Origin: Cellulosilyticum lentocellum DSM 5427
GTDB taxonomy: Bacteria; Bacillota; Clostridia; Lachnospirales; Cellulosilyticaceae
Direction of reading: 5' to 3'
DNA: 64,000 nt
Assembly (NCBI RefSeq): GCF_000178835.2
Contig: NC_015275.1
Span: 2,129,001-2,193,000, forward strand
The translations under genes and the position numbers were made by a program. Positions 1 through 64,000 of the stretch are shown here, one piece after another; within the stretch, counting starts at the first letter, position 1, and every line of letters starts with the position of its first letter. The notes beneath the pieces are model-generated. The model was not told the DNA's origin and made no database searches. It saw only the letters and a list, made by a program, of their open reading frames with translations.

Positions 1-1
1 A

Positions 2-1033
2 GTGATTGAAAAATACGGTGCAGATGCTTTAAGACTCACACTTGTAACAGGTAATGCACCTGGTAATGATATGCGTTTCTACTATGAAAGAGTAGAAGCT
101 AACCGTAACTTTGGTAATAAATTATGGAATGCAGCACGTTTCATTATGATGAACTATGAAGGAGAGGATATTAATTTAACAGTAGACTTAAAAGACTTAA
201 TTCCTGCTGATAAATGGATTCTTTCAAAAGTGAATACTTTAGCTAAGGAAGTAACCGATAATATGGATAAATATGACCTTGGTGTAGCTGTTCAAAAATT
301 ATATGACTTTGCATGGGAAGAGTTCTGCGACTGGTATATTGAAATGGTAAAACCACGTCTTTATAACAAAGAAGACGTTACAAGACCTGCAGCACTTTGG
401 ACTCTTAAGACAGTCATGACCCAGATTTTAAAAATGCTTCATCCCTATATGCCATTTATTACAGAAGAAATTTTCCTTGGTCTACAAGATCAAGAAGACT
501 CTATCATGATTTCAACATGGCCTGCTTTTATAGAAGAGTGGAACTTTAAAGCTGAAGAAGAAGAAATTAACTTAATCAAAGAAGCTGTACGTAACATTCG
601 TAACTTACGTAGTGAAATGAATGTACCACCATCAAGAAAAGCAAAAGTATTTGTTGTATCAGAAGATGAAAAAGTAATTAGCACCTTTGAAAATGGTAAG
701 GTATTCTTTGCAGTACTAGGTTATGCTTCAGAAATTGTGATTCAAAAAGATAATACAGGTATTGATAGTGATGCTGTATCTGTAGTGATTCCAAATGCAA
801 CGGTTTATATTCCATTTGCTGATCTAGTAGATATCGAAAAAGAACTGGATCGTCTTGCTAAAGAAAAAGCAAAACTTGAAGGTGAAGTAGAACGTGTTAA
901 TAAAAAATTAGCAAATGAAGGCTTCGTAGCAAAAGCACCAGCCAAACTTTTAGAGGAAGAAAAAGCTAAAAAGGAAAAATACGAAACAATGCTTGAAGCC
1001 GTGGTAGAACGTATTGCACATTTAAGCAAATAA
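2..1033 (+). CDS. valS: Valyl-tRNA synthetase, C-terminal part (5' end outside window)
   Basis: The open frame enters from the left edge, so the true start is not in the window. The first residues (KYGADALRL) are the segment that directly follows the KMSKS loop in class I synthetases. The all-helical anticodon-binding domain follows (GNKLWNAARFI, FCDWYIEMVKPRLY, LHPYMPFITEEIF). The last ~65 residues form the charged coiled coil typical of ValRS (KELDRLAKEKAKLEGEVERV), which contacts the tRNA. The enzyme charges tRNA-Val and edits mischarged threonine; the catalytic and editing domains lie upstream. The gene ends 55 bases before a LacI-family gene, with no clear terminator between them. Identification is firm from motif order and the coiled-coil tail. 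Confidence 0.95.
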   Translation: MIEKYGADALRLTLVTGNAPGNDMRFYYERVEANRNFGNKLWNAARFIMMNYEGEDINLTVDLKDLIPADKWILSKVNTLAKEVTDNMDKYDLGVAVQKLYDFAWEEFCDWYIEMVKPRLYNKEDVTRPAALWTLKTVMTQILKMLHPYMPFITEEIFLGLQDQEDSIMISTWPAFIEEWNFKAEEEEINLIKEAVRNIRNLRSEMNVPPSRKAKVFVVSEDEKVISTFENGKVFFAVLGYASEIVIQKDNTGIDSDAVSVVIPNATVYIPFADLVDIEKELDRLAKEKAKLEGEVERVNKKLANEGFVAKAPAKLLEEEKAKKEKYETMLEAVVERIAHLSK

Positions 1034-1088
1034 GTAGTGAAACGAGATAAGATAAGAAGAAATCATATAAGTCATGGGGGGATGTCTA

Positions 1089-2000
1089 ATGGCTAAGGGG
1101 AAAGTCACAATGAAAGACATAGCTAAAGAATTAAATATTTCTTTAGCTACGGTTTCTTATGTCATAAACCATTCAGAAAAAGAAAAAATTAGTCATGATA
1201 TGAGACTCAAGGTATTAGAAACTGCTAAAAGAATGGGTTATGTCCCTAATTTATCTGCTAGATCCTTAGTAAATAGGAAAAGTAATTTAGTAGGGATTAT
1301 GATTCATTTAAAACCTGATGACCCCATCACTAAAAAGCAATATTATTATGATTTAGCAGCTCACCTTCAAGGTGAGCTGCATCAAATAGGATATGATACA
1401 GTGATTTCTATGACACATGATCTTGAAAATATAGATATTATCTCTAAGCGTTCTTTAGAAGCTGCATTTATTATTGATGTAGATGAAAAACATTTTAAAA
1501 AAATTACAAGTCAATATTATGTTCCTATTATTTTTATGGATTGTGATGTTGAATTACAGCTGTTTTATAAAGTATTACCGGACTATACTTTTCTGTTAAA
1601 CCAAGCTAAACGAATGCTAGGTGAACCCTATCCTTATTTAATAATGGAAGATGTGATTAATGGCAAAGTAAGAAATACTTTAATGAGTGATTTTAAGCAA
1701 GAAGATATTTTCATTCATAAAAGACATGCTGATATGAAAGCTTTTTTAGAACGGCATATAGGGAAAAAAGGTATTGTAATAGGTGAAAATCTAGGGGTAC
1801 AAGTAGAGCGTTATATAGATTCTAGCCAAATAGTAGTGATTGCTTCAGGAGCGGCCAGAGAAACTTTATTACCATATACAAGATATATAGAAGTAAGTAA
1901 TAAAAGAAAAGCTGAAATGGGTGTTCACATTCTAAAGCAGCTTTTAACTTTGAAATATGATGAAGCAGCAGAAACGAGAATTTTAATGTTACCAGATTAA
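1089..2000 (+). CDS. LacI-family transcriptional regulator, probably of the adjacent maltodextrin operon
   Basis: The N-terminus holds the LacI helix-turn-helix and hinge (MKDIAKELNISLATVSYVIN, then NLSARSLVNRKSNLVGI). It is followed by a periplasmic-binding-protein-like effector domain that is weakly conserved and somewhat short (about 303 residues in all). An in-frame ATG exists at 1074, but the sequence GGGGGGATG at 1075-1083 is the ribosome binding site for the ATG at 1089, which also gives the standard LacI N-terminus. The gene lies directly upstream of a sugar ABC operon whose promoter carries a LacI-type palindrome with a central CG, so local control of that operon is inferred. The effector is likely maltose or a maltodextrin; that is inference only. 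A terminator follows. Confidence 0.88.
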   Translation: MAKGKVTMKDIAKELNISLATVSYVINHSEKEKISHDMRLKVLETAKRMGYVPNLSARSLVNRKSNLVGIMIHLKPDDPITKKQYYYDLAAHLQGELHQIGYDTVISMTHDLENIDIISKRSLEAAFIIDVDEKHFKKITSQYYVPIIFMDCDVELQLFYKVLPDYTFLLNQAKRMLGEPYPYLIMEDVINGKVRNTLMSDFKQEDIFIHKRHADMKAFLERHIGKKGIVIGENLGVQVERYIDSSQIVVIASGAARETLLPYTRYIEVSNKRKAEMGVHILKQLLTLKYDEAAETRILMLPD

Positions 2001-2010
2001 TAGGACTAAA

Positions 2011-2044
2011 AAGAGGTTGCAGAAATGCAACTTCTTTTTTTACG
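2011..2044 (+). terminator. Rho-independent terminator after the LacI gene
   Basis: The arms GAGGTTGCA and TGCAACTTC pair with one G-T wobble around a 4-base loop, followed by seven T. It separates the regulator from the transport operon. Confidence 0.85.
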
Positions 2045-2223
2045 TATTTTTATTTTATTCAGCTACTTATTTAACTTAATAAAAAGAAATGATAGTGTAA
2101 AAAGTATGTAAATAGAAGCGAGGAAAGGTAAGAAAACGACTTAACAAAAAATGATTAAGTAAAAATATTAGTAAAATGCAACAAAAAAATGGTTTAAATA
2201 AAAATAAAATTGTGAAAATTATA

Positions 2224-2252
2224 TTGACTATAGAAAAATATCGTGATAAATT
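2224..2252 (+). promoter_or_regulatory. Promoter of the maltodextrin operon
   Basis: A -35-like TTGACT (2224-2229) is followed after 17 bases by TAAATT (2247-2252), preceded by TG in the extended -10 position (TGATAAATT). It lies 55 bases before the first permease start. No other equally good pair was seen in the 305-base gap. Confidence 0.6.
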
Positions 2253-2258
2253 AAAATC

Positions 2259-2276
2259 AACTTAAACGATTAAGTT
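2259..2276 (+). promoter_or_regulatory. LacI-type operator over the transcription start
   Basis: AACTTAAACGATTAAGTT is an 18-base palindrome with 8 of 9 pairs matching and the central CG usual for LacI/GalR operators. It begins 7 bases after the -10 box, so it covers the predicted +1, where binding would repress. Related half-sites ACTTAA (2139-2144) and TTAAGT (2155-2160) occur upstream with wider spacing and could be a weak second site. Confidence 0.65.
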
Positions 2277-2306
2277 ATTGAGTATTAGGTGATGGGAGGA
2301 TGTGAA

Positions 2307-3650
2307 ATGAAGAAAAGTACAAAGGCAGTAGGATTATCTGCTTTCATATGGGGAAGTGGACAATTTTTCATAGGCAAGCAATACATAAAGGGGCTATTGT
2401 TCTTCGTTGTACAAATGCTATTCGTGGGAATAGAGCTACAAAGCGGCTATTGGTTAGAATATTTAAGTGGTCAAATTAAGCAGTTTAGTATAAGAATTCA
2501 TGGTGGTTATTTTACAAAAGGTATTTGGGGATTTATTACCTTGGGAGAGAAGGTAGGCGCTAGAACAGGAGACCATTCAACAATACTTTTAATTAATGGC
2601 ATTATTGTCCTATTGCTTTTAGGATTATTTATAGCCATTTATATATGGAATTTACGAGACAGCTATCAAACTGGCAAGATGATTGACGAAAAGGGAATTT
2701 ATATATCTTCAAAAGAGTATTTGAAACTGACTTGTACTAAGTTCTTTCCGTATGTGATTTTAGCACCTATTGTAGTGGCTATTATGTTTATTGTTGTGAT
2801 GCCTATTATCTTTTCAGTTTTAACGGCATTTACAAACTATAATAAAAATCATTTACCCCCAGCTCATTTAATTGATTGGGTAGGACTTTCTAACTTTACC
2901 AAGTTATTTCAAGTACCAGTGTGGTCCACAACTTTTTTTTCAGTTTTAGGCTGGACGATTATTTGGGCTGTAAGTGCAACCTTTACAACTTACTTTCTAG
3001 GCTTATTTCAAGCCATTTTATTAAGTAGCTCCTATGCCAAATGCAAAGCTTTTTTTAGAGGCATTCTTATTTTACCTTGGGCTATTCCACAAATGATTAC
3101 ACTATTGGTATTTAGAAACTTACTCAATGGTCAGTTTGGCCCTTTAGGTCAATTACTTATTGATATAGGCTTGGTGAATGAGAGAATTCCCTTTTTATCA
3201 GATCCGATTATTGCTAAGGTTACGATTATCGTTGTTAATTTATGGCTTGGTTTTCCGATGTTTATGGTAATGATTCAGGGGGTATTAGGGAATGTGGATC
3301 AGGCTTTTTATGAAGCAGCCCACATTGATGGAGCTACATCTTTTCAGTCTTTTAAGTATATCACATTACCACTTATTTTTAGGGCAACGGCACCACTCAT
3401 TATTATGAATCTGGCTAATAATTTTAACTGCTTTGGTATTATTTATTTCTTGACGGAAGGAAATCCAGCTAATCCGAATTATCATTTAGCAGGTCATACA
3501 GATATTCTTATTTCTTGGATCTATAAGCTTACCTTAAGTGATCAAATGTATAATATGGCCGCTGTTATGTGTATTATCATTTTTGTAGTCATAGGAACGG
3601 TATCTTTTTATAACTTTAAAAGAACACAAGCTTTTAAGGAGGTGGAATAG
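2307..3650 (+). CDS. Maltodextrin ABC transporter permease, MalF type
   Basis: Inner-membrane permease with an N-terminal hydrophobic segment, a large soluble insertion and about eight membrane segments in total. The EAA loop that docks the ATPase is visible near the C-terminus (EAAHIDGATSFQSFKYITLP). The start was set at the ATG at 2307 because GGGAGGA at 2294-2300 lies six bases upstream; the GTG at 2289 overlaps no ribosome binding site. It is first in an operon with a MalG-type permease one base downstream, a binding protein and a GH13 enzyme. MalF/MalG family membership is firm; maltodextrin as substrate is inferred from the neighbouring enzymes. No ATPase gene is present in the cluster. 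Confidence 0.88.
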   Translation: MKKSTKAVGLSAFIWGSGQFFIGKQYIKGLLFFVVQMLFVGIELQSGYWLEYLSGQIKQFSIRIHGGYFTKGIWGFITLGEKVGARTGDHSTILLINGIIVLLLLGLFIAIYIWNLRDSYQTGKMIDEKGIYISSKEYLKLTCTKFFPYVILAPIVVAIMFIVVMPIIFSVLTAFTNYNKNHLPPAHLIDWVGLSNFTKLFQVPVWSTTFFSVLGWTIIWAVSATFTTYFLGLFQAILLSSSYAKCKAFFRGILILPWAIPQMITLLVFRNLLNGQFGPLGQLLIDIGLVNERIPFLSDPIIAKVTIIVVNLWLGFPMFMVMIQGVLGNVDQAFYEAAHIDGATSFQSFKYITLPLIFRATAPLIIMNLANNFNCFGIIYFLTEGNPANPNYHLAGHTDILISWIYKLTLSDQMYNMAAVMCIIIFVVIGTVSFYNFKRTQAFKEVE

Positions 3651-3651
3651 C

Positions 3652-4476
3652 ATGAAGACAAGAATTAAGACCATTTTGGTGAATCTAGAATTAATTATCA
3701 TGTCGATCATTGTGATTGTACCCGTTTCGTGGATTGTCTTATCTTCTTTTAATAAAGGAACAAGTTTAGCAACTTCTACCTTCATTCCAAAGCAATTGAC
3801 TTTCGAAAACTATAGGCGACTTTTTCAAGAAACGAATTTTACCACTTGGTTTAGTAATACATTTCAAATTGCTACTTTAAATGCAATCATTTCAGTTTTT
3901 CTCATCTTAATAACTGCTTGGGTATTATCACGATTTCAATTTAAAGGGAAAAAGCAAGGTCTTATCACTTTGCTTATCTTATCCATGTTTCCTAGCTTTT
4001 TATCTATGACAGCTATTTATTCGCTGTTTGTTAACTTGGGGTTGGTAGGAAAACCACTAGCTTTAGTACTTCTGTATTCGATAGGTGCCATTCCATATAA
4101 TGTTTGGCTTGTTAAAGGTTACTTAGATGGTATTTCTATGTCACTAGATGAAGCTGCTTATATTGATGGTAGTACAAAACTTACCACATTTTTTAAAATC
4201 ATTGTACCTATGTCAAAGCCAATCATTGTGTACTGTATGGTTTCACAATTTATGTTCCCATGGATGGATTATATTTTACCCAATCTTTTGTTAACAGGAG
4301 ACAAAACAAGAACGGTAGCTGTTGGCCTTTATAGTATGATTACAGGCAATGAAAACTCTTATTTTACAACTTTTGCAGCAGGTTCAGTGGTTATTGCTGT
4401 TCCATGTACGCTTTTATTCTTAGTATTTCAGAAGTTTCTAGTACAAGGTATTGCATCAGGAGCAAGTAAAGAATAG
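3652..4476 (+). CDS. Maltodextrin ABC transporter permease, MalG type
   Basis: A 274-residue permease with six hydrophobic segments. The EAA docking loop is EAAYIDGSTKLTTFFKIIVP. It starts one base after the stop of the MalF-type gene, and its ribosome binding site (AAGGAGGTGG) lies inside the end of that gene, so the two are translationally linked and presumably form a heterodimeric channel. Its length is standard for MalG-type subunits (about 270-290 residues). The ATP-hydrolysing subunit must come from elsewhere, as is known for MsiK/MsmX-type shared ATPases in Gram-positive bacteria. Confidence 0.88.
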   Translation: MKTRIKTILVNLELIIMSIIVIVPVSWIVLSSFNKGTSLATSTFIPKQLTFENYRRLFQETNFTTWFSNTFQIATLNAIISVFLILITAWVLSRFQFKGKKQGLITLLILSMFPSFLSMTAIYSLFVNLGLVGKPLALVLLYSIGAIPYNVWLVKGYLDGISMSLDEAAYIDGSTKLTTFFKIIVPMSKPIIVYCMVSQFMFPWMDYILPNLLLTGDKTRTVAVGLYSMITGNENSYFTTFAAGSVVIAVPCTLLFLVFQKFLVQGIASGASKE

Positions 4477-4499
4477 TGAAATCAAAGGGGGATTAATAA

Positions 4500-5780
4500 A
4501 TGAAATTTAAAAAACATGCCATTATTACATTAAGTTTATTAATAAGTTTAGGAGCTATGGGTTGCCATAAGGCTTTGCCTATAGAGGATGAAACTGAGGT
4601 GAAAAGTAATGAAGTCAATGAAAAGGGGGAATTGGTACCAGAACAAGGGGCAAAGCTTGTATTTTGGACCGTAGATGAGGAGTATGGCAAAGCCATTGCT
4701 ACTGCTTTTGAAGCTCAATATAGTGTGCCAGTCACAGTAGAAAAAGTAGGTATGGGTGAAATTGACAAAATGATTTTAACTGGACCGACTCAGACAGGAG
4801 CAGATGTATTTATGAGTTCACATGATAATATGCCAACAGGCATGGCAGCAGGTTTGTTTTTAGAGATTAATCCACAAATAGCTGAACGTATTAAAGCAAA
4901 GATGAATGATGTTGGTATTAAAACGGTAACGGTAGATAACAAACTATATGGGGTACCAGTATCCATTGAAACCAGTTGCTTATTTTATAACAAAGATCTT
5001 GTAGGTGAAACACCAGCTATCACACTAGAGGAAATATTAGAAGAGTCTAAGACTTATAATGATGTGGTAAACAATAAGTTTTATTTCCTCTATTCTACCC
5101 CTGATACCTATAAAGCCTATCCTTTATTAAGTGCTTTTGGTTATCATGCGTTTGGAGAGAATGGTGATGATAATGCACATCCTGGCTTTGAAACAGAGGC
5201 TTTTAAAAAGGGACTTGAACTTATTTATAGCCTTCGTGAAATTATGCCTGTTAGTGCTACAGATTTAAGGAATGCAGAGTTTGTGAGAAATTTATTCATG
5301 GAAGGGAAGGTAGCTTATGAGATTACAGGACCATGGGATATCAAAACCTTTAGAGATAGTGGGGTTCATTTTGGCGTAACGACGCTACCTACTTATGAAG
5401 GAAGAAGTTTAACACCTTTTGCAGGGGTGAAAACAGCTCATGTATCAGCTTGGACAGAGTATCCTATAGCAGCCCAATTACTAGCTGAATTTCTTGTGTC
5501 AGATGAAGGGGCTTCATTACTTTATGAAAAAGCTAATAAAATTACAACCTTAAAGGATGTATCCAATGTAAGAGGCCTAGGAGAAGACCCTTTGGTGAAG
5601 CCTTTTACACAGCAATTTGAAAATTCTTTTCCTATGCCTAATGTAAAAGATATTAAAGCTTTTTGGACAGCTACAGAGAAGTCGCTGATTTCTTTATATG
5701 ATGGGGAACTTACGCCTGATGAAGCACAGAAAAAGACGATAGAAACTTGGGAAGCTATACTTGCTTCTCAAGCTGAATAA
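4500..5780 (+). CDS. Maltodextrin-binding lipoprotein (extracellular solute-binding protein family 1)
   Basis: The N-terminus is a lipoprotein signal (hydrophobic core, then AMGC with Cys22 as lipidation site). A short acidic linker and a roughly 370-residue MalE-type binding fold follow (VFWTVDEEYGKAIATAFEAQ, VGMGEIDKMI, GPWDIKTFRDSGVHFGV). Anchored to the outer face of the membrane, it would deliver sugars to the two upstream permeases. The start is the ATG at 4500, with GGGGG at 4488-4492 as the binding site. The ligand is predicted to be maltodextrin from the GH13 and starch-binding neighbours; the sequence alone does not prove the ligand. Confidence 0.88.
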   Translation: MKFKKHAIITLSLLISLGAMGCHKALPIEDETEVKSNEVNEKGELVPEQGAKLVFWTVDEEYGKAIATAFEAQYSVPVTVEKVGMGEIDKMILTGPTQTGADVFMSSHDNMPTGMAAGLFLEINPQIAERIKAKMNDVGIKTVTVDNKLYGVPVSIETSCLFYNKDLVGETPAITLEEILEESKTYNDVVNNKFYFLYSTPDTYKAYPLLSAFGYHAFGENGDDNAHPGFETEAFKKGLELIYSLREIMPVSATDLRNAEFVRNLFMEGKVAYEITGPWDIKTFRDSGVHFGVTTLPTYEGRSLTPFAGVKTAHVSAWTEYPIAAQLLAEFLVSDEGASLLYEKANKITTLKDVSNVRGLGEDPLVKPFTQQFENSFPMPNVKDIKAFWTATEKSLISLYDGELTPDEAQKKTIETWEAILASQAE

Positions 5781-5799
5781 CAGTATGAAGGAGACTAAT

Positions 5800-7539
5800 A
5801 TGAATAAAGAAGCACTATGTCATATCCCGAAAAGTAATTATGCGTATGCTTATAAGTTAGATGAACTGCATATTCGCTTAAGGACCGCCAAAGATGATTT
5901 AGAGGAAGTTACTTTGTTTTATGGCAATAAGTTTAATTGGCAAAATAAAAAGAGTGGGCAGATGCAAAAGGTTTATCAAGATAAGTATTATGACTACTAC
6001 GAGTATAGGCTTCAATTAGAGGATACTAGACTTGGTTATTACTTTGGATTAAAAAAAGGTGAAGAGTATTTATTTTTAACAGAGGTGGGATTAGAAAAAT
6101 CATTTAATGATGATATGGCTTATTGCTATTATTTTCAATATCCCTTTATTAATGCAGAAGATGTACATAAGCAGCCTTCTTGGCTTCAACATGCTATTTT
6201 TTATGAGATTTTTGTAGAACGTTTTTTTAATGGAGATGTAGCAAATTCTCCAATACCCTTAACGCCCTGGGAAGATAATCCTACGCCTAAAAGTTTTTTG
6301 GGAGGGGATCTAAAGGGTATTATTAAAAAGTTAGATTACTTAGAAAATCTGGGTATTAATGCTATTTATTTAACTCCTATTTTTGAAGCTCCTTCTAATC
6401 ATAAATATGATACTGTAGATTACATGCGAATTGATACTTATTTCGGAGATGAAAAAATTTTTGAGGAACTAGTCTTAAAAGCACATCAAAAAGGGATGAA
6501 AATTATTTTAGATGCAGTGTTTAATCATTGTGGTATGGCATTTGCTCCATTTCAAGATGTGGTTCAAAAAGGGCGAGCATCTAAGTATTATGATTGGTTT
6601 TTTATTGAAGGGGAGAAAGTGATTCTAGAGCCGCCTAACTATTTAACTTTTTCTCAGGTGCCTTATATGCCAAAACTAAATACAGCTCATCCAGAAGTAA
6701 GAGAGTATCTTTTTTCCGTTGTTCGTTATTGGACCAAAACCTATGGTATTGATGGCTGGCGTTTAGATGTATCAGATGAAATCGAACATGGCTTTTGGAG
6801 AGCATTTAGAGAACTAGTAAAAGGCATTAATCAAGAGGTGGTGATTATTGGAGAGAATTGGCACAATGCTTATCCGTGGCTCATGGGTGATCAATTTGAT
6901 AGTGTCATGAATTATCCACTTACTAAATTAATGGGAGATTATTTTGCTAGAAAGGCTATAGATGCTAAGGCTTTTAAAGAACAACTGACGAGTTTATATA
7001 TGCGTTATCCTAAGCAAGTTAATGAAGGGATGCTTAATCTTTTAGATAGTCATGATACAGAAAGGTTTTTAACTTTATGTCAGGAAGATAAGGCTTCACT
7101 TAAAAATGCAGTAGCTTTTTTATTCGGCTATATAGGGATTCCGTGTACTTATTATGGTACAGAAATTGGGATGATAGGTGAATATGATCCAGGATGCAGA
7201 AAAGGATTTGATTGGTGTGAAGCACATTGGGATCAAGATGTATATCATTATTATAAGCGATTAATAGCGATTAGAAAGCAAGAAAAAGTACTTCAAACAG
7301 GAGAAATGAGCTTGTTTTACCAAGGGAAGCTTTTTGTTATGAGACGATATGATCAGGAAGCAATGATAGATATAGTGATCAATCAAACACAGGGGCCCCT
7401 CACTTATGAAATAGCATACAGAGGAAAGAAGGAAGGAGGTAGATGTGAAGAGGTATTATATAATACCCCTATCAATCAAAAAGACAGCTTGGTTATTCCT
7501 GCAGGACACACTTATTATATCAAAATAATAAATAGCTAA
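5800..7539 (+). CDS. GH13 alpha-amylase-family enzyme (neopullulanase / cyclomaltodextrinase / maltogenic amylase type)
   Basis: A 579-residue protein without a signal peptide, so cytoplasmic. The first ~125 residues fit the N-terminal CBM34-like domain of this subgroup. The four GH13 regions follow: DAVFNH (about 237-242), GWRLDVSDE with nucleophile Asp323, IIGENWH with acid/base Glu352, and LLDSHDTER with Asp419. A C-terminal beta domain ends the protein. It would hydrolyse imported maltodextrins or cyclodextrins. The start at ATG 5800 was chosen because AAGGAGA lies seven bases upstream; the longer frame from 5761 overlaps the binding-protein gene. It is fourth in the operon. Confidence 0.9.
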   Translation: MNKEALCHIPKSNYAYAYKLDELHIRLRTAKDDLEEVTLFYGNKFNWQNKKSGQMQKVYQDKYYDYYEYRLQLEDTRLGYYFGLKKGEEYLFLTEVGLEKSFNDDMAYCYYFQYPFINAEDVHKQPSWLQHAIFYEIFVERFFNGDVANSPIPLTPWEDNPTPKSFLGGDLKGIIKKLDYLENLGINAIYLTPIFEAPSNHKYDTVDYMRIDTYFGDEKIFEELVLKAHQKGMKIILDAVFNHCGMAFAPFQDVVQKGRASKYYDWFFIEGEKVILEPPNYLTFSQVPYMPKLNTAHPEVREYLFSVVRYWTKTYGIDGWRLDVSDEIEHGFWRAFRELVKGINQEVVIIGENWHNAYPWLMGDQFDSVMNYPLTKLMGDYFARKAIDAKAFKEQLTSLYMRYPKQVNEGMLNLLDSHDTERFLTLCQEDKASLKNAVAFLFGYIGIPCTYYGTEIGMIGEYDPGCRKGFDWCEAHWDQDVYHYYKRLIAIRKQEKVLQTGEMSLFYQGKLFVMRRYDQEAMIDIVINQTQGPLTYEIAYRGKKEGGRCEEVLYNTPINQKDSLVIPAGHTYYIKIINS

Positions 7540-7570
7540 TTAAAAATTTAATCTATAAGGAGTGAATAAA

Positions 7571-8239
7571 ATGAATCAGATGTTAAAAAGAGTAGGGTCA
7601 TTTTTGATGGCATTAGGAATTGTAACAAGTATTTGGGGGTTAAGTGCAGAGACTAAAGCTGCCACTTCTGTAGTCATTCATGCATATAATAGTGGATGGG
7701 AGAGTATGAATATATATAACTGGGGTGATGATGGAGAGATACTTGGTGCATTTCCAGGAACAACTATGACAGCTGAGGAAACGGAGCATTGGTATACAGC
7801 TACCATTAATGCGGAGCATCATTTAAATTTAGTATTTAGTGTGGATATCAATGGAGATGGCCAAGCAGAAGCACAATCTAGTGATATTAAAGATATTCCT
7901 ATAGACCAGCAACAGGAATATTGGGTCGTTATTTCAGCTCTAGCAGGAAGTAATGATTTAGGTGTTGCTGCAGGTGAGGCGCAGCTTTATAAAACAGAAG
8001 CTGAAGCCCAAACAGCAATAGAGGCATTGGCTAATCAAGTAGCGGAGGTAACACCAGCACCTAGTGAAACAGAGGCACCTACAACTGAACCACCATTAGA
8101 AGCAACACCAGTGCCTACAGAAAGTCCTGCACCAACTCAGACAGTAACACGTTCTAATGTACCATTAGTAATAGGTATTATCGGTGCTATTGTCATCGTA
8201 GGTTTATTAGGCTATATTGTTATTAAAAAGAAGAAATAA
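7571..8239 (+). CDS. Membrane-anchored starch-binding surface protein (CBM25/26-like)
   Basis: About 222 residues: a signal peptide (cleavage likely after ETKA), a ~95-residue beta domain with the aromatic pattern of starch-binding modules (VVIHAYNSGWESMNIYNWG, then GAFPGTTMT and HWYTATI), a Pro/Thr/Glu-rich spacer, and a C-terminal membrane helix ending in four lysines. No catalytic domain is present. It is last in the maltodextrin operon and would hold starch or long dextrins against the cell near the lipoprotein receptor. ATG 7571 is used because AAGGAG (7557-7562) sits eight bases upstream. Family assignment by eye to CBM26 or CBM25 is likely but not certain. Confidence 0.75.
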   Translation: MNQMLKRVGSFLMALGIVTSIWGLSAETKAATSVVIHAYNSGWESMNIYNWGDDGEILGAFPGTTMTAEETEHWYTATINAEHHLNLVFSVDINGDGQAEAQSSDIKDIPIDQQQEYWVVISALAGSNDLGVAAGEAQLYKTEAEAQTAIEALANQVAEVTPAPSETEAPTTEPPLEATPVPTESPAPTQTVTRSNVPLVIGIIGAIVIVGLLGYIVIKKKK

Positions 8240-8252
8240 ATTATTTCTACGA

Positions 8253-8286
8253 GAACCTCCTATCATAAACAATAGGAGGTTCTTTT
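8253..8286 (+). terminator. Terminator of the maltodextrin operon
   Basis: An 11-bp perfect stem (GAACCTCCTAT / ATAGGAGGTTC) with an 8-base loop, followed by TTTT. Confidence 0.9.
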
Positions 8287-8311
8287 GATGCTGTTTATAT
8301 CTTGAAAAGAA

Positions 8312-8320
8312 TGCTATAAT
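8312..8320 (+). promoter_or_regulatory. Extended -10 promoter before topB
   Basis: TGCTATAAT is a perfect extended -10 element, 57 bases before the GTG start. No good -35 is seen at 17-base spacing, as is usual for extended -10 promoters. Confidence 0.55.
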
Positions 8321-8377
8321 AAAAGAGGTTATTAAACGAGCTAGCAGATGACAAAGTAAGCAGACAAGGAGAATAAA

Positions 8378-10543
8378 GTGGGAAAAATATTAGTATTTGC
8401 AGAAAAACCCAGTGTGGGAAAAGATATAGCACGTGTTTTAAAATGCACACAAAAGCAAAATGGTTTTTTTGAAGGACCTAAGTATGTAGTTACTTGGGCT
8501 ATGGGACATTTAGTAGGTCTTTCTGACCCAGAAGCTTATGGTAATCAATATAAAACATGGAGTATGGAAACACTTCCAATGCTACCAGAACGCATGAAAT
8601 TAACTGTATTAAAAGGAACAGGTAAACAATTTCAAATCGTTAAGAGCTTAATGCTACGAAAAGACATAGATGAAATCATTATTGCTACAGATGCAGGACG
8701 TGAAGGGGAATTAGTAGCAAGGTGGACCATTGATAAAGTAGGGGTTAAAAAGCCTATTAAACGTTTATGGATTTCATCTGTTACAGATAAAGCAATTTCG
8801 GAAGGTTTTAAAAATCTTAAGCCAGGTAAAGATTATGAAAACTTATATAAAGCGGCTGTCTGTAGGGCAGAAGGAGATTGGTTAGTAGGACTTAATGTTA
8901 CTAGAGCACTGACTTGTAAGTTTAATGCGCAGCTTTCAGCAGGCCGTGTGCAATCAGCCACTTTAGCAATGATTGTAGCTAGAGAAGAAGCTATCAAAAA
9001 CTTTCAGCCGAAGCCTTACTTCACGTTATCAGCCAAGTGTAAAGGCATTCAACTTGCTTATAAAGGTAAAAAAGGTGACCGTTTCTTTGATGAAAAGCAA
9101 ATAGTTACTTTAATTGGCAAGTTAGAAGGGAGCAAGGCACAAGTAACCGAATATAAGGAAACATCAAAGAAACAATATGCACCAGCTTTATATGACTTAA
9201 CAGAGCTTCAAAGAGATGCCAATAAACGCTTTGGCTTTAGCCCAAAAGAAACCCTATCAGTGATGCAGCGTTTATATGAAAATTATAAAGTGCTTACTTA
9301 TCCAAGAACAGATTCTAGATTCTTGTCAGAGGATATCGTACCAACACTTAAAGAAAGAATCAATGCTATTGCTATAGGACCTTATAAAGTAGGAGCAAGA
9401 GAAGTTCTGAAAAATGGTATTAAGTCAAGTAAACATTTTGTAGATAATAGCAAAGTTTCAGATCACCATGCCATCATTCCAACAGAGGAAAGTCCAGATT
9501 TATCAAAGCTTAATAGCGATGAACGTAAAATTTATGATTTAGTTGTCAAGCGTTTTCTAAGTGTTTTACTACCACCTATGGCTTATAATGAAGGCGTATT
9601 AGAGGTAAGCAGTGAAGGGGAATGCTTTGTAGCAAAGGGCAAAAAAGTGATTGAACCAGGCTGGAAAATGCTTTATGAAATAGAAGCCGATGAAGATGAG
9701 GATGAAGTGGTACAAAGCTTACCAGAAGTTAAAAAGGGAGAAACAGTTGTTTTAGAACAGTTCTTTAAAACGAAGCAAATGACAAAAGCACCTAGTCGTT
9801 TTACAGAAGCTACACTACTTTCTGCTATGGAAAAACCTCATCAATATGTAGAAGTGGATCAAAAGGCAGCTAAGACATTAGGGGAGACCGGTGGCATTGG
9901 TACAGTTGCAACAAGAGCCGATATCATAGAAAAGCTTTACAACATGTTTTATATCGAGAAAAGTGGGAAGGAAATCGTTCCTACTTCTAAAGGTAAGCAG
10001 CTCATTGAGTTAGTACCAGTTGATTTAAAATCACCACTACTTACAGCTGAGTGGGAAATGGCATTAGAACAAATTAGTAAAGGTAAACAAGATCCAAAAG
10101 CCTTTATGAAAAAAATCAGAGTTTATAGTGAAGAACTGGTGCAATCTGTTAAGGGAAGCGGAGAAAAATATATTCATGACAATCTAACAGGTAAACGCTG
10201 TCCTGAATGTAACAAGCTCATGTTAGAAGTAAAAGGAAAGCATGGAAAACTGTATGTTTGCCAAGATAGAAATTGTGGTTATAGAGAAAATATTAGCCGT
10301 TTCACCCAAACAAGATGCCCTAACTGCCATAAAAAGTTAGAATTAAGAGGAGAAGGTGAAGGGCAAATTTATGTTTGTACCACTTGTACTTTCCGTGAAA
10401 AGTTAAGTGTCTTTAATAAGAAATACCGTAGCGAGAGCAAAAAGGTAGACAAGAAGTCTGTACAAAAATACCTTAAAGAGCAAACTAAAAAGGAAGAAGG
10501 TAACTTTGCTTTTGCAGAGGCTTTTGCGAAACTAAACAAATAA
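8378..10543 (+). CDS. topB: DNA topoisomerase III (type IA)
   Basis: A 721-residue cytoplasmic enzyme that relaxes and decatenates DNA through a 5'-phosphotyrosine. The N-terminal TOPRIM domain shows VFAEKPSVGKDIARVL and ATDAGREGELVARW. The catalytic tyrosine is Tyr308 in TYPRTDSRF. The C-terminus carries two zinc-ribbon-like modules (CPECNKLM...CQDRNCGY and CPNCHKKL...CTTC), common in Firmicute TopB. The start is GTG at 8378 with AAGGAG nine bases before it; the protein then begins GKILVFAEKPSVGK, the normal N-terminus. It appears to be a single-gene transcript with its own promoter and terminator. Confidence 0.95.
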   Translation: MGKILVFAEKPSVGKDIARVLKCTQKQNGFFEGPKYVVTWAMGHLVGLSDPEAYGNQYKTWSMETLPMLPERMKLTVLKGTGKQFQIVKSLMLRKDIDEIIIATDAGREGELVARWTIDKVGVKKPIKRLWISSVTDKAISEGFKNLKPGKDYENLYKAAVCRAEGDWLVGLNVTRALTCKFNAQLSAGRVQSATLAMIVAREEAIKNFQPKPYFTLSAKCKGIQLAYKGKKGDRFFDEKQIVTLIGKLEGSKAQVTEYKETSKKQYAPALYDLTELQRDANKRFGFSPKETLSVMQRLYENYKVLTYPRTDSRFLSEDIVPTLKERINAIAIGPYKVGAREVLKNGIKSSKHFVDNSKVSDHHAIIPTEESPDLSKLNSDERKIYDLVVKRFLSVLLPPMAYNEGVLEVSSEGECFVAKGKKVIEPGWKMLYEIEADEDEDEVVQSLPEVKKGETVVLEQFFKTKQMTKAPSRFTEATLLSAMEKPHQYVEVDQKAAKTLGETGGIGTVATRADIIEKLYNMFYIEKSGKEIVPTSKGKQLIELVPVDLKSPLLTAEWEMALEQISKGKQDPKAFMKKIRVYSEELVQSVKGSGEKYIHDNLTGKRCPECNKLMLEVKGKHGKLYVCQDRNCGYRENISRFTQTRCPNCHKKLELRGEGEGQIYVCTTCTFREKLSVFNKKYRSESKKVDKKSVQKYLKEQTKKEEGNFAFAEAFAKLNK

Positions 10544-10549
10544 AGTAGT

Positions 10550-10602
10550 GACTTACTTAAGCAATCCTATTCTATTCAATGGACTTAAGTAAGTCTTTTT
10601 TT
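10550..10602 (+). terminator. Terminator after topB
   Basis: A perfect 12-bp stem GACTTACTTAAG / CTTAAGTAAGTC with a 22-base loop, followed by seven T. Confidence 0.9.
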
Positions 10603-10679
10603 GATGAGTATCCAGAGAATAGTTATAGAAAACCAAGTAGATGAACAAACTAATAAAAAGTAATAGAGGTGGCTTAGAA

Positions 10680-11654
10680 ATGAAAAGTAAAGACTGGATT
10701 TTTTTAGCGCCTTGCGCAGTAGGTGGCGCTATATTAGGAACTTGTTTATATATTGGTTATCGAATGATGTATACACCATCTGAAACCATTAATAAGTGGC
10801 CTTCAGATTATGGCCTTCTTTATGAAGATGTGAGTTTTGATGGACCAGTAAGGAACAAGGGAGGCAAAAGGTTAATGTTATCTGGTTGGTGGATACCAGC
10901 TCAAGAAGAAGGCGTGATTAGAAATAGCCGTTATACAGTTATTTTATCTCATGGCTATCATAATGTAAGAACACTAGAAGGGATTGCATTATTTGATTTG
11001 GTAAAGCGGATGAGTGCTGATGGGTATCATGTACTTATGTATGACTTTAGACACTGTGGCTTTTCAGAGGGTAGGATGTCAACTGGCGGTTATTTAGAAC
11101 GTTATGATTTATTAGCAGCTATCCGTTATGTGAAAAAAGAAAAGCATTGTCATCATATTGTATTAATGGGATGGTCAATGGGAGCAGCTGTTTCTATTAT
11201 GGCTGGTGCTATGGCAAAAGAAGTGCGGGGAATTATAGCAGATAGTCCCTATGCGGATTTAAAACATTATTTATATGAGAACATGAGCCGTTTTACAAAG
11301 CTTCCAAGTTTTCCATTTAGTTACTTAACAGTGGGGTTAACTAAGCATTGGCTTCGTATGAATATAAAAGAAGTAAGTCCTTTAGAAGCTGCTAAGCAAT
11401 TAGGAAAGCGGCCTCTTTTACTTATTCATGCAGAAGGGGATGAGGTCATTCCTTATAAAGATACCCTAACTATCTATGAGGCTATTAAAGAAAAAGGAAA
11501 AGTAGACTATTGGGTACCTACTGTGCAAGGACACATTAGAGCTTATATCCATGAGAAGAAAGCTTATGAAGAAAAGGTATTAAACTTTCTTCATCACCTA
11601 GCTTATCCTAAAAGACGTCATTGTCAGGTAAAAAGAATAGTAGGTAAGTATTAA
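10680..11654 (+). CDS. Membrane-anchored alpha/beta hydrolase
   Basis: A serine hydrolase with an N-terminal membrane helix (WIFLAPCAVGGAILGTCLYI). The catalytic triad is visible: nucleophile Ser in GWSMGAA, Asp in HAEGDEVIP and His in QGHIRAY. The oxyanion strand is TVILSHGYHNVR. It resembles YqkD-type hydrolases of Bacillus and other small membrane-linked esterases or peptidases; the substrate is unknown. ATG 10680 is preferred because AGAGGTGG lies about nine bases upstream; a longer version from 10641 adds 13 residues with little ribosome-binding support. No strong terminator separates it from trmL. Confidence 0.8.
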   Translation: MKSKDWIFLAPCAVGGAILGTCLYIGYRMMYTPSETINKWPSDYGLLYEDVSFDGPVRNKGGKRLMLSGWWIPAQEEGVIRNSRYTVILSHGYHNVRTLEGIALFDLVKRMSADGYHVLMYDFRHCGFSEGRMSTGGYLERYDLLAAIRYVKKEKHCHHIVLMGWSMGAAVSIMAGAMAKEVRGIIADSPYADLKHYLYENMSRFTKLPSFPFSYLTVGLTKHWLRMNIKEVSPLEAAKQLGKRPLLLIHAEGDEVIPYKDTLTIYEAIKEKGKVDYWVPTVQGHIRAYIHEKKAYEEKVLNFLHHLAYPKRRHCQVKRIVGKY

Positions 11655-11757
11655 ATGGTCGCATAGATGAATAAGCCAGATGGCATCGTTGAACGAAATG
11701 AAAGGTCGTGTTACAATAAGAAATAATGGATGAACAAAGAAAGAAGGAAGCATAATG

Positions 11758-12246
11758 ATGCATATTGTTTTACACGAACCAGAAATACCACAAAATACAG
11801 GAAATATTGCAAGAACCTGTGCAGCTACAGGTGCTACCTTGCATTTAATAGAACCTTTAGGCTTTTCTTTAGATGAAAAGCAGATTAAACGAGCAGGTCT
11901 TGATTACTGGCATCTTGTTAATGTTCAAACTTATAAAGATTATGAGGAATTTCTAGAAAAAAATAATTACCCTAAAGTTTATATGGCAACAACAAAATCA
12001 AGACAAACGTATACAGATGTAAGCTATGAAGAAGAATGCTATATTATGTTTGGAAAAGAAACAGCAGGTATTCCAGAAGAAATTTTATTAGATAACAAAG
12101 AAACATGCATTCGTGTCCCTATGATTTCTGAAGCACGTTCTTTAAACTTATCTAATTCCGTAGCCATTGTCATATATGAAGCGCTTAGACAACATCAGTT
12201 TGAGCATCTTACTAAGCAAGGTGAGTTACATCATTATCACTGGTAA
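11758..12246 (+). CDS. trmL: tRNA (cytidine/uridine-34-2'-O)-methyltransferase, SPOUT family
   Basis: A 162-residue SPOUT methyltransferase. The N-terminus MHIVLHEPEIPQNTGNIART is diagnostic for the TrmL/CspR group. The trefoil-knot SAM site shows MFGKETAGIPEEI and IRVPMISEARSLNLSNSVAI. It methylates the ribose of the wobble base of tRNA-Leu. ATG 11758 gives seven-base spacing from AAGGAAG and the standard N-terminus; the ATG three bases upstream is the alternative. Length is exactly that of the family. Confidence 0.93.
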   Translation: MHIVLHEPEIPQNTGNIARTCAATGATLHLIEPLGFSLDEKQIKRAGLDYWHLVNVQTYKDYEEFLEKNNYPKVYMATTKSRQTYTDVSYEEECYIMFGKETAGIPEEILLDNKETCIRVPMISEARSLNLSNSVAIVIYEALRQHQFEHLTKQGELHHYHW

Positions 12247-12354
12247 ATAAAAACAATTTTCTGACTAAGATGTATAAAAAATAGAAAATCCGTTCATAAT
12301 GAAATAGGGTTGATTTTTAAATCACGCCTAGCGTGTGCATTTTAGGAGGAAACA

Positions 12355-13059
12355 ATGAAAAAAATAATTAAAGCTGTATGTCTAATTGGTATTTTATGGG
12401 GAACTTTAATTCCTGTTTATGCTACTACTACAGCTAAAAATAACATATTTCCAAGTTACACAGGAGTAACAGCTCAGTTAGTAGGAAATGAGATCAATGT
12501 AAGGAACTATCCAAGTAAATACGGCAAGGTGCTTATGTTAGCTAATGAGCAAGAACTCCATATCCTTGGACAAAATGATAAATGGTATAGAGTAAGTGTA
12601 AAAGGTGAAGAAGGCTGGGTATCTAAAGACTTTGTGGAAGTACCTGATGATAGCTTTATTCCATATAGTAAAGTATTAGGAGAAGAAATTGTAGACTATG
12701 GCAAGCTCTTTATTGGAACCCCTTATGTTTGGGGAGGAAACGATCTAAGAAGCGGAGTAGACTGTTCAGGATTAACCCAAAGGGTTTATGCAGGTTTTGA
12801 TATTGACATTAGTAGAGTTTCCTATATGCAAGCCAAAGATGGTATTCCAGTTACAAAATCACAGCTTCAGCCAGGAGACTTAGTATTTTTTGACACATCG
12901 GGTGTTAATAACGGCCGTATTTCTCATGTGGGTATTTATGCAGGTAATGGTCAATTTCTTCATGCAGATAGTACGAGAGGTGTCATGCTCAGCCGATTAA
13001 GTAGTAATTACTATACTCGTAATTATGTAATGGGAAGTCGTATCTTACATTATTTTTAA
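12355..13059 (+). CDS. Secreted SH3b-NlpC/P60 peptidoglycan endopeptidase
   Basis: A 234-residue protein with a signal peptide (about 23 residues, ending PVYATT), one bacterial SH3 domain (about 35-100: NEINVRNYPSKYGKV, KGEEGWVSKDFV) and a C-terminal NlpC/P60 cysteine peptidase. Catalytic residues are Cys in GVDCSGLTQ and His in ISHVGIYAG; the third polar residue is likely the His in FLHAD. Such enzymes cut the D-Glu-DAP bond of cell-wall stem peptides in remodelling or turnover. AGGAGG lies six bases before the ATG. It is followed by a strong terminator. Confidence 0.92.
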   Translation: MKKIIKAVCLIGILWGTLIPVYATTTAKNNIFPSYTGVTAQLVGNEINVRNYPSKYGKVLMLANEQELHILGQNDKWYRVSVKGEEGWVSKDFVEVPDDSFIPYSKVLGEEIVDYGKLFIGTPYVWGGNDLRSGVDCSGLTQRVYAGFDIDISRVSYMQAKDGIPVTKSQLQPGDLVFFDTSGVNNGRISHVGIYAGNGQFLHADSTRGVMLSRLSSNYYTRNYVMGSRILHYF

Positions 13060-13066
13060 AATGAGA

Positions 13067-13090
13067 AGAGTCCTTTTGAGGACTCTTTTT
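13067..13090 (+). terminator. Terminator after the NlpC/P60 gene
   Basis: An 8-bp perfect stem AGAGTCCT / AGGACTCT with a TTTG loop and a T tract. Confidence 0.9.
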
Positions 13091-13189
13091 GTATTACGTT
13101 TTGGTGAAATTACGGGCAAGGGTGTTTCCAAATAGCAGAAGATGTGCCATAATAAAAATAGCGTAAAATATTGTATACGAGGTAACACA

Positions 13190-15583
13190 ATGAATGAAAA
13201 AACACTTTATAAGTTAGAGTTTCATAAAGTTAAAGAATTAGTTAAAGCTTATGCAGTAACAGAAGGTGGAAAAGAAGCCGTTGCTCATGCAATGCCTCTT
13301 ACAGAGCTTGAGGAAGTTAAAACGCTTCAAAAAGAAACTGCAGAAGCTATTCATATAAGTATCAAACAAGGTAAAATGCCTCTTGGTACTCTTAAAGCTG
13401 TTAAGCCTATTTTAAAACATATTGATATAGGTGCTATTTTGAGTGCAGGTGAGTTGTTAGCCATTAGAGATGTATTAAGATTAACAAGACAAGGCAAGAA
13501 CTACTATCAAGATGCGATTGCTACAGGTGAAGTATATCCTTCAATAGGCGGCTATTTTGAAGGCTTAACACCTTTTACAACCTTAGAAAGAGAAATCTCA
13601 CGTTGTATTATAGCCGCAGATCAGTTTGCAGATGATGCAACACCTGAACTGGCACACATTAGAAAACAAATGAAATCCTTAGGTGTTAAAATTAAAGAAG
13701 TCCTTCAAAATATGATTCATTCTAGCCATTATCAAGATATGATACAAGATCCTGTTGTGACACTGAGACAAGATCGTTATTGTATTCCTATTAAGATTGA
13801 GTATAAAAGTCAATTTAAAGGCATTGTACATGATCAATCCTCTACAGGTGCTACTGTTTTTATTGAACCTATGGCTGTTGTAGAGTTAGGGAATGCCTTA
13901 AAAAGTTTAGAGGTTAAAGAACAAGAAGAGATTGAAAAATTGCTCATTGAATTAACCAATCAAATCGCCCCTATTACTGAGGAGATTGGAAGAAACTATG
14001 AGCTTTTAACCCTTTTAGATAGTATATTTGCACGTAGTGAATTTTCCCTTCGTTATGATTGTCGTGAGCCACGCTTAAACAATCAAGGTTACATTTTTCT
14101 GAAAAAAGCGAGGCATCCTCTTTTAGCAAAAGAAAGTGTTGTACCGATTGACATTTATGTAGGGAAGGATTTTACCACCTTACTTATTACAGGACCTAAT
14201 ACAGGTGGTAAGACAGTTACCTTAAAGACCATAGGACTTTTTTCACTTATGGCTGCTATAGGCTTACAGATTCCAGCGGCTGAAGGTAGTGAAATGGCTA
14301 TTTTTGAAGGAATTTATGCTGACCTTGGTGATGAGCAGAGTATAGAACAAAGTTTAAGTACTTTCTCAGCTCATATGACTAATATTGTAAGCATTTTAAA
14401 AGACATGAGCTTAAACTCCCTAGTATTATTAGATGAAGTAGGTTCAGGAACAGACCCAGTAGAAGGAGCTGCCCTAGCCATGGCTATCCTAGAACATCTT
14501 AGAAAACAACAAATTCGTACTGTTGCAACGACTCACTATAGTGAACTTAAATTATATGCACTTTCAACTGATGGCGTAGAAAATGCAAGCTGTGAATTTG
14601 ACGTGGAGTCCTTAAGACCAACTTATCGCCTTTTAATTGGAGTACCAGGTAAAAGTAATGCCTTTGCTATTTCTATGAAATTAGGATTACCAGAGTATCT
14701 CATCGACGAAGCTAAAGTTTACTTACAAAAAGAAAACGTCAAAATGGAAGATATCTTAGTTGACTTAGAGCAAAGCAAGCGTTTAGCTGAAATGGAACGT
14801 GAACGTGCCAAAGCTTTTCGTGATGAAGCAGAACATCTAAAGGAAGAAATTCAAAACGAACGTAAGAAATTAGAGAAAGCTAAGAAAAAAGTACTAGAAC
14901 GTGCGGAGTTAAAAGCTAAAGAAATACTTAAAACGGCTGAAGCTGAAACGGACAAGGTGCTTAAGGAAGTAAGAGCAGTAGCTAGAAAAGCGCAAGCAAC
15001 CATTGATGAACAAAGCCTTTACAATGCAAAAAAGCGCATGTCAGATACTGTTTCTGCACAACATAAACGTGTAGGAAAAGTAGTAGGTAGACAAGAAAAA
15101 GTCGCTTTAAAAGCAGTAGAAGTAGGCGAAGAAGTAATGGTAACCTCGTTAATGCAAAAAGGCGTTGTAACGGCAGCAGCAGACCGTAGTGGTAATGTAG
15201 AAGTACGTGTAGGTATTATGCCGATGCGCATCCCATTAAGTGGGCTTACAAGATTAGAAGAAGAAATACAGGTAGCTAAAAAGCAGGAAAAGAAAAAAAC
15301 AAAAGGTCAAGTGAGCTATCATATGAATAAAACAAGTACCATTTCCACGCAAGTAGATGTAAGAGGAATGATGGTAGATGAAGCTTGGCCGGTAGTAGAT
15401 AAATATTTAGATGACGCCTACTTATCAGGGCTTAAACAAGTTACCATTATTCATGGTAAAGGAACAGGTGCCCTTAGAAGCGGCATCACCCAAAAGTTAA
15501 AAAGACACCCTCATGTACAAGACCAAAGACCAGGACTTTATGGAGAAGGAGAAATGGGGGTTACAGTAGTAACGATTAAATAA
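13190..15583 (+). CDS. mutS2: MutS2 ATPase / endonuclease
   Basis: About 797 residues. There is no mismatch-reading domain I. The core has the MutS lever and the ABC-type ATPase (Walker A GPNTGGKT with Lys341, Walker B VLLDEVGSGTDP, HYSELK). A long charged coiled coil follows (about 520-625, KKVLERAELKAKEILKTAEA), then a KOW-like segment, and the C-terminal Smr nuclease domain (VDVRGMMVDEAWP, IIHGKGTGALR). MutS2 is known to suppress recombination and to rescue collided ribosomes in Bacillus. The upstream frame from 13142 was rejected; CGAGGT lies six bases before ATG 13190. A two-component pair follows closely. Confidence 0.94.
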   Translation: MNEKTLYKLEFHKVKELVKAYAVTEGGKEAVAHAMPLTELEEVKTLQKETAEAIHISIKQGKMPLGTLKAVKPILKHIDIGAILSAGELLAIRDVLRLTRQGKNYYQDAIATGEVYPSIGGYFEGLTPFTTLEREISRCIIAADQFADDATPELAHIRKQMKSLGVKIKEVLQNMIHSSHYQDMIQDPVVTLRQDRYCIPIKIEYKSQFKGIVHDQSSTGATVFIEPMAVVELGNALKSLEVKEQEEIEKLLIELTNQIAPITEEIGRNYELLTLLDSIFARSEFSLRYDCREPRLNNQGYIFLKKARHPLLAKESVVPIDIYVGKDFTTLLITGPNTGGKTVTLKTIGLFSLMAAIGLQIPAAEGSEMAIFEGIYADLGDEQSIEQSLSTFSAHMTNIVSILKDMSLNSLVLLDEVGSGTDPVEGAALAMAILEHLRKQQIRTVATTHYSELKLYALSTDGVENASCEFDVESLRPTYRLLIGVPGKSNAFAISMKLGLPEYLIDEAKVYLQKENVKMEDILVDLEQSKRLAEMERERAKAFRDEAEHLKEEIQNERKKLEKAKKKVLERAELKAKEILKTAEAETDKVLKEVRAVARKAQATIDEQSLYNAKKRMSDTVSAQHKRVGKVVGRQEKVALKAVEVGEEVMVTSLMQKGVVTAAADRSGNVEVRVGIMPMRIPLSGLTRLEEEIQVAKKQEKKKTKGQVSYHMNKTSTISTQVDVRGMMVDEAWPVVDKYLDDAYLSGLKQVTIIHGKGTGALRSGITQKLKRHPHVQDQRPGLYGEGEMGVTVVTIK

Positions 15584-15612
15584 AACAGTAATCTATAGAA
15601 AAGAGGGAAGAT

Positions 15613-16293
15613 ATGTTAAAGATACTTATAGTAGATGATGACACCAATATTTCCGAATTAATTGCTTTATACTTAAATAAAGAAGGATATGAAACAAAAG
15701 AAGTGGCTACAGGTCGCTTAGCTTTAGAAGTGTTTGAATCTTTTTATCCAGACTTAGTACTGCTAGATGTCATGTTACCAGAACTAGATGGCTATGATGT
15801 TTGTAAAGAAATTCGTAAGCAGCATCGCACGCCGATTATTATGCTTACTGCTAAAGGAGAGGTATTTGATAAGGTATTAGGCCTTGAGTTAGGGGCTGAT
15901 GACTATATGGTAAAACCATTTGATCCTAAAGAACTTATAGCAAGAGTGAAAGCTGTCCTTAGACGTAATACGCAACCGATAGAGGAAGTTGCACCTAAAA
16001 ATCGTATTGTGCTTGATAATTTAATTATTGATAAGGATAATTATTCGGTGACTTATGAAGGAGCTTTAGTAGAATTACCACCAAAAGAACTAGAGGTACT
16101 TTATTTTCTGGCAAGTCATCCTAAACAAGTTTTTACTAGAGAGCAGCTTTTAGATAAGATTTGGGGATATGACTTTGTAGGAGATACAAGAACTGTAGAT
16201 GTGCATATTAAGAGGCTAAGAGATAAATTTGAGGGTGATCACACATGGAGCATAAAAACCGTCTGGGGCGTAGGCTACAAATTCGAGAGATAA
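15613..16293 (+). CDS. OmpR/PhoB-type response regulator
   Basis: 226 residues. The receiver domain has the acidic pair (VDDDTN), the phospho-acceptor Asp in LVLLDVMLPE, Thr in MLTAKG and Lys in VKPFDPKEL. The C-terminal winged helix shows LPPKELEVLYFLASHPKQVF and TVDVHIKRLRDK. It is partnered with the histidine kinase that overlaps its stop codon. The target genes cannot be inferred from the window. It follows mutS2 by 29 bases and could be read from the same transcript. Confidence 0.93.
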   Translation: MLKILIVDDDTNISELIALYLNKEGYETKEVATGRLALEVFESFYPDLVLLDVMLPELDGYDVCKEIRKQHRTPIIMLTAKGEVFDKVLGLELGADDYMVKPFDPKELIARVKAVLRRNTQPIEEVAPKNRIVLDNLIIDKDNYSVTYEGALVELPPKELEVLYFLASHPKQVFTREQLLDKIWGYDFVGDTRTVDVHIKRLRDKFEGDHTWSIKTVWGVGYKFER

Positions 16294-17741
16294 TGGATAA
16301 ACTGAGATTTCCAAGTTTATTTAGCCGTTTAGTTTCTGTGTATATCAGTATTTTAGTGCTGATGTTAGTCATGCTCTTTATCACCTTTACCCATTCGTTT
16401 CAGTCCTATTTTGTGAAATATACTCAGGATATTATGAGAAAGCAAGCACAAACCATTGCCACGGAATTTTATAAAGAGGGTGCTTATAGTACTTCTAAAG
16501 AAGATGCACTAGAGAAAATTTTATATCGTGTACAAGTCATGTCCAGTTATTTGCAAGCGACTACCTGGATTGTAGATCAAAAGGGTGAGGGGCTTGTAAT
16601 TGGTAAAGATAGTGTACAAAATATGGCACAAAAGTTACCCAAAGAAGCTAACTTGCAAGAGGTTTTTGAGGGACGTGCAGTGGGACTTGAAAATGGTTTT
16701 AAAGATTATTTTTCTACACCTGTTTTAACCATTGGTTATCCCATGGGAGTAGGTGAAAAGGTACAATACGCTTTGTTTATTCATACACCTATGCCTTATG
16801 TGCTTCAGACTATTGATGAAGTAAGAAATTTAATTTTAAAGGTAGTGGGGATTGTAGGGACGGTCATGTTCATATGGATTTATTTTATCTCTAAACAAAT
16901 GACCAAGCCCCTAAAAGAAATGAATACAGTTGCTAAGACCATAGCAAGTGGTCATTTTGATGAGCGTATTATAGTGAAGGGGCAAGATGAAATAGCGGAA
17001 CTAGGTTTGTCGTTAAACCATATGGCTGAAGAATTAGATAAGATTGAGGAAAATAGGCGGAGTTTTATTGCTAATGTTTCTCATGATTTACGTTCTCCCT
17101 TAACTTCCATCCAAGGTTTTGTAACAGCTATGTTAGATGGAACTATTTCCCCAGAAAAGCAAGAACGCTATTTAAAGATTGTACTTAGTGAAACGCATCG
17201 TATGATTGGTATGACTAATACTATTCTAGAGTTAAATAAGATGGAAGAATCTAAAGATGCGCTTCATAAAACAGCTTTCAATATTAATAGTGTTATTGAA
17301 CGTAATTTTGCTAGTTTAGAAAAACGGGCTTTAGAAAAAGGTGTAAGTTTAGTTAAGATGTTTGAAGCAGATCCACCTTATGTTGTAGCAGATTTAGATG
17401 GAATCAGTCGTGTGGTCCAAAATCTTTTAGATAATGCTATGAAATTTGTAGAGCAAGATGGTACGATAGAAGTAAGAACAGCATTAAAAGATGATAAAAT
17501 ATGGGTAGCTATTTGTAATTCAGGACCACCTATTCCAAAAGAGCAACAATCAGAAATTTGGAATCGCTTTTATAAAGGAGATCGTTCTAGAGGAATGGAT
17601 AAGCGCGGTGTAGGATTAGGGCTAGTTATTGTGAAAGAAATTATCAAACAACATGGAGAAGTGGTCGGCGTTGAATCAGAAGAAAATAAGCCGGTTATTT
17701 TCTATTTTAGTTTGCAACCGAAGAAAGCAAATCTATTTTAA
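16293..17741 (+). CDS. Membrane sensor histidine kinase
   Basis: About 482 residues with a membrane helix near the N-terminus (VSVYISILVLMLVMLFITF), a ~140-residue extracellular sensor, a second helix (VVGIVGTVMFIWIYFI), a HAMP linker, the phospho-acceptor His in NVSHDLRSPLTS and an HATPase domain (N box NLLDNAMKF, G box RGVGLGLVIVK). ATG 16293 shares its A with the TAA of the response-regulator gene, which favours coupled translation. An alternative ATG at 16245 has a fair ribosome binding site (GAGGGTGAT) but would overlap the regulator by 49 bases. The signal sensed is unknown. Confidence 0.9.
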   Translation: MDKLRFPSLFSRLVSVYISILVLMLVMLFITFTHSFQSYFVKYTQDIMRKQAQTIATEFYKEGAYSTSKEDALEKILYRVQVMSSYLQATTWIVDQKGEGLVIGKDSVQNMAQKLPKEANLQEVFEGRAVGLENGFKDYFSTPVLTIGYPMGVGEKVQYALFIHTPMPYVLQTIDEVRNLILKVVGIVGTVMFIWIYFISKQMTKPLKEMNTVAKTIASGHFDERIIVKGQDEIAELGLSLNHMAEELDKIEENRRSFIANVSHDLRSPLTSIQGFVTAMLDGTISPEKQERYLKIVLSETHRMIGMTNTILELNKMEESKDALHKTAFNINSVIERNFASLEKRALEKGVSLVKMFEADPPYVVADLDGISRVVQNLLDNAMKFVEQDGTIEVRTALKDDKIWVAICNSGPPIPKEQQSEIWNRFYKGDRSRGMDKRGVGLGLVIVKEIIKQHGEVVGVESEENKPVIFYFSLQPKKANLF

Positions 17742-17745
17742 AAAC

Positions 17746-17799
17746 AAGGTATTTATCTTGGCAAGGGCAAGATGCTAAGAATAAATACCTTTTCTTTTG
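17746..17799 (+). terminator. Terminator after the two-component pair
   Basis: AAGGTATTTAT pairs with ATAAATACCTT around a 24-base loop; a T-rich tract follows. Confidence 0.8.
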
Positions 17800-17896
17800 T
17801 TTGCTAACAGAATTTAACAGTGAAATCTATAGAAAGCGTTGAAAACTCATGGTAGATTTGTTAGTATTACTTTAGGAAAGAAAAGGGAGAGAGTAT

Positions 17897-18829
17897 ATGA
17901 CACAAATTAGTGATATGAAGCCTCAAGACAATATCAAAGGCTATTACTTATGTAAGTTTAAACAAATTTTAAAAAATAAAAATGGAAAAGACTATTGTAC
18001 TATTAGATTACAGGACCGTACGGGTGCTATAGATGCCAAGATTTGGTCCTTTCATAGTTGTATTTTACCTTTTGAAGTAGATGATATTGTAGAAGTAGAA
18101 GGAGAGACCTTACTATATCAAGAAAACTTGCAGCTTAATGTGACTAAAATACAAAAAGCTGAAGGCGGTTATGACTTAAAGAACTTTATTCCACATACCA
18201 AAAAAGATGTAAATGTATTAGAAGCAGAGCTATTAGAGCTCATTGAAAAGGTTCAAGAACCTTCTATTAAGCAGCTTTTAGAGACCATCTTTTTAGATGA
18301 AAAAACGTATGATGATTTTATCGTTCATAGTGCTGGTAAGAGTGTTCACCATGGGTATTTAAATGGCTTATTAGAGCATACCATCACAGTCACTAAACTA
18401 GGTCTTGCTATGGCAGATTTATATGAAAATGCCCAAAAGGATTTAGTAATAGCAGGTTGTTTACTGCATGATATTGGCAAGCTTAGAGAATTAACCACTT
18501 TTCCAAGGAATGATTATTCAGATGAAGGCCAGCTCATTGGCCATTTAGTGATTGGAGCTGAAATAATTCATGATGCAGCTAGCCAAATTGAAGGCTTTCC
18601 AGCAGAAATTGAAATGTTACTTAAGCATGTAGTCATCGCTCATCATGGTGAATATGAATATGCATCACCTAAAAGGCCTAAATGTATAGAAGCTATGATT
18701 GTTCATTTAGCAGACTTCTCAGATTCACGTCTTAAAATGATAGATGAGCTTTTAGAAACAAGTAGTGAAGAGCCTTATGTAGGTTATCATAAATTATTAG
18801 GAAGAAATATTAGACGAGTAACCTTATGA
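17897..18829 (+). CDS. yhaM: YhaM-family 3'-5' exoribonuclease (OB fold plus HD domain)
   Basis: 310 residues. The N-terminal OB-fold nucleic-acid-binding domain (about 10-95; KDYCTIRLQDRTGAIDAKIW) is followed by an HD phosphohydrolase domain with HHGYLNGLLEHT and the metal pair His191-Asp192 in LLHDIGKL. This architecture and length match YhaM/Cbf1 exonucleases, known in Bacillus and Staphylococcus to trim a few bases from the 3' ends of many mRNAs. It opens a tight operon: its TGA overlaps the next ATG by four bases. Confidence 0.88.
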   Translation: MTQISDMKPQDNIKGYYLCKFKQILKNKNGKDYCTIRLQDRTGAIDAKIWSFHSCILPFEVDDIVEVEGETLLYQENLQLNVTKIQKAEGGYDLKNFIPHTKKDVNVLEAELLELIEKVQEPSIKQLLETIFLDEKTYDDFIVHSAGKSVHHGYLNGLLEHTITVTKLGLAMADLYENAQKDLVIAGCLLHDIGKLRELTTFPRNDYSDEGQLIGHLVIGAEIIHDAASQIEGFPAEIEMLLKHVVIAHHGEYEYASPKRPKCIEAMIVHLADFSDSRLKMIDELLETSSEEPYVGYHKLLGRNIRRVTL

Positions 18830-19119
18830 AGAAAGAAAAGGGAAGTGCCCATAAAAAGTTATCTGCCAATGAAATAAATCGCTTTATTTATTGTCCCTAT
18901 CAGTGGTATTATGGCCGTTATTATGGGCAAACTGCTTTAAAGGAGCAGTATAAAGCACTAGGTAGTAAACAAAGTAAAACAGAAGCGCATTTTACAAAGG
19001 GAATTAAATTTCATAAGGCCTATTATAGAAGCTACCGCATCAAACGTCTATTAATGATTTTAGGGCTAATCCTAGTGATTGCTATTTTAGTTGGGAGTTT
19101 TATGAGATGGTCCCAATAA
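18826..19119 (+). CDS. Cas4/Dna2-like PD-(D/E)XK nuclease, N-terminal part, membrane-anchored
   Basis: 97 residues. Two N-terminal features of the Cas4/Dna2/AddB-like group are visible: an iron-sulfur-type cysteine (Cys23 in FIYCPYQWYYG) and the GxxxH motif (GIKFH, His63). The protein then enters a hydrophobic helix (about 74-92, LLMILGLILVIAILVG) and stops. The catalytic Asp, ExK and remaining cysteines are in the next ORF. It overlaps the preceding exonuclease gene by ATGA and the next ORF by 13 bases. Either the nuclease works as two membrane subunits or the two frames are joined; the sequence does not decide. There is no CRISPR array nearby. Confidence 0.65.
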   Translation: MKKEKGSAHKKLSANEINRFIYCPYQWYYGRYYGQTALKEQYKALGSKQSKTEAHFTKGIKFHKAYYRSYRIKRLLMILGLILVIAILVGSFMRWSQ

Positions 19120-19646
19120 TAGAAATAAGCTTACTCCTTAGTTTTACACTCTTTTTATGGTTAGGTTTTAGACCCACAATAAGTGTTAAAGACCGGAGAG
19201 AAATAGGTGTCAAAAGAGCGTCAGCCATTTATAAAGATGAAAAAGGAACAAAGCTTTTAGTAGCAGAACGTCTAGCTTTACAAGGAAAGCCGGATTTTAT
19301 CTTTGAAACCTGGCTGCTAAGACGTTATATTCCGTTAGAGATTAAAAGTGGTAAGCTAACAGAAGATCAACCACACCTAGGAGATGTGTATCAACTGGTA
19401 GCTTATTTTTTAATCATTGAAGAAGTTTATGGAAAAAGGCCACCTTATGGAAAACTGGTTTATGCCAATAAAACCTTTACGATTCGTAACACGGCTAGGC
19501 TAAGAGCAAATCTTAAGCGTACAATGAAGCAAATGAGAGAAATGTTAGAAGAGGAGTATAAGCCAATAGCAACACCAGACTTTATGAAATGTAAACATTG
19601 TATTTGTAAAGATACCGTATGTGAATGGCAGGGGAGAGCGAAATGA
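19107..19646 (+). CDS. Cas4/Dna2-like PD-(D/E)XK nuclease, catalytic C-terminal part
   Basis: 179 residues. A hydrophobic N-terminal helix (IIEISLLLSFTLFLWLG) is followed by the nuclease core: Asp63 in GKPDFIF, Glu78-Ile-Lys80 in PLEIKSGKL, and the QxxxY motif (YQLVAY, Gln96-Tyr100). The C-terminal cysteine cluster CKHCICKDTVC (about 160-170) would complete a four-cysteine iron-sulfur site with the lone cysteine of the upstream ORF. The ATG has GGGAG eight bases upstream, inside the previous gene. The frame is -1 relative to the upstream ORF. The family call is good; splitting and membrane insertion are unusual. Confidence 0.7.
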   Translation: MVPIIEISLLLSFTLFLWLGFRPTISVKDRREIGVKRASAIYKDEKGTKLLVAERLALQGKPDFIFETWLLRRYIPLEIKSGKLTEDQPHLGDVYQLVAYFLIIEEVYGKRPPYGKLVYANKTFTIRNTARLRANLKRTMKQMREMLEEEYKPIATPDFMKCKHCICKDTVCEWQGRAK

Positions 19647-19849
19647 AGAAAACAAAAGGAAAAGTAAGTAAAGAAAATACAGCAAAACCATTGGTGAAAA
19701 AAGAAGAGCAAGGCTATTCACCTTTATTAGAGCGCTTTTTGCAAAAAAACATGACCGATCGTATGCAAGCTGTGGATGATGAAGTATTAGCAAAAGCTAT
19801 TAAAACCTTACTTTTTGAGGAAAATAAGAAAAATAAACGTTTAAATTAG
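19643..19849 (+). CDS. Small basic protein of unknown function in the nuclease operon
   Basis: 68 residues, rich in Lys and Glu, with no cysteines, signal or membrane segment (ends LLFEENKKNKRLN). ATG 19643 overlaps the TGA of the nuclease ORF (ATGA), and the stop is 8 bases before rlmD. Tight coupling on both sides supports a real gene. I do not recognise a family; a helper of the nuclease is only a guess from position. Confidence 0.6.
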   Translation: MKKTKGKVSKENTAKPLVKKEEQGYSPLLERFLQKNMTDRMQAVDDEVLAKAIKTLLFEENKKNKRLN

Positions 19850-19857
19850 GAGTAACT

Positions 19858-21216
19858 ATGGATAAACCAATTGAAAAGAATCAGCACTACGAGCTAACTA
19901 TTACAGATATGGGCTCAGAAGGAGAAGGGATTGGTAAAATCAATGACTTTACCGTTTTCATTCCTAGAGCGATTACTGGAGATGTAGTAGAAATACGTAT
20001 TGTAAAAGTGAAAAAAAGCTTTGGCTATGGCAAATTAGTAAAGCTTATTACACCTTCACCTTTTAGGGTAGAACCTATTTGTGAAGTGGCAGATACCTGT
20101 GGAGGCTGTCAGCTTCAACATCTGAGCTATGAGGCGCAATTAGATTGGAAAACCAAAAAAGTAAAAGATTGCTTAAATCGTATTGGTGGGCTAAAAGACA
20201 TAGAGGTATTACCAACCCTAGGAATGGGCACCCCTTATCATTATCGTAATAAAGCCCAATATCCTATTCGTCAGATTAATGGCAAAGTACAAACGGGCTT
20301 TTTTGCTCCTCGTAGTCATCAGCTAATACCACTAGAAACTTGTTACATTCAAGATCCTAAAAAAGAAGCCATTATGAAAGCTGTACTAGCTTTTCTAGAA
20401 AAGTACAAGATTAGCATTTATGATGAAGAAAAGCATACAGGACTGGTACGCCATTTAATGATTAAAACAGGTTATCATACAGAGGAGATGATGGTGTGCT
20501 TAGTGATTAACGGGCCCAAACTACCTCATGCAGATGAGTTTGTAAAAGCTATTAAAGCAGTAGCGCCTGTAACAAGTATTATACTTAACCAGCATTTAGA
20601 AAAAAGTAACACTATATTAGGCAATAGCTGTACGGTTTTAGATGGAGAGAATGCCATTATTGATTACATTGGAGATTTACAGTTTAAAATCTCACCTTTA
20701 TCCTTCTTCCAAGTCAACCCTCAGCAAACAGAGGTACTATATACCAAAGCTTTAGAATATGCAGAGCTAACAGGCGATGAGATCGTTTGGGATGCCTACT
20801 GTGGGATAGGTTCTATCTCTTTATTTCTTGCACAAAAAGCAAAGAAAGTATATGGCGTAGAAATTATACCAGAAGCTATTGAAAATGCAAAAGAAAATGC
20901 AGCTCTCAATCATATTACCAATGCAGAATTCTATGTGGGAAAAGCAGAGGAAGTTATCCCACAAATGTATGAACAAGGCATTGTGGCAGATACTATAGTC
21001 GTAGATCCACCACGCAAAGGCTGCGATAGCAAATTATTAGAGACTTTAATCAAAATGTCACCTAATAAAATAGTATATGTTTCTTGTGATCCAGCTACTT
21101 TAGCACGAGATTTAGCTTATCTTGTAGCAGAAGGGTATCAAGTAGATAAGGTACAACCAGTTGATATGTTTCCGCAGACAACTCACGTTGAAACTGTAGT
21201 TAAGCTGTCACGTTAA
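19858..21216 (+). CDS. rlmD: 23S rRNA (uracil-5-)-methyltransferase, RlmD/RumA type
   Basis: 452 residues. An N-terminal TRAM domain (about 8-65; ITDMGSEGEGIGKI) precedes a [4Fe-4S] cysteine cluster (CEVADTCGGCQLQHL). The SAM domain has VWDAYCGIGSISLF, VDPPRKGCD and catalytic Cys410 in YVSCDPATLARD. It ends with the family tail HVETVVKLSR. It transfers a methyl group to C5 of a uridine in 23S rRNA. Paralogues of this type are common in Firmicutes, so the exact uridine is not certain. The 3' end (from 21184) and the downstream terminator recur as a diverged copy at 27183-27347. Confidence 0.9.
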   Translation: MDKPIEKNQHYELTITDMGSEGEGIGKINDFTVFIPRAITGDVVEIRIVKVKKSFGYGKLVKLITPSPFRVEPICEVADTCGGCQLQHLSYEAQLDWKTKKVKDCLNRIGGLKDIEVLPTLGMGTPYHYRNKAQYPIRQINGKVQTGFFAPRSHQLIPLETCYIQDPKKEAIMKAVLAFLEKYKISIYDEEKHTGLVRHLMIKTGYHTEEMMVCLVINGPKLPHADEFVKAIKAVAPVTSIILNQHLEKSNTILGNSCTVLDGENAIIDYIGDLQFKISPLSFFQVNPQQTEVLYTKALEYAELTGDEIVWDAYCGIGSISLFLAQKAKKVYGVEIIPEAIENAKENAALNHITNAEFYVGKAEEVIPQMYEQGIVADTIVVDPPRKGCDSKLLETLIKMSPNKIVYVSCDPATLARDLAYLVAEGYQVDKVQPVDMFPQTTHVETVVKLSR

Positions 21217-21351
21217 ACCCTAGTAATACCAGGGCTTAGAGCGATTTTTCGTTCTAAGCCTTGATGTGTTTTTAGGGGGAATTAGGGGCAAATTATATGT
21301 TCCCAAAGGATGGGGGGTACACTATTTGGCAATATGAATAGAGATTTATGC
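21184..21351 (+). repeat. Direct repeat copy A: rlmD 3' end, terminator and flank
   Basis: This 168-base stretch aligns over its whole length with 27183-27347. It contains the last 10 rlmD codons plus stop, the terminator hairpin and about 90 bases beyond (shared tract ACTATTTGGCAATAT). There are roughly 25-30 differences and few gaps. It marks the left edge of the accessory region. Confidence 0.85.
21233..21265 (+). terminator. Terminator-like hairpin after rlmD
   Basis: GGCTTAGAGCGA pairs with CGTTCTAAGCC around a T-rich loop. The T tract follows only after several other bases, so efficiency is uncertain. The same hairpin is present in the 27183-27347 repeat copy. Confidence 0.65.
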
Positions 21352-21410
21352 GAGTTAGGCTAAAATAAAACACCTAAAATGTAGAATTCTAGGTGCCAAC
21401 TCGCATAAAT
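21344..21410. repeat. Imperfect inverted repeat / hairpin next to the IS91-like pseudogene
   Basis: ATTTATGCGAGTT (21344-21356) is matched by AACTCGCATAAAT (21398-21410). Inside lies a second stem, CACCTA (21371-21376) with TAGGTG (21390-21395). It starts where repeat copy A ends and lies 220 bases beyond the C-terminal end of the HUH transposase remnant. It could be that element's terminal hairpin. The stretch 21411-21629 shows nothing else I can name. Confidence 0.5.
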
Positions 21411-21629
21411 TTTGTTGTACTAAAGTGCGGAAGTGAGAGAATGATTTGCCTCTTCAACTCTTGCCTCTATGGGGATTTATTTATAGCTAGGGCTCATTTT
21501 TTCTCTAATCCTTCTGATTAATTGTCTTATATAAGGATATGAAGTAAGATTATTTGAATAATCTATGGTAAATAAGATAATAATGAATATAACTTCCCCC
21601 TCCCCACTTAAGGAGCAAATAGAAATTTA

Positions 21630-22505
21630 TTATTTTGTTAGTAGGGTGATAGGTGGAGAACCCATTCTATGTGTAGTAGCTATAAGTTTAAAATGCCCTT
21701 CTTGGCAACAAGGGCATTTAGTAAAGTCTTTTCCAGTTAATTTGAACATAATTTCTAGTGCAGTATATTTCTTACGTTGAAGAGGTTTGAGCTTACCATG
21801 AGTAAGCTTCTGACAAAGTCTAAGTTTGGTATTTTTATTGCGATTACCAAGAAATCCATAGTGCCGTATTTTAGTAAAACCTTGGGAAGTATATGAAGCA
21901 AAAATCTTCTCATGAAATCTACTCCAGATAAGGTGAGAAGTTTCTGTTTATTACCATCTTTATAGTCTCGGTATTTAAAAGTAACATGGTCATTTGTTAC
22001 ATTTGCAATCCGATTATTAGAAAGTGCAACTCTATGGGTGTAGCGTCTAAGATAATTTAGGACATGTTTAGAACTTTTAAATGGTGGCTTGCAGTAGACA
22101 ATCCATTCTTTTTTATAAAGTAAATCTCTTAAAGACTCATCCAACTGATCTTTTATAAATGATAATAACTTTCCTCTAAACTTTCTAGAGAGCACTTTTA
22201 CAGGTATAAAAAACTTTTTCTTAGAAGATTGCCACTTGCCAGTTGTTGTAAGACCACCACTTGGAATAATCATATGAATATGAGGATGAAACAATAAATT
22301 CTGTCCCCAAGTATGGAGGATGGCAATACATCCAATTTGTGCACCTAAATATTTTTTATCAGTAGCAAGTTCTTTTACTGTTTCAGAAGCTGCCTTAAAA
22401 AGTAGAGTATACATTTGTTTTTTATGCTTATAAAAGAGGGAGTAAAGTTCTGAAGGAATAGTAAAGACGACATGAAAATAACCTATGGGTAAGTGGAGTG
22501 CGGTG
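21630..22505 (-). pseudogene. IS91/IS801-type (Y2/HUH) transposase remnant, frameshifted and 5'-truncated
   Basis: The minus strand encodes the core of a transposase of Pfam type Y2_Tnp: GYFHVVFTIPSEL, HPHIHMIIPSGG (HUH metal motif), LRRYTHRVALSNNRI. After LHILPK the frame breaks: loss of one A near 21881-21884 shifts it, and the next frame continues as GFTKIRHYGFLGNRNKNTK, then a CPCCQEGHFK zinc-like tail, to a stop at 21630. The N-terminal ~90 residues of such enzymes are missing because the frame is cut near 22505, where another element begins. Intact relatives nick and transfer single strands through paired tyrosines. This copy is inactive. Confidence 0.85.
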
Positions 22506-22556
22506 AAAAAGTGAGACACCTATGATATGATGATATCATCATATGGAGGAGATAAA

Positions 22557-22892
22557 ATGTATAACAAGTATTCAGAACAAATGAAAGAAGAAACTGCAAT
22601 CTATATTTTAGAATCGGGTAAATCTATTACAATTGCATCTAAAGAATTGGAAATTAATGTCAATACAGCTTGCAGATGGATCAATAAATATAAAAAAAAG
22701 CATGGAATTATTAGTAACGAAAACAAGCCAGCATCATCTGATGAAATGCAGGATAAAATCAAAGATTTAGAGAAGCAGCTTAAAGCTAGGGATAGGGAAA
22801 TTACTCATCACAAGAAACAATTAGAAAATGAGCAAGAAAAGGTAGAAATATTAAAAAAATCCCTGCTCATCTTTATGGAACCCCACGCATGA
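22557..22892 (+). CDS. IS3-family OrfA-like helix-turn-helix protein (element truncated)
   Basis: 111 residues with an HTH (IYILESGKSITIASKELEIN, then NTACRWINKYKKKHG) and a C-terminal leucine-rich coiled coil (KDLEKQLKARDREITHHKKQ), the layout of IS3 OrfA. ATG 22557 has GGAGGA eight bases upstream, so the frame's longer start at 22527 was not used. The next ORF starts by ATGA overlap. It belongs to an element whose catalytic ORF is cut at 23332, so it is probably not mobile. A short palindrome (ATGATATCAT, 22527-22536) lies just upstream. Confidence 0.8.
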   Translation: MYNKYSEQMKEETAIYILESGKSITIASKELEINVNTACRWINKYKKKHGIISNENKPASSDEMQDKIKDLEKQLKARDREITHHKKQLENEQEKVEILKKSLLIFMEPHA

Positions 22893-23332
22893 AATATGAA
22901 GCCATATCAAGGCTTACAAAAAAGTTCTCAGTGGTAAAGATGTGTGAAATATTAGGGGTTAAAAGACAAAATTATTATAGATGGATTAGGCAGGAAAGGA
23001 AGAATAAAGAGAAACATATAAAAGAACTGTCAATTATAAATAAGATTGAAGAGATCTTTAATGACAGTGATAAGACAAATGGATACAGAGCAATAAAAAA
23101 GGAAGTTGAAGAAAAGGGTATTTCTTTAAGTGAGTATAAAGTTCGAAAGATAATGAGAGAGAATGGCTTTTATCCCGAAACAACTACCAAATATAAGCCA
23201 TCCCATAATGGAAAAACAGATGGAAAATATTATAGCAATAGGCTTAAGCAGAAATTCAAGACGAATAAGCCTAACCAAGTGTGGGTAGGAGACATTACAT
23301 ATATTAAAACAAGCATAGGATGTGGAGTATAG
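22889..23332 (+). pseudogene. IS3-family OrfB integrase, truncated after the first catalytic Asp
   Basis: 147 residues: the helix-turn-helix_21 region (IFNDSDKTNGYRAIKKEVEE), then the beginning of the rve integrase core, NQVWVGDITYIKT with the first Asp of the DDE triad. The frame ends at once in unrelated sequence, 8 bases before the terminal repeat of the next insertion element. The second Asp and the Glu are absent and do not resume after that element, so the copy was cut and the rest lost. Confidence 0.85.
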
Positions 23333-23382
23333 TCAATAGTTTGGACACGATTTGTAACGAAAAAATTTGTTGAGATCAATAA

Positions 23383-24285
23383 TTATGCGTGCTGATCCCA
23401 GTATTCTGCTTCTAACTCATTTGGCGTTTTATATCCAATCGCACCGTGGGGAAGACGATTGTTATATAGATTTTCAATGTACTCGAAAATATCTAGTCGA
23501 AGTTCCTCTAGGGTATGATAGCTTCTGCGATTGGTGCGATTCTTTTTGAGATATTTGAAAAAACTTTCACAACAAGCATTATCGAAAGGGTATCCTTTTT
23601 TAGAAAATGACTGCACAACATTATAGGAATCTAAGAGATTTCTAAATGCAAAAGCAGTATACTCAGCTCCCTGGTCAGAGTGAAATATGAGTCCATACTG
23701 AACATGACGGCTTTTATAAGCCTTATTAAAAGCTGACATTGTTAAGGTGACATCGTGGTTGCTAGCTATGTGCCAACCAATGATTTTTCTAGAAAACAAG
23801 TCCATGACAATGCAAAGATAATACCATTTACCATTAACTTTTATGTAAGTGAAATCACTAGCCCAGACAAGATTTGGAGCCTTTTGGTTAAATTCCTGAT
23901 GGAGGTGATTATCGCATTCTCCCTGATTGTGATGTTTTACTCTACAAGGTTTATCTGTAGACATTTTAGGAAGAGACATTGATTGCATCAGTCGGTACAC
24001 TCGTCCCACGCTGATGTTTATACCATAATCACGACTGAGGATATATGTAATTTTATAAGCACCAAGACATTTATCATAGTCAGAATAAATCTGAAGAATG
24101 ACACGTTTGATATTTAGATTCTCTTTTACTCTTGGAGCAGGTTCGGAGTTGAAGTGCTTATAGTAAGTGCTGCGATTTACGTTAAGTACGCGGCAAAGGG
24201 TTTTAATATCATGCTGAAAACGTAGTTTATAAACAGCATCTAGTCGCTCAGAGAGTGTGGCGTGAATATGGCAATCGCTTTTTTA
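23383..24285 (-). pseudogene. OrfB (DDE integrase) of the 23341-24582 element, probably frameshifted near its 5' end
   Basis: The rve core is complete: first Asp in VWASDFTYIKV, second Asp in GLIFHSDQGAEYT, and Glu in CCESFFKYLKKNR. The N-terminal part continues upstream of the first ATG (AVYKLRFQHDIKTLCRVLNV, NRSTYYKHF). OrfA carries the usual A6G slip site (about 24279-24285). A -1 slip there reads KKAIAIFTPHS but meets TAG after three more codons, while the OrfB body lies in the other frame. One small indel near 24255-24262 explains this, so the copy is likely dead. Confidence 0.75.
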
Positions 24286-24523
24286 ATATGAGGTTCTCTT
24301 CCTCAAGTTGAGCCATTCTTTTTTGCATTTCTTTAATTTGTTTAGCAGTTAGGACTTTGCCATCATCGGTTTCAACAGTAGAATATTGTTTAATCCATTT
24401 AGCGAGAGAAGTCTGTGAAATATCATATTCTTGGCAGAGAGAAGTCTGAGTTTTGCCATTATGATAAAGTGCAACGATTGATTTTTTAAAATCTTCATCA
24501 TAACGAGTTTGTTTAGTTGCCAT
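24248..24523 (-). CDS. OrfA (HTH) of the 23341-24582 element
   Basis: 91 residues with an N-terminal helix-turn-helix (YDEDFKKSIVALYHNGKTQT, then LCQEYDISQTSLAKWIKQY) and a leucine-zipper-like tail (MQKRMAQLEEENLILKKR). GGAGGT lies seven bases upstream on the minus strand. The A AAA AAG slip sequence near its end is the classic IS3 frameshift site for making the OrfAB transposase. Confidence 0.85.
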   Translation of the reverse strand: MATKQTRYDEDFKKSIVALYHNGKTQTSLCQEYDISQTSLAKWIKQYSTVETDDGKVLTAKQIKEMQKRMAQLEEENLILKKRLPYSRHTL

Positions 24524-24606
24524 GTGGGCACCTCCTTTTGTGTCTACTTTAATATAATCACTAATATCAAATCGTGTCTACTTATTTAATATAGATCCAA
24601 GATAAT

Positions 24607-26292
24607 TTGATGTTACCTATTGAAACACATCATGATATGGATGCCAATATGGTATGGGCAGAAGTAGATGAACTTGGAACGTATTGTATAATAGATTTAG
24701 GAAAATGGTTAAATGAGCTTGACAAGGTTACAGATAATGAAGAGTTTTATATTGAGGAAAGTGATACAGATAATTCTTTAATGTTACTAAATTCAGATGT
24801 AAAAGCTAAAAGTATGGTAGAAACATCTAGAACTCTTATGATAAATGATACTAGCATTGCAGATAACTATATGAAATACACATTTAATGGGAATACTTAT
24901 TCTATTATTGAAAATAAAATGACGTGGCCAAATGCTAAATTGTATTGTGAGAAATTAGGAGGGCATTTAGTAACTATTTCATCAAAAGAAGAAAATAATT
25001 TTGTTCAAGGAATTTTAAAAAGAAGAAATCTTAACTATTATACTGCCATTGGATATTCAGATACAGCACAAGAAGGCGTATGGGAATGGGTCACAAGTGA
25101 AAGATCCTCATATACTAACTGGGATTTAAAGTATCCAGAGCCTAATAATGGAATAGGAATGGGAGAGCAAGACTATGCATTCATGATTAGTGACGGAACA
25201 TGGGATGACGGATTTTTAGGCTCAACAGCAATTTTCATTTGTGAGTGGGAAAAGCAATATGGACCAACATTTGATTATATTTCATCCACAGGTCTAAGTG
25301 GATTAACACTTAAGGCTCCTTTGAAAAAGATTTCAAAAGTAAATTCCGATAGTGATACATTAACAGATAGCGATGAGATTAACTGGAATTTAATTATTAA
25401 TGGGAAACTTTCAACATTGGGAGAATTAATGGATAGTAAAGAACAAAAAGGATATGTAGTTGAAGGATTATCTAGAATGTCTTCTTCATATCAAGCTGCT
25501 AGTAGATGTAAACCTATATTGCCAATTCTTTCTGACCCAATAAAAGAGGATGGTGATGAAGATGGCATTTGGGATGATAAAGATCCAAATAAACTAAGGA
25601 AAGATACTATTGAAACCATGTTTAAGCTGTCCCAAAAGAATAACAAAAAAAATCCTAAATATATAGAGATACATGATAATACAATCAAAATTTATTTAAA
25701 GTTGTATATTACAAAAGAAGATGATGTTGATGAAAAATATGTACAACTGGTCAAATCGGGGATTACAAAATATTGGACAACCTCTTTTACGGGTAATGAT
25801 TATGATTTTTATGATGGAATTAAGGGTAATACAATTGTATATATTGATGCTATTTCTCATGGTGAGGGGGAAATGGCTTATCGTGAACGAGTATATCTTA
25901 AAAAGTATTGTATCCCTATGAATTCATCAGGCGGACTTACATTTAACTTAGCATTAGGTGGGAATCCTACTCTTCCTACAATAGCGGATATTAGATGGGA
26001 TGATAAAAATAGAACGTATACAGATCCGGAATTTGAAAGTGTTGCTGCTCATGAAATTGGACATAGTTTAGGTTTATGGGATGCTTATCCGGAAGCTAAT
26101 ATTTTTGCTTCACCATTAAAGCCAAATGTAGAAATACCTGAAGAAACAATGATGTGGTATAATAAAAGAGTAACTAGTAATGATATAGAAATGGTATTGC
26201 AGGCCTTTGTTGAGAATAGACAGCAACACTATTACGATTCTTCTCCATATAAAAAATCAGTAGTAGTACGCTGCCCACAGGAATTTCATTAA
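24607..26292 (+). CDS. C-terminal fragment of a large surface protein: C-type lectin domain, calcium-binding repeats, metzincin-like protease
   Basis: 561 residues with no signal peptide. The start (TTG, with ATG next) follows a stop codon at the edge of the insertion element, so the original N-terminus is gone. In order: the end of an Ig-like domain (ANMVWAEVDELGTYCIIDL), a C-type lectin domain (about 95-220; WPNAKLYCEKLGGHLVTISS, DYAFMISDGTWDDG), two Asp-rich calcium-binding repeats (DSDSDTLTDSDEINW, DEDGIWDDKDPN), then a zinc protease with HEIGHSLGLWD and a Met-turn-like MMWY. Related clostridial proteins are large and secreted; here secretion is lost. It is probably an expressed-or-dead relic. 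Confidence 0.75.
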   Translation: MMLPIETHHDMDANMVWAEVDELGTYCIIDLGKWLNELDKVTDNEEFYIEESDTDNSLMLLNSDVKAKSMVETSRTLMINDTSIADNYMKYTFNGNTYSIIENKMTWPNAKLYCEKLGGHLVTISSKEENNFVQGILKRRNLNYYTAIGYSDTAQEGVWEWVTSERSSYTNWDLKYPEPNNGIGMGEQDYAFMISDGTWDDGFLGSTAIFICEWEKQYGPTFDYISSTGLSGLTLKAPLKKISKVNSDSDTLTDSDEINWNLIINGKLSTLGELMDSKEQKGYVVEGLSRMSSSYQAASRCKPILPILSDPIKEDGDEDGIWDDKDPNKLRKDTIETMFKLSQKNNKKNPKYIEIHDNTIKIYLKLYITKEDDVDEKYVQLVKSGITKYWTTSFTGNDYDFYDGIKGNTIVYIDAISHGEGEMAYRERVYLKKYCIPMNSSGGLTFNLALGGNPTLPTIADIRWDDKNRTYTDPEFESVAAHEIGHSLGLWDAYPEANIFASPLKPNVEIPEETMMWYNKRVTSNDIEMVLQAFVENRQQHYYDSSPYKKSVVVRCPQEFH

Positions 26293-26357
26293 ACATGATT
26301 AAAATTGAGATATGATTTGAAGGTACCTTTGAATATAAAGGAGGTAAGTAGCTCAAA

Positions 26358-26861
26358 ATGAACGAAAGAATGAGTAAGTACATCAAGGAAAGTATGCTTT
26401 TTGTTGTTATTGGAATATTAATAGCTTTGATAGTATATCTTGGAATGAATGATAAAATACCACTTCCATGGACTAATTATAAGAGAAGTCAAGAAAATAT
26501 TAATAAGACAAAAGAGGAACTGGAAAAAGTATTTGAGGATAATGAGACTTTATTTAGGGAAGTAGCAATTAAATTTGAGAACTTACCTGCCTATTCATGG
26601 TGCAGTGAGGGAGATATACCGAAAGAAATATTAGATGATGATATACTAAGAACTCAAGTCTATGAAATACTCCGTGAATTAGAATTTGAAGTTATATCAA
26701 CTGCTTCAAATGAGGATGGCAAAATAAGAGTTGTATTTAAAAAAGAGTCAGGTTATAAATATGAAGTAGGAATCTGTTATAATAGGCATATAGAGGTTTC
26801 TCAAATACTACAGTATAAATTAACCGATAATTGGTATTTTTATTTTCGACTAGAATCCTAA
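26358..26861 (+). CDS. Membrane-anchored protein of unknown function
   Basis: About 167 residues: one N-terminal membrane helix (SMLFVVIGILIALIVYLGM), a short helical segment (INKTKEELEKVFEDNETLF) and a small alpha/beta domain outside or inside the membrane. AAAGGAGGT lies 12 bases before the ATG; an in-frame ATG at 26370 is possible. I do not recognise the family. It follows the metalloprotease fragment by 65 bases and may have been co-transcribed with it. Confidence 0.6.
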   Translation: MNERMSKYIKESMLFVVIGILIALIVYLGMNDKIPLPWTNYKRSQENINKTKEELEKVFEDNETLFREVAIKFENLPAYSWCSEGDIPKEILDDDILRTQVYEILRELEFEVISTASNEDGKIRVVFKKESGYKYEVGICYNRHIEVSQILQYKLTDNWYFYFRLES

Positions 26862-26877
26862 TAAATACTAAAAATTG

Positions 26878-27045
26878 AAGACTTTTGGGTCAGTATGAAG
26901 TTTTATTAGAAATCTTAAGATATAGAGTCCCTCTTTTCAAAAGTTATAAAGTCATACTTTTTGACTTCAAATTCTTGCTGTCTGCTAAGGTATGTCACAT
27001 AATCATTTAATGAGTATAATAAACAATCACTAAGTTTAAACAGAA
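26878..27045 (+). repeat. Decayed left end of the 28938-30495 insertion element
   Basis: This stretch aligns (roughly three quarters identical by eye) with 28938-29090, including the hairpin-like start, the shared tract TACTTTTTGACTT and the run up to the transposase start. No transposase follows. Bases 27046-27170 then hold a short open frame end (NEFLPVECGYLNAPPGVHLL) that looks like debris of another gene. Confidence 0.65.
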
Positions 27046-27170
27046 TTGATAATATAAGCATAGAGCAAACTATTTTTGATAATTTGAATGAGTTTCTTCC
27101 TGTTGAATGTGGGTATCTCAATGCACCCCCGGGGGTACATCTTCTTATTAATGCCAAATAGTTTTCTTAC

Positions 27171-27215
27171 TTTGTCCAAAGGCACGTTGAGACTGTAGTT
27201 AAGCTATCTAAATAA
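27171..27215 (+). pseudogene. Fossil C-terminus of an RlmD-type methyltransferase
   Basis: The frame reads FVQRHVETVVKLSK and stops, matching the end of rlmD (HVETVVKLSR) at the protein level with several synonymous differences. Everything upstream of it is unrelated. It is part of repeat copy B. Confidence 0.6.
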
Positions 27216-27347
27216 AACCTAGTAATACCAAGGCTTAGAACGATTTTTCGTTCTAAGCCTTGATGTGTTTTTAGGGGTTATTGGGGGTAAATTATATGTT
27301 CACAAAAGATAGGGGGTAAACTATTTGGCAATATACTAGATTTATGC
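27183..27347 (+). repeat. Direct repeat copy B: second rlmD-type 3' end, terminator and flank
   Basis: The partner of 21184-21351. The hairpin (GGCTTAGAACGA / CGTTCTAAGCC) and the downstream tract are retained. The remainder of the gap up to 27530 has no gene that I can support. Confidence 0.85.
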
Positions 27348-27530
27348 CAAAAGGTATAGGATATTGCTAAAAGGTTTAAAACAAAATATATAAGAAAATG
27401 AATGATGAGAAAAGTGATTTTGTATAATGCAATAAGTTTAGATGGCTATAATGTAGTAACTACAGATTGAACTAAGTTATAGGGAAGCTATAAAAGAGTT
27501 TTGATGAGTATTGAACTAAAGAGAAGTTGT

Positions 27531-27583
27531 TTGAAAATTATTTGTATATACTATAAAATTAGGTTAGAAATGAAAGTGTGTAT
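27531..27583 (+). repeat. Promoter-like dispersed repeat, copy 1
   Basis: TTGAAAATTA, then CTATAAAATTAGGTTAGAAA and TGAAAGTG. It matches the core TAAAATCAGGTTAGAAGTGA seen at six other places. It lies about 40 bases before the DUF2262 gene and contains a -35/-10-like pair. Confidence 0.65.
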
Positions 27584-27621
27584 AAATATAGACTAGTTAG
27601 GATATAGGGGAGGCAAGGAAG

Positions 27622-28479
27622 ATGGATAATCAAACTGCGGTTGAAAAATTTCAAGAGGAATATGAAAAGGAGATTTTAGAACTATTAGTTTTAATAAAAA
27701 GTGATGTAGGAGGTGCCAGTGTTAAAGGGGATATGCTCATGCCTTCTGCAGAGTTTATGGCTTCTATGGATATTGCGACTGGGGAGCTAAGTAAGGAAAA
27801 GGGAAGACTTGAGTGGATGATTCCAAAAGCAAAAGATAGAGTAGGATGGGGTTTTGAGCTGAAGAAGTTAACTATCTACCATGTGAAGGTCAGAAAATGT
27901 AAACAGTCAGTACTTGAGCCTTATATGCTTAAAGAAATGAATAATCGCTTTTTATTATTAGAGGTTTTAGATAGTCAGGTGATTCATCCAGTATTAGATC
28001 AGATGAGAAAAGAAAAGTTAAAGACAATTTACATAGAAGATGAAGTACTGGGTAAATTTAGCTTAAATAGAGATTATTCATGGTTTGAGGGTGAGATAAA
28101 CTGGCTTGGGGAAAAGTGCTCTGTCAGTTTGGGGACAGATGAAGAAGATGGCGACAGCGCAGAAAAAGCATGGACGGCATTTAAGCAGCTTTATACTAAC
28201 TTAAAAGAATGGGATCAGAAGGTGCGTTATTTTGCAGCTAAAGAACTCACCATTTTGGCAAATGACTGGATAATGGATTCTGTAGAGGAGGGAGAGGAAG
28301 AACCAGAAGATATAACGAAGGATGAATTTATGAGACGTATGCGAATCAGCGAATTAGCTGTCGAATCAGATGGTGGTCTGACACTGTATTACAATGATGA
28401 TAATATGTTTTGGGGGCATGTCATTCTGATAGAAGCCAATATTTCTGGAAAAATCACCAGTGCTCATATTGCTGGTTAA
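27622..28479 (+). CDS. DUF2262 domain-containing protein
   Basis: 285 residues, soluble. The C-terminal ~135 residues carry the DUF2262 pattern (FMRRMRISELAVESDGGLTL, YYNDDNMFWGHVILIEA). The N-terminal ~145 residues form a second conserved region often found with it (GELSKEKGRLEWMIPKAKDR). The function is unknown; such proteins often occur singly in accessory regions of Firmicutes, and some neighbours are immunity-like genes. ATG 27622 has a good GGAGGCAAGGAAG leader. The gene is flanked by mobile-element debris on both sides and headed by a dispersed promoter repeat. Confidence 0.75.
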   Translation: MDNQTAVEKFQEEYEKEILELLVLIKSDVGGASVKGDMLMPSAEFMASMDIATGELSKEKGRLEWMIPKAKDRVGWGFELKKLTIYHVKVRKCKQSVLEPYMLKEMNNRFLLLEVLDSQVIHPVLDQMRKEKLKTIYIEDEVLGKFSLNRDYSWFEGEINWLGEKCSVSLGTDEEDGDSAEKAWTAFKQLYTNLKEWDQKVRYFAAKELTILANDWIMDSVEEGEEEPEDITKDEFMRRMRISELAVESDGGLTLYYNDDNMFWGHVILIEANISGKITSAHIAG

Positions 28480-28520
28480 ATCCACCAGGAGGATGGGTAT
28501 CATATAAAGTAAATAATCAA

Positions 28521-28556
28521 ACTGGAAAAATAGAATCAAGTTAGAAGCAAAATACT
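28521..28556 (+). repeat. Promoter-like dispersed repeat, weak copy
   Basis: TAGAATCAAGTTAGAAGCAA (28531-28550) resembles the repeat core at 27531, 30431 and elsewhere. It lies just upstream of the small gene at 28581. Confidence 0.4.
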
Positions 28557-28580
28557 TGGAAATTATGGAGGAAAACAACA

Positions 28581-28826
28581 ATGAAATACAAGTTTTCACT
28601 TACTAGAAATGTTTATATGTATAATCATCTTTTGATATGTACAGATGAGCACAATAGATATGAGGCAATCTGTGAGTCTGCACCAACAAAGGAAGAAACT
28701 ATTATATTTTGGCCAGATGATTTTGGGGTACCGTCAGAAGACCTAGAAAACTTTATTATTGAATTGCAAGAGTGGGCAATATCTCAAGGATTTCATTATA
28801 GTATTCAATCAGGTAAAGGACGCTGA
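28581..28826 (+). CDS. Small protein of unknown function
   Basis: 81 residues, soluble, with several aromatic residues (IIFWPDDFGVPSEDLENF, LQEWAISQGFHYSI) and no signal or membrane segment. GGAGG lies eight bases before the ATG. It follows the DUF2262 gene by about 100 bases. The size and acidic central region would fit an immunity-type or accessory protein, but there is no recognisable family. Confidence 0.5.
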   Translation: MKYKFSLTRNVYMYNHLLICTDEHNRYEAICESAPTKEETIIFWPDDFGVPSEDLENFIIELQEWAISQGFHYSIQSGKGR

Positions 28827-28880
28827 TATAAATATAAGTCATGCATCAGATTTTTTAAAGACCAACAGGGGGGGCAAGAG

Positions 28881-29063
28881 ATGTTATTAGATAACATAGA
28901 TGAATATGAGATTATTTGGAAAAGAGTATATAATGAAGAGGGCTTTCGGGTTAGTTTGAAGTTTTATTATAAATTTCAACACCTGAAGGCCCTTTTTGTA
29001 AAAGTTGTAAATTCGTACTTTTTGACTTTAAATTCTTGCCTTTTTGCAAGGTGTATCTTATAA
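28881..29063 (+). pseudogene. Gene start truncated by insertion-element sequence
   Basis: GGGGGGC before an ATG is followed by about 20 plausible residues (LLDNIDEYEIIWKRVYNEEG). The frame then runs into the hairpin sequence that begins the 28938 element, and the rest of the frame is that noncoding sequence. It is most likely the 5' stub of a gene cut by the insertion. Confidence 0.35.
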
Positions 29064-29083
29064 TCATTTCTTGTGTATAAAAG

Positions 29084-30330
29084 ATGACAGCTGAGGTGAA
29101 GATGACGAAGAATTACTTGAAGAAATTTATTAAATATGTAAAGAAAGTTTATCGTATAGAGGAGGGACTAAAAGCACTTACTGATAGAAGAAAGAATCCC
29201 CTATATACTACTGGAGAGGTTATTCTACCAGTACTTTTTGGTTTTTTGTTAAGAATACAAAGTTTTAATGAACTTAAATATAAAGTTAAAAGCAATGATT
29301 TTATAAATATTATCTCTAGAAAAATGAAATTGCCACAAATAGATACTATTAGAGATACCCTTAAAGTTATTGATAATCAGGGAATATATAAAATGCATAG
29401 AAAAATAATCCAGAGGGCAAAGCGTAATAAAGTATTTGACGAAGGTACATAGATGGCTATAGAGTTGCAGCTATTGATGGTACTAAATTATTTGGTAGTT
29501 ATAAGAAAAGTTGTGATGAATGTTATACCACCATTGTAAGGAATAAGAAAACTCAATATTTCCATAGTGCTGCCTTTATGTCATTAATAGGAAAAGAACC
29601 TAGACTTATCATAGACTTTGAGCTCTATAAAGGTTCAAAGGATAGTAGTAAAAAAGATGAAGGAGAACTAACAGTTGCTAAAAGGCTATTAAGTAAAGTG
29701 GCTAAAGAACATAAAAACACTTTAGATGTAGTGGTTTATGATGCTTTAGCCTGTAATAGCAGTTGGATCAATCACTGCGCGACCAACAAAGTAATACCTG
29801 TTATTCATGTGAAAGATAATAATATTACCAGTATCAAGGAAGCTAAGACTAAAATTAACAAAAGTAATATAAAAGAGATTTGGCAAGATGAGAAAAGAGA
29901 TTGTGAAGTAACAACATATGAAGAATCGTTTTACATGGATGAAGTAACTGAGCCACTTAGGTTTGTAAAGTTTAGAAAGAAAACAAAGACAAACAAATAT
30001 TCACAAGTTTTACTGGTTACGAGTGATTTTAATATTCCTCTTCAAACATTATACAAGATGATGCACATGAGGTGGGATATAGAAAATAGCTTATTTAATA
30101 AACTTAAAACTTATAGTGCTCTAGAGCATTGTTTTATACATCACCCAAACGCGATAGAAGCACTTTTGTATTTAATGAGCATAGCTACTAACCTTACACA
30201 ACTATTTATTTTCAGAAGACTAAGTGGAAGTGAAGTAAAGCTATTAACACAAAAAGAAATAGTAAGGTTGCTAGAGAAAGATCTATATCGATTGAAATAT
30301 AATAGGAAGTATATTTTTGATACGACATAA
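29084..30330 (+). pseudogene. DDE (IS4-superfamily-like) transposase, broken by one frameshift
   Basis: The first part (29084-29452) ends at TAG. The next frame continues without loss: GYRVAAIDGTKLFGSY (first Asp), VVVYDALACNSSW (second Asp) and MRWDIENSLFNKLKT (catalytic Glu), to the stop at 30330. A single indel near 29448 separates the two frames. There is no A-rich slip site there, so a programmed shift is unlikely. N-terminal text such as RIQSFNELKYKVKS fits transposases that carry a DUF4372-like leader domain. I cannot name the IS family with certainty. Confidence 0.75.
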
Positions 30331-30430
30331 GGCCATGACCTAATTGAATACGGTGGAAGAAAATTGGGGTAAGGGGGAACTATACCTATTTTTAGGGAAA
30401 TCAGCATAAATAGTGTAAAAGATAGTAGGA

Positions 30431-30490
30431 GTTGATTGAAAATTCCTTAACTATACTTTAAAATCAGGTTAGAAGCGAAAGTGCTCGCAT
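30431..30490 (+). repeat. Promoter-like dispersed repeat, copy at the element's right end
   Basis: TTGATTGAAAATTCC, then TAAAATCAGGTTAGAAGCGA and AAGTGCTCG. This copy sits inside the right end of the 28938 element, which suggests that the other copies came from such ends. Confidence 0.65.
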
Positions 30491-30548
30491 AATAAATGTA
30501 AAAACGAGGATACAGTTTTTTTTAAGGGCCAACACGAAAATACTTTTT

Positions 30549-30583
30549 ATAAAAAATCTCCAACCAGAAATCTGATTGGAGAT
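30549..30583 (-). terminator. Terminator of sodA (minus strand)
   Basis: ATCTCCAATCAG / CTGGTTGGAGAT on the minus strand (one wobble pair), followed by six T. It lies 54 bases beyond the sodA stop. Confidence 0.85.
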
Positions 30584-30636
30584 AAAATATTATAATTATT
30601 GTAGTTCAATAAGTGAAAGAATACTTTCGATTCTTT

Positions 30637-31260
30637 TTAACCAATGGCTTTCGTGTAAAGATCATTTGCTTTGTTCCAGTCAACAACAAGGAACCAATTA
30701 TCAATATAATCAGCTCTCTTATTTTGATACTTTAAGTAATAAGCATGTTCCCATACATCCATTGCTAGTATAGGGCTTAGCCCATCTGCTAGAACTGTAT
30801 CTTGATTGGGTGTAGATACAACTGTAAGCTCTTTATTAGCATCTACGGCTAACCAAGCCCAACCAGAACCAAAACGTCCAAGTCCTGCTGCTTTAAAGTT
30901 AGCTTTAAATTCATCCAAAGAGCCAAACTTTTTAACAATTGCATCTTTAAGCTTGCCTGTTGGCTCACTTTTTTCAGCTGTCATACCTGCAAAGTATAAA
31001 TTATGGTTATAGACACCGCCACCATTGTTACGAACTACATTTTTAATGGAATCTGGTAACTCATTTACTTTAGTGACAAGCGCTTCTAAGGACCAAGATT
31101 GATGGTCTTTACTACCTTCTAGTACTTTGTTTAAATTATCTACATAAGTTTGAACATGGCGACCATGATGAATTTGAACAGTAAGTGCATCCATATAAGG
31201 TTCTAATGCGTCATATTCATATGGTAATGCTTCTAATTGAAATGGATAAGTTTTATTCAT
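30637..31260 (-). CDS. sodA: Superoxide dismutase, Fe/Mn type
   Basis: 207 residues. The four metal ligands are in HHGRHVQTYV (first His), NHNLYFAGM (second His) and DVWEHAYYL (Asp and His). The central signature GRFGSGWAWL is present. It converts superoxide to hydrogen peroxide and oxygen in the cytoplasm. Fe versus Mn preference cannot be read reliably. TAGGAGGA lies eight bases before the ATG. It has its own promoter, with a perfect palindrome just upstream of the -35 box, and its own terminator. It stands between two copies of insertion-element debris. Confidence 0.95.
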   Translation of the reverse strand: MNKTYPFQLEALPYEYDALEPYMDALTVQIHHGRHVQTYVDNLNKVLEGSKDHQSWSLEALVTKVNELPDSIKNVVRNNGGGVYNHNLYFAGMTAEKSEPTGKLKDAIVKKFGSLDEFKANFKAAGLGRFGSGWAWLAVDANKELTVVSTPNQDTVLADGLSPILAMDVWEHAYYLKYQNKRADYIDNWFLVVDWNKANDLYTKAIG

Positions 31261-31382
31261 AATTAAATCCTCCTAACGATTTTAGTTATATATTTTATTT
31301 TGATTCATGATAATAGAGAGTTTGCTAAGCGTACTTTCTATCAATATGTTTGTTTATTATTTAGTTATCTCTAACTAGTCTT

Positions 31383-31411
31383 ATTATAACATTTATAAAT
31401 ACAAATAACAA
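31383..31411 (-). promoter_or_regulatory. Promoter of sodA (minus strand)
   Basis: On the minus strand, TTGTTA (31411-31406) is followed after exactly 17 bases by a perfect TATAAT (31388-31383). This gives a leader of roughly 115 bases before the ATG. Confidence 0.75.
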
Positions 31412-31418
31412 CAATTTT

Positions 31419-31434
31419 AATAATAATTATTATT
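31419..31434. promoter_or_regulatory. Perfect AT palindrome upstream of the sodA promoter
   Basis: AATAATAATTATTATT is a perfect 16-base palindrome ending eight bases from the sodA -35 box. Its shape resembles Fur/PerR-type boxes (ATAATNATTAT-like). Simple AT richness could also produce it. Confidence 0.4.
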
Positions 31435-31712
31435 TGAAAAATATTATCAAATATTTAAAAGAAAGTTTAACGTATAGGAGAAAGGTAAAAAGCAACGATT
31501 TTATAAGTATTATCATTGAAATATAATAAGAAGTACATTTTTAATACGATATAGTACTTGGATTTAGCTGAATATAGAAGGAGAATCTTGGGGTAAGGGG
31601 AAACTGTACCTATTTTTAGAAAAGCTACACAAATAGTGTAAAAGGACCAATAGTTGATTGAAAATTCTTGAATTATGATGTAGAATCGGATTAGAAGTGA
31701 AAGTAATCGTCA
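31435..31712 (+). mobile_element. Internally deleted derivative of the 28938-30495 element
   Basis: Three pieces of the element are joined: about 29115-29162 (GAAAGTTTAACGTATAGG-like), about 29281-29313 (AGCAACGATTTTATAAGTAT), and about 30290-30490, running through the transposase stop into the right end. Two internal deletions therefore remove most of the transposase and leave a MITE-like relic. Confidence 0.7.
31654..31709 (+). repeat. Promoter-like dispersed repeat, copy before the HD gene
   Basis: TTGATTGAAAATTCTTGAAT, then TAGAATCGGATTAGAAGTGA and AAGTAATCG. It lies 115-170 bases before the HD-domain gene at 31827. Confidence 0.65.
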
Positions 31713-31826
31713 TATATGCTATATATTAAAATCTCATTTTAGGTGTTTAAGAGGAACTAATGTAAAAGAGTGATTCAATATATTTAACTTTTTAAAGAAT
31801 CTATTTAAGGGAGGAGGGGTATAAAA

Positions 31827-32261
31827 ATGAATTTAGAAAAAGCAATACTCATAGCAGCGACTGCTCATCAAGGGCAAGTAGATAAAGCTGGGGCACCATA
31901 CATATTGCACCCTCTTAGAGTAATGTTTTCTTGTAAAACACAAGAAGAGCAAATATGTGGTGTCCTTCATGATGTTATTGAAGATACTTATATGACACTT
32001 GATGATTTAAGAAAAGAGGTTTTTTCGGAAACTATTATAAATGCTATAGATGCTCTTACTAAACGATCTGGTGAAACCTATGAAGAGTTTATTAATCGTA
32101 TCCTTCTAAGTCCTATAGCTTGCCAAGTAAAGCTTGCTGATTTAAGAGATAATATGGATTTAACAAGATTATCACAGGCTAACAAAGCAGACTATGCAAG
32201 AGTTAAGAAGTATCAGTCAGCCATGGATAAGATAAAGGGTTTTCTAGAAGTTCATTCATGA
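31827..32261 (+). CDS. Small HD-domain protein, (p)ppGpp hydrolase-like
   Basis: 144 residues that match only the HD hydrolase part of RelA/SpoT proteins: AHQGQVDKAGAPYILHPLRV, the HD pair in GVLHDVIEDTYMT, and LADLRDNMDLTRL. No synthetase, TGS or ACT domain is present. By family, such short proteins are small alarmone hydrolases or related nucleotide phosphohydrolases; the substrate here is not shown. GGGAGGAGGGG precedes the ATG. The next gene starts 12 bases downstream, so the two form a small operon. Confidence 0.82.
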   Translation: MNLEKAILIAATAHQGQVDKAGAPYILHPLRVMFSCKTQEEQICGVLHDVIEDTYMTLDDLRKEVFSETIINAIDALTKRSGETYEEFINRILLSPIACQVKLADLRDNMDLTRLSQANKADYARVKKYQSAMDKIKGFLEVHS

Positions 32262-32273
32262 TAGGGGATAGTT

Positions 32274-32669
32274 ATGAAAAAGCAAAGAATCAAATACTTA
32301 ATTGCATTCACAATACTATTGTGTATTGAAATTTTAATCGCAATCTGTGTACACGATACATTTATCAGACCATATGTTGGAGATCTATTGGTTGTTGTTG
32401 TGCTGTACTGCATAGTAAGAGTAATTATTCCAGACAAGTATAGACTAATACCTTTTTGGATATTTGTTTTTGCAGCATTTATTGAGTGCTTGCAATACAT
32501 GAAATGGGTTGAGAGATTTGGTATAGAAAATAATGCATTTTTACGCATACTTATGGGAGCCACATTTGACTGGAAAGATATTGTGTGTTATGGGATTGGT
32601 TGCATTTTATTAGGTATATATGAGTGGTTGATTCAAAAAGGAATAGTAAGACTACGGGTGAAGGATTAG
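32274..32669 (+). CDS. DUF2809 membrane protein
   Basis: 131 residues with four hydrophobic segments. The conserved pattern of this family is visible: RPYVGDLLVVVVLYC near the second helix and GATFDWKDIVCYGIGC near the last. The function of the family is unknown. It starts 12 bases after the HD gene and ends 87 bases before the P450 gene. Confidence 0.75.
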   Translation: MKKQRIKYLIAFTILLCIEILIAICVHDTFIRPYVGDLLVVVVLYCIVRVIIPDKYRLIPFWIFVFAAFIECLQYMKWVERFGIENNAFLRILMGATFDWKDIVCYGIGCILLGIYEWLIQKGIVRLRVKD

Positions 32670-32756
32670 AGATGTGATGAATAATTTATACATAGAGTGG
32701 AAATATAAAACTCATTAGCATAGTTCTTGATAGGAATAGAAAGGAATCAAAAGTAT

Positions 32757-34016
32757 ATGTCAATGAATAAACAAGTTCCACATGATAAATGTATAGATAA
32801 TACACTAGCACTTTTACAAGAAGGTTATCTATTCATCCAAAATAGAGTTAATCGTTATCAGTGTCATTTATTTGAAACACGCCTACTTGGGAAAAAGGTC
32901 ATATGCATGAGTGGTAAAGAAGCATCAAAGCTGTTTTATAATACAGACCTTTTTAAGCGTAAAGGTGCATTACCCAAGAGAGTACAAAAAACACTGTTTG
33001 GAGTCAATGCCATTCAAACAATGGATGACGAGGGGCATATCCATAGAAAAATGTTTTTTATGTCACTTCTAGATCAAGAATATCAAAAACAGTTGACAGA
33101 AATAACCAAGAAAAGGTGGCAAGCTGCTATTAACAACTGGGAAAGTACCCAGCAGATTGTACTCTTTGATGAGGTAAACAATATTTTATCCCAATCAGTA
33201 TGTGAGTGGGCTGGTGTACCATTACAAGCGTCTGAAGTAAAAAATCGAGCAAAGGATTTTAGCACAATGGTCAATACTTTAGCGTCAATAGGACCAATGT
33301 ACTGGAAAGGAAAAAGAGCAAGGACTAGAATCGAAAAGTGGATAAGAGGTATGATAGCAGATACTAGATCTGGTAAATTGAATGTTGAAAAAAGTTCAGT
33401 ACTATATAAGCTATCTTTTTACGAAGAGTTAGATGATAAACTACTGAATACTCAAATGGCCGCAATAGAACTTATTAATATACTACGTCCAATTGTTGCT
33501 ATTTCAAGATATATTACTTTCACAGCTTTAGCATTATACGAAAACGAGGAGTGTATAGAAAAATTACGATTAGGTAATGAGAATACCCGTGAAATGTTTA
33601 TACAGGAAGTGAGACGTTACTATCCATTTGCCCCTTTTCTAGCTGCCATAGTAAGGAAAAATTTTATATGGCATGGGTGTAAGTTTAAACAGGGGAGGTT
33701 AGTTCTCGTTGATATTTATGGCACAAACCATGATCCACGTATTTGGGTAAATCCGTATGAATTTAGACCAGAACGTTTTAAAGAGAAAAAGAATGGCTTA
33801 TTTGATTTTATACCTCAAGGTGGAGGAGATCCCTCAAAAGGACATAGATGTCCAGGAGAAGGTGTTACTATAGAGCTGATGAAAGTCGGCTTAGATTTTC
33901 TGATAAATCAAATCGAATTTAAAATTCCAGCTCAAGATTTAAGCTATAGTCTTACTAAGATTCCAGCATTACCTGCAAGCGGATTTATCATGAGCAATAT
34001 TAGAGTAAAACTTTAG
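32757..34016 (+). CDS. Cytochrome P450 of the CYP152 (fatty-acid peroxygenase) type
   Basis: About 419 residues with no membrane anchor. The heme ligand is Cys365 in GHRCPGEG, preceded by PQGGGDPSKG, and the helix-I region has the RYYPFAP segment. In CYP152 the Arg of this stretch binds the substrate carboxylate and replaces the usual acid-alcohol pair. The PERF-like motif is FRPERF. CYP152 enzymes use hydrogen peroxide directly to hydroxylate fatty acids and need no reductase partner, and none is encoded here. The start at ATG 32757 is preceded by AAAGGA. A P450 is unusual in an apparent anaerobe. Confidence 0.88.
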   Translation: MSMNKQVPHDKCIDNTLALLQEGYLFIQNRVNRYQCHLFETRLLGKKVICMSGKEASKLFYNTDLFKRKGALPKRVQKTLFGVNAIQTMDDEGHIHRKMFFMSLLDQEYQKQLTEITKKRWQAAINNWESTQQIVLFDEVNNILSQSVCEWAGVPLQASEVKNRAKDFSTMVNTLASIGPMYWKGKRARTRIEKWIRGMIADTRSGKLNVEKSSVLYKLSFYEELDDKLLNTQMAAIELINILRPIVAISRYITFTALALYENEECIEKLRLGNENTREMFIQEVRRYYPFAPFLAAIVRKNFIWHGCKFKQGRLVLVDIYGTNHDPRIWVNPYEFRPERFKEKKNGLFDFIPQGGGDPSKGHRCPGEGVTIELMKVGLDFLINQIEFKIPAQDLSYSLTKIPALPASGFIMSNIRVKL

Positions 34017-34157
34017 GATACAAGTAATAAATGGTTATAAACATACTCAGACAAACCAAGTATATATTTGATGCTTTTTAGTTATATCTATTCAATCAAT
34101 GTGAGAGATGATATTATATAGTTAAGGAACGTAAAATTTATAGGAGGAGTGATAGGT

Positions 34158-34394
34158 ATGAAAAAGCTATTAAATTATGGTAATGAGTTTGTAAAACAAT
34201 CTGATTGGAGAGACTTAGCGCTTATTAAACTTTGCCTATGCGCTATAGGGATGATGTGGGGAATGGCACTTCCTAAAAAAGCACATAAGCCAGCAGTATT
34301 TATTATTGTATCAGTATTTGTATGTACCTATATTCCACTAATGTTAAAATTATTTAGGATTATAAATAAAGACATTAATAAAAAGAAGTCATAG
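34158..34394 (+). CDS. Small membrane protein of a clostridial family (often labelled phosphate permease-like)
   Basis: 78 residues with two membrane helices (LALIKLCLCAIGMMWGMAL and AVFIIVSVFVCTYIPLMLKL). The N-terminus LLNYGNEFVKQSDWRDLALI is typical of a short conserved family whose database label 'permease of phosphate ABC transporter' rests on little. AGGAGG lies about nine bases before ATG 34158. The true role is unknown. Confidence 0.7.
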   Translation: MKKLLNYGNEFVKQSDWRDLALIKLCLCAIGMMWGMALPKKAHKPAVFIIVSVFVCTYIPLMLKLFRIINKDINKKKS

Positions 34395-34453
34395 TATTTA
34401 ATATAAAGTGATGCTAGAATAAATGATTTATTGTAAAAATATTGGAGGGTTTT

Positions 34454-34834
34454 ATGAAAGAAAGGCTAAATGAGGTAGAGGTATACTTGAGGCAACTAGA
34501 AGGTAGCCCTAAAGAGTGGGAAGAAATTTTTATCGATTACATGCGCAAAAATTATCCTGATTTAGAAGAAGTTATGTCCTTTCAAATGCCGACTTATAAA
34601 CTAGGTAGTGGTAAAGAACGAAACTACATCTCTTTCGGAGTTGCTAAGAACCATTTTTCACTACACTCAATGGATTTTGAATATATAACTCAAATGAAAG
34701 AAAAACTAAGCAAACCTGGTAGAGGGAAGGGCTGTGTAAATGTTCCTTTTGATAAACCTTGTGAAAGAGAAATATTATTTAAAGCTATAGATGACATTAT
34801 TGAGAGAAAAATCACTTGTGTCTATGGAAAATGA
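34454..34834 (+). CDS. DUF1801 (YdhG-like) protein
   Basis: 126 residues. The family pattern is present: YMRKNYPDLEEVMSFQMPTY, NYISFGVAKNHFSLHS, and GKGCVNVPFDKPCEREILFK. These small soluble proteins are related to iron-chaperone-like YdhG of Bacillus, but their function is unsettled. GGAGGG lies about five bases before ATG 34454. A long hairpin terminator begins at the stop codon. Confidence 0.78.
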   Translation: MKERLNEVEVYLRQLEGSPKEWEEIFIDYMRKNYPDLEEVMSFQMPTYKLGSGKERNYISFGVAKNHFSLHSMDFEYITQMKEKLSKPGRGKGCVNVPFDKPCEREILFKAIDDIIERKITCVYGK

Positions 34835-34890
34835 AGGATTTTCAGGCAATGAAATTTTATAATAAATTTCATTGCCTGAAAATCCTTTTT
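34834..34890 (+). terminator. Long-stem terminator (member of a repeated hairpin family)
   Basis: AAGGATTTTCAGGCAATGAA and its complement form a stem of more than 20 pairs around a TTATAATAA-like loop, followed by five T. The loop side resembles hairpins at 28938, 39807 and 43079. The gap up to 35128 holds nothing else I can support. Confidence 0.85.
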
Positions 34891-35128
34891 ACATTTCTAG
34901 GGATGATACTGTTTAATACAATATGCTTGAGAGATTCAATGACAGATGACATTTCTAAAGAGAAGGGAACAGGAATAACTAAGGGTGTATTTTAAAATAT
35001 TGAATATTAAAACAATTAACAGTATAATTTTACTATGCAATATAATTATTAGAGTAAAAGTATAAAGGTGATTTTAAATCAATAAATAGCACTTCTACAA
35101 ATAAACTATCAAGAATGGAGCTGGGTGG

Positions 35129-36076
35129 ATGAAGGATTATTTTCAAGAGTTTGTTGAAATTAATGGAATTAAACAATATTTTTTACATTATCCTGCTAAG
35201 GGAAAACCTGTTATTTTATTTTTACATGGAGGCCCAGGGATGAGTGAAGCTGCATTTGGATATAAACTAAAAGAAATGTTTAAAGACACATGCACGCTTG
35301 TTTTTTACGATCAGCGTGGGACGGGAAGAACATTACAGAATAATCCTAAAGCTCATCCAACACTTGATTTTTTACTTAAGGATTTACATGACACTATTAA
35401 ATACCTACAAACTTGCTACCTTACAAAAAAGATAATCATTCTAGGACACTCATGGGGAACAGTACTCGGCTCAATATATGCCTTACAGCATCCAGAAAAT
35501 GTATCGGTGTATATAGGTGTGGGGCAAGTGGGAGATATGCGATTAACAGAAGAGTTGGCCTTTTTAGCGTTAAAAAGCAAAGTGATGAGTCAAAATAGCT
35601 CAAAGGACTTAAAAAAACTGCAAGCTATAATTAACTACCCACCCAAACAATGGGATTCCAAATCCTATAAGATTTATAACAAGCTTTCAAAACTAAAAGA
35701 CAAATACGGTTTATCCATGTCTGTGAAGGTACCATTAGTCAAAATAGTAAGAAAGAGTCCCATTCAATTTAGAAATCGTGATTTTATAGCAATGCTAAAG
35801 GGAACAAAACTCAGCGAACCATTAATGTTGGATGTACTTAATAGTTTTCAAATAGAAACCTACGGAATCGAATATAAGATGCCTGTATACTATATTTTTG
35901 GAAGTGATGATTATATTACGCCCAAACAAGCATTTTCTGATTACTTTGAGAAGATAATAGCACCTACAAAGAAGATTGTTCTAATTGAAAACGCTGGACA
36001 TTATACGATGTTTGAACAACCCGAAGCTTTTGCTAAAGCTGTTATTCCTTTCCTTAATGAGTGTGCTTTAGTGTAA
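35129..36076 (+). CDS. Alpha/beta hydrolase of the proline-iminopeptidase-like group
   Basis: 315 residues, cytoplasmic. The oxyanion motif FLHGGPG, then FYDQRGTGRT, the nucleophile elbow GHSWGTVLG, Asp in GSDDYITP and His in ENAGHYTMF complete the triad. HGGPG and DQRG are the hallmarks of the peptidase S33 family. The substrate may be an N-terminal proline peptide or a small ester; I cannot tell. The start is ATG 35129 with GGAGCTGGGTGG upstream. Confidence 0.85.
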   Translation: MKDYFQEFVEINGIKQYFLHYPAKGKPVILFLHGGPGMSEAAFGYKLKEMFKDTCTLVFYDQRGTGRTLQNNPKAHPTLDFLLKDLHDTIKYLQTCYLTKKIIILGHSWGTVLGSIYALQHPENVSVYIGVGQVGDMRLTEELAFLALKSKVMSQNSSKDLKKLQAIINYPPKQWDSKSYKIYNKLSKLKDKYGLSMSVKVPLVKIVRKSPIQFRNRDFIAMLKGTKLSEPLMLDVLNSFQIETYGIEYKMPVYYIFGSDDYITPKQAFSDYFEKIIAPTKKIVLIENAGHYTMFEQPEAFAKAVIPFLNECALV

Positions 36077-36222
36077 AGGTTATCTCATAATGGAGACTTC
36101 ATTTATGAATTTCACGTGCCTGAGAACGAGCATTTTTGGTAGGGGACAATCTTAGCATTCTCTAATAATATAATTTTAGGATAGTATTTGAGATAGTATT
36201 ACGGACAAATAGGAGGAAGATG

Positions 36223-36588
36223 ATGAGTAGTATTAATAGATACAATGTAAATGAAGAATATGCCTATTCAGGGATAGTAGAAGCTGGAGACTTCGTTTTT
36301 CTAAGTTTTTGTGTGGGTAATGTAGGGGCCTCTATTGAAAATCAGATTAATGGAGCATTGGATGATATGGAGAATCGTTTGGCAAAACTGAATTTGACAT
36401 TACAAAGTGTTGTTAAGGTAGATGTTCTTTTAAAAGACGCATGGAATATTCCGGTTATGGAGAAGGTGTTTAAGGAACGTTTTAAAGGTACATACCCTGC
36501 CAGAAAAACAATACAAACAGAGTTTGCTCATATAGGAGGACCAGATGGGCTTCATGTACAGATTGATGCGATTGCCTATAAAAAATGA
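36223..36588 (+). CDS. RidA/YjgF-family enamine/imine deaminase
   Basis: 121 residues. The conserved Arg that binds the substrate carboxylate is in YPARKTIQTEFAHIGG, and the C-terminus HVQIDAIAYKK is typical. RidA proteins hydrolyse reactive enamines/imines made by PLP enzymes. ATG 36223 gives better spacing from AGGAGGA than the ATG three bases upstream. Next come a dispersed promoter-like repeat and the ZIP gene. Confidence 0.85.
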   Translation: MSSINRYNVNEEYAYSGIVEAGDFVFLSFCVGNVGASIENQINGALDDMENRLAKLNLTLQSVVKVDVLLKDAWNIPVMEKVFKERFKGTYPARKTIQTEFAHIGGPDGLHVQIDAIAYKK

Positions 36589-36670
36589 TTTGGATGAGCA
36601 GAACATACCAATTAACATTAAAAATGTATAAAGATTATTTGAGAAAATAATGTCAAAGAAACGAAGAGTT

Positions 36671-36724
36671 CATTGAAATGTTTTATACTATGGTATAAAA
36701 TCAGGTTAGAAGTGAAGTTATCGG
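36671..36724 (+). repeat. Promoter-like dispersed repeat, copy before the ZIP transporter
   Basis: CATTGAAATG, then TATAAAATCAGGTTAGAAGT and GAAGTTATCGG. It lies about 95-145 bases before the ZIP start and has -35/-10-like boxes (TTGAAA, TATAAA). Confidence 0.65.
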
Positions 36725-36751
36725 AAAAATATCCTTTATTGGAGAAAATCG

Positions 36752-36811
36752 ATGAATTTAAGAGAAGTATGGAAACTCTTTAAATTTTATTTACTCACAA
36801 ATAGGAGGTGA
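36752..36811 (+). CDS. Possible 19-residue leader peptide before the ZIP gene
   Basis: ATG with GGAG eight bases upstream reads NLREVWKLFKFYLLTNRR and stops at TGA 36809-36811. Its last codons AGG AGG form the ribosome binding site of the ZIP gene. It could couple translation, or it could be the stub of a lost permease gene or chance. Confidence 0.3.
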   Translation: MNLREVWKLFKFYLLTNRR

Positions 36812-36816
36812 AAACT

Positions 36817-37605
36817 TTGAACGATATAACAAAAGTTTTAGTTGGCATTTTTATTCCACTACTTGGTACTACCATGGGCGCGGCTATGGTATTTTTTATG
36901 AAAGGTGAAATGAAGCTGCAAATACAAAAAGCTCTTCTGGGCTTTGCATCAGGCGTTATGATTGCAGCATCAGTCTGGTCACTATTAATACCTGCAATTG
37001 ATATGGCAGAGGCAAATGGGAACATTGCATGGATTCCAGCTGCAGTTGGTTTTCTGATTGGTATTGGTTTCTTACTTTTATTAGATACCATTATTCCTCA
37101 TCTTCATCTTGACTCTGATTCGCCAGAAGGTAGACCTAGCAAACTTGGAAAATCTTTTATGTTGGTGTTGGCTGTGACTTTACATAATATTCCAGAAGGA
37201 ATGGCAGTCGGTGTAGTGTTAGCAGGTATGATTAGTGGATCTGATATTATTTCTGTTGCAGGTGCATTTGCACTGGCAATTGGTATTGCTATTCAAAACT
37301 TTCCGGAGGGTGCCATTATATCCATGCCATTAGTTAGTAGTGGCTTATCAAAAAAGAAGGCTTTCAAATATGGTTTTCTTTCTGGCATCGTAGAGCCTGT
37401 CGGGGCAGTGGTGACGATTCTTCTTACGTCACTGGTTACACCAATTCTTCCATATATACTTTCATTTGCAGCAGGTGCAATGATTTATGTTGTAGTAGAA
37501 GAGCTCATTCCGGAAGCACAAGCTGGAGAACATAGTAATATAGGTACCATTGGTGTTGCATTTGGATTTGCCTTAATGATGATACTTGATGTTGCTTTAG
37601 GATAA
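36817..37605 (+). CDS. ZIP-family divalent metal transporter
   Basis: About 262 residues and eight membrane segments. The metal-binding helices carry TLHNIPEGMAVG and QNFPEGAIISMPL, the paired HNxPEG/NxPEG motifs of the ZIP family, with a His-rich loop (IIPHLHLDSD). By family it moves zinc, iron or manganese into the cell. The start is a TTG at 36817, set by AGGAGGTG eight bases upstream; the frame's GTG at 36808 lies inside that binding site. Its upstream region carries one copy of the dispersed promoter-like repeat. Confidence 0.87.
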   Translation: MNDITKVLVGIFIPLLGTTMGAAMVFFMKGEMKLQIQKALLGFASGVMIAASVWSLLIPAIDMAEANGNIAWIPAAVGFLIGIGFLLLLDTIIPHLHLDSDSPEGRPSKLGKSFMLVLAVTLHNIPEGMAVGVVLAGMISGSDIISVAGAFALAIGIAIQNFPEGAIISMPLVSSGLSKKKAFKYGFLSGIVEPVGAVVTILLTSLVTPILPYILSFAAGAMIYVVVEELIPEAQAGEHSNIGTIGVAFGFALMMILDVALG

Positions 37606-37640
37606 GGTTTGTAGTTTTAAAAGGGGACTTTTGGGCTAAT

Positions 37641-37680
37641 TTGTTGTAGTATAAAATCGACTTAGAAGCCAAAGTATTCA
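37641..37680 (+). repeat. Promoter-like dispersed repeat, copy before the dioxygenase
   Basis: TTGTTGTAGTATAAAATCGA, then CTTAGAAGCCAAAGTATTC. It lies directly upstream of the dioxygenase gene. Confidence 0.55.
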
Positions 37681-37733
37681 GAGAAAGGAAAATGTATAAT
37701 GCATTTTTATGCTTGGTTATACATGGGAATAGT

Positions 37734-38504
37734 ATGAATAGAATGCCGACATTATTTATTGGACATGGTTCTCCAATGAATGCAATAGAAGAAAATCAGT
37801 TTGTTGAGGAATGGAAAGCCCTTAAAAATAAATTGCCAAAACCAGAAGCAATACTGTCTGTGTCTGCACATTGGTTTACAGATGGTACTAGGGTTATGAC
37901 ATCTGAGACTGCAAAAACAATTTACGACATGTATGGTTTTCCGGAGGCACTTTATAGAATAGTTTATAATGCCAAAGGTGCGCCGCATTTTGCCAAGGAA
38001 GCAAAAGCTTTGATTAGTCGGGAGGTTGTTACAGATAATTCTTGGGGATATGATCATGGAACATGGTCTGTCCTTCACAGAATTTATCCAGAAGCAGATA
38101 TTCCTGTATTTCAGCTTAGCGTGGATAGAAATGCATCGACGAAGCAACATTATCGTATGGGACAAGAGCTTTATCAACTTCGTGAACAAGGTGTATTAAT
38201 ATTCGGAAGTGGAAATGTTGTTCATAATCTGGCGAGAATCAATTGGAACATGGAGAATGAGGGTTACTCTTGGGCCGAAGAATTTGATCATTATATTTGG
38301 GATAATATCTTGGCGAGAAAGGATGAAAACGTTATAGATTATCAAAAAGCAGGAAGTTCTGCTGCTCTAGCTTTTACCACTATGGAGCATTATGCACCAC
38401 TGCTGTATGTATTAGGAGCAGCAAACGATCAGGATAAGATGACTGTTTTTAACAAAGCTTGCGTAATGGGTTCTCTTTCTATGACGAGTTATTTATTTGA
38501 ATAA
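37734..38504 (+). CDS. ygiD: Extradiol ring-cleavage dioxygenase, DODA/YgiD type
   Basis: 256 residues. Zinc/iron ligands lie in FIGHGSPMNAI (His), SVSAHWFTDGT (His) and GSGNVVHNL (His), the layout of class III extradiol enzymes of the 4,5-DOPA dioxygenase group. Members open catechol-type rings with oxygen, or bind zinc and act otherwise. ATG 37734 gives the family N-terminus MPTLFIGHGSP; an in-frame ATG at 37692 would add 14 unlikely residues. An oxygen-using enzyme is notable next to SOD and P450 genes. Confidence 0.82.
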   Translation: MNRMPTLFIGHGSPMNAIEENQFVEEWKALKNKLPKPEAILSVSAHWFTDGTRVMTSETAKTIYDMYGFPEALYRIVYNAKGAPHFAKEAKALISREVVTDNSWGYDHGTWSVLHRIYPEADIPVFQLSVDRNASTKQHYRMGQELYQLREQGVLIFGSGNVVHNLARINWNMENEGYSWAEEFDHYIWDNILARKDENVIDYQKAGSSAALAFTTMEHYAPLLYVLGAANDQDKMTVFNKACVMGSLSMTSYLFE

Positions 38505-38544
38505 ATATTTTTATATCGGGTTTAATTGAATATATTAATGATAG

Positions 38545-38584
38545 GCTCCTAATTATAACATGTTAGGAGCTTTTGTTGTTTTTA
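38545..38584 (+). terminator. Terminator after the dioxygenase gene
   Basis: GCTCCTAA / TTAGGAGC with a 10-base loop and TTTTGTTGTTTTT. Its right half recurs almost exactly at 39980-40001. Confidence 0.85.
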
Positions 38585-38673
38585 TGGATATATAGAATTA
38601 TAATGAATCAACATATTTAGCATCATTTGCTAAGTATGTTTAAATAAAAAGGAGAACATAAGGAGGAAATTTT

Positions 38674-39792
38674 ATGAGTAAGAAGCAAAAATCTAAAAGG
38701 CGTTTGATTGCTAGGTTAAGTGTTGTATTTCTATTTTTGTTTATGATTTTTGAGTCCTCAGCCCCATCTGCTTATGCTACATCAACGACAACTACAACCA
38801 AAATAATGCCACTAGGTGATTCGATTACAGACTGTGACTTTTGGAGAACATTACTTTTCAATAAGCTGACAAGTAATGGGCATGATGTTAAATCAGTTGG
38901 AACGCAGTATGGTAACCATGAAGGCCATAGTGGTATGTGTGTTACTAATTTAGCAGCTACAGATCAACTCAGTACATGGCTTAATGCGGCAAATCCTGAT
39001 ATTGTTATGATGCACTTTGGAACAAATGATTGCTGGGGTAATACAGGAACAACTAAAATACTGGATGCCTATACTAAACTTGTTACACAGATGAGAAAGA
39101 ACAATCCCAATATGATTATTGTAGTAGCACAAATTATACCAATGCATCCAAATGACACATTAGATTATAAGTCTATTATTTTAGATCTTAATACAGCAAT
39201 GGTAGGCTGGGCTAATAACTTATCAACAAGTGAATCGCCAATCATATTATGCGATCAATATACTGGATTTAGCACAGATACAGATACATATGATGGTGTT
39301 CATCCAAATGCTTCCGGTGGTCAGAAAATGTGTGATAGATGGTATGAGACTTTAAGTACAATATTAACAGGAGAACCAACACCAACGCCAACGCCAACAC
39401 CAACGCCAACACCAACACCAGAACCAACACCAACACCAGAACCAACACCAGAACCAACACCAACACCAGAACCAACACCAATACCAACGCCAACACCAAC
39501 AGATAATGTCTTAAAATTGGATACGGTTGTTAGTGCCTGGAATACTGGTTATACAATGACAGTTAATATTACAAACACATCCAATACAAATGCAAATAAT
39601 TGGAAACTAACAGTAAATAAAGCTGATTTTGATATAAGTAACATATGGTGTGCACAAATTATTGAGTCAGGAGATTACTTAATCATAACACCTATGTCAT
39701 GGAATATGGCAATTAGTGCTGGTAGTACTGTAAGTTTTGGATTCCAAGGTGTTGGGAAACCACCAGTTGACTTTTCTTATACACTTGAATAG
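38674..39792 (+). CDS. Secreted SGNH-type carbohydrate esterase (CE3-like) with PT linker and CBM2-like module
   Basis: 372 residues. A signal peptide (about 35 residues, ending SAYAT) precedes an SGNH esterase: Ser50 in MPLGDSITD, Gly in the block-II stretch, [10 protein letters not shown], and Asp/His210 in [10 protein letters not shown]. Then come a Pro-Thr-Glu repeat linker and a C-terminal ~90-residue CBM2-like module ([35 protein letters not shown]). This fits acetyl-xylan esterases that strip acetyl groups from plant xylan while bound to cellulose or xylan. AAGGAGG precedes the ATG. It neighbours a secreted GH5 enzyme. Confidence 0.85.
39376..39500 (+). repeat. Tandem Pro-Thr-coding repeat (linker)
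   Basis: Repeats of CCAACACCAACGCC-type hexamers encode PTPTPT and PEPTPT units between esterase and binding module. The length is likely variable between strains through slippage. Confidence 0.9.
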
Positions 39793-39806
39793 TAAGGTCA
39801 AAAGAG

Positions 39807-39860
39807 AGGACTATCGGATAGGCTGAGTTTTATAAAAGCTCAACCACTGAAGTCCTTTTT
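39807..39860 (+). terminator. Terminator after the esterase gene (repeated hairpin family)
   Basis: AGGACT-ATC-GG... pairs with ...CTGA-AGTCCT, with inner GAGTTTT/AAGCTC pairs, then five T. It is related to the hairpins at 28938, 34834 and 43079. Confidence 0.75.
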
Positions 39861-39968
39861 GTAATAAATAGAATGTACTTTGTTCTAGTATATATAAATA
39901 ATATTAAAAAAATGACAACATATGTTGCTACTTTTATCATATGTTCAATTAAATATTACACAGGAGAT

Positions 39969-40002
39969 GCTCTTAAATGTAACATGTTAGGAGCTTTTGT
40001 TG
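39969..40002 (+). terminator. Second hairpin in the esterase-GH5 gap
   Basis: GCTCTTAA / TTAGGAGC plus TTTTGTTG, a near copy of the terminator at 38545. It lies 65 bases before the GH5 start with no gene in between, so it may attenuate rather than end a transcript. Confidence 0.55.
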
Positions 40003-40066
40003 TAATGATTGGTAAATAAAAACCATAATAAAAATAAATACCAAGAATTTCAAAGGGGGCAATAGT

Positions 40067-43000
40067 ATGAAGAAAAATGGTTTACGAGGTTTAGTCCAAG
40101 CACTAGTTATGTTTGTAATGATTACAAGCAGTAGTATTATTTTTGCTGCTACTGATGCGAACCACCCAGGTTTTAGAGTAGAGGGCAGGTTTCTTTATGA
40201 TAACCAGGGTGAAAAAACGATTCTTTATGGCATTAATAAGATGGTTGTATGGATGGATAAAGATGGACAACCATCCTTTTCTGAAATTGCTAAAACGGGT
40301 GCTAATTGTGTGAGAATCGTATGGACAACGAAAGACGGTACAGCAGAAGAATTAGATACTGCCATTAGGAACTGTCGTGCAGAGCATATGATTCCTATGG
40401 TAGAACTTCATGATGCTACTGGTGACTTTAGTAAGCTAACAAGCTTAATAGATTGGTGGGTTGATCCTGATACTGTAAATGTCATTAAGAAGCATGAAGA
40501 ATACCTTCTAATTAATATTGGTAACGAAGTTGGTGATGCAAATGTTTCTGATACAACATTTACAAATGGATATATTGAAGCTGTTACTAGAATGAGAGCA
40601 GCAGGTATTCATGTTCCGTTGATTATAGATGCTTCGACTTGGGGACAAGATATTAATAAACTTCAAGCATGTGGCCCAGACATTTTAGCCGCCGACCCAG
40701 ATTCAAACTTAATGTTTTCAGCACATTTATGGTGGCCTTATATGTATGGTCATTCTGATCAAAAAGTAATTGATGAACTTACAGAATCTGCTAATATGGG
40801 ACTTCCACTTGTTATAGGTGAGTTTGCTAATCAATGGGAACAAACGACGCAGGGGCAAATTCCTTATAAAACAATTATGGAATATTGCGCTAAGCTTGAA
40901 ATCGGTTATTTAATTTGGTCATGGGGGCCTGGTAATAATCCACAGACATTCCTTGATATGACCACTGATGGTACATTTGATACAATGCAAGACTGGGCAA
41001 AAGAAATGGTTTTTGAGAATCAGTATGCCCTTGCAAATCTTGCTGAAAAGCCAGCTTCTATGCTAACGAGCCTCCCAGCAGGAATGCCTAATGAACCACT
41101 ACCTAGTGGTAATCTAGCTCAAGGAAAAACTGTAACCTATTCTACAAAAGAAAGTAGTGCTTTTGAAGGGAATTGTATTACAGATGGTGACCTAAGTACA
41201 CGCTGGGCATCTGATGCAAATTCTCAAACAGATTGGGTATGCATCGATTTAGGAGAAACAAAAGAGATTAATGAAGTACTTATCAAATGGGAAAATGCTT
41301 ATGCAACACAATACCAAATTCAAGTTTCTAACGATGCAAATACTTGGACCGATGTTTATAGAACATATAATGGAAAAGGTGGTAGTGAAGATATCTCTAT
41401 TTCAGCTTCTGGACGTTATATAAGAATTTACTGTACGCAAAAGTATGGCTATACCTGGGGGTACTCTATTTATGAAGTTGGTATTTACGGGCCAGAATCC
41501 AAAGAAGCTGCTTCTGTTTCTCCAACAGTTGCAGTGTTTGATAAGAATGTAACAAATCAAGAGGATTTAGTGTTTACATTAGATTCAAAAGCCAACATAT
41601 TGGTTTCAGTTAAAAATGGCAGTGCTATTTTAAATAGAGGTTCTGATTATGTGATTTCTGGAGAGACATTAACCATTACAAAAGAGTATCTTGCAAACCT
41701 TGAAAAAGGTACAATCCAATTAACATTAGTTTATGATAGTGGCGTAAATCCTGTTATGAATATTGCGATTGGAGATACATCACCTATTTCTTCTTTAAGT
41801 CCAAGTAGAGTAGAATTCAATAAGAAAAATGGTGCAGATAAAGATATTACCATTACATTAAACAATAGCAATAATACGTTATTTGGTATTTTTAATGGCA
41901 CTCAATCTTTAGTAGAAGGTATAGATTATAGTGTAAATGGTAAAGCGGTTATCATTTCTAAATCATATTTAGCGACACTAACACTTGGTACGACAAATCT
42001 TAAATTTAACTTTGAAAAAGGAACAGATTTAAGTTTAATGGTTGTTGTTACCGATTCATCTGAAAGCTCAGTACTAGTGGCTACAACTGCTGCATTTGAA
42101 AAAGCAGCACAAGCTGATATAAATGCAACCATGATATTAAATGGTAATACGTTAGCATCTATTTTAAATGGTGAAGTAGCATTAGTAGAAGGTACTGATT
42201 ATACAGTTAATAATAGCACCGCAATCATTTCTAAGGATTATCTTAAGACATTATCTATAGGTCAAACAACATTAACATTTGTTTTTAGTGCAGGTGCAAA
42301 TGCTACATTAACTGTTACAGTTACCAATACAGTGCCTGACTCTGCTATTACACCTACTTTAGGAGAATTCGATATAGCAGTACCTAAAGATATGATGATT
42401 GAATTAATGCTTAATGGAAATACATTTGAAAAAATAACAAATGGTAGCTACACGTTAGTTAAAGGTGTGGATTATACAATTAATGAGACAACCATTACTT
42501 TAAGTAAAAATTATCTGGCAACTTTAAAAATGGGTACATCATTACTTACTTTTGTATTTAGTGGCGGTTCTAACCAAAAGCTTTCAATAAAAATTCAAGA
42601 TACCTCAACTGTTCCGCCTACAACTCATCTACAAGTCACATTCAACAACTGCAATTTGAGCGAGAAAACAAATTCCTTAATGCCAAGATTTAAAGTTACA
42701 AACACAGGGGCTGATGCAATTGATTTATCCGATGTAAGGTTACGTTATTACTTTACAACAGATGGCAATCAAGAAAATTTCTTCTGGTGTGACTGGTCTC
42801 AAGTTGGAAATTCCAATGTTAAAGGAACATTTGTAAAAATGGACAATCCAACAGAAGCAGCAGATTGCTACTTAGAAATTAGCTTTTTAGAAGCTGCTGG
42901 AAGTATTATGCCAAATACAACCATCGATTTACAATGTAGATTTGCAAAGTCAGATTGGACTAATTACAATCAAGCAAATGACTATTCTTTCAATAATAAT

Positions 43001-43075
43001 GGTTTTGATTATAAGACCTGGGATAAAATTACACTTTATTATAACGATAGCTTGATTTCTGGTATAGAGCCATAA
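40067..43075 (+). CDS. Secreted multidomain GH5 beta-mannanase/cellulase-type enzyme with CBM32, four X2 modules and CBM3
   Basis: 1002 residues. A signal peptide (about 28, ending IFAAT) is followed by a GH5 barrel (about 30-315) with acid/base Glu154 in NIGNEVGD and nucleophile Glu252 in VIGEFANQW; the sequence style suits GH5_8 mannanases. Next is an F5/8-type-C module (about 350-475; ITDGDLSTRWAS). Four tandem X2 modules follow (about 480-850), each with EG/GSDYxVxxxxxxISKxYL and a closing TLTFVFSxG pattern. Last is a C-terminal CBM3 (LRYYFTTDGN, FFWCDWSQVGNSNVKGTF) for cellulose. There is no dockerin, so it acts as a free enzyme. Its terminator belongs to the repeated hairpin family. Confidence 0.88.
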   Translation: MKKNGLRGLVQALVMFVMITSSSIIFAATDANHPGFRVEGRFLYDNQGEKTILYGINKMVVWMDKDGQPSFSEIAKTGANCVRIVWTTKDGTAEELDTAIRNCRAEHMIPMVELHDATGDFSKLTSLIDWWVDPDTVNVIKKHEEYLLINIGNEVGDANVSDTTFTNGYIEAVTRMRAAGIHVPLIIDASTWGQDINKLQACGPDILAADPDSNLMFSAHLWWPYMYGHSDQKVIDELTESANMGLPLVIGEFANQWEQTTQGQIPYKTIMEYCAKLEIGYLIWSWGPGNNPQTFLDMTTDGTFDTMQDWAKEMVFENQYALANLAEKPASMLTSLPAGMPNEPLPSGNLAQGKTVTYSTKESSAFEGNCITDGDLSTRWASDANSQTDWVCIDLGETKEINEVLIKWENAYATQYQIQVSNDANTWTDVYRTYNGKGGSEDISISASGRYIRIYCTQKYGYTWGYSIYEVGIYGPESKEAASVSPTVAVFDKNVTNQEDLVFTLDSKANILVSVKNGSAILNRGSDYVISGETLTITKEYLANLEKGTIQLTLVYDSGVNPVMNIAIGDTSPISSLSPSRVEFNKKNGADKDITITLNNSNNTLFGIFNGTQSLVEGIDYSVNGKAVIISKSYLATLTLGTTNLKFNFEKGTDLSLMVVVTDSSESSVLVATTAAFEKAAQADINATMILNGNTLASILNGEVALVEGTDYTVNNSTAIISKDYLKTLSIGQTTLTFVFSAGANATLTVTVTNTVPDSAITPTLGEFDIAVPKDMMIELMLNGNTFEKITNGSYTLVKGVDYTINETTITLSKNYLATLKMGTSLLTFVFSGGSNQKLSIKIQDTSTVPPTTHLQVTFNNCNLSEKTNSLMPRFKVTNTGADAIDLSDVRLRYYFTTDGNQENFFWCDWSQVGNSNVKGTFVKMDNPTEAADCYLEISFLEAAGSIMPNTTIDLQCRFAKSDWTNYNQANDYSFNNNGFDYKTWDKITLYYNDSLISGIEP

Positions 43076-43078
43076 AAA

Positions 43079-43137
43079 AAGGACTTTCGAGACAGTTTGA
43101 AGTTTAATAATAAATTTCAACGCTCGAGGGTCTTTTT
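43079..43137 (+). terminator. Terminator after the GH5 gene (repeated hairpin family)
   Basis: GGACTTTCGAG...TTTGAAGTTT pairs with AAATTTCAA...CTCGAGGGTC around an AATAAT loop, then seven T. It is very close in sequence to the hairpin at 28938. Confidence 0.85.
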
Positions 43138-43210
43138 TTATAATGGATGTAAGGTCTGAACTTTTACTCCGAAATATGATATTGCTTAAATAATTGATTT
43201 ATTAGAACAC

Positions 43211-43343
43211 TGTGTTGTCTATTACATTAATGCTAGCTGGCTATTTTTGTTTTGTCAGATTAACAACTTACTGGTATGATAGTAGTAAGATAAGAGAGAG
43301 ATAGTGGGTTAGGCTACTATAATCATTAGAAATAGACAACACA
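43211..43343. repeat. Perfect 13-bp inverted repeat around the promoter of the GTPase-NYN gene
   Basis: TGTGTTGTCTATT (43211-43223) and AATAGACAACACA (43331-43343) are exact complements 107 bases apart. The promoter lies between them, and the right arm ends at the frame's first start codon. Confidence 0.75.
43252..43280 (+). promoter_or_regulatory. Promoter of the GTPase-NYN gene
   Basis: TTGTCA (43252-43257), a 17-base spacer and TATGAT (43275-43280), which gives a leader of about 80 bases. A small hairpin (ATAGTGG / GCTACTAT) lies in that leader. Confidence 0.7.
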
Positions 43344-43365
43344 AGTGAAGGATTTGAAAAAGCGT

Positions 43366-46005
43366 ATGAAAAAATTAGTCATTGGAATATTAGCACATGT
43401 AGATGCGGGTAAAACAACCTTATCGGAAAGTATGCTTTATTTAAGCGGGAAAATTCGTAAACTGGGAAGAGTGGATAATCAAGATGCTTATTTAGATACT
43501 TATGACTTAGAAAAGGCAAGGGGAATTACCATTTTTTCTAAACAAGCAATGTTTGAAGTAGCTGAAGCTCAGATTACTTTGTTAGATACCCCAGGACATG
43601 TAGATTTTTCGGCTGAAATGGAGCGAACACTTCAAGTATTAGATTATGCCATTTTAGTGATTAATGGTGCAGATGGTGTGCAAGGGCATACCAGAACATT
43701 ATGGAGACTTCTTGCTACGTATCAAATACCAGTTTTTCTATTCGTTAATAAAATGGATCAACAGGGGACGGATAAGGAGAAATTAATAGAAGAATTAAAA
43801 AAGTGTCTAGATGATAGGTGTATTGAGTTTGGACAAGAGCGTACAGCAGCTTTTTACGACCAGTTGGCCATGTGTGATGAAGCACTGATGGAAGCTTATT
43901 TAGAAACAGAGCATATTGATACTTTACAAATTATGAAGGGTATAAAAGAACGCAAGGTATTTCCATGCTTTTTTGGTTCAGCTTTAAAATTAGAAGGTGT
44001 AGAAAACTTTATGCAAAGTATTGTCAAATATGCTAGTATGCCTTCTTATCCAGAAGCCTTTGGATCAAAGATATTTAAAATAGCTAGGGATGAGCAAGGT
44101 AATCGCCTGACTTATATGAAGCTTACAGGCGGAAGACTTAAGGTGAGAGACACTTTAATAAATCATACTTGGGAAGAAAAAGTGAATCAGATTCGTTTAT
44201 ATTCAGGACAAAAGTTCGAGGCAGTGAATGAGGTAGAGGCAGGTTCTATATGTGCAGTAACAGGACTTACTCAAACTAGTCCAGGAGAAGGTTTAGGGAT
44301 AGAAAGTGATTCATCTGCCCCTGTGTTAGCCCCTGTATTAGCTTATCAGATTATGCTTCCAGAAGGCTATGATCCAAGACTTATGCTACCTAAATTGCGT
44401 CAGTTTGAAGAAGAGGATCCACAGCTGCATATTGTTTGGGATGAACAGTTACAGGAAATTCAAGCACAGATTATGGGAGAAGTCCAAATCGAAATTTTAC
44501 AAACGCTTATAGAAAGCCGTTTTGGTGTCCATGTAACATTTGATTCGGGAAGAATCGTTTATAAAGAAACCATTGCAAATACAGTAGAAGGTGTAGGGCA
44601 TTTTGAACCATTAAGACATTATGCGGAAGTTCACTTATTACTGGAGCCTGGACAGCGAGGAAGTGGTCTTCGATTTGCATTGGGATGCAGTGAAGATGTG
44701 CTAGAAAAGAATTGGCAGAGACTTGTCTTATCTCATTTAGAGGAAAAAGTTCATAAAGGCGTACTCACCGGCTCAGCTATCACAGATATGAAAATAACGT
44801 TAGTCTCAGGACGAGCACATAAAAAGCATACAGAGGGTGGTGACTTTAGAGAAGCTACCTTTCGTGCAGTACGTCAAGGTTTAAAGCAAGCAGAATCTGT
44901 TTTATTAGAGCCGTATTATACTTTTCAGTTAGAAGTACCTGAGAAAATGGTAGGACGAGCTATGACTGATATTGAGAAGATGTTTGGCACATGCGAAATT
45001 TCACAAACAGATGGTGAGTGGGTGACCCTAGTAGGGAGCGCACCGGTTGTTACCATGAGAAACTATCAGAAGGAAGTAGTTGCATACACTAAAGGCCATG
45101 GTAGACTATTTTGTACACTAAAAGGATATGAGCCATGTCATAATGCAGAAGAAGTTATAGAAAATATAGGTTATGATTCTGAAAGAGATATAGAGAATCC
45201 AACAGGTTCTGTATTTTGTACTCAAGGCAGCGGATTTTTAGTAACTTGGGACGAAGTAAAAGACTACATGCATCTTGAAAGTTATCTGCAACAGGAAAAA
45301 GAAACGCTATCAAAAGAAATAGCGAAGCATCAGGATTTACTGACAGAAGAGAAATGGATTGGTTTAGAAGAAATTGATCAAATTATGAATAGAACTTTTT
45401 ATGCGAATCAAGGAGAAAAATCTGCTTGGAAAAAACGTAAAACAGCTCGTGAAAGCTATTATAAGCCTGTTGGTTATACAATGAACCAAAACCAAGATAA
45501 AAAAGAAGAATATCTTCTTGTAGATGGTTATAATATTATCTTTGCATGGCCTGAATTAAAGGAGCTGGCCAATGAAAATATGGATGGTGCCAGAATAAAA
45601 TTATTGGAGAGCTTATGTAATTATCAAGGCATCCGAAAATGTCAGATTATCGTTGTGTTTGATGCTTATCGTGTTCAAGGACATCGAGTGGAAATGATTG
45701 AGTATCATAATATCTATATGGTATATACGAAGGAAGCACAAACAGCAGACCATTATATTGAAAAGTTTGTACATGATCACAAGACAAAGTATCATGTAAC
45801 AGTAGCAACCTCAGATGGATTAGAGCAAATTATCATTAGAGGGCAAGGATGTGCCTTATTGTCTGCTAGAGAGCTGAAGGAAGAAATCGAAAGCGCTAAT
45901 GAAAAAATGATGCAAGCGTATAAGGAAAAACAAGTAGTGGAGCGTAATTATTTAGTGGATGCATTACCTCCTGAAATCAAGCAGCAGATAGAGAAACGTC
46001 CGTAA
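43366..46005 (+). CDS. TetM/EF-G-like translational GTPase fused to a C-terminal YacP/Rae1-like NYN ribonuclease domain
   Basis: About 879 residues. The N-terminal G domain has AHVDAGKTT (G1), RGITIF (G2), LDTPGHVDF (G3) and FVNKMD (G4). Domains II-V of the ribosomal-protection/EF-G type follow to about residue 640 (GVLTGSAITDMKITLVSGRA in domain IV). After a ~60-residue linker, the last ~165 residues form an NYN/PIN-like nuclease: LLVDGYNIIFAW, IIVVFDAYRVQGH, TADHYIEKFVHDH and VTVATSDGLEQ, the pattern of YacP/Rae1. B. subtilis Rae1 cuts mRNA in the ribosomal A site. ATG 43366 is preferred; GTG 43345 is possible. A tetracycline-resistance role is not implied. Confidence 0.85.
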   Translation: MKKLVIGILAHVDAGKTTLSESMLYLSGKIRKLGRVDNQDAYLDTYDLEKARGITIFSKQAMFEVAEAQITLLDTPGHVDFSAEMERTLQVLDYAILVINGADGVQGHTRTLWRLLATYQIPVFLFVNKMDQQGTDKEKLIEELKKCLDDRCIEFGQERTAAFYDQLAMCDEALMEAYLETEHIDTLQIMKGIKERKVFPCFFGSALKLEGVENFMQSIVKYASMPSYPEAFGSKIFKIARDEQGNRLTYMKLTGGRLKVRDTLINHTWEEKVNQIRLYSGQKFEAVNEVEAGSICAVTGLTQTSPGEGLGIESDSSAPVLAPVLAYQIMLPEGYDPRLMLPKLRQFEEEDPQLHIVWDEQLQEIQAQIMGEVQIEILQTLIESRFGVHVTFDSGRIVYKETIANTVEGVGHFEPLRHYAEVHLLLEPGQRGSGLRFALGCSEDVLEKNWQRLVLSHLEEKVHKGVLTGSAITDMKITLVSGRAHKKHTEGGDFREATFRAVRQGLKQAESVLLEPYYTFQLEVPEKMVGRAMTDIEKMFGTCEISQTDGEWVTLVGSAPVVTMRNYQKEVVAYTKGHGRLFCTLKGYEPCHNAEEVIENIGYDSERDIENPTGSVFCTQGSGFLVTWDEVKDYMHLESYLQQEKETLSKEIAKHQDLLTEEKWIGLEEIDQIMNRTFYANQGEKSAWKKRKTARESYYKPVGYTMNQNQDKKEEYLLVDGYNIIFAWPELKELANENMDGARIKLLESLCNYQGIRKCQIIVVFDAYRVQGHRVEMIEYHNIYMVYTKEAQTADHYIEKFVHDHKTKYHVTVATSDGLEQIIIRGQGCALLSARELKEEIESANEKMMQAYKEKQVVERNYLVDALPPEIKQQIEKRP

Positions 46006-46061
46006 AAAAGAAAAGATACAAATAACATAAGAGTATTTTACAAGCAAAATGGCAAAAAAAT

Positions 46062-46112
46062 AAATCAAGCATAATTTATTTTTTATAAAGGGGAAGTTAT
46101 GCTTGATTTTTT
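46062..46112 (+). terminator. Terminator after the GTPase-NYN gene
   Basis: AAATCAAGCATAA / TTATGCTTGATTT is a perfect 13-bp stem with a 22-base loop and a T-rich end. Confidence 0.88.
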
Positions 46113-46166
46113 ACTTCTAGAAAATAAATAATTATTGATCAACATAGAAAAGGGATATAGTAGAAG

Positions 46167-46201
46167 TTTGATTGAAAATTCTTGAATCAAAGTGTAAAAT
46201 G
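46167..46201 (+). repeat. Promoter-like dispersed repeat, copy before the DUF4491 gene
   Basis: TTGATTGAAAATTCTTGAAT, then GTGTAAAATGAG. The left half is identical to the copy at 31654; the right half is lost. Confidence 0.55.
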
Positions 46202-46266
46202 AGTACATGAGCAAAATGGTTATCAAAAGGAATCAAAATAATCATTTTAATGAAGGAGGATTTAAT

Positions 46267-46569
46267 ATGAATTTTCAAGGTATAATAATAGGAGTAATGG
46301 CTTTTTTTATTATAGGTGTTTTTCATCCCATAGTGATTGCATCAGAATATTACGTTGGAAAAAAGATATGGCCACTTTTTTTGATTGTGGGAATATTATG
46401 TATTGGTATATCTTTATTTATTGAGAATAATACAATTTCAGCAATAGTAGGGGTAATAGGCTTTTCTTCACTGTGGAGTATACATGAGGTCATAGAACAG
46501 GAAGAACGCGTTAAAAAAGGATGGTTTCCCAATAATCCTAATAAAAGTAAACATATGAAAGTGGAATAA
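46267..46569 (+). CDS. DUF4491 membrane protein
   Basis: 100 residues with three membrane helices. The family pattern is clear: FQGIIIGVMAFFIIGVFHPI, SLFIENNTISAIVGVIGFSS, LWSIHEVIEQEERVKKGWFP. The function is unknown. ATG 46267 follows GAAGGAGG; the longer frame from 46207 would add 20 residues with no ribosome binding site. It is followed 32 bases later by a flavin-binding protein gene and may be co-transcribed with it. Confidence 0.82.
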   Translation: MNFQGIIIGVMAFFIIGVFHPIVIASEYYVGKKIWPLFLIVGILCIGISLFIENNTISAIVGVIGFSSLWSIHEVIEQEERVKKGWFPNNPNKSKHMKVE

Positions 46570-46601
46570 AATTTATAAAAATTCAATATAAGGAGGCTAC
46601 A

Positions 46602-47090
46602 ATGAGAAAGAAAGATAGAGAGGTTACCAATAAAGAAGAGCTTTTAAATATTATAAGCAAATGTGAGTATTGTAGAGTGGGTTTTTGCTATGATAATATC
46701 CCGTATATTGTGCCTATGAATTTTGGTTATACATATGAAAATGATCAACTTGTACTTTATTTCCATAGTGGGCTAGAAGGTAAAAAATTAGAAATGATTA
46801 AGCAAAATAACAATGTTTGTTTTCAAATGGATTGTTCTTGCGAACTCGTTCACAGTGATATTGCTTGTAAATATACTATGAAATTTGAAAGTATTATAGG
46901 GCAAGGGAAAATGTATATTTTGACAGAGGAACAAGAGAAAATAGAAGTGCTTCAACACGTTATGAAAAAATATGCACCTGATAAAGTTTTCGAATTTGAA
47001 GGAAAGCATGCAAGAATCATCCTAGGATTAAAATTAGTAGTAGAAGAATTTACAGGTAAGCGTTCTACCAAGGGTGGAACAGTAGGATAA
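46602..47090 (+). CDS. Pyridoxamine 5'-phosphate oxidase-like (NimA-related) flavoprotein
   Basis: 162 residues forming the split-barrel FMN-binding fold: CEYCRVGFCYDNIPYIVPMN, YFHSGLEGKKLEMIKQNN and CKYTMKFESIIGQGKM. This subgroup includes 5-nitroimidazole reductases (Nim) and many uncharacterised flavin or heme proteins. Clinical resistance cannot be inferred from the sequence. AAGGAGG precedes the ATG. Confidence 0.85.
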   Translation: MRKKDREVTNKEELLNIISKCEYCRVGFCYDNIPYIVPMNFGYTYENDQLVLYFHSGLEGKKLEMIKQNNNVCFQMDCSCELVHSDIACKYTMKFESIIGQGKMYILTEEQEKIEVLQHVMKKYAPDKVFEFEGKHARIILGLKLVVEEFTGKRSTKGGTVG

Positions 47091-47100
47091 GAAGCATAAG

Positions 47101-47134
47101 AACTAGGCCTATTTGTAAATAAGCCTAGTTTTTT
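47101..47134 (+). terminator. Terminator after the flavoprotein gene
   Basis: AACTAGGCCTATT / AATAAGCCTAGTT with a short loop (one mismatch) and a run of T. Confidence 0.88.
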
Positions 47135-47373
47135 AGTTACTCCCAAATGTGTCATAGCCATCTGATACCACTTGATCTAAAATGGGTCCTTAGAAGAGCC
47201 TCTCAAATTTCAAAGAAACACATTTTTAGGGACAAGCTATATATAAAAAAGCAATCCTAAAGTAAATAAAAAAATTTTTTGATATATTTTTAAAATATAA
47301 ACTTATTGTATGATGCTTTACTTTTTTTAATCCATCGTTTATATTTGTCTAAGCTAATAATTAAATAAAGAGT

Positions 47374-47539
47374 AGATAGAGGTTGCGGTTTTTAAGAGTA
47401 GATTTGCTGAGCTAAGCACGATGAAGCATTTTAAAAGGAGAAGCCGCCGAAATGGATAGTTGATGCTTTAAGACTATCTTGTTGGGGTTATGTAGAATAT
47501 ACATAACACTGTCACGTAGTTATTCGTGGGGAGCTATCA
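47374..47539 (+). promoter_or_regulatory. Lysine riboswitch (L box)
   Basis: The conserved L-box strings appear in order: AGAGGTTGCGGTTTTTAAGA with GTA, then AAAAGGAGAAGCCGCCGAAA, then CTTGTTGGGGTTATG and CACTGTCACG. The ends pair (GATAG at 47375 with CTATC at 47534) as stem P1. This aptamer binds lysine and, with the terminator 50 bases downstream, switches off transcription when lysine is plentiful. The 240 bases before it (47135-47373) hold only AT-rich sequence in which a promoter must lie; I could not pick it with confidence. Confidence 0.92.
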
Positions 47540-47591
47540 TGACGGACGGTTAATATAGAATAAGTAGTTTTATTCTAAATGAAAGATGACA

Positions 47592-47624
47592 AAAGTCTTG
47601 AGTGATATGCTCAAGACTTTTTTT
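47592..47624 (+). terminator. Riboswitch-controlled terminator
   Basis: AAAGTCTTGAG / CTCAAGACTTT with a seven-base loop and seven T, 34 bases before the transporter start. Confidence 0.92.
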
Positions 47625-47657
47625 ATTAGACTATAAAGACAGAATGGAGACTCACAC

Positions 47658-49196
47658 ATGGACGCAATTGATGTAGGCTGGTTATCGATTTTACCACCTG
47701 TTATCGCTATTGTATTAGCGTTAATAACAAAAGAGGTTATTTCCTCATTAATTGTAGGTATTTTTTCAGGAACACTTATTTATGCCTTTAGTACAGGTGG
47801 CGGTATTGTTAAAGCAACAGATGTAACCCTTACCCTTATGGGAGAAAAATTAGGTGATAATACATCAATTATTTTATTTTTAGGATTTTTAGGGGCATTA
47901 GTAGCTGTTATTACTATGGCTGGTGGTTCTAGGGCCTACGGAGAATGGGCAGGAAATAAAATTAAAACTAAAAAAGGGGCACAGTTAGGAACTTCTCTTT
48001 TAGGTACCTTAATTTTTATAGATGATTATTTTAACTGTTTGACAATTGGTACAGTAATGAGACCAGTAATAGATAAACATCATATTTCTAGAGCAAAGCT
48101 AGCTTATATTATTGATGCAACAGCAGCACCCATTTGTATTATTGCACCTATTTCTTCTTGGGCAGCTTCAGTTATTTCTCAAATGAATGGGTTAGAAGTG
48201 AATGGGCAAGCACTTAATGGAATGGAAACTTTTATGGCAACTATTCCTTATAACCTTTATGCAATTTTAACTTTAATCATGGTGGTTGTACTTTGTGTTA
48301 CTAATATTGAATTTGGTCCTATGGCAAAGTTTGAAGAAGAAGCTAGAAATAATAAAGGTAACTTAAGTGTCGGAATGGATCAAGAAGGTGGAGATGAGTT
48401 TGCTCGTATGAAAATCTCTTCAAAAGGAAGCGTATTTGACCTTATTATCCCTATTGCAGCACTTATTATATTTGCTATCTTATCAATGCTTTATATTGGT
48501 GGTTACTTTGAAGGTGGTATGACGCTGGCAGAGGGCTTTGGAAATACAGATGCAGGTATTGCACTTGCTATTGCCGGTTTTGGCGCCCTTGTTGTTGCTT
48601 TTATTCTTTTTGTACCACGTCAAATTTTAGATTTTAAAGAGTTTATGGAAGGGATTACAATAGGGGTTAAATCCATGGTAGGAGCCTTTATTATTTTAAC
48701 ATTGGCGTGGACTATTAGTGGGGTATGTAGAGACTTATTAGGCACAGGTGAGTTTGTAGGTGAGTTGGTAAGACAATCTCATATGCCAGCGGCTCTTATT
48801 CCTGCCATTGTTTTCCTTGTGGCAGGGGCTTTAGCTTTTGCTATGGGAACATCATGGGGAACTTTCGGTATACTGATTCCTATTGTTACCATGGTTTGTG
48901 GTTCCGTTGCACCAGAGCTTGTAACAGCAGCGCTTGCCGCTACACTAGCTGGAGCTGTATTTGGAGATCATTGTTCCCCTATTTCAGATACAACAATTCT
49001 TTCTTCGACGGGAGCTGGCTGTAAACATATTGATCACGTTTCATCACAAATTCCGTATACTTTAGTGGTAGCAGCATGTTGTTTTGTAGGTTATTTAATA
49101 GCAGGGTTTACAGCTAATGTGTGGTTAACACTTGGAAGCTCTATTGCATTATTAGGTATTATTCTTGCTATATTAAGTAGAAGAAATAAAAAATAA
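47658..49196 (+). CDS. NhaC-superfamily transporter, predicted lysine transporter
   Basis: 512 residues with about eleven membrane segments. Conserved NhaC-type stretches: GTLIFIDDYFNCLTIGTVMR, DATAAPICIIAPISSWAA, GTSWGTFGILIPI and GDHCSPISDTTILSSTGAG. By sequence alone it would be called a Na+/H+ antiporter. The upstream lysine riboswitch shows that it belongs to the lysine regulon, where NhaC-type proteins have been predicted from comparative genomics to carry lysine. Direction and coupling ion are not shown. Confidence 0.88.
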   Translation: MDAIDVGWLSILPPVIAIVLALITKEVISSLIVGIFSGTLIYAFSTGGGIVKATDVTLTLMGEKLGDNTSIILFLGFLGALVAVITMAGGSRAYGEWAGNKIKTKKGAQLGTSLLGTLIFIDDYFNCLTIGTVMRPVIDKHHISRAKLAYIIDATAAPICIIAPISSWAASVISQMNGLEVNGQALNGMETFMATIPYNLYAILTLIMVVVLCVTNIEFGPMAKFEEEARNNKGNLSVGMDQEGGDEFARMKISSKGSVFDLIIPIAALIIFAILSMLYIGGYFEGGMTLAEGFGNTDAGIALAIAGFGALVVAFILFVPRQILDFKEFMEGITIGVKSMVGAFIILTLAWTISGVCRDLLGTGEFVGELVRQSHMPAALIPAIVFLVAGALAFAMGTSWGTFGILIPIVTMVCGSVAPELVTAALAATLAGAVFGDHCSPISDTTILSSTGAGCKHIDHVSSQIPYTLVVAACCFVGYLIAGFTANVWLTLGSSIALLGIILAILSRRNKK

Positions 49197-49204
49197 AATA
49201 AGAG

Positions 49205-49265
49205 AAGCACCCTATTAAATAGAGCATCATGAAAGAGATGTGTTTATTCAATGGAGTGCTTTTTA
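49205..49265 (+). terminator. Terminator after the NhaC-type gene
   Basis: AAGCAC...TATT.AATA pairs imperfectly with TGTTTATT...GTGCTT, followed by a short T tract. Moderate quality. Confidence 0.55.
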
Positions 49266-49392
49266 TTTGCGAAAAATATAAAGAATAGGCTTATCAAAGT
49301 ACTTTTAAATCAATGCCTATTTTCAAATACTGAATAGAACTAATACGTTTTGAATAAACTAAAATCAAATTTTTATTTAAAGGAGTTAGACT

Positions 49393-50034
49393 ATGATGAA
49401 GAAGTTTTTTAATACGTTATTAGTGTCGCTGTGTGTAATCGCGTTATTTTTTACACCTCTTAAAGCTGAGGCTTCAGAGAAAGCTTTATCTTGCAATAAA
49501 GCTGCTTGTGAGTTAAGGATGCTAGAAAGAGACCTTTGGGTTGATCATGTGTTATGGACAAGAAGTTTTATTGTTAGTGATCTTGCTTCTCTAGAGGATA
49601 AGGAAGCTGTGGCAGAAAGGCTGTTTAAAAATCAAGATGATATTGGTAATGCTATTAAATCTTTTTATGGAGAGGAAGCAGGAAATAAACTTGCAAGTTT
49701 ACTAAGAGAACATATAGCGCTTGCAGGACAAGTTACTGATGCAGCTAAAAGTGGAAATAATGCTGATTTAAAGAAATACAATAAACTGTGGTATGATAAT
49801 GCAGATCAAATAGCAGACTTTTTAAGTGCAGCTAACCCTAATTATTCTAACCAAGCACTAAAAGATTCTCTTCATAAACATTTACAGTTTATTACAGATC
49901 AAGTTGTAGCTAGGCTAAGTAAAGATTGGAAAGGTGATATTAAGGCTTTTGATGAGGGAAAAACACATATGATGCATTTTTCTGATATGCTTACTGATGG
50001 CATTATCAAGCAATTTCCTCAAAAATTTAAATAG
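49393..50034 (+). CDS. Secreted helical protein of an uncharacterised conserved family
   Basis: 213 residues: a signal peptide (about 28, ending KAEAS), then an all-helical domain with conserved blocks LERDLWVDHVLWTRSFIVS, ERLFKNQDDIGNAIKSFYG, LLREHIALAGQV, AANPNYSN and LTDGIIKQFP. I recall relatives mislabelled 'acetylglutamate kinase' in databases, but it has no kinase motif. Conserved His and Asp residues at helix ends could bind a metal. AAGGAGT precedes the ATG. The function is unknown. Confidence 0.7.
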   Translation: MMKKFFNTLLVSLCVIALFFTPLKAEASEKALSCNKAACELRMLERDLWVDHVLWTRSFIVSDLASLEDKEAVAERLFKNQDDIGNAIKSFYGEEAGNKLASLLREHIALAGQVTDAAKSGNNADLKKYNKLWYDNADQIADFLSAANPNYSNQALKDSLHKHLQFITDQVVARLSKDWKGDIKAFDEGKTHMMHFSDMLTDGIIKQFPQKFK

Positions 50035-50084
50035 ATAAATGGATAGTTTAGCTTGCTTAGGTAGATGCAATATAAAATAGATAG

Positions 50085-50116
50085 GAGTAGTAAGCATTTG
50101 CTTGCTACTCTTTTTT
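50085..50116 (+). terminator. Terminator after the secreted helical protein
   Basis: GAGTAGTAAGC / GCTTGCTACTC (one wobble) with an ATTT loop and six T. Confidence 0.88.
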
Positions 50117-50284
50117 GTCTAAATAAGAAAAATAGGTATAAAATTTAAGAAAAATAGCATTTAAATATTTGTAAAAGTATAAGTGTATAGTATAATTGTC
50201 TAAAGATTTAAAATGGTTAGAGGGATGAAGCAACTATCCAACTAAGGAAAAACACTTAAACTATATAGATAAGGGAGAATGCTT

Positions 50285-51358
50285 GTGGATACAGAAAAGA
50301 GAAAAAGTTTTATAATTAATTTTGGTTATTATTTTATTATTATTGGAATGGTTTTTATCGTATTAAAGTATGGATTGCCTTTTATTGCCCCGTTCGTTAG
50401 CGCATTTGTTATTGCGTTCTTGCTAAATAAGCCGATTACTTTTTTAGCTAAAAGGTGTCATGTGAATCGTACATTGATAGCAATTGCTATAGTATTGGTA
50501 TTTTATAGTATAATAGGTATTTTATTTGCGCTTCTCGGCATTCGGTTGTTTGTTTTTGTAAAAGAGCTTTTTTCCTACTTACCTAATTTGTATGCAACAG
50601 AGATCCAACCATTTTTGATGCAATTATTTGATTCACTAGAACATTATATCTCAAAAATGGATGTTTCCTTATTGCCAGCTATGAACGAATTTTCAAGTAA
50701 TGTAGTACAGTCACTAGGTGAACTCATTTCTAGTTTCTCTATGAAGATGATAGGTGCTATTTCTAACTATGCATCTTCATTGCCAGGTTTTTTTATTAGG
50801 ATTTTATTTACCATTATCTCCACCTTTTTCTTAGTAATCGATTATAAGAAAATAACAGCATTTCTCTTACATCAGTTAAAGGATAAGCATCAAAAATTGA
50901 TGATTGAAATAAAAGACTATGTAGTCAATACATTATTTAAGTGTATCTTATCTTATGCTTTAATTATGTGTATTACCTTTGCAGAGTTGTCTGTTGGTCT
51001 GAGTATTATTAGAATTGAAAATGCAGTATTAATTGCGTTTGTTATATCTATTTTTGATATTTTACCAGTACTTGGGACTGGTGGTATTATGATTCCCTGG
51101 ACCATTATAGCAGCGCTTCAAGGAAATTATTCGTTGGCATTAGGTCTCCTTATTGTATACATTATCATTACTATTATTCGTAATATACTAGAACCTAAGA
51201 TTGTGGGAAGTCAAGTAGGTTTGCATCCACTAGTAACCTTAATGTCATTGTTTGTGGGGGCTCAATTATTTGGTGTACTTGGTTTGTTTGGACTTCCTAT
51301 CACTTTATCATTATTAAAGAATCTCAATGATAAAGGAACGATTCATATCTTAAAATAG
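50285..51358 (+). CDS. ytvI: AI-2E/YtvI-family membrane protein (sporulation type)
   Basis: About 357 residues with seven or eight membrane helices. The domain pattern of the AI-2E family is visible: FVSAFVIAFLLNKPITFLAK, the long amphipathic middle region, FDILPVLGTGGIMIPW and ILEPKIVGSQVGLHPLVTLM. Length and N-terminus fit the YtvI subgroup, made in the sporulating cell. The start is GTG 50285, which puts AAGGGA eight bases upstream; ATG 50279 is too close to it. Transport function is unproven in this subgroup. Confidence 0.8.
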   Translation: MDTEKRKSFIINFGYYFIIIGMVFIVLKYGLPFIAPFVSAFVIAFLLNKPITFLAKRCHVNRTLIAIAIVLVFYSIIGILFALLGIRLFVFVKELFSYLPNLYATEIQPFLMQLFDSLEHYISKMDVSLLPAMNEFSSNVVQSLGELISSFSMKMIGAISNYASSLPGFFIRILFTIISTFFLVIDYKKITAFLLHQLKDKHQKLMIEIKDYVVNTLFKCILSYALIMCITFAELSVGLSIIRIENAVLIAFVISIFDILPVLGTGGIMIPWTIIAALQGNYSLALGLLIVYIIITIIRNILEPKIVGSQVGLHPLVTLMSLFVGAQLFGVLGLFGLPITLSLLKNLNDKGTIHILK

Positions 51359-51428
51359 CAAGAGGCTTTTGAGATTGAGCCATTTATTTTTAATAATAAA
51401 TGGATGAGTGTTTCATTTTGCTAATCAA

Positions 51429-51457
51429 TTGACAATGTATAAAAAGCGTGCTAATAT
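51429..51457 (+). promoter_or_regulatory. Strong promoter before the structured leader
   Basis: Perfect TTGACA (51429-51434), a 17-base spacer and TAATAT (51452-51457). Transcription would start near 51464, giving a leader of about 137 bases. Confidence 0.8.
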
Positions 51458-51473
51458 ATACCATATTTAAATA

Positions 51474-51508
51474 AGGGTGAATATGTTTTATCGCCGGGTA
51501 AAACATAT
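51474..51508 (+). promoter_or_regulatory. Structured leader element, candidate orphan riboswitch or attenuator
   Basis: A perfect 10-bp stem ATATGTTTTA / TAAAACATAT encloses the loop TCGCCGGG. The loop's TCGCC is complementary to GGTGA directly before the stem (51476-51480), so alternative pairings exist. A terminator starts four bases later. It does not match any riboswitch consensus that I can recall in full. Confidence 0.45.
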
Positions 51509-51512
51509 AAAA

Positions 51513-51569
51513 AGCACCAAGATGATCATATCGTTAGGCTTTAGATATGATTATCTTGGTGCTTTTTTT
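51513..51569 (+). terminator. Leader terminator (attenuator) before the GAP/LysE-like gene
   Basis: AGCACCAAGAT-GAT-CATATC pairs with GATATG-ATT-ATCTTGGTGCT, a stem of 17 pairs with one symmetric loop, then seven T. It lies between a strong promoter and the only downstream gene, 32 bases before its start. Confidence 0.9.
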
Positions 51570-51600
51570 ATAAAAATTTATTTTGAGGAGGAAGTAGAGC

Positions 51601-52332
51601 ATGAGCTTAGTTTTAATTCTTACAACTATCATTACCAGCGCTGCGGATAGTTTAAATCCAGTAGCCATTACTCAGCAATTTGTATTGCAAAGCCTGGTTA
51701 AAAATCCAAAACATATATGGTTTTTTATCTTAGCTACAGGTGTCACCAACTTTACTGGTGGGCTAATGGTATATTATGGATTAGTGGCTATTGTTTCCAC
51801 ATTATTTACCACAGTTTTGCTGACACATCAGCAAAACCTACTTATTTTAGAATTGATTGCAGGTATTATGATGCTTATATTAGCATGCTATGTCGTCTTG
51901 GACCAGAGGATTAAGTGTGCTATATACAAGGGACAACTTCAAAACGAAGACAATCAAGAGATGAAAGATCAGCAAATAATAGCTGAAAAAATCAAATCTG
52001 TTTCTCCTATTGCACTAATAGTATTAGGTGTTTTGGCGACAATTACAGAGTTGGCAACAGCTTTGCCTTACTTTGCTTTTCTTGCGGTATTACTGAATTA
52101 CAAATTGACATTTTTACAAGTCATTTCAATTTTGTTACTTTATAATTTCATTTATTCATCCCCGCTGATGATGTTATATTTTATTTATAGGAAAAAGCAG
52201 GTATTGTTTGATAAGCTTTACAAGTTGATAAAAAAGAAAGTAACCAAATGGGCTTCAGTCATTATACCTACCTTATTTATAATAACAGGAATTGTTTTGT
52301 TATTTCATTCTATAAGGATGTTGCTGAGATAA
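51601..52332 (+). CDS. GAP/LysE-like polytopic membrane protein
   Basis: 243 residues with six membrane segments. It starts with SLVLILTTIITSAADSLNPVAI; the DSLNP motif near the first helix is typical of the LysE/CcdA/GAP transporter superfamily. A second half-repeat has LATITELATALPYFAFLA. Relatives export small molecules or metals, or carry electrons across the membrane; there are no paired cysteines, so a thiol role is unlikely. Control by a 137-base attenuated leader suggests it responds to a specific signal. Confidence 0.65.
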   Translation: MSLVLILTTIITSAADSLNPVAITQQFVLQSLVKNPKHIWFFILATGVTNFTGGLMVYYGLVAIVSTLFTTVLLTHQQNLLILELIAGIMMLILACYVVLDQRIKCAIYKGQLQNEDNQEMKDQQIIAEKIKSVSPIALIVLGVLATITELATALPYFAFLAVLLNYKLTFLQVISILLLYNFIYSSPLMMLYFIYRKKQVLFDKLYKLIKKKVTKWASVIIPTLFIITGIVLLFHSIRMLLR

Positions 52333-52473
52333 AAGACAATAGGTCACAATAAAAACATATTATTTTTAAAAAGTTTAAAAATATGTAAAAATATATTGTG
52401 TATTGTCCGTATTAATGATATAGTCTATTAGGTTTTAATTTAGTCCAGAGAGGCTAAAAAAGGAGGAGATACT

Positions 52474-53772
52474 ATGTCAGATTTAGAAGTTTCAAGTAAT
52501 ACCGTTATTAAGGTGGATGTTCAGGAAAAAGTACCACTTTTAAAGGCCATTCCCTTAAGCCTTCAACATTTATTTGCTATGTTTGGGGCCTCTGTTCTTG
52601 TTCCTATTTTGTTCAAAATTGATCCTACTACAGTTTTATTTTTCAATGGAATAGGTACTTTGTTTTATGCCTTTATTACAAAAGGAAAAATTCCAGCTTA
52701 TCTAGGTTCTAGTTTTGCCTATTTAGCACCAAGTTTTTTACTTATGAGTCAAGGCTATGACTTTCAAACGATTCAAAGTGGGTTCTTTGTTTCTGGTCTT
52801 GCTTTTGCTCTTGTTGCTACTATTATTTACTTTACAGGAACCAAATGGATTAACAAACTTTTTCCACCTGCTGCTATGGGTGCTATCGTAACAATTATTG
52901 GTCTAGAACTGGCACCTACTGCCGCTGATATGGCAGGTTTTGCTGTAGGAGGCTCTAATAATCCTGAGGTGACTAATATGACATGGGTTATTATTTCTAT
53001 GGTAACACTTGTAACGGTTATTTTATGTAATGTATTATTACGAGGATTTTTAAAGATCATACCTATACTTATTGGGGTTGTTGTTGGCTACATAACGGCT
53101 TATTTTATGGGTGAGGTTAACTTTGAAGCAGTACAAAAAGCAAATCTTTTTGTTGTACCAGCAATTAAATTAGCAAAATTTGATACAACTGTTATTATGA
53201 GCATTTTACCAGCAACCTTCGTTGTTATTGCAGAACACATTGGTCATTTAAAAGTAACAAGTAGTATTGTGGGACGAGACTTAGCTCAAGATCCAGGACT
53301 TCATCGTTCACTTTTAGGAGATGGTTTATCAACTGCTTTTTCTGGATTATTTGGTTCTGTTCCAACGACTACTTATGGTGAAAATATTGGGGTTATGGCC
53401 CTTACAAAAGTATATAGTGTTTATGTTATTTGTGGTGCAGGTATTCTTTCTATTTTATTAGGATTTTCTGGAACACTTTCTGCACTTATTATAAATATTC
53501 CAACACCTGTTGTTGGCGGGATTAGTTTACTTTTATTTGGTACCATAGCAACTTCAGGTCTTAGAACATTTATTGAAGATCAAGTGGATTTTTCTAAATC
53601 TAGAAATCTTATTCTTACTTCAATCATTTTTATTATAGGACTTAGTGGCATAACCGTTGCTATTGGCCCTGTAAGTTTAAGTGGTATGGGACTTGCTACT
53701 ATGGTGGCTATAATTTTAAGTCTTTTATTTATGCTATTTGATAAATTAGGTATTATGAATGAGCCACAATAA
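52474..53772 (+). CDS. uraA: Uracil permease (NCS2 family)
   Basis: 432 residues and about fourteen membrane spans. NCS2 motifs: LQHLFAMFGASVLVP near the N-terminus, AYLGSSFAYLAPS, FVVIAEHIGHLKVTSSIVGR (with the substrate-binding Glu in VIAEHIGH) and SVPTTTYGENIGVMALTKV. This set is typical of uracil rather than xanthine carriers. AGGAGGAG precedes the ATG. There is no attenuator of PyrR type that I could make out in the 140 bases upstream. Confidence 0.9.
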   Translation: MSDLEVSSNTVIKVDVQEKVPLLKAIPLSLQHLFAMFGASVLVPILFKIDPTTVLFFNGIGTLFYAFITKGKIPAYLGSSFAYLAPSFLLMSQGYDFQTIQSGFFVSGLAFALVATIIYFTGTKWINKLFPPAAMGAIVTIIGLELAPTAADMAGFAVGGSNNPEVTNMTWVIISMVTLVTVILCNVLLRGFLKIIPILIGVVVGYITAYFMGEVNFEAVQKANLFVVPAIKLAKFDTTVIMSILPATFVVIAEHIGHLKVTSSIVGRDLAQDPGLHRSLLGDGLSTAFSGLFGSVPTTTYGENIGVMALTKVYSVYVICGAGILSILLGFSGTLSALIINIPTPVVGGISLLLFGTIATSGLRTFIEDQVDFSKSRNLILTSIIFIIGLSGITVAIGPVSLSGMGLATMVAIILSLLFMLFDKLGIMNEPQ

Positions 53773-53788
53773 ATATTAAACAAAAAAA

Positions 53789-53831
53789 ATAGCCAGTGGA
53801 TGAAGCATTTTCAACCACTGGCTAGTTTTTT
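53789..53831. terminator. Bidirectional terminator between uraA and the PII-like gene
   Basis: ATAGCCAGTGG / CCACTGGCTAG (10-11 bp) with a 15-base loop. Six T follow on the plus strand and eight A precede it, so it serves both converging genes. Confidence 0.88.
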
Positions 53832-53860
53832 GTATTCGTTTATTATGATAAAAGTATAAG

Positions 53861-54583
53861 CTATTCTATGGTTTCTTCTGTGTTAAACTGAGGAATGGCA
53901 GTTTCGCTTAAACCGAGAGCACAGTCAACAGGAAGAGAGAAAGAAATACCTCGACCTTCAGTGTTAATCCCGGCAGCTTCAGCTATCGCCTTCATCACCT
54001 TATTTTTTTCATCCTTTCGAACCACAATAAGAATGACATCCTTCTCAGGCTGAATAGAGATTCCGAGAAACTTTTGAGCTTCCTCACCACCTAGACCAAG
54101 AGCATGTATAAGTGTTCCACCTTTAGCACCAGCAGCACTAGCAGCCGCCTTAACCTCAGGAAAATGTCCTTTTGTGATAATGCTAATAATTAGTTCGTGT
54201 TGATACCCATCTGCCATATTGAGTTCATCCTCCTTTATTAATTCAGTGTTTTTTGTACTATCTGCTTCCACAATACTTGAAAGAAAACTAGTCATACTTG
54301 AAACAGGAACAGAAAAAGCAATTCCTTTTCCTGGTTTTTTTAAGTACATTTTTTCTTCAAGTATAGAGAAAATGCGTTTTGTTCTTTCTGGTGACAGAAG
54401 ACTAATCATAATACTTTTTTTATTCTCTCCTAAGCCAAGATAATCAAGAATAACGGAATCTGCCATACCATGACCATGAGTAACGATTCTTATAGGAATC
54501 TGTTCATTAATGTATATATCTGCAATCTGTTTTCCTCGACTATAATCTACAATCGTAAAAACAGCTCTCATTTGCTTATTCAT
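53861..54583 (-). CDS. Tandem (doubled) PII-like signalling protein
   Basis: 240 residues made of two PII-like units. The second (about 128-230) is clear: HELIISIITKGHFPEVKAAA, GAKGGTLIHALGLG, FLGISIQPEKDVILIVVRKD and GRGISFSLPVD. The first (about 5-100) repeats the plan in diverged form: MRAVFTIVDYSRGKQIADIY, DYLGLGENKKSIMISLLSPE, GKGIAFSVPVS. The start codon shares its A with the TGA of the upstream membrane gene (TGATG), and GGAGGA lies just before. PII proteins bind nucleotides and gate transporters, so regulation of the DUF1538 partner is the natural inference. Confidence 0.8.
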   Translation of the reverse strand: MNKQMRAVFTIVDYSRGKQIADIYINEQIPIRIVTHGHGMADSVILDYLGLGENKKSIMISLLSPERTKRIFSILEEKMYLKKPGKGIAFSVPVSSMTSFLSSIVEADSTKNTELIKEDELNMADGYQHELIISIITKGHFPEVKAAASAAGAKGGTLIHALGLGGEEAQKFLGISIQPEKDVILIVVRKDEKNKVMKAIAEAAGINTEGRGISFSLPVDCALGLSETAIPQFNTEETIE

Positions 54584-56121
54584 CAATAATCCTCCTCCAC
54601 ATCATATTCAATAATTTCATCTGATAAAATAATGTTTCCTAGATTTACAGAAAGAGTAATTTCTTTTGAAGCTTTAATTTTACTTATAAGACCTAGCATT
54701 TGTATTGTTACAAGGGGAGTCATAGCAACAAAAGCAACAATACCAAAAGCATCAGTGAGAATATTTCCACCTATTGCTTCACAGGCACCTATGGCCAGTG
54801 GAAGTAAGAAAGTTGCAGTCATAGGTCCTGAAGCTACACCGCCTGAATCAAAAGCAATTGCTGTAAAAATAGGAGGAACAAAAAAGGTCATAATGAGTGA
54901 GAAAATATAGCCAGGAATAAGGATATACCAAATAGATATACCTGTTATGACACGAAGCATAGAAAGGGCTACTGAGATGGCTACACCGATAGCCAGGCTA
55001 TATCCCATAGCTTTACCTTTAATACGTCCTTCAGTTATATCTTCTACTTGTGTCTTTAAAACGTGTACAGCAGGTTCAGCAGCAACAATAAAGTAACCTA
55101 TAATTGCTCCTAAAGGAACAAGAATCCAGTAAAAGCTACTTGTTGCAATTTGATGACCAATAAAATAGCCGATAGTCATAAATCCTACATTAACACCAGT
55201 AAGAAAGAGCACAAGTCCTATATAAGTATAGACCATACCAATTGCAATTTTAATTAAGCTTCTTTTATCAAGCCTTAGTGTAGCAAACTGGAAAATAATA
55301 AAGAAAATAATGATGGGAAGTATTGCAATAGCAACTTCCTCAAAATAGGTTACAAAAGCATTGCCATAGGCAGAGAGGATTTCTTTGATATTTCCATATT
55401 CAGTAACAACGAAGTGTGATGATGTAACACTTGAAGTATCGTTGAAAATACCAAGGATGAGAACCGTAAGAATAGGTCCTATTGAACATAGTGCAACAAG
55501 GCCAAAGCTATCTTCTTCTGAGGTCTTGTCGCCTCGAACAGAAGCTAACCCCACACCAAGGGCCATGATGAAAGGAACAGTTATTGGACCTGTTGTAACA
55601 CCACCTGAGTCGAAGGCGATAGCAATAAAGTTATTAGGAATAAGTGGCGAAAGTGCAAGACCAAACAAAAGTATGTACATAATTATAAGAATGTATGCCA
55701 GTTTTACTTGAAGGTAAACACGGAAAAAGGATACCACAAGGAATACACCAACACCTACTGAAATGGCAACAATAAGTACCGTGGTATCGACAATAGGAGC
55801 AGTGTCTGCTAGAACCCTAAGATCCGGTTCAGCTATGGTCACAATGACACCTAGAATAAAACATATAAGAGCAATAAACCAAACGTTTCTTGATTTAGTC
55901 AGATGGGAGCCTATGGATTCACCTATAGCCATCATTGAAATATCTGCACCAAGTGTAAAAAACATCATACCTGCAATCAAAATTACAGTACCAATGAGAA
56001 ACAAAATGATTGAGTTAATGGGGATATCCACCACCGTAAAACATAGCGCTAGTACTATAGCTGCAACAGGCAAAACTGCAGCAAGTGATTCTTTAAATTT
56101 AGTTAGTATTTCTTTTTTCAA
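54583..56121 (-). CDS. DUF1538 membrane transporter-like protein (internally doubled)
   Basis: About 512 residues with some fourteen hydrophobic segments. Two homologous halves are obvious: FIAIAFDSGGVTTGPITVPF with SFGLVALCSIGPILTVLILG, and FTAIAFDSGGVASGPMTATF with AFGIVAFVAMTPLVTIQMLG. The re-entrant-like AFDSGGVxxGP loops look like a substrate path, as in inverted-repeat transporters. The substrate is unknown. The start was set at TTG 56121, six bases after AGGTG; ATG 56127 and a longer frame to 56151 are alternatives. Its stop overlaps the PII-like gene. Confidence 0.8.
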   Translation of the reverse strand: MKKEILTKFKESLAAVLPVAAIVLALCFTVVDIPINSIILFLIGTVILIAGMMFFTLGADISMMAIGESIGSHLTKSRNVWFIALICFILGVIVTIAEPDLRVLADTAPIVDTTVLIVAISVGVGVFLVVSFFRVYLQVKLAYILIIMYILLFGLALSPLIPNNFIAIAFDSGGVTTGPITVPFIMALGVGLASVRGDKTSEEDSFGLVALCSIGPILTVLILGIFNDTSSVTSSHFVVTEYGNIKEILSAYGNAFVTYFEEVAIAILPIIIFFIIFQFATLRLDKRSLIKIAIGMVYTYIGLVLFLTGVNVGFMTIGYFIGHQIATSSFYWILVPLGAIIGYFIVAAEPAVHVLKTQVEDITEGRIKGKAMGYSLAIGVAISVALSMLRVITGISIWYILIPGYIFSLIMTFFVPPIFTAIAFDSGGVASGPMTATFLLPLAIGACEAIGGNILTDAFGIVAFVAMTPLVTIQMLGLISKIKASKEITLSVNLGNIILSDEIIEYDVEEDY

Positions 56122-56151
56122 ATGCATCACCTCTCTGTTGATATTTGACAT

Positions 56152-57061
56152 ATCAAGTATATTGTAATCATTATAATAAACTTAGACATAAACTTTTACC
56201 TATTCCTAAAAAGATTATCATTTTTTAGCTACGCTGTAATGGGTACTAGCTTTATATAACCCAGTATTTGTAGTAGCGTCTTTACCTCTTATAGACTTTT
56301 AATAGTAATGTAATAATAGTAGTAGATGTATCCTTCCAAAGCTGATGTATTAACATGAATTATTTTATCTAGAGTATTTCTTTAGCGAAAAAGTGTATTT
56401 TTGTTTTTGGAAAATAAGTTGAGGATATGTTTTTAAAACCCAAAATCTTAATACTAAAAATGTTTTAGATAAATATAGAGTTTAAAACTTCTTAAATTAA
56501 TTAGAATTGAAGAAAGGAGATAATCGTTTTAATACATCTTTAACAGTCATAAACCAAAAGGAATGATAGAATTAAAAACAAATGTAAGATTAGAGACAAT
56601 CTTTTTATTATTTTTGGTATAAGAAATCTTAAAAGCTTACAGGATAAAATATGAAAGGCATATAGACCTAGTTAATAGGCCAATTGCTTAAGAGGTCTTC
56701 CTAGTGTACTGATACGTATGTTAGGAAAAGATTTTTGTTAAGTTTATACATGATACTATATTAATAGTATAATTGATTTTATAATCCTCTTCAAGAAGTA
56801 CAAGATAGCTATAGTATATTTTGTATACAAGAATAAAAAAACATACCTAAATTGATATAATTATATATTTTTTACACAAAACAATGAATAAAAATTAGAT
56901 ACGGTATTAAGTAATGAGGTGTACAGAGAAGATAAACTGACCTATAATAAGAGTAAGATAGAAATCCAAAGACAAGAAATAATTTTAAGATAAAAATGAA
57001 AAAGTATAAGGATTTAAGTTTCTAAGTTGATGAATCTATGAAAAGGGGTTTTTAATAAATA
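56152..57061. other. Long AT-rich gap without a supported gene
   Basis: About 910 bases between the divergent DUF1538 and TetR genes. I see no coding frame worth reporting. There is a TATAAT-like box for the minus-strand operon (ATTATA at 56171-56176) and one for the plus strand (TATAAT at 56943-56948). A potential stem lies around 56230-56276 (TGGGT / ACCCA inside ACGCT / AGCGT, read on the minus strand). The stretch may be a decayed gene or a long regulatory region. Confidence 0.5.
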
Positions 57062-57661
57062 ATGAGAGAATTAAAAAGTGTCGAGGAAAAAATTTTAGAT
57101 AGAGCATTATATTTAATGGGAAAAAGCGGAACCACCAATGTTCCTATAAGGGCTATTGCAAAAGAAGCTGAAGTAAATGTAAGTGCTATAAATTATTATT
57201 TTCGATCTAAAAATGAGATGCTTCAGCAAGTAAAGGAATTTTATATTACGAACACAACGGGGGTGCATTCGATTTTAGATGATGAAGCATATACTGAAGA
57301 AGAAAGACTCATTTTATTTGCAAATGAAATTATGGAATATACTTTAAGATATCCAGGCTTAGCAGTTATTTTAAAAGAAGCAGTAAGCTTAAAGGATCAA
57401 GATGAACTATCAAAAAGTATATTTGAGGTTACACAAATCATACATCACAAGATGGAACGTATATTAGCGCGTATTATTAATGAGGAGAAAGAATGTATTC
57501 TATATAGCAGATTAATCTTTATGTCTTCTATTATTTATCCAATAGAAAATAGTGAGCTTAGTAGTATAGATATTAATATCCTTTCAACTAAGGAGCAACG
57601 AATAAATTATATAAAGCATATTATTAAAGTATTAAAAAATACTTCCTTGAAAGATTGTTAA
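57062..57661 (+). CDS. TetR-family transcriptional regulator
   Basis: 199 residues. The N-terminal helix-turn-helix is typical: VPIRAIAKEAEVNVSAINYY followed by FRSKNEMLQQVKEFY. The C-terminal helical ligand domain is unlike any that I recognise. It is followed by a terminator, a perfect palindrome and the promoter of a flavin oxidoreductase, which it most likely controls. The start ATG has AAGGGG about 11 bases upstream. Confidence 0.88.
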   Translation: MRELKSVEEKILDRALYLMGKSGTTNVPIRAIAKEAEVNVSAINYYFRSKNEMLQQVKEFYITNTTGVHSILDDEAYTEEERLILFANEIMEYTLRYPGLAVILKEAVSLKDQDELSKSIFEVTQIIHHKMERILARIINEEKECILYSRLIFMSSIIYPIENSELSSIDINILSTKEQRINYIKHIIKVLKNTSLKDC

Positions 57662-57682
57662 TAATAACAGTCTTCTTTTTTT
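57651..57682 (+). terminator. Terminator overlapping the TetR stop codon
   Basis: AAGATTGTT / AACAGTCTT (one wobble) followed by C and seven T; the left arm lies in the last codons of the gene. Confidence 0.8.
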
Positions 57683-57689
57683 GTCAAAA

Positions 57690-57708
57690 TTAAAACAAAA
57701 TGTTTTAA
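57690..57708. promoter_or_regulatory. Perfect palindrome, probable TetR-family operator
   Basis: TTAAAACA-AAA-TGTTTTAA, perfect 8-bp arms around three bases, ending five bases before the -35 box of the oxidoreductase promoter. Confidence 0.65.
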
Positions 57709-57713
57709 ACGTA

Positions 57714-57742
57714 TTGATTTAAGATTTTTAATGATTTATAAT
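57714..57742 (+). promoter_or_regulatory. Promoter of the flavin oxidoreductase
   Basis: TTGATT (57714-57719), a 17-base spacer and a perfect TATAAT (57737-57742), 75 bases before the start codon. Confidence 0.8.
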
Positions 57743-57817
57743 TCGGATATAAGTGAATTTAATTTGTTTTGCTTACTATTGTTAAATAAATAACTAATAG
57801 AATAAAGGAGGAATATT

Positions 57818-59752
57818 ATGTCATTTGATCATCTATTTAATCCTATTAAGATTAGAGGATTAGAATTAAAAAACAGAGTAGTATTTCCAGCTATGGGAAC
57901 TAAAATGGTAACAGAAGATAAGTTTATGACACAACAAAATATTGATTACCATGTTGCTAGAGCATTAGGTGGCTGTGGGTTAAACTTTACAGAAGTGTGT
58001 GCAGTTTATGCGCCTGCTTCAGTAAAAAATTTCCTATCTATTGCAGAAGATAAGTATATTCCTGAACTGAAGAAATTTGCAGATGCCATTCATAAAGCAG
58101 GGGGAAAAACTGGTGTTCAACTTTGGTTAGGTGGATTGGTCGCACGCTATGATCCAGAAGCAAAAATTGTTATTCCTAGTGATATGCCTATAGGGGGAGG
58201 TTCAGTCATCCCCGGTGCTAGTATTGAAACGATAAAAGAAGCTACTCATGCTTTTGGCACGGCAGCTAAACGTGCTGTAGAAGCTGGTTATGACACCATA
58301 GAATTTCATGCAGGGCATAATTATACGCCCCATTCCTTCTTAAGTCCTTATTTCAACAGAAGAAATGATGAATACGGTGGCTCCTTAGAAAACAGAGCAA
58401 GATTTTTAATAGAATGTATTAAAGCTATTCGAAGTAATATACCAGAGGATATGCCTTTATTTATGAGAATCGATGCACATGATGACTACTTAGAAAATGG
58501 CCTAACCATTGAAGAAGTCATTGCTTTTTGTAAAATGGCGAAAGAAGCAGGTGTAGATGTATTAGATGTATCTAGAGGTAATTTCTCAAGTAAAGCCCTT
58601 AAGTATGAAGTGCCATCTATAGACCTTCCTAGAGGTTTTAATGTTGAGAATGCAGCAAGAATAAAAAAAGAAACAGGTATGCTAACTATAGCTGTTGGGC
58701 GTATTAATACGCCTGAACAAGCAGATATAATTATTGGAAATAATCAAGCGGATATGGTAGTAATTGGACGTGGGCAATTAGCCGATCCTGATTTTTGTAA
58801 TAAAGCAAAAGAAGGCAAAGAGGATCAAATTGTACGCTGCGTAGGCTGTAATCAAGGATGCTATGATGGTTTTGTATCAACCGAAATCCCTTACATAACT
58901 TGTATGCGAAATCCAGCTTTAGGTAGAGAAGTAGAGTATGCCTTAGTAAAAACAACAGAACCTAAGAAAGTTCTAATAGCTGGAGGAGGAGTAGCAGGTT
59001 TAGAAGCAGCTATGACCTTACAGCAAAGAGGACATCATCCTATAGTATGTGAAGCAGCGGCTACACTTGGTGGCCAGTTTGTACTTGCTGGTGCAGCGCC
59101 AAGGAAAGAAGAAATGAAAGAAGCAGCTTTATGGATGGGAGAGCAAGCATTAAAGGAAGGCATTGATATACGCTTAGAAACACCAATAACAGAAGCACTT
59201 ATTGATGAGCTATTACCAGATGAAGTTATTATAGCTATTGGAGCCGAACCTATGTCCTTAAATATTACAGGTAATGACCTGCCTCATGTAGTGAATTCTC
59301 ATGAGGTTCTTGAAGGAAAGATAAATGTACAAGGTAATATTGTTATTATAGGTGGTGGGCTTGTTGGCTTAGAGGTTGCTGAATATGCCGAAGGAAAAGC
59401 AAAACAAATTACTGTAGTAGAAATGCAAAATGAAGTAGCCAAAGATCTAGGAGAGATACGTAAAATTAGTGTTATAGAAAATATTGAAGCAGCAGGAATA
59501 AAGACCCTAACACATTCAAAATGTGTGGAAATTAATAACGAAGTAGTAGTGATTGATAAAGAAGGACAATTAGAAGAAATACCTTATGATTTGGTTGTAG
59601 TAGCAATAGGTGCTAAATCTAGAAACTTTGAGAATATAACTACAGCTTGCCATAAAAAAGGTATACCTTATCATATTATTGGTGATGCTGTAAGAGCACG
59701 TAGAGCACTTAACTCTGTTGCAGAAGCTGCTGCTGTAGCAAGGCTTATTTAA
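57818..59752 (+). CDS. Old-yellow-enzyme-type FMN/FAD/Fe-S oxidoreductase (enoate reductase / dienoyl-CoA reductase group)
   Basis: 644 residues in three parts. Residues 1-335 form the FMN-binding TIM barrel (LELKNRVVFPAMGT, EFHAGHNYTPHSFLSPYFN with the catalytic His/Asn-type pair and Tyr, RRNDEYGGSLENRARF). A four-cysteine Fe-S site follows (CVGCNQGC and C in YITCMRNP, about 341-360). The C-terminal half binds FAD and NAD(P)H (VLIAGGGVAGLEAAM, NIVIIGGGLVGLEVAEY). Such enzymes reduce activated C=C bonds, for example in bile-acid or unsaturated-acid metabolism. The substrate is unknown. TetR control is suggested by the operator upstream. Confidence 0.9.
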   Translation: MSFDHLFNPIKIRGLELKNRVVFPAMGTKMVTEDKFMTQQNIDYHVARALGGCGLNFTEVCAVYAPASVKNFLSIAEDKYIPELKKFADAIHKAGGKTGVQLWLGGLVARYDPEAKIVIPSDMPIGGGSVIPGASIETIKEATHAFGTAAKRAVEAGYDTIEFHAGHNYTPHSFLSPYFNRRNDEYGGSLENRARFLIECIKAIRSNIPEDMPLFMRIDAHDDYLENGLTIEEVIAFCKMAKEAGVDVLDVSRGNFSSKALKYEVPSIDLPRGFNVENAARIKKETGMLTIAVGRINTPEQADIIIGNNQADMVVIGRGQLADPDFCNKAKEGKEDQIVRCVGCNQGCYDGFVSTEIPYITCMRNPALGREVEYALVKTTEPKKVLIAGGGVAGLEAAMTLQQRGHHPIVCEAAATLGGQFVLAGAAPRKEEMKEAALWMGEQALKEGIDIRLETPITEALIDELLPDEVIIAIGAEPMSLNITGNDLPHVVNSHEVLEGKINVQGNIVIIGGGLVGLEVAEYAEGKAKQITVVEMQNEVAKDLGEIRKISVIENIEAAGIKTLTHSKCVEINNEVVVIDKEGQLEEIPYDLVVVAIGAKSRNFENITTACHKKGIPYHIIGDAVRARRALNSVAEAAAVARLI

Positions 59753-59812
59753 TAACAGAGCATCTAGTGGACGGATTATTATTTCATTAGTAGTATTAAT
59801 AGAAAAACTGCT

Positions 59813-59852
59813 GATGAGTACTTTATTTTAAGTATTCATCAGCAGTTTTTCA
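59813..59852 (+). terminator. Terminator after the oxidoreductase
   Basis: AAACTGCTGATGA-TACTT pairs with AAGTA-TCATCAGCAGTTT (near-perfect) and ends in five T. Confidence 0.88.
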
Positions 59853-59934
59853 CCTTTAATATTTACTCGTTAGACATCAGAAATGATAGTTTTTTAGACT
59901 GAGACAAATAAAATTAGAAGGGCGAGAAGTCAAT

Positions 59935-60102
59935 ATGGCCTGTGATACAGTGCTTTTAGCTAGGAGATATAGACCTAATATAGAAATCAGTAAGGCGTAC
60001 GAAGAGCTATCCGAAGTAATACCAATCGGGGATTGTATACAAGCGGGAGAAATCTATAATGCCATACATCAGGTATACAAGCTAATAAACCAACTTTCTT
60101 AG
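59935..60102 (+). pseudogene. C-terminal remnant of a second FAD-dependent oxidoreductase
   Basis: The 55-residue frame begins MACDTVLLARRYRPNIEIS and continues EVIPIGDCIQAGEIYNAIHQ. This is the closing segment of the FAD/NAD domain in the same enzyme group (DTVLLA...G, VxxIGDC...I..AIH). The upstream ~590 residues of such a protein are absent. Its wording differs from the end of the intact neighbour, so it derives from another paralogue. Confidence 0.75.
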
Positions 60103-60208
60103 AATCTATATTAAAAAGACAACCACGTTTTTAGCAATGTTTAAAACAATTAATAGGTAGTGTTAGGATTAAGCGATAAAAGTAATTTTTTGTGTTTTGA
60201 AATAATAA

Positions 60209-60237
60209 TTGAACACATAATTGACATCGCGTATAAT
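60209..60237 (+). promoter_or_regulatory. Promoter of the lipid kinase gene
   Basis: TTGAAC (60209-60214), a 17-base spacer and TATAAT (60232-60237), 31 bases before the start. Confidence 0.7.
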
Positions 60238-60268
60238 AATCGTAATCATAGATTAAGGTGGTGATGAA

Positions 60269-61192
60269 ATGTATCATTTTATTATTAATCCAAAGTCAAA
60301 GACTGGCAATGGCTATAAAGTATGGGAAGTTGTAAAGAAGAAATTGGATGAACAAAAGATTGCATATACATACCATCTTACTCAGTATGCGTTTCACGCT
60401 ACAAAAATAGCTCGAAAACTTTGTAAAGGAAAATTTGAAGCTATTTATCTTGTTGTTATAGGTGGAGATGGTACGGTTAATGAAGTTATTAATGGCATTT
60501 CAAATTATAAAAATGTGTTTTTGGGCTATATTCCTTCAGGTTCAAGTAATGATTTAGCTAGAAGTTTAAACATTCCAGCTGATCCTATAAAGGCCCTAGA
60601 ACTTATTTTAAATGCAAAAACCTATCCTTGTTTTGACCATGGCATTGTCAATTTACAAAATAAGACAACTAGTCGCAAATTTAGTGTGAGTTGTGGGATT
60701 GGATTTGATGCCTCCATTTGCTATGAGGCGCTAGATTCTAAAATAAAAAAGTGGCTTAATGGCATTAAGTTAGGAAAGTTAACTTATGCCATCATAGGGC
60801 TTAAACAACTCATCACCTATCGCCCTAGTGATGTTACACTTATTTTGGATGAGCATCAGATAAAGCAGTTTAAAAATGTATATATTTTAGCAAGTATGAT
60901 TCAACCTTATGAGGGTGGAGGATTAATGATGGCTCCTAAAGCTAACCCTCGTGATCAAAAGTTATCTGTTTGTATTATTTATGATATTAATAAATTAAAT
61001 GTACTATTTTTGCTACCAAGTTTATTTTTGGGAAGACATAGTCATTTTAACAAAGTGGAGCTGTTTGAGTGTACATCTTTGGAAATCAAAACTAAGGAAC
61101 CACTTTTACTACATACAGATGGTGAGTTTGTAGGCTATTCGAACCACGTTAAACTACGCTGTAAAAAGGAGCAACTACATATGCTTTTATAA
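60269..61192 (+). CDS. Diacylglycerol-kinase-family lipid kinase (YegS/DgkB type)
   Basis: 307 residues. The nucleotide-binding motif VVIGGDGTVNEVINGI and the substrate motif GYIPSGSSNDLARSLNIP define the DAGK catalytic domain. The C-terminal domain ends LLLHTDGEFVGYSNHVKLRC as usual. By family it phosphorylates diacylglycerol or a similar lipid at the membrane face. The start ATG has AAGGTGGTGATG before it. Confidence 0.88.
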   Translation: MYHFIINPKSKTGNGYKVWEVVKKKLDEQKIAYTYHLTQYAFHATKIARKLCKGKFEAIYLVVIGGDGTVNEVINGISNYKNVFLGYIPSGSSNDLARSLNIPADPIKALELILNAKTYPCFDHGIVNLQNKTTSRKFSVSCGIGFDASICYEALDSKIKKWLNGIKLGKLTYAIIGLKQLITYRPSDVTLILDEHQIKQFKNVYILASMIQPYEGGGLMMAPKANPRDQKLSVCIIYDINKLNVLFLLPSLFLGRHSHFNKVELFECTSLEIKTKEPLLLHTDGEFVGYSNHVKLRCKKEQLHMLL

Positions 61193-61217
61193 CTTGTTGT
61201 GTGGAGTACTAAAAAAT

Positions 61218-61275
61218 AATCCCTATGTTTATTACAGCATGGATCTAGAAAATAGCTGTAATAACATAGGGATTT
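61218..61275. terminator. Long-stem terminator shared by converging genes
   Basis: AATCCCTATGTT-TATTACAGC pairs with GCTGTAATAACATAGGGATT. The six A on its left give a T tract for the minus-strand DUF436 gene. Confidence 0.75.
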
Positions 61276-61325
61276 AATGTGTAAAGGTATAAAAACGATT
61301 GAGATAAAAATAGAAAAACGAAAAT

Positions 61326-61880
61326 TTATAATAGATGTTCATCATAACCAGCACGAATACCACCTATAAATTTAGGCCTTGTTCTAGCAGCTAATAAATT
61401 AGCATTGCCAATGTGACTAATACTTAAGCGAAGAGGTACGGCTACTTTTTTTAGATGCATGCCAATAAGGGTACCACCGATATCTAGACCAGCATCTGCA
61501 TGAATCTCCTCAAGAGCAACCGGGTTTTTAAAGGTATGATAAGCAGTTGTTGCAAAAGACCCACCAGCTTTAGGTTGAGGTATGACATTAACAATGTCGG
61601 CAAAAGGAACGGCTTCACGCTCTATGATAATGGCTCTATTAAGATGTTCACAACACTGTGCAGCAAGATAAATATTTTTTGAAGAAAGTGTGCTGTAAAT
61701 GCCATTGAACACAGCTTCAGCAGTTTCAAGGCTTGAATGAGTACCAATCTGCTGCCCTATTACTTCGCTCGAAGAACAGCCAATAATTACAATATGACCA
61801 GCTCGAAGATTTGCCTTTTCACATAATTCTTCTGTAGCTTGTCTAGCTTCATTATAAATTTGATCTATTAAATGGGACAT
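61326..61880 (-). CDS. DUF436 / TIGR01440-family protein (YwlG-like)
   Basis: 184 residues, soluble. Family blocks: GHIVIIGCSSSEVIGQQIGT, IYLAAQCCEHLNRAIIIE, IPQPKAGGSFATTAYHTF, HADAGLDIGGTLIGMHLK and ARTRPKFIGGIRAGYDE. The function is unknown; the conserved cysteines and GG motifs are striking. ATG 61880 is chosen because AAGGAGTG lies seven bases upstream on the minus strand; the frame extends three codons further. Confidence 0.85.
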   Translation of the reverse strand: MSHLIDQIYNEARQATEELCEKANLRAGHIVIIGCSSSEVIGQQIGTHSSLETAEAVFNGIYSTLSSKNIYLAAQCCEHLNRAIIIEREAVPFADIVNVIPQPKAGGSFATTAYHTFKNPVALEEIHADAGLDIGGTLIGMHLKKVAVPLRLSISHIGNANLLAARTRPKFIGGIRAGYDEHLL

Positions 61881-61959
61881 AGTTATCACTCCTTAATGAT
61901 TATAGTTCGTTAGTTCTTATATTATACGTAGTGCACATAGATTTCAATAAATAAAAAGT

Positions 61960-62002
61960 AAAAAAAGTGGTAGTTTCTATGAAAAAAATAGGAACTACCA
62001 CT
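61960..62002 (-). terminator. Terminator of the symporter gene (minus strand)
   Basis: AAGTGGTAGTTCCTAT / ATAGAAACTACCACTT read on the minus strand, followed by a T tract. Confidence 0.88.
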
Positions 62003-62009
62003 TCTGTAT

Positions 62010-63272
62010 CTATATTTGTTTGTTATAAACCTTTTCGTCTAATTCATTTTCGCTTTTAGCAATAAGAATAGTACAAACATTATCACCAGCTACATTAATA
62101 GCTGTACGAAGCATATCAATAATACGATCAACACCCATAATGAGAGCAATTCCTTCTAATGGTAAATTAACAGAAGCAAGTACCATAGTCAGCATAACCA
62201 TACCTACACCAGGTACTCCAGCAGTTCCGATAGAAGCCAGTACAGCAGATAAGATGACCATGATATAATCATTGAAACCTAAGGAAATGCCATAAATTTG
62301 AGCAATGAACATAACGGAAATCCCTTGCATAATGGCAGTACCATCCATATTAATGGTTGAACCTAGAGGAAGGGTAAAAGAACTCACGCGTTTAGAAACC
62401 CCAAAGGATGTTTCAGAGTGTTCTAAAGCCAGAGGTAATGCAGCACTGGAGGAAGCAGTTGATAAACAAATGTTAAAAATAGGTGCGAACTTTTTAAGAA
62501 ATAAGCTAGGACGCAGTTTTCCAATGAAAAGAAGCATACCCATATAAACAACTAAAAGTTGCAAGCCTAGGCCTATAACAACTGTGACAACATATTTAAT
62601 AAGTGGCATCAGTGCTGAAAAACCAAAGTTCGCAAAGGTTGTCGAAAGTAGTGCGAATACACCGTAAGGAGCAAAGCACATAATAATCTGCACTAATTTT
62701 AAAAGCACCTCATTAGCTGATTCAAAAAGCACAATAAGAGGTTTTGCTTTTTCACCTACCATAGTCATGCTAAGACCTAATAAGATGGCAAAGAAGATAA
62801 TACCTAATATGTTACCTTCTACAAAAGCAGTAAAAATGTTAGTTGGAATCATATTTAAAAGGGTATCAACAAAATGAACATCAGTAGCTACTGGAGTAGT
62901 TGTTAACTCGTTAGCTTGAAGAAGAGCAAGATCAACACCAACACCCGGTTTTAAAAGACCACCGACTAATAAAGCTAAAATAATAGCGAGAGCAGTGGTT
63001 AAGGTATAGAAGAAAAATGTTTTACCGCCAATACGACCAATTTTCTTAAGGTCATCTAAAGAAGCTGTTGCATAAACGATAGAGATAAAAACTAAAGGTA
63101 CAACAATAAGTTTAATTGCGTTTAAAAAGCCTGTGCCCAATAGCTTTAATAAGCCATTCAATAAAATGGTCTGAGTAAACCAGTTTTCTGGTACATGTGA
63201 AAGCATAATTCCAAAAACAGCACCTAAAAATAGTGCAAGTAGTGTTTTAGAGGTTAAAGACAATTTTTTCAT
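62010..63272 (-). CDS. Dicarboxylate/amino acid:cation symporter (DAACS family)
   Basis: 420 residues with eight membrane segments plus two re-entrant loops. Signatures: STASSSAALPLALEHSE (the serine-rich loop), LPLGSTINMDGTAIMQG, and the final substrate/ion region GVDRIIDMLRTAINVAGD. The family carries glutamate, aspartate or C4-dicarboxylates with Na+ or H+; the Arg in RTAINV suits acidic substrates. ATG 63272 is chosen because AGGAG lies eight bases upstream; the frame extends six codons further to 63290. Confidence 0.9.
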   Translation of the reverse strand: MKKLSLTSKTLLALFLGAVFGIMLSHVPENWFTQTILLNGLLKLLGTGFLNAIKLIVVPLVFISIVYATASLDDLKKIGRIGGKTFFFYTLTTALAIILALLVGGLLKPGVGVDLALLQANELTTTPVATDVHFVDTLLNMIPTNIFTAFVEGNILGIIFFAILLGLSMTMVGEKAKPLIVLFESANEVLLKLVQIIMCFAPYGVFALLSTTFANFGFSALMPLIKYVVTVVIGLGLQLLVVYMGMLLFIGKLRPSLFLKKFAPIFNICLSTASSSAALPLALEHSETSFGVSKRVSSFTLPLGSTINMDGTAIMQGISVMFIAQIYGISLGFNDYIMVILSAVLASIGTAGVPGVGMVMLTMVLASVNLPLEGIALIMGVDRIIDMLRTAINVAGDNVCTILIAKSENELDEKVYNKQI

Positions 63273-63290
63273 ATGTAAATCTCCTAGCAA

Positions 63291-63660
63291 TATTTTCTGT
63301 CAACAATGAAGTGGATTGATTACTTATAAGTTAACATAATTAATAAGAAGGTGCAAGAAAAAAATAGATGGTATTTATTTCATTAAAAGATTTTGAAATG
63401 TATTTAAATTATAAATGCCTATAAAATCAAGGATGGTATAAAAAATAATAGTAAATAAATCAGAGAAACAATAAAATAATAGCTATAATTATTCAGACTA
63501 ATGGTGAATTAAATTGTCAAATGCTGCACCTTTGGACTGAATAGTAAGAAAATAATCAACTACACATAGCTATAAAGCTATATGAGTAGATACTACTCAT
63601 ATTCTATTGTATAATAGCTTAAGAATGGAAACAGGAAGTAAATAGCTAGAATAAAGGAGT
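63291..63660. other. Gap before the dus gene
   Basis: AT-rich with no supported gene. It contains a potential short hairpin (CTAC.CATAGCT / AGCTATATGAGTAG, 63560-63589) and a TATAAT at 63610-63615 that probably serves the dus gene; no good -35 was found. Confidence 0.5.
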
Positions 63661-63670
63661 TATAAGATAA

Positions 63671-64000
63671 ATGAAATTTTATTGTGCACCTATGGAAGGT
63701 CTGACTGGTTATATTTATAGGAATGCTCATGCCACCTTTTTTAATCATGTAGATAAATATTTTACACCTTTTATTGCGACTACACAGCATGGGAAGTTTA
63801 CCACAAGGGAATTACATGATATTTTGCCGGAGCATAATCAGGGTTTAGTAGTCATACCTCAGATTTTGAGCAACAATGCTGAAGATTTTATGACAACTGT
63901 TACGCAGTTAAAGGCATTTGGTTATGAGGAAGTTAATCTTAATCTAGGATGTCCCTCAGGAACTGTTGTTTCGAAAAATAAAGGCTCAGGTTTTTTGGCT
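63671..64000 (+). CDS. dus: tRNA-dihydrouridine synthase, 5' part (runs off the window)
   Basis: The frame starts at ATG 63671 with AAGGAG ten bases upstream and is open to the window end (110 codons). It begins KFYCAPMEGLTGYIYRNAH, the FMN-binding start of Dus proteins, and reaches VNLNLGCPSGTVVSKNKGSG with the catalytic Cys in GCPS. The enzyme reduces specific uridines of tRNA. The C-terminal helical RNA-binding domain lies outside the window. Which Dus paralogue it is cannot be told. Confidence 0.9.
   Translation, partial: MKFYCAPMEGLTGYIYRNAHATFFNHVDKYFTPFIATTQHGKFTTRELHDILPEHNQGLVVIPQILSNNAEDFMTTVTQLKAFGYEEVNLNLGCPSGTVVSKNKGSGFLA

Follow-up and report, generated by a model that had tools for sequence, protein, structure and literature searches.

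A chromosomal fusion of a translational GTPase and a Rae1/YacP-type nuclease in clostridia, a candidate ribosome-clearance factor

The window analysed here is a stretch of 64,000 nucleotides from Cellulosilyticum lentocellum DSM 5427 with a GC content of ~34%, and positions are counted from its first letter. On its forward strand, positions 43366-46005 form one unbroken open frame that encodes a single protein of 879 amino acids, as seen from the open reading frame and its translation. The frame ends at 46005 and could begin at either 43345 or 43366. We consider the ATG at 43366 the likely start codon of the fused gene from an upstream alignment, because an ATG occupies this position in all six aligned regions (the window and five relatives) and a start-codon counterpart of the GTG at 43345 is absent in four of the five relatives. 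Upstream lies a possible promoter of the gene's own. Since the region holds 11 promoter-like sites against 13.0 expected by chance, it is the conservation in three of the five relatives that speaks for this element. The features of the locus are as follows.

43252-43280, forward strand: possible promoter, TTGTCA-17-TATGAT, its -10 element preceded by TG; a similar stretch lies at the same place in relatives L079, L080 and L098
43366-46005, forward strand: whole fused gene, 879 amino acids, likely ATG start, stop codon included (open reading frame, Pfam, start common to relatives)
43375-44034, forward strand: GTPase domain, residues 4-223, with every G motif intact and H78 in DTPGH (Pfam GTP_EFTU, 1.2e-51; conservation)
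44071-44541, forward strand: EF-G domains II and III, residues 236-392 (Pfam EF-G_D2, 236-304; EFG_III, 323-392)
44548-44895, forward strand: EF-G domain IV, residues 395-510 (Pfam EFG_IV)
44818-44850, forward strand: domain IV tip signature H-x-K-H-T-E-G-G-D-F-R, residues 485-495 (pattern comparison)
44899-45144, forward strand: EF-G domain V, residues 512-593 (Pfam EFG_C)
45145-45273, forward strand: conserved extension behind domain V, residues 594-636 (alignments; conservation across 108 sequences)
45274-45507, forward strand: linker, residues 637-714 (78 amino acids), partly disordered in the model (pLDDT)
45364-45399, forward strand: short conserved linker helix, residues 667-678, followed by a basic run (conservation; predicted structure)
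45514-45996, forward strand: NYN_YacP (Rae1-type) nuclease domain, residues 717-877 (Pfam; sequence match to YacP)
45523-45816, forward strand: four conserved Asp codons, D720 (45523), D766 (45661), D795 (45748) and D817 (45814), each kept in 108 of 108 sequences

A preliminary description of this DNA had proposed that the gene fuses a translational GTPase to an NYN nuclease. The open frame and the order of Pfam domains confirm this, and both nuclease motifs that it named, LLVDGYNIIFAW and VATSDG, are present in the translation. The nuclease domain scores 185.7 bits (8.1e-55) with Pfam NYN_YacP (PF05991), well above the cut-off of 24.6. We found the same pair of domains in one open frame at all 80 named loci, the best 80 of 593; because these loci were sought with the fused family itself, they are evidence of a recurring fusion but not of its frequency.

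The G motifs of the GTPase half (VDAGKTT, RGITI, DTPGH, NKMD and GSAL) are all intact in the window protein, as had been stated. We assessed conservation across 108 fused sequences, of which 80 come from named contigs and 28 from genomes that include the window's own; two rows are identical. K16, T17, T18, D74, G77 and D131 are kept in every one of them, H78 of switch II in 107, S205 in 105 and N128 in 104. With its G1-G5 motifs and the catalytic His of DTPGH, the GTP_EFTU domain places the protein among the translational GTPases of the EF-G/Tet superfamily.

Within that superfamily, TetO and TetM are the best matches of the GTPase part by sequence among solved structures, and tet_protect is its best NCBIfam match. 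These matches favor a role in antibiotic defence, in which a Tet-like ribosomal protection protein with an attached RNase would constitute a new resistance mechanism, as proposed by Atkinson 2015 (PMC4342817) in the part of that paper available. The scores argue against it: the window protein reaches only 440.4 bits with tet_protect (NF012153; cut-off 775), and with the Tet(M/W/Q) models only 299.6 against 1100, 275.8 against 1425 and 248.7 against 1420 bits, so that it falls under the cut-off of every Tet model listed. It likewise falls under that of the EF-G model TIGR00484 (309.3 bits against 659.4).

The tip of domain IV points the same way. According to the accessible text of PMC4342817, this loop meets tetracycline in Tet proteins and tRNA in EF-G. 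The motif YYSPVSTPADF, carried by TetM and TetO as well as by three of the four Tet-like rows, gives way to H-x-K-H-T-x-G-G-D-F-R in the window protein; the tip of the EF-G rows, YHDVDSSE or a close variant, is also absent from the window protein, whose H485 aligns with the EF-G tip His. Of the rows compared, 10 of the 12 fused and 6 of the 8 unfused ones contain the pattern H.KHT.GGDF, against none of the 4 Tet-like and none of the 5 EF-G rows; K487 is kept in 105 of the 108 fused sequences. The description of the GTPase as 'TetM/EF-G-like' thus holds for the fold and fails for the family, given the sub-cut-off scores with both Tet and EF-G models and the different tip. Judged from its sequence, the GTPase belongs neither to EF-G nor to Tet but to a separate subfamily, with its own domain-IV tip that is common to unfused relatives. 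Because the GTPase lies under the Tet cut-offs and carries a different tip, a tetracycline response becomes less likely.

The extension at residues 594-636 is common to the fused and most unfused members, and most of the unfused members seen stop close to where it finishes. C591, H592, C618 and H636 are conserved and form at most a putative metal site. An unfused GTPase of Ligilactobacillus salivarius is 49% identical over residues 1-640. Public records name members either 'translation factor GTPase family protein' or TetM/TetW-type resistance protein, the latter being the name given to one fused member. The family's scores and tip do not support the TetM/TetW label, which suggests that resistance surveys may overcount. 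A literature search by the name 'translation factor GTPase family' returned, by title, no paper on this protein.

The location of the gene also bears on antibiotic defence. In the window's genome, the fused gene lies on a single 4.7-Mb contig (4,714,237 bases). Among 72,556 plasmid records, only two align to 80% or more of the query: one from Agathobacter rectalis and one of 518 kb, which looks chromosomal because it contains secA. Two phage records ('Bacteriophage sp.') reach the same coverage. Of these, one carries AddB, UvrD-helicase, FeoB and a Glu/Gln-type tRNA synthetase domain and the other MgtE and metabolic domains; with such chromosomal-type domains, both look like bacterial chromosome. 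With few plasmid and phage matches, three of the four of them apparently chromosomal, we rejected the idea of a mobile resistance gene, and with the scores and the tip considered as well we judge a resistance function unlikely. A search with PADLOC models yielded 0 families at E 0.01 and thus no known anti-phage defence system. No neighbor family recurs in more than 12 of the 108 loci within 4.5 kb, some of these loci being short, so that the comparison offers no operon partner.

We next consider the nuclease half, whose best match by sequence among solved structures is Bacillus subtilis YacP (5mq8, 5mq9; E 3e-25). D720, D766, D795 and D817 align with D7, D53, D81 and D104 of that protein. We take these four conserved Asp residues to be the NYN active site. 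The preliminary description had named loss of the NYN Asp residues among homologues as one finding that would refute its proposal; all four are kept throughout the 108 fused sequences. More broadly, of the 43 positions that are conserved in 41 stand-alone NYN sequences, 33 retain their residue in at least 85% of 51 fused ones. One difference concerns the position that aligns with B. subtilis R118, which is Arg in 41 of 41 stand-alone sequences and in 27 of 51 fused ones; in the other 24 it is Leu or Val, with Leu in the window protein. This replacement in many fused proteins suggests that a ribosome or substrate contact may have shifted.

In four of five pairs, dN/dS was 0.08-0.11 for the GTPase, 0.06-0.12 for the NYN domain and 0.08-0.25 for the linker. 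The fifth pair, with dS saturated in GTPase and linker, gave 0.03 for the NYN domain. As dS was at least 0.7 throughout, these ratios are rough. Together, the conserved motifs and substitution patterns suggest that both halves look intact and under purifying selection, with no sign of decay.

The two halves are joined by a linker of 62-146 amino acids (median 79) in the 108 sequences. In the predicted structure (mean pLDDT 81, pTM 0.63), pLDDT falls below 50 at residues 659-666 and 678-711, and a helix is predicted between them at 667-678. Searching for similar folds with this model placed EF-G/EF-2-family chains among the first 50 matches and left the sequence results unchanged. A linker so long and variable would suit a chain that performs two independent jobs, the GTPase having a ribosome function of its own and the NYN domain acting as a Rae1 at high local concentration, with a cut that is not gated by GTP. 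The accessible portions of three papers (PMC12320835, PMC10100781, PMC6613710) are in keeping with this, as they describe a B. subtilis Rae1 that acts without such a fusion. The linker helix weighs against it: among the 108 fused sequences, 103 keep E669 and 104 keep I673, and the unfused GTPases compared lack the helix.

The distribution and ancestry of the fusion speak to the same question. The spread of the fusion, which had been proposed as a check, is wide. In the order sample, we found the GTPase in 169 of 294 genomes (E <= 1e-130); of the 150 places listed among 171, 132 have frames of at least 840 amino acids. For the class sample the figures are 124 of 293 genomes (E <= 1e-140) and 99 of 126 places with frames of at least 820 amino acids. 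The phylum sample contains it in 22 of 299 genomes. We built two trees, each with 51 of the 108 fused sequences. The GTPase tree, of 68 chosen rows, adds 13 unfused sequences and, as its root, 4 Tet-like ones; the NYN tree, of 92 chosen rows, adds 41 stand-alone sequences. Both came from quick searches without bootstrap, with about half of the inner branches weak. In the GTPase tree, all 51 fused sequences fall into one clade (SH-aLRT 97) that holds a single unfused gene, that of L. salivarius, and the unfused members are mostly basal. This gene sits on a long branch and may represent a transfer with loss of the nuclease. Splitting of the fusion thus looks rare, which also argues against two independent jobs. 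The NYN tree is weakly resolved: it requires four state changes, and its strong branches are compatible with one origin. Genomes G255, G278 and G165 have a stand-alone NYN away from the rae1 site and an unfused GTPase elsewhere; given the weak resolution of the NYN tree, such separate copies may or may not be splits of the fusion.

We also asked how the unfused forms co-occur. In the order sample, all 15 listed genomes with an unfused GTPase frame off contig ends carry a stand-alone NYN (21 of 171 matches being unlisted), as do 4 of 4 genomes with an unfused GTPase in the phylum sample. In the class sample, NYN occurs in 13 of 19 genomes with an unfused GTPase versus 8 of 17 GTPase-negative ones (Fisher p 0.31); the 17 are the head of a list of 169 negatives, and the 19 include two partial matches (G776, G716) and leave out four NYN-positive genomes whose GTPase frames are broken or short (G721, G632, G725, G726). 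The overall co-occurrence p values (order 2e-9, phylum 1e-6) were set aside because the fused gene carries both domains and the genomes are related. Lacking a reliable signal, co-occurrence was dropped as evidence for a partnership of GTPase and NYN. In 6 of the 19 class-sample genomes with an unfused GTPase, no NYN was found, which indicates that the GTPase is kept without needing the nuclease; stand-alone NYN in turn occurs in many genomes without the GTPase. Neither half, then, needs the other. These counts speak against tight coupling, and the six genomes favor two independent jobs on one chain, a reading that we regard as possible though not probable in view of the single fused clade and the linker helix.

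The order sample contains NYN_YacP in 268 of 294 genomes, with exactly one match in all but five. Of these five, two have both a fused and a stand-alone copy (G018 and G019, assemblies with 6 and 5% contamination; the fused gene of G019 runs off a contig end), two have a fused gene plus an NYN remnant (G017 and G039), and G145 has one NYN in two pieces. Most GTPase frames of the order sample are of fused length and a second, stand-alone NYN is very rare, so that many clostridia seem to have the fused protein as their only Rae1. Of 12 intact stand-alone NYN loci that we compared, nine have trmH-like and sigH-like neighbors, with upstream genes that in most cases resemble cysS and mrnC; the mrnC, trmH and sigH families were Pfam-checked in the window's genome and named elsewhere by resemblance by eye. 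In G017 and G039, which belong to different families, a decayed rae1 still sits between the trmH-like and sigH-like genes. The window's own genome has no second NYN_YacP match at E 0.001 and no stand-alone NYN in the cysS-mrnC-trmH-rae1-sigH region, where a PA14-domain protein unrelated to rae1 occupies the trmH-sigH interval. Most simply, these gene orders suggest that the fused gene, once formed, was at first present alongside rae1, which it then rendered unnecessary in several lineages. Such a replacement fits a nuclease half that still does Rae1's job.

This neighborhood raises a further alternative, in which the GTPase brings to the ribosome a nuclease for the maturation of rRNA or tRNA. 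Maturation was an older proposal for YacP (Anantharaman and Aravind 2006, as cited in the available part of Atkinson 2015, PMC4342817), and the frequent neighbors of stand-alone rae1 would agree with it: a trmH-like gene for an rRNA methylase adjoins it and an mrnC-like gene with an RNase III domain lies close by. The fused gene, however, lies outside that neighborhood in its own genome, and in B. subtilis Rae1 is described, in the accessible text of PMC12320835, PMC10100781 and PMC6613710, as an A-site mRNA endonuclease. We therefore consider a maturation role very unlikely. The same portions of these papers characterize Rae1 as dependent on translation or acting in the A site when ribosomes pause or stall, and report that endonuclease cuts in the A site prepare ribosomes for tmRNA. 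A tmRNA is present in the window's genome.

The reading that we favor, with a probability of about 0.5, is that the gene encodes a chromosomal, single-gene ribosome-clearance factor: the GTPase would engage paused ribosomes, the tethered nuclease would cut the A-site codon, and tmRNA would take over. EF-G and Tet proteins insert domain IV into the ribosomal A site. By analogy, the GTPase half in its GTP form would bind a paused ribosome at the factor site, with the His/Lys-rich tip of domain IV inserted into the A site. Hydrolysis of GTP would then withdraw domain IV, and the Rae1-type nuclease, held by the flexible linker whose length (62-146 amino acids, median 79) would supply the reach, would move into the vacated A site to cut the mRNA, leaving a ribosome on a truncated message for tmRNA. 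Ribosome binding, mRNA as the substrate, the course of events and control of the cut by GTP are what we infer from the domains and their conservation. Domain IV and the NYN domain presumably cannot share one A site, which makes GTPase first and nuclease second the likely sequence; the order of steps on the ribosome is nevertheless a guess. The replacement of the Arg at the R118 position and the absence of a widely common gene neighbor also weigh against this reading.

A stronger version holds that the protein is a GTP-gated mRNA cutter and the standard Rae1 of many clostridia, in which the tip would test or open the A site, the tethered nuclease would then take that site over, and hydrolysis would decide which stalled ribosomes get cut. 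We put this forward tentatively, as a proposal more doubtful than established. If it is true, a translation factor and an A-site nuclease would work as one enzyme, and we know of no earlier case of such a pair. Ribosome clearance in its general form bears on how clostridia with only the fused Rae1 clear ribosomes stalled mid-mRNA. As a whole, the interpretation in the preliminary description, a one-protein machine in which the GTPase delivers or times the cut, is partly supported.

The protein can be compared with several known systems. Like B. subtilis Rae1/YacP, it has an NYN domain in which the counterparts of D7, D53, D81 and D104 are all kept. YacP is a separate protein (a 181-residue chain) whose gene, according to the part of PMC6613710 available, adjoins the trmH homologue yacO; here, the nuclease is the C-terminal domain of an 879-residue protein encoded elsewhere in the genome. 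With TetM and TetO, its best PDB matches by sequence, the window protein shares the five-domain EF-G fold and the G motifs, but it differs in its domain IV tip, its sub-cut-off Tet scores, its C-terminal extension, its linker and its nuclease. The unfused 'translation factor GTPase family' proteins (that of L. salivarius and clostridial frames of 640-675 amino acids) share the tip in 6 of 8 rows and the extension in most, and lack the linker helix and the nuclease.

The closest precedent is that of Atkinson 2015 (BMC Genomics 16:78, PMC4342817), whose accessible text states that Tet proteins of ten Clostridiales species acquired a YacP-like NYN domain and suggests, without an experiment on the fusion, that RNase activity may serve resistance. 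We found no second report of the fusion as far as we looked: the available text of PMC3814617 and PMC11780869 is silent on it, and an earlier mention in the main Rae1 papers is possible. The architecture and the bacterial group described in 2015 are those of the window protein, and the fusion itself, already in print, is not new. The 2015 proteins were labelled Tet and linked to possible resistance, whereas the present analysis adds a GTPase that lies under the Tet cut-offs and carries its own tip, a single fused clade, and the replacement of stand-alone Rae1 by the fusion.

Around the extension that follows domain V, the fused protein carries four Cys and His residues:

window 45136-45273: Cys, His, Cys and His at residues 591, 592, 618 and 636, respectively

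We found that these residues are kept in 107, 90, 104 and 105, respectively, of the 108 aligned fused sequences (the window protein included, two rows identical). Judging from this sequence pattern, Cys591, His592, Cys618 and His636 could bind a metal.

Other features of the window on either side of the fused gene are as follows:

window 40067-43075, + strand: 1002-aa protein; its domains are F5/8 type C, CBM_X2 (four stretches) and CBM_3, the last of these cellulose-binding
window 47369-47544, + strand: Lysine riboswitch (Rfam RF00168, 114.7 bits)
window 47658-49196: Na+/H+ antiporter-family gene

The first is the direct upstream neighbour of the fused gene, and the riboswitch immediately precedes the antiporter-family gene.

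The fused gene is also present in two unverified 'Bacteriophage sp.' records, MT835563.1 and MT835514.1. Because housekeeping-type genes surround it in both, these records look like bacterial contigs deposited as phages. A stand-alone NYN_YacP-like gene, annotated 'NYN domain-containing protein', occurs on twelve Clostridioides difficile plasmid records (H18-H29; 97-150 kb), and an unfused, nuclease-less GTPase lies on a Ligilactobacillus salivarius megaplasmid (L208):

L208 2402-4920: unfused GTPase

This gene adjoins rpsN (S14) and a putative metal homeostasis gene, and transposase genes flank the region on both sides.

Within the nuclease domain, one position was compared by alignment with B. 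subtilis YacP/Rae1:

window 45856-45858: codon for residue 831, aligning with B. subtilis R118

The counterpart of R118 is Arg in all 41 stand-alone NYN domains compared; 24 of the 51 fused NYN domains have Leu or Val at this position.
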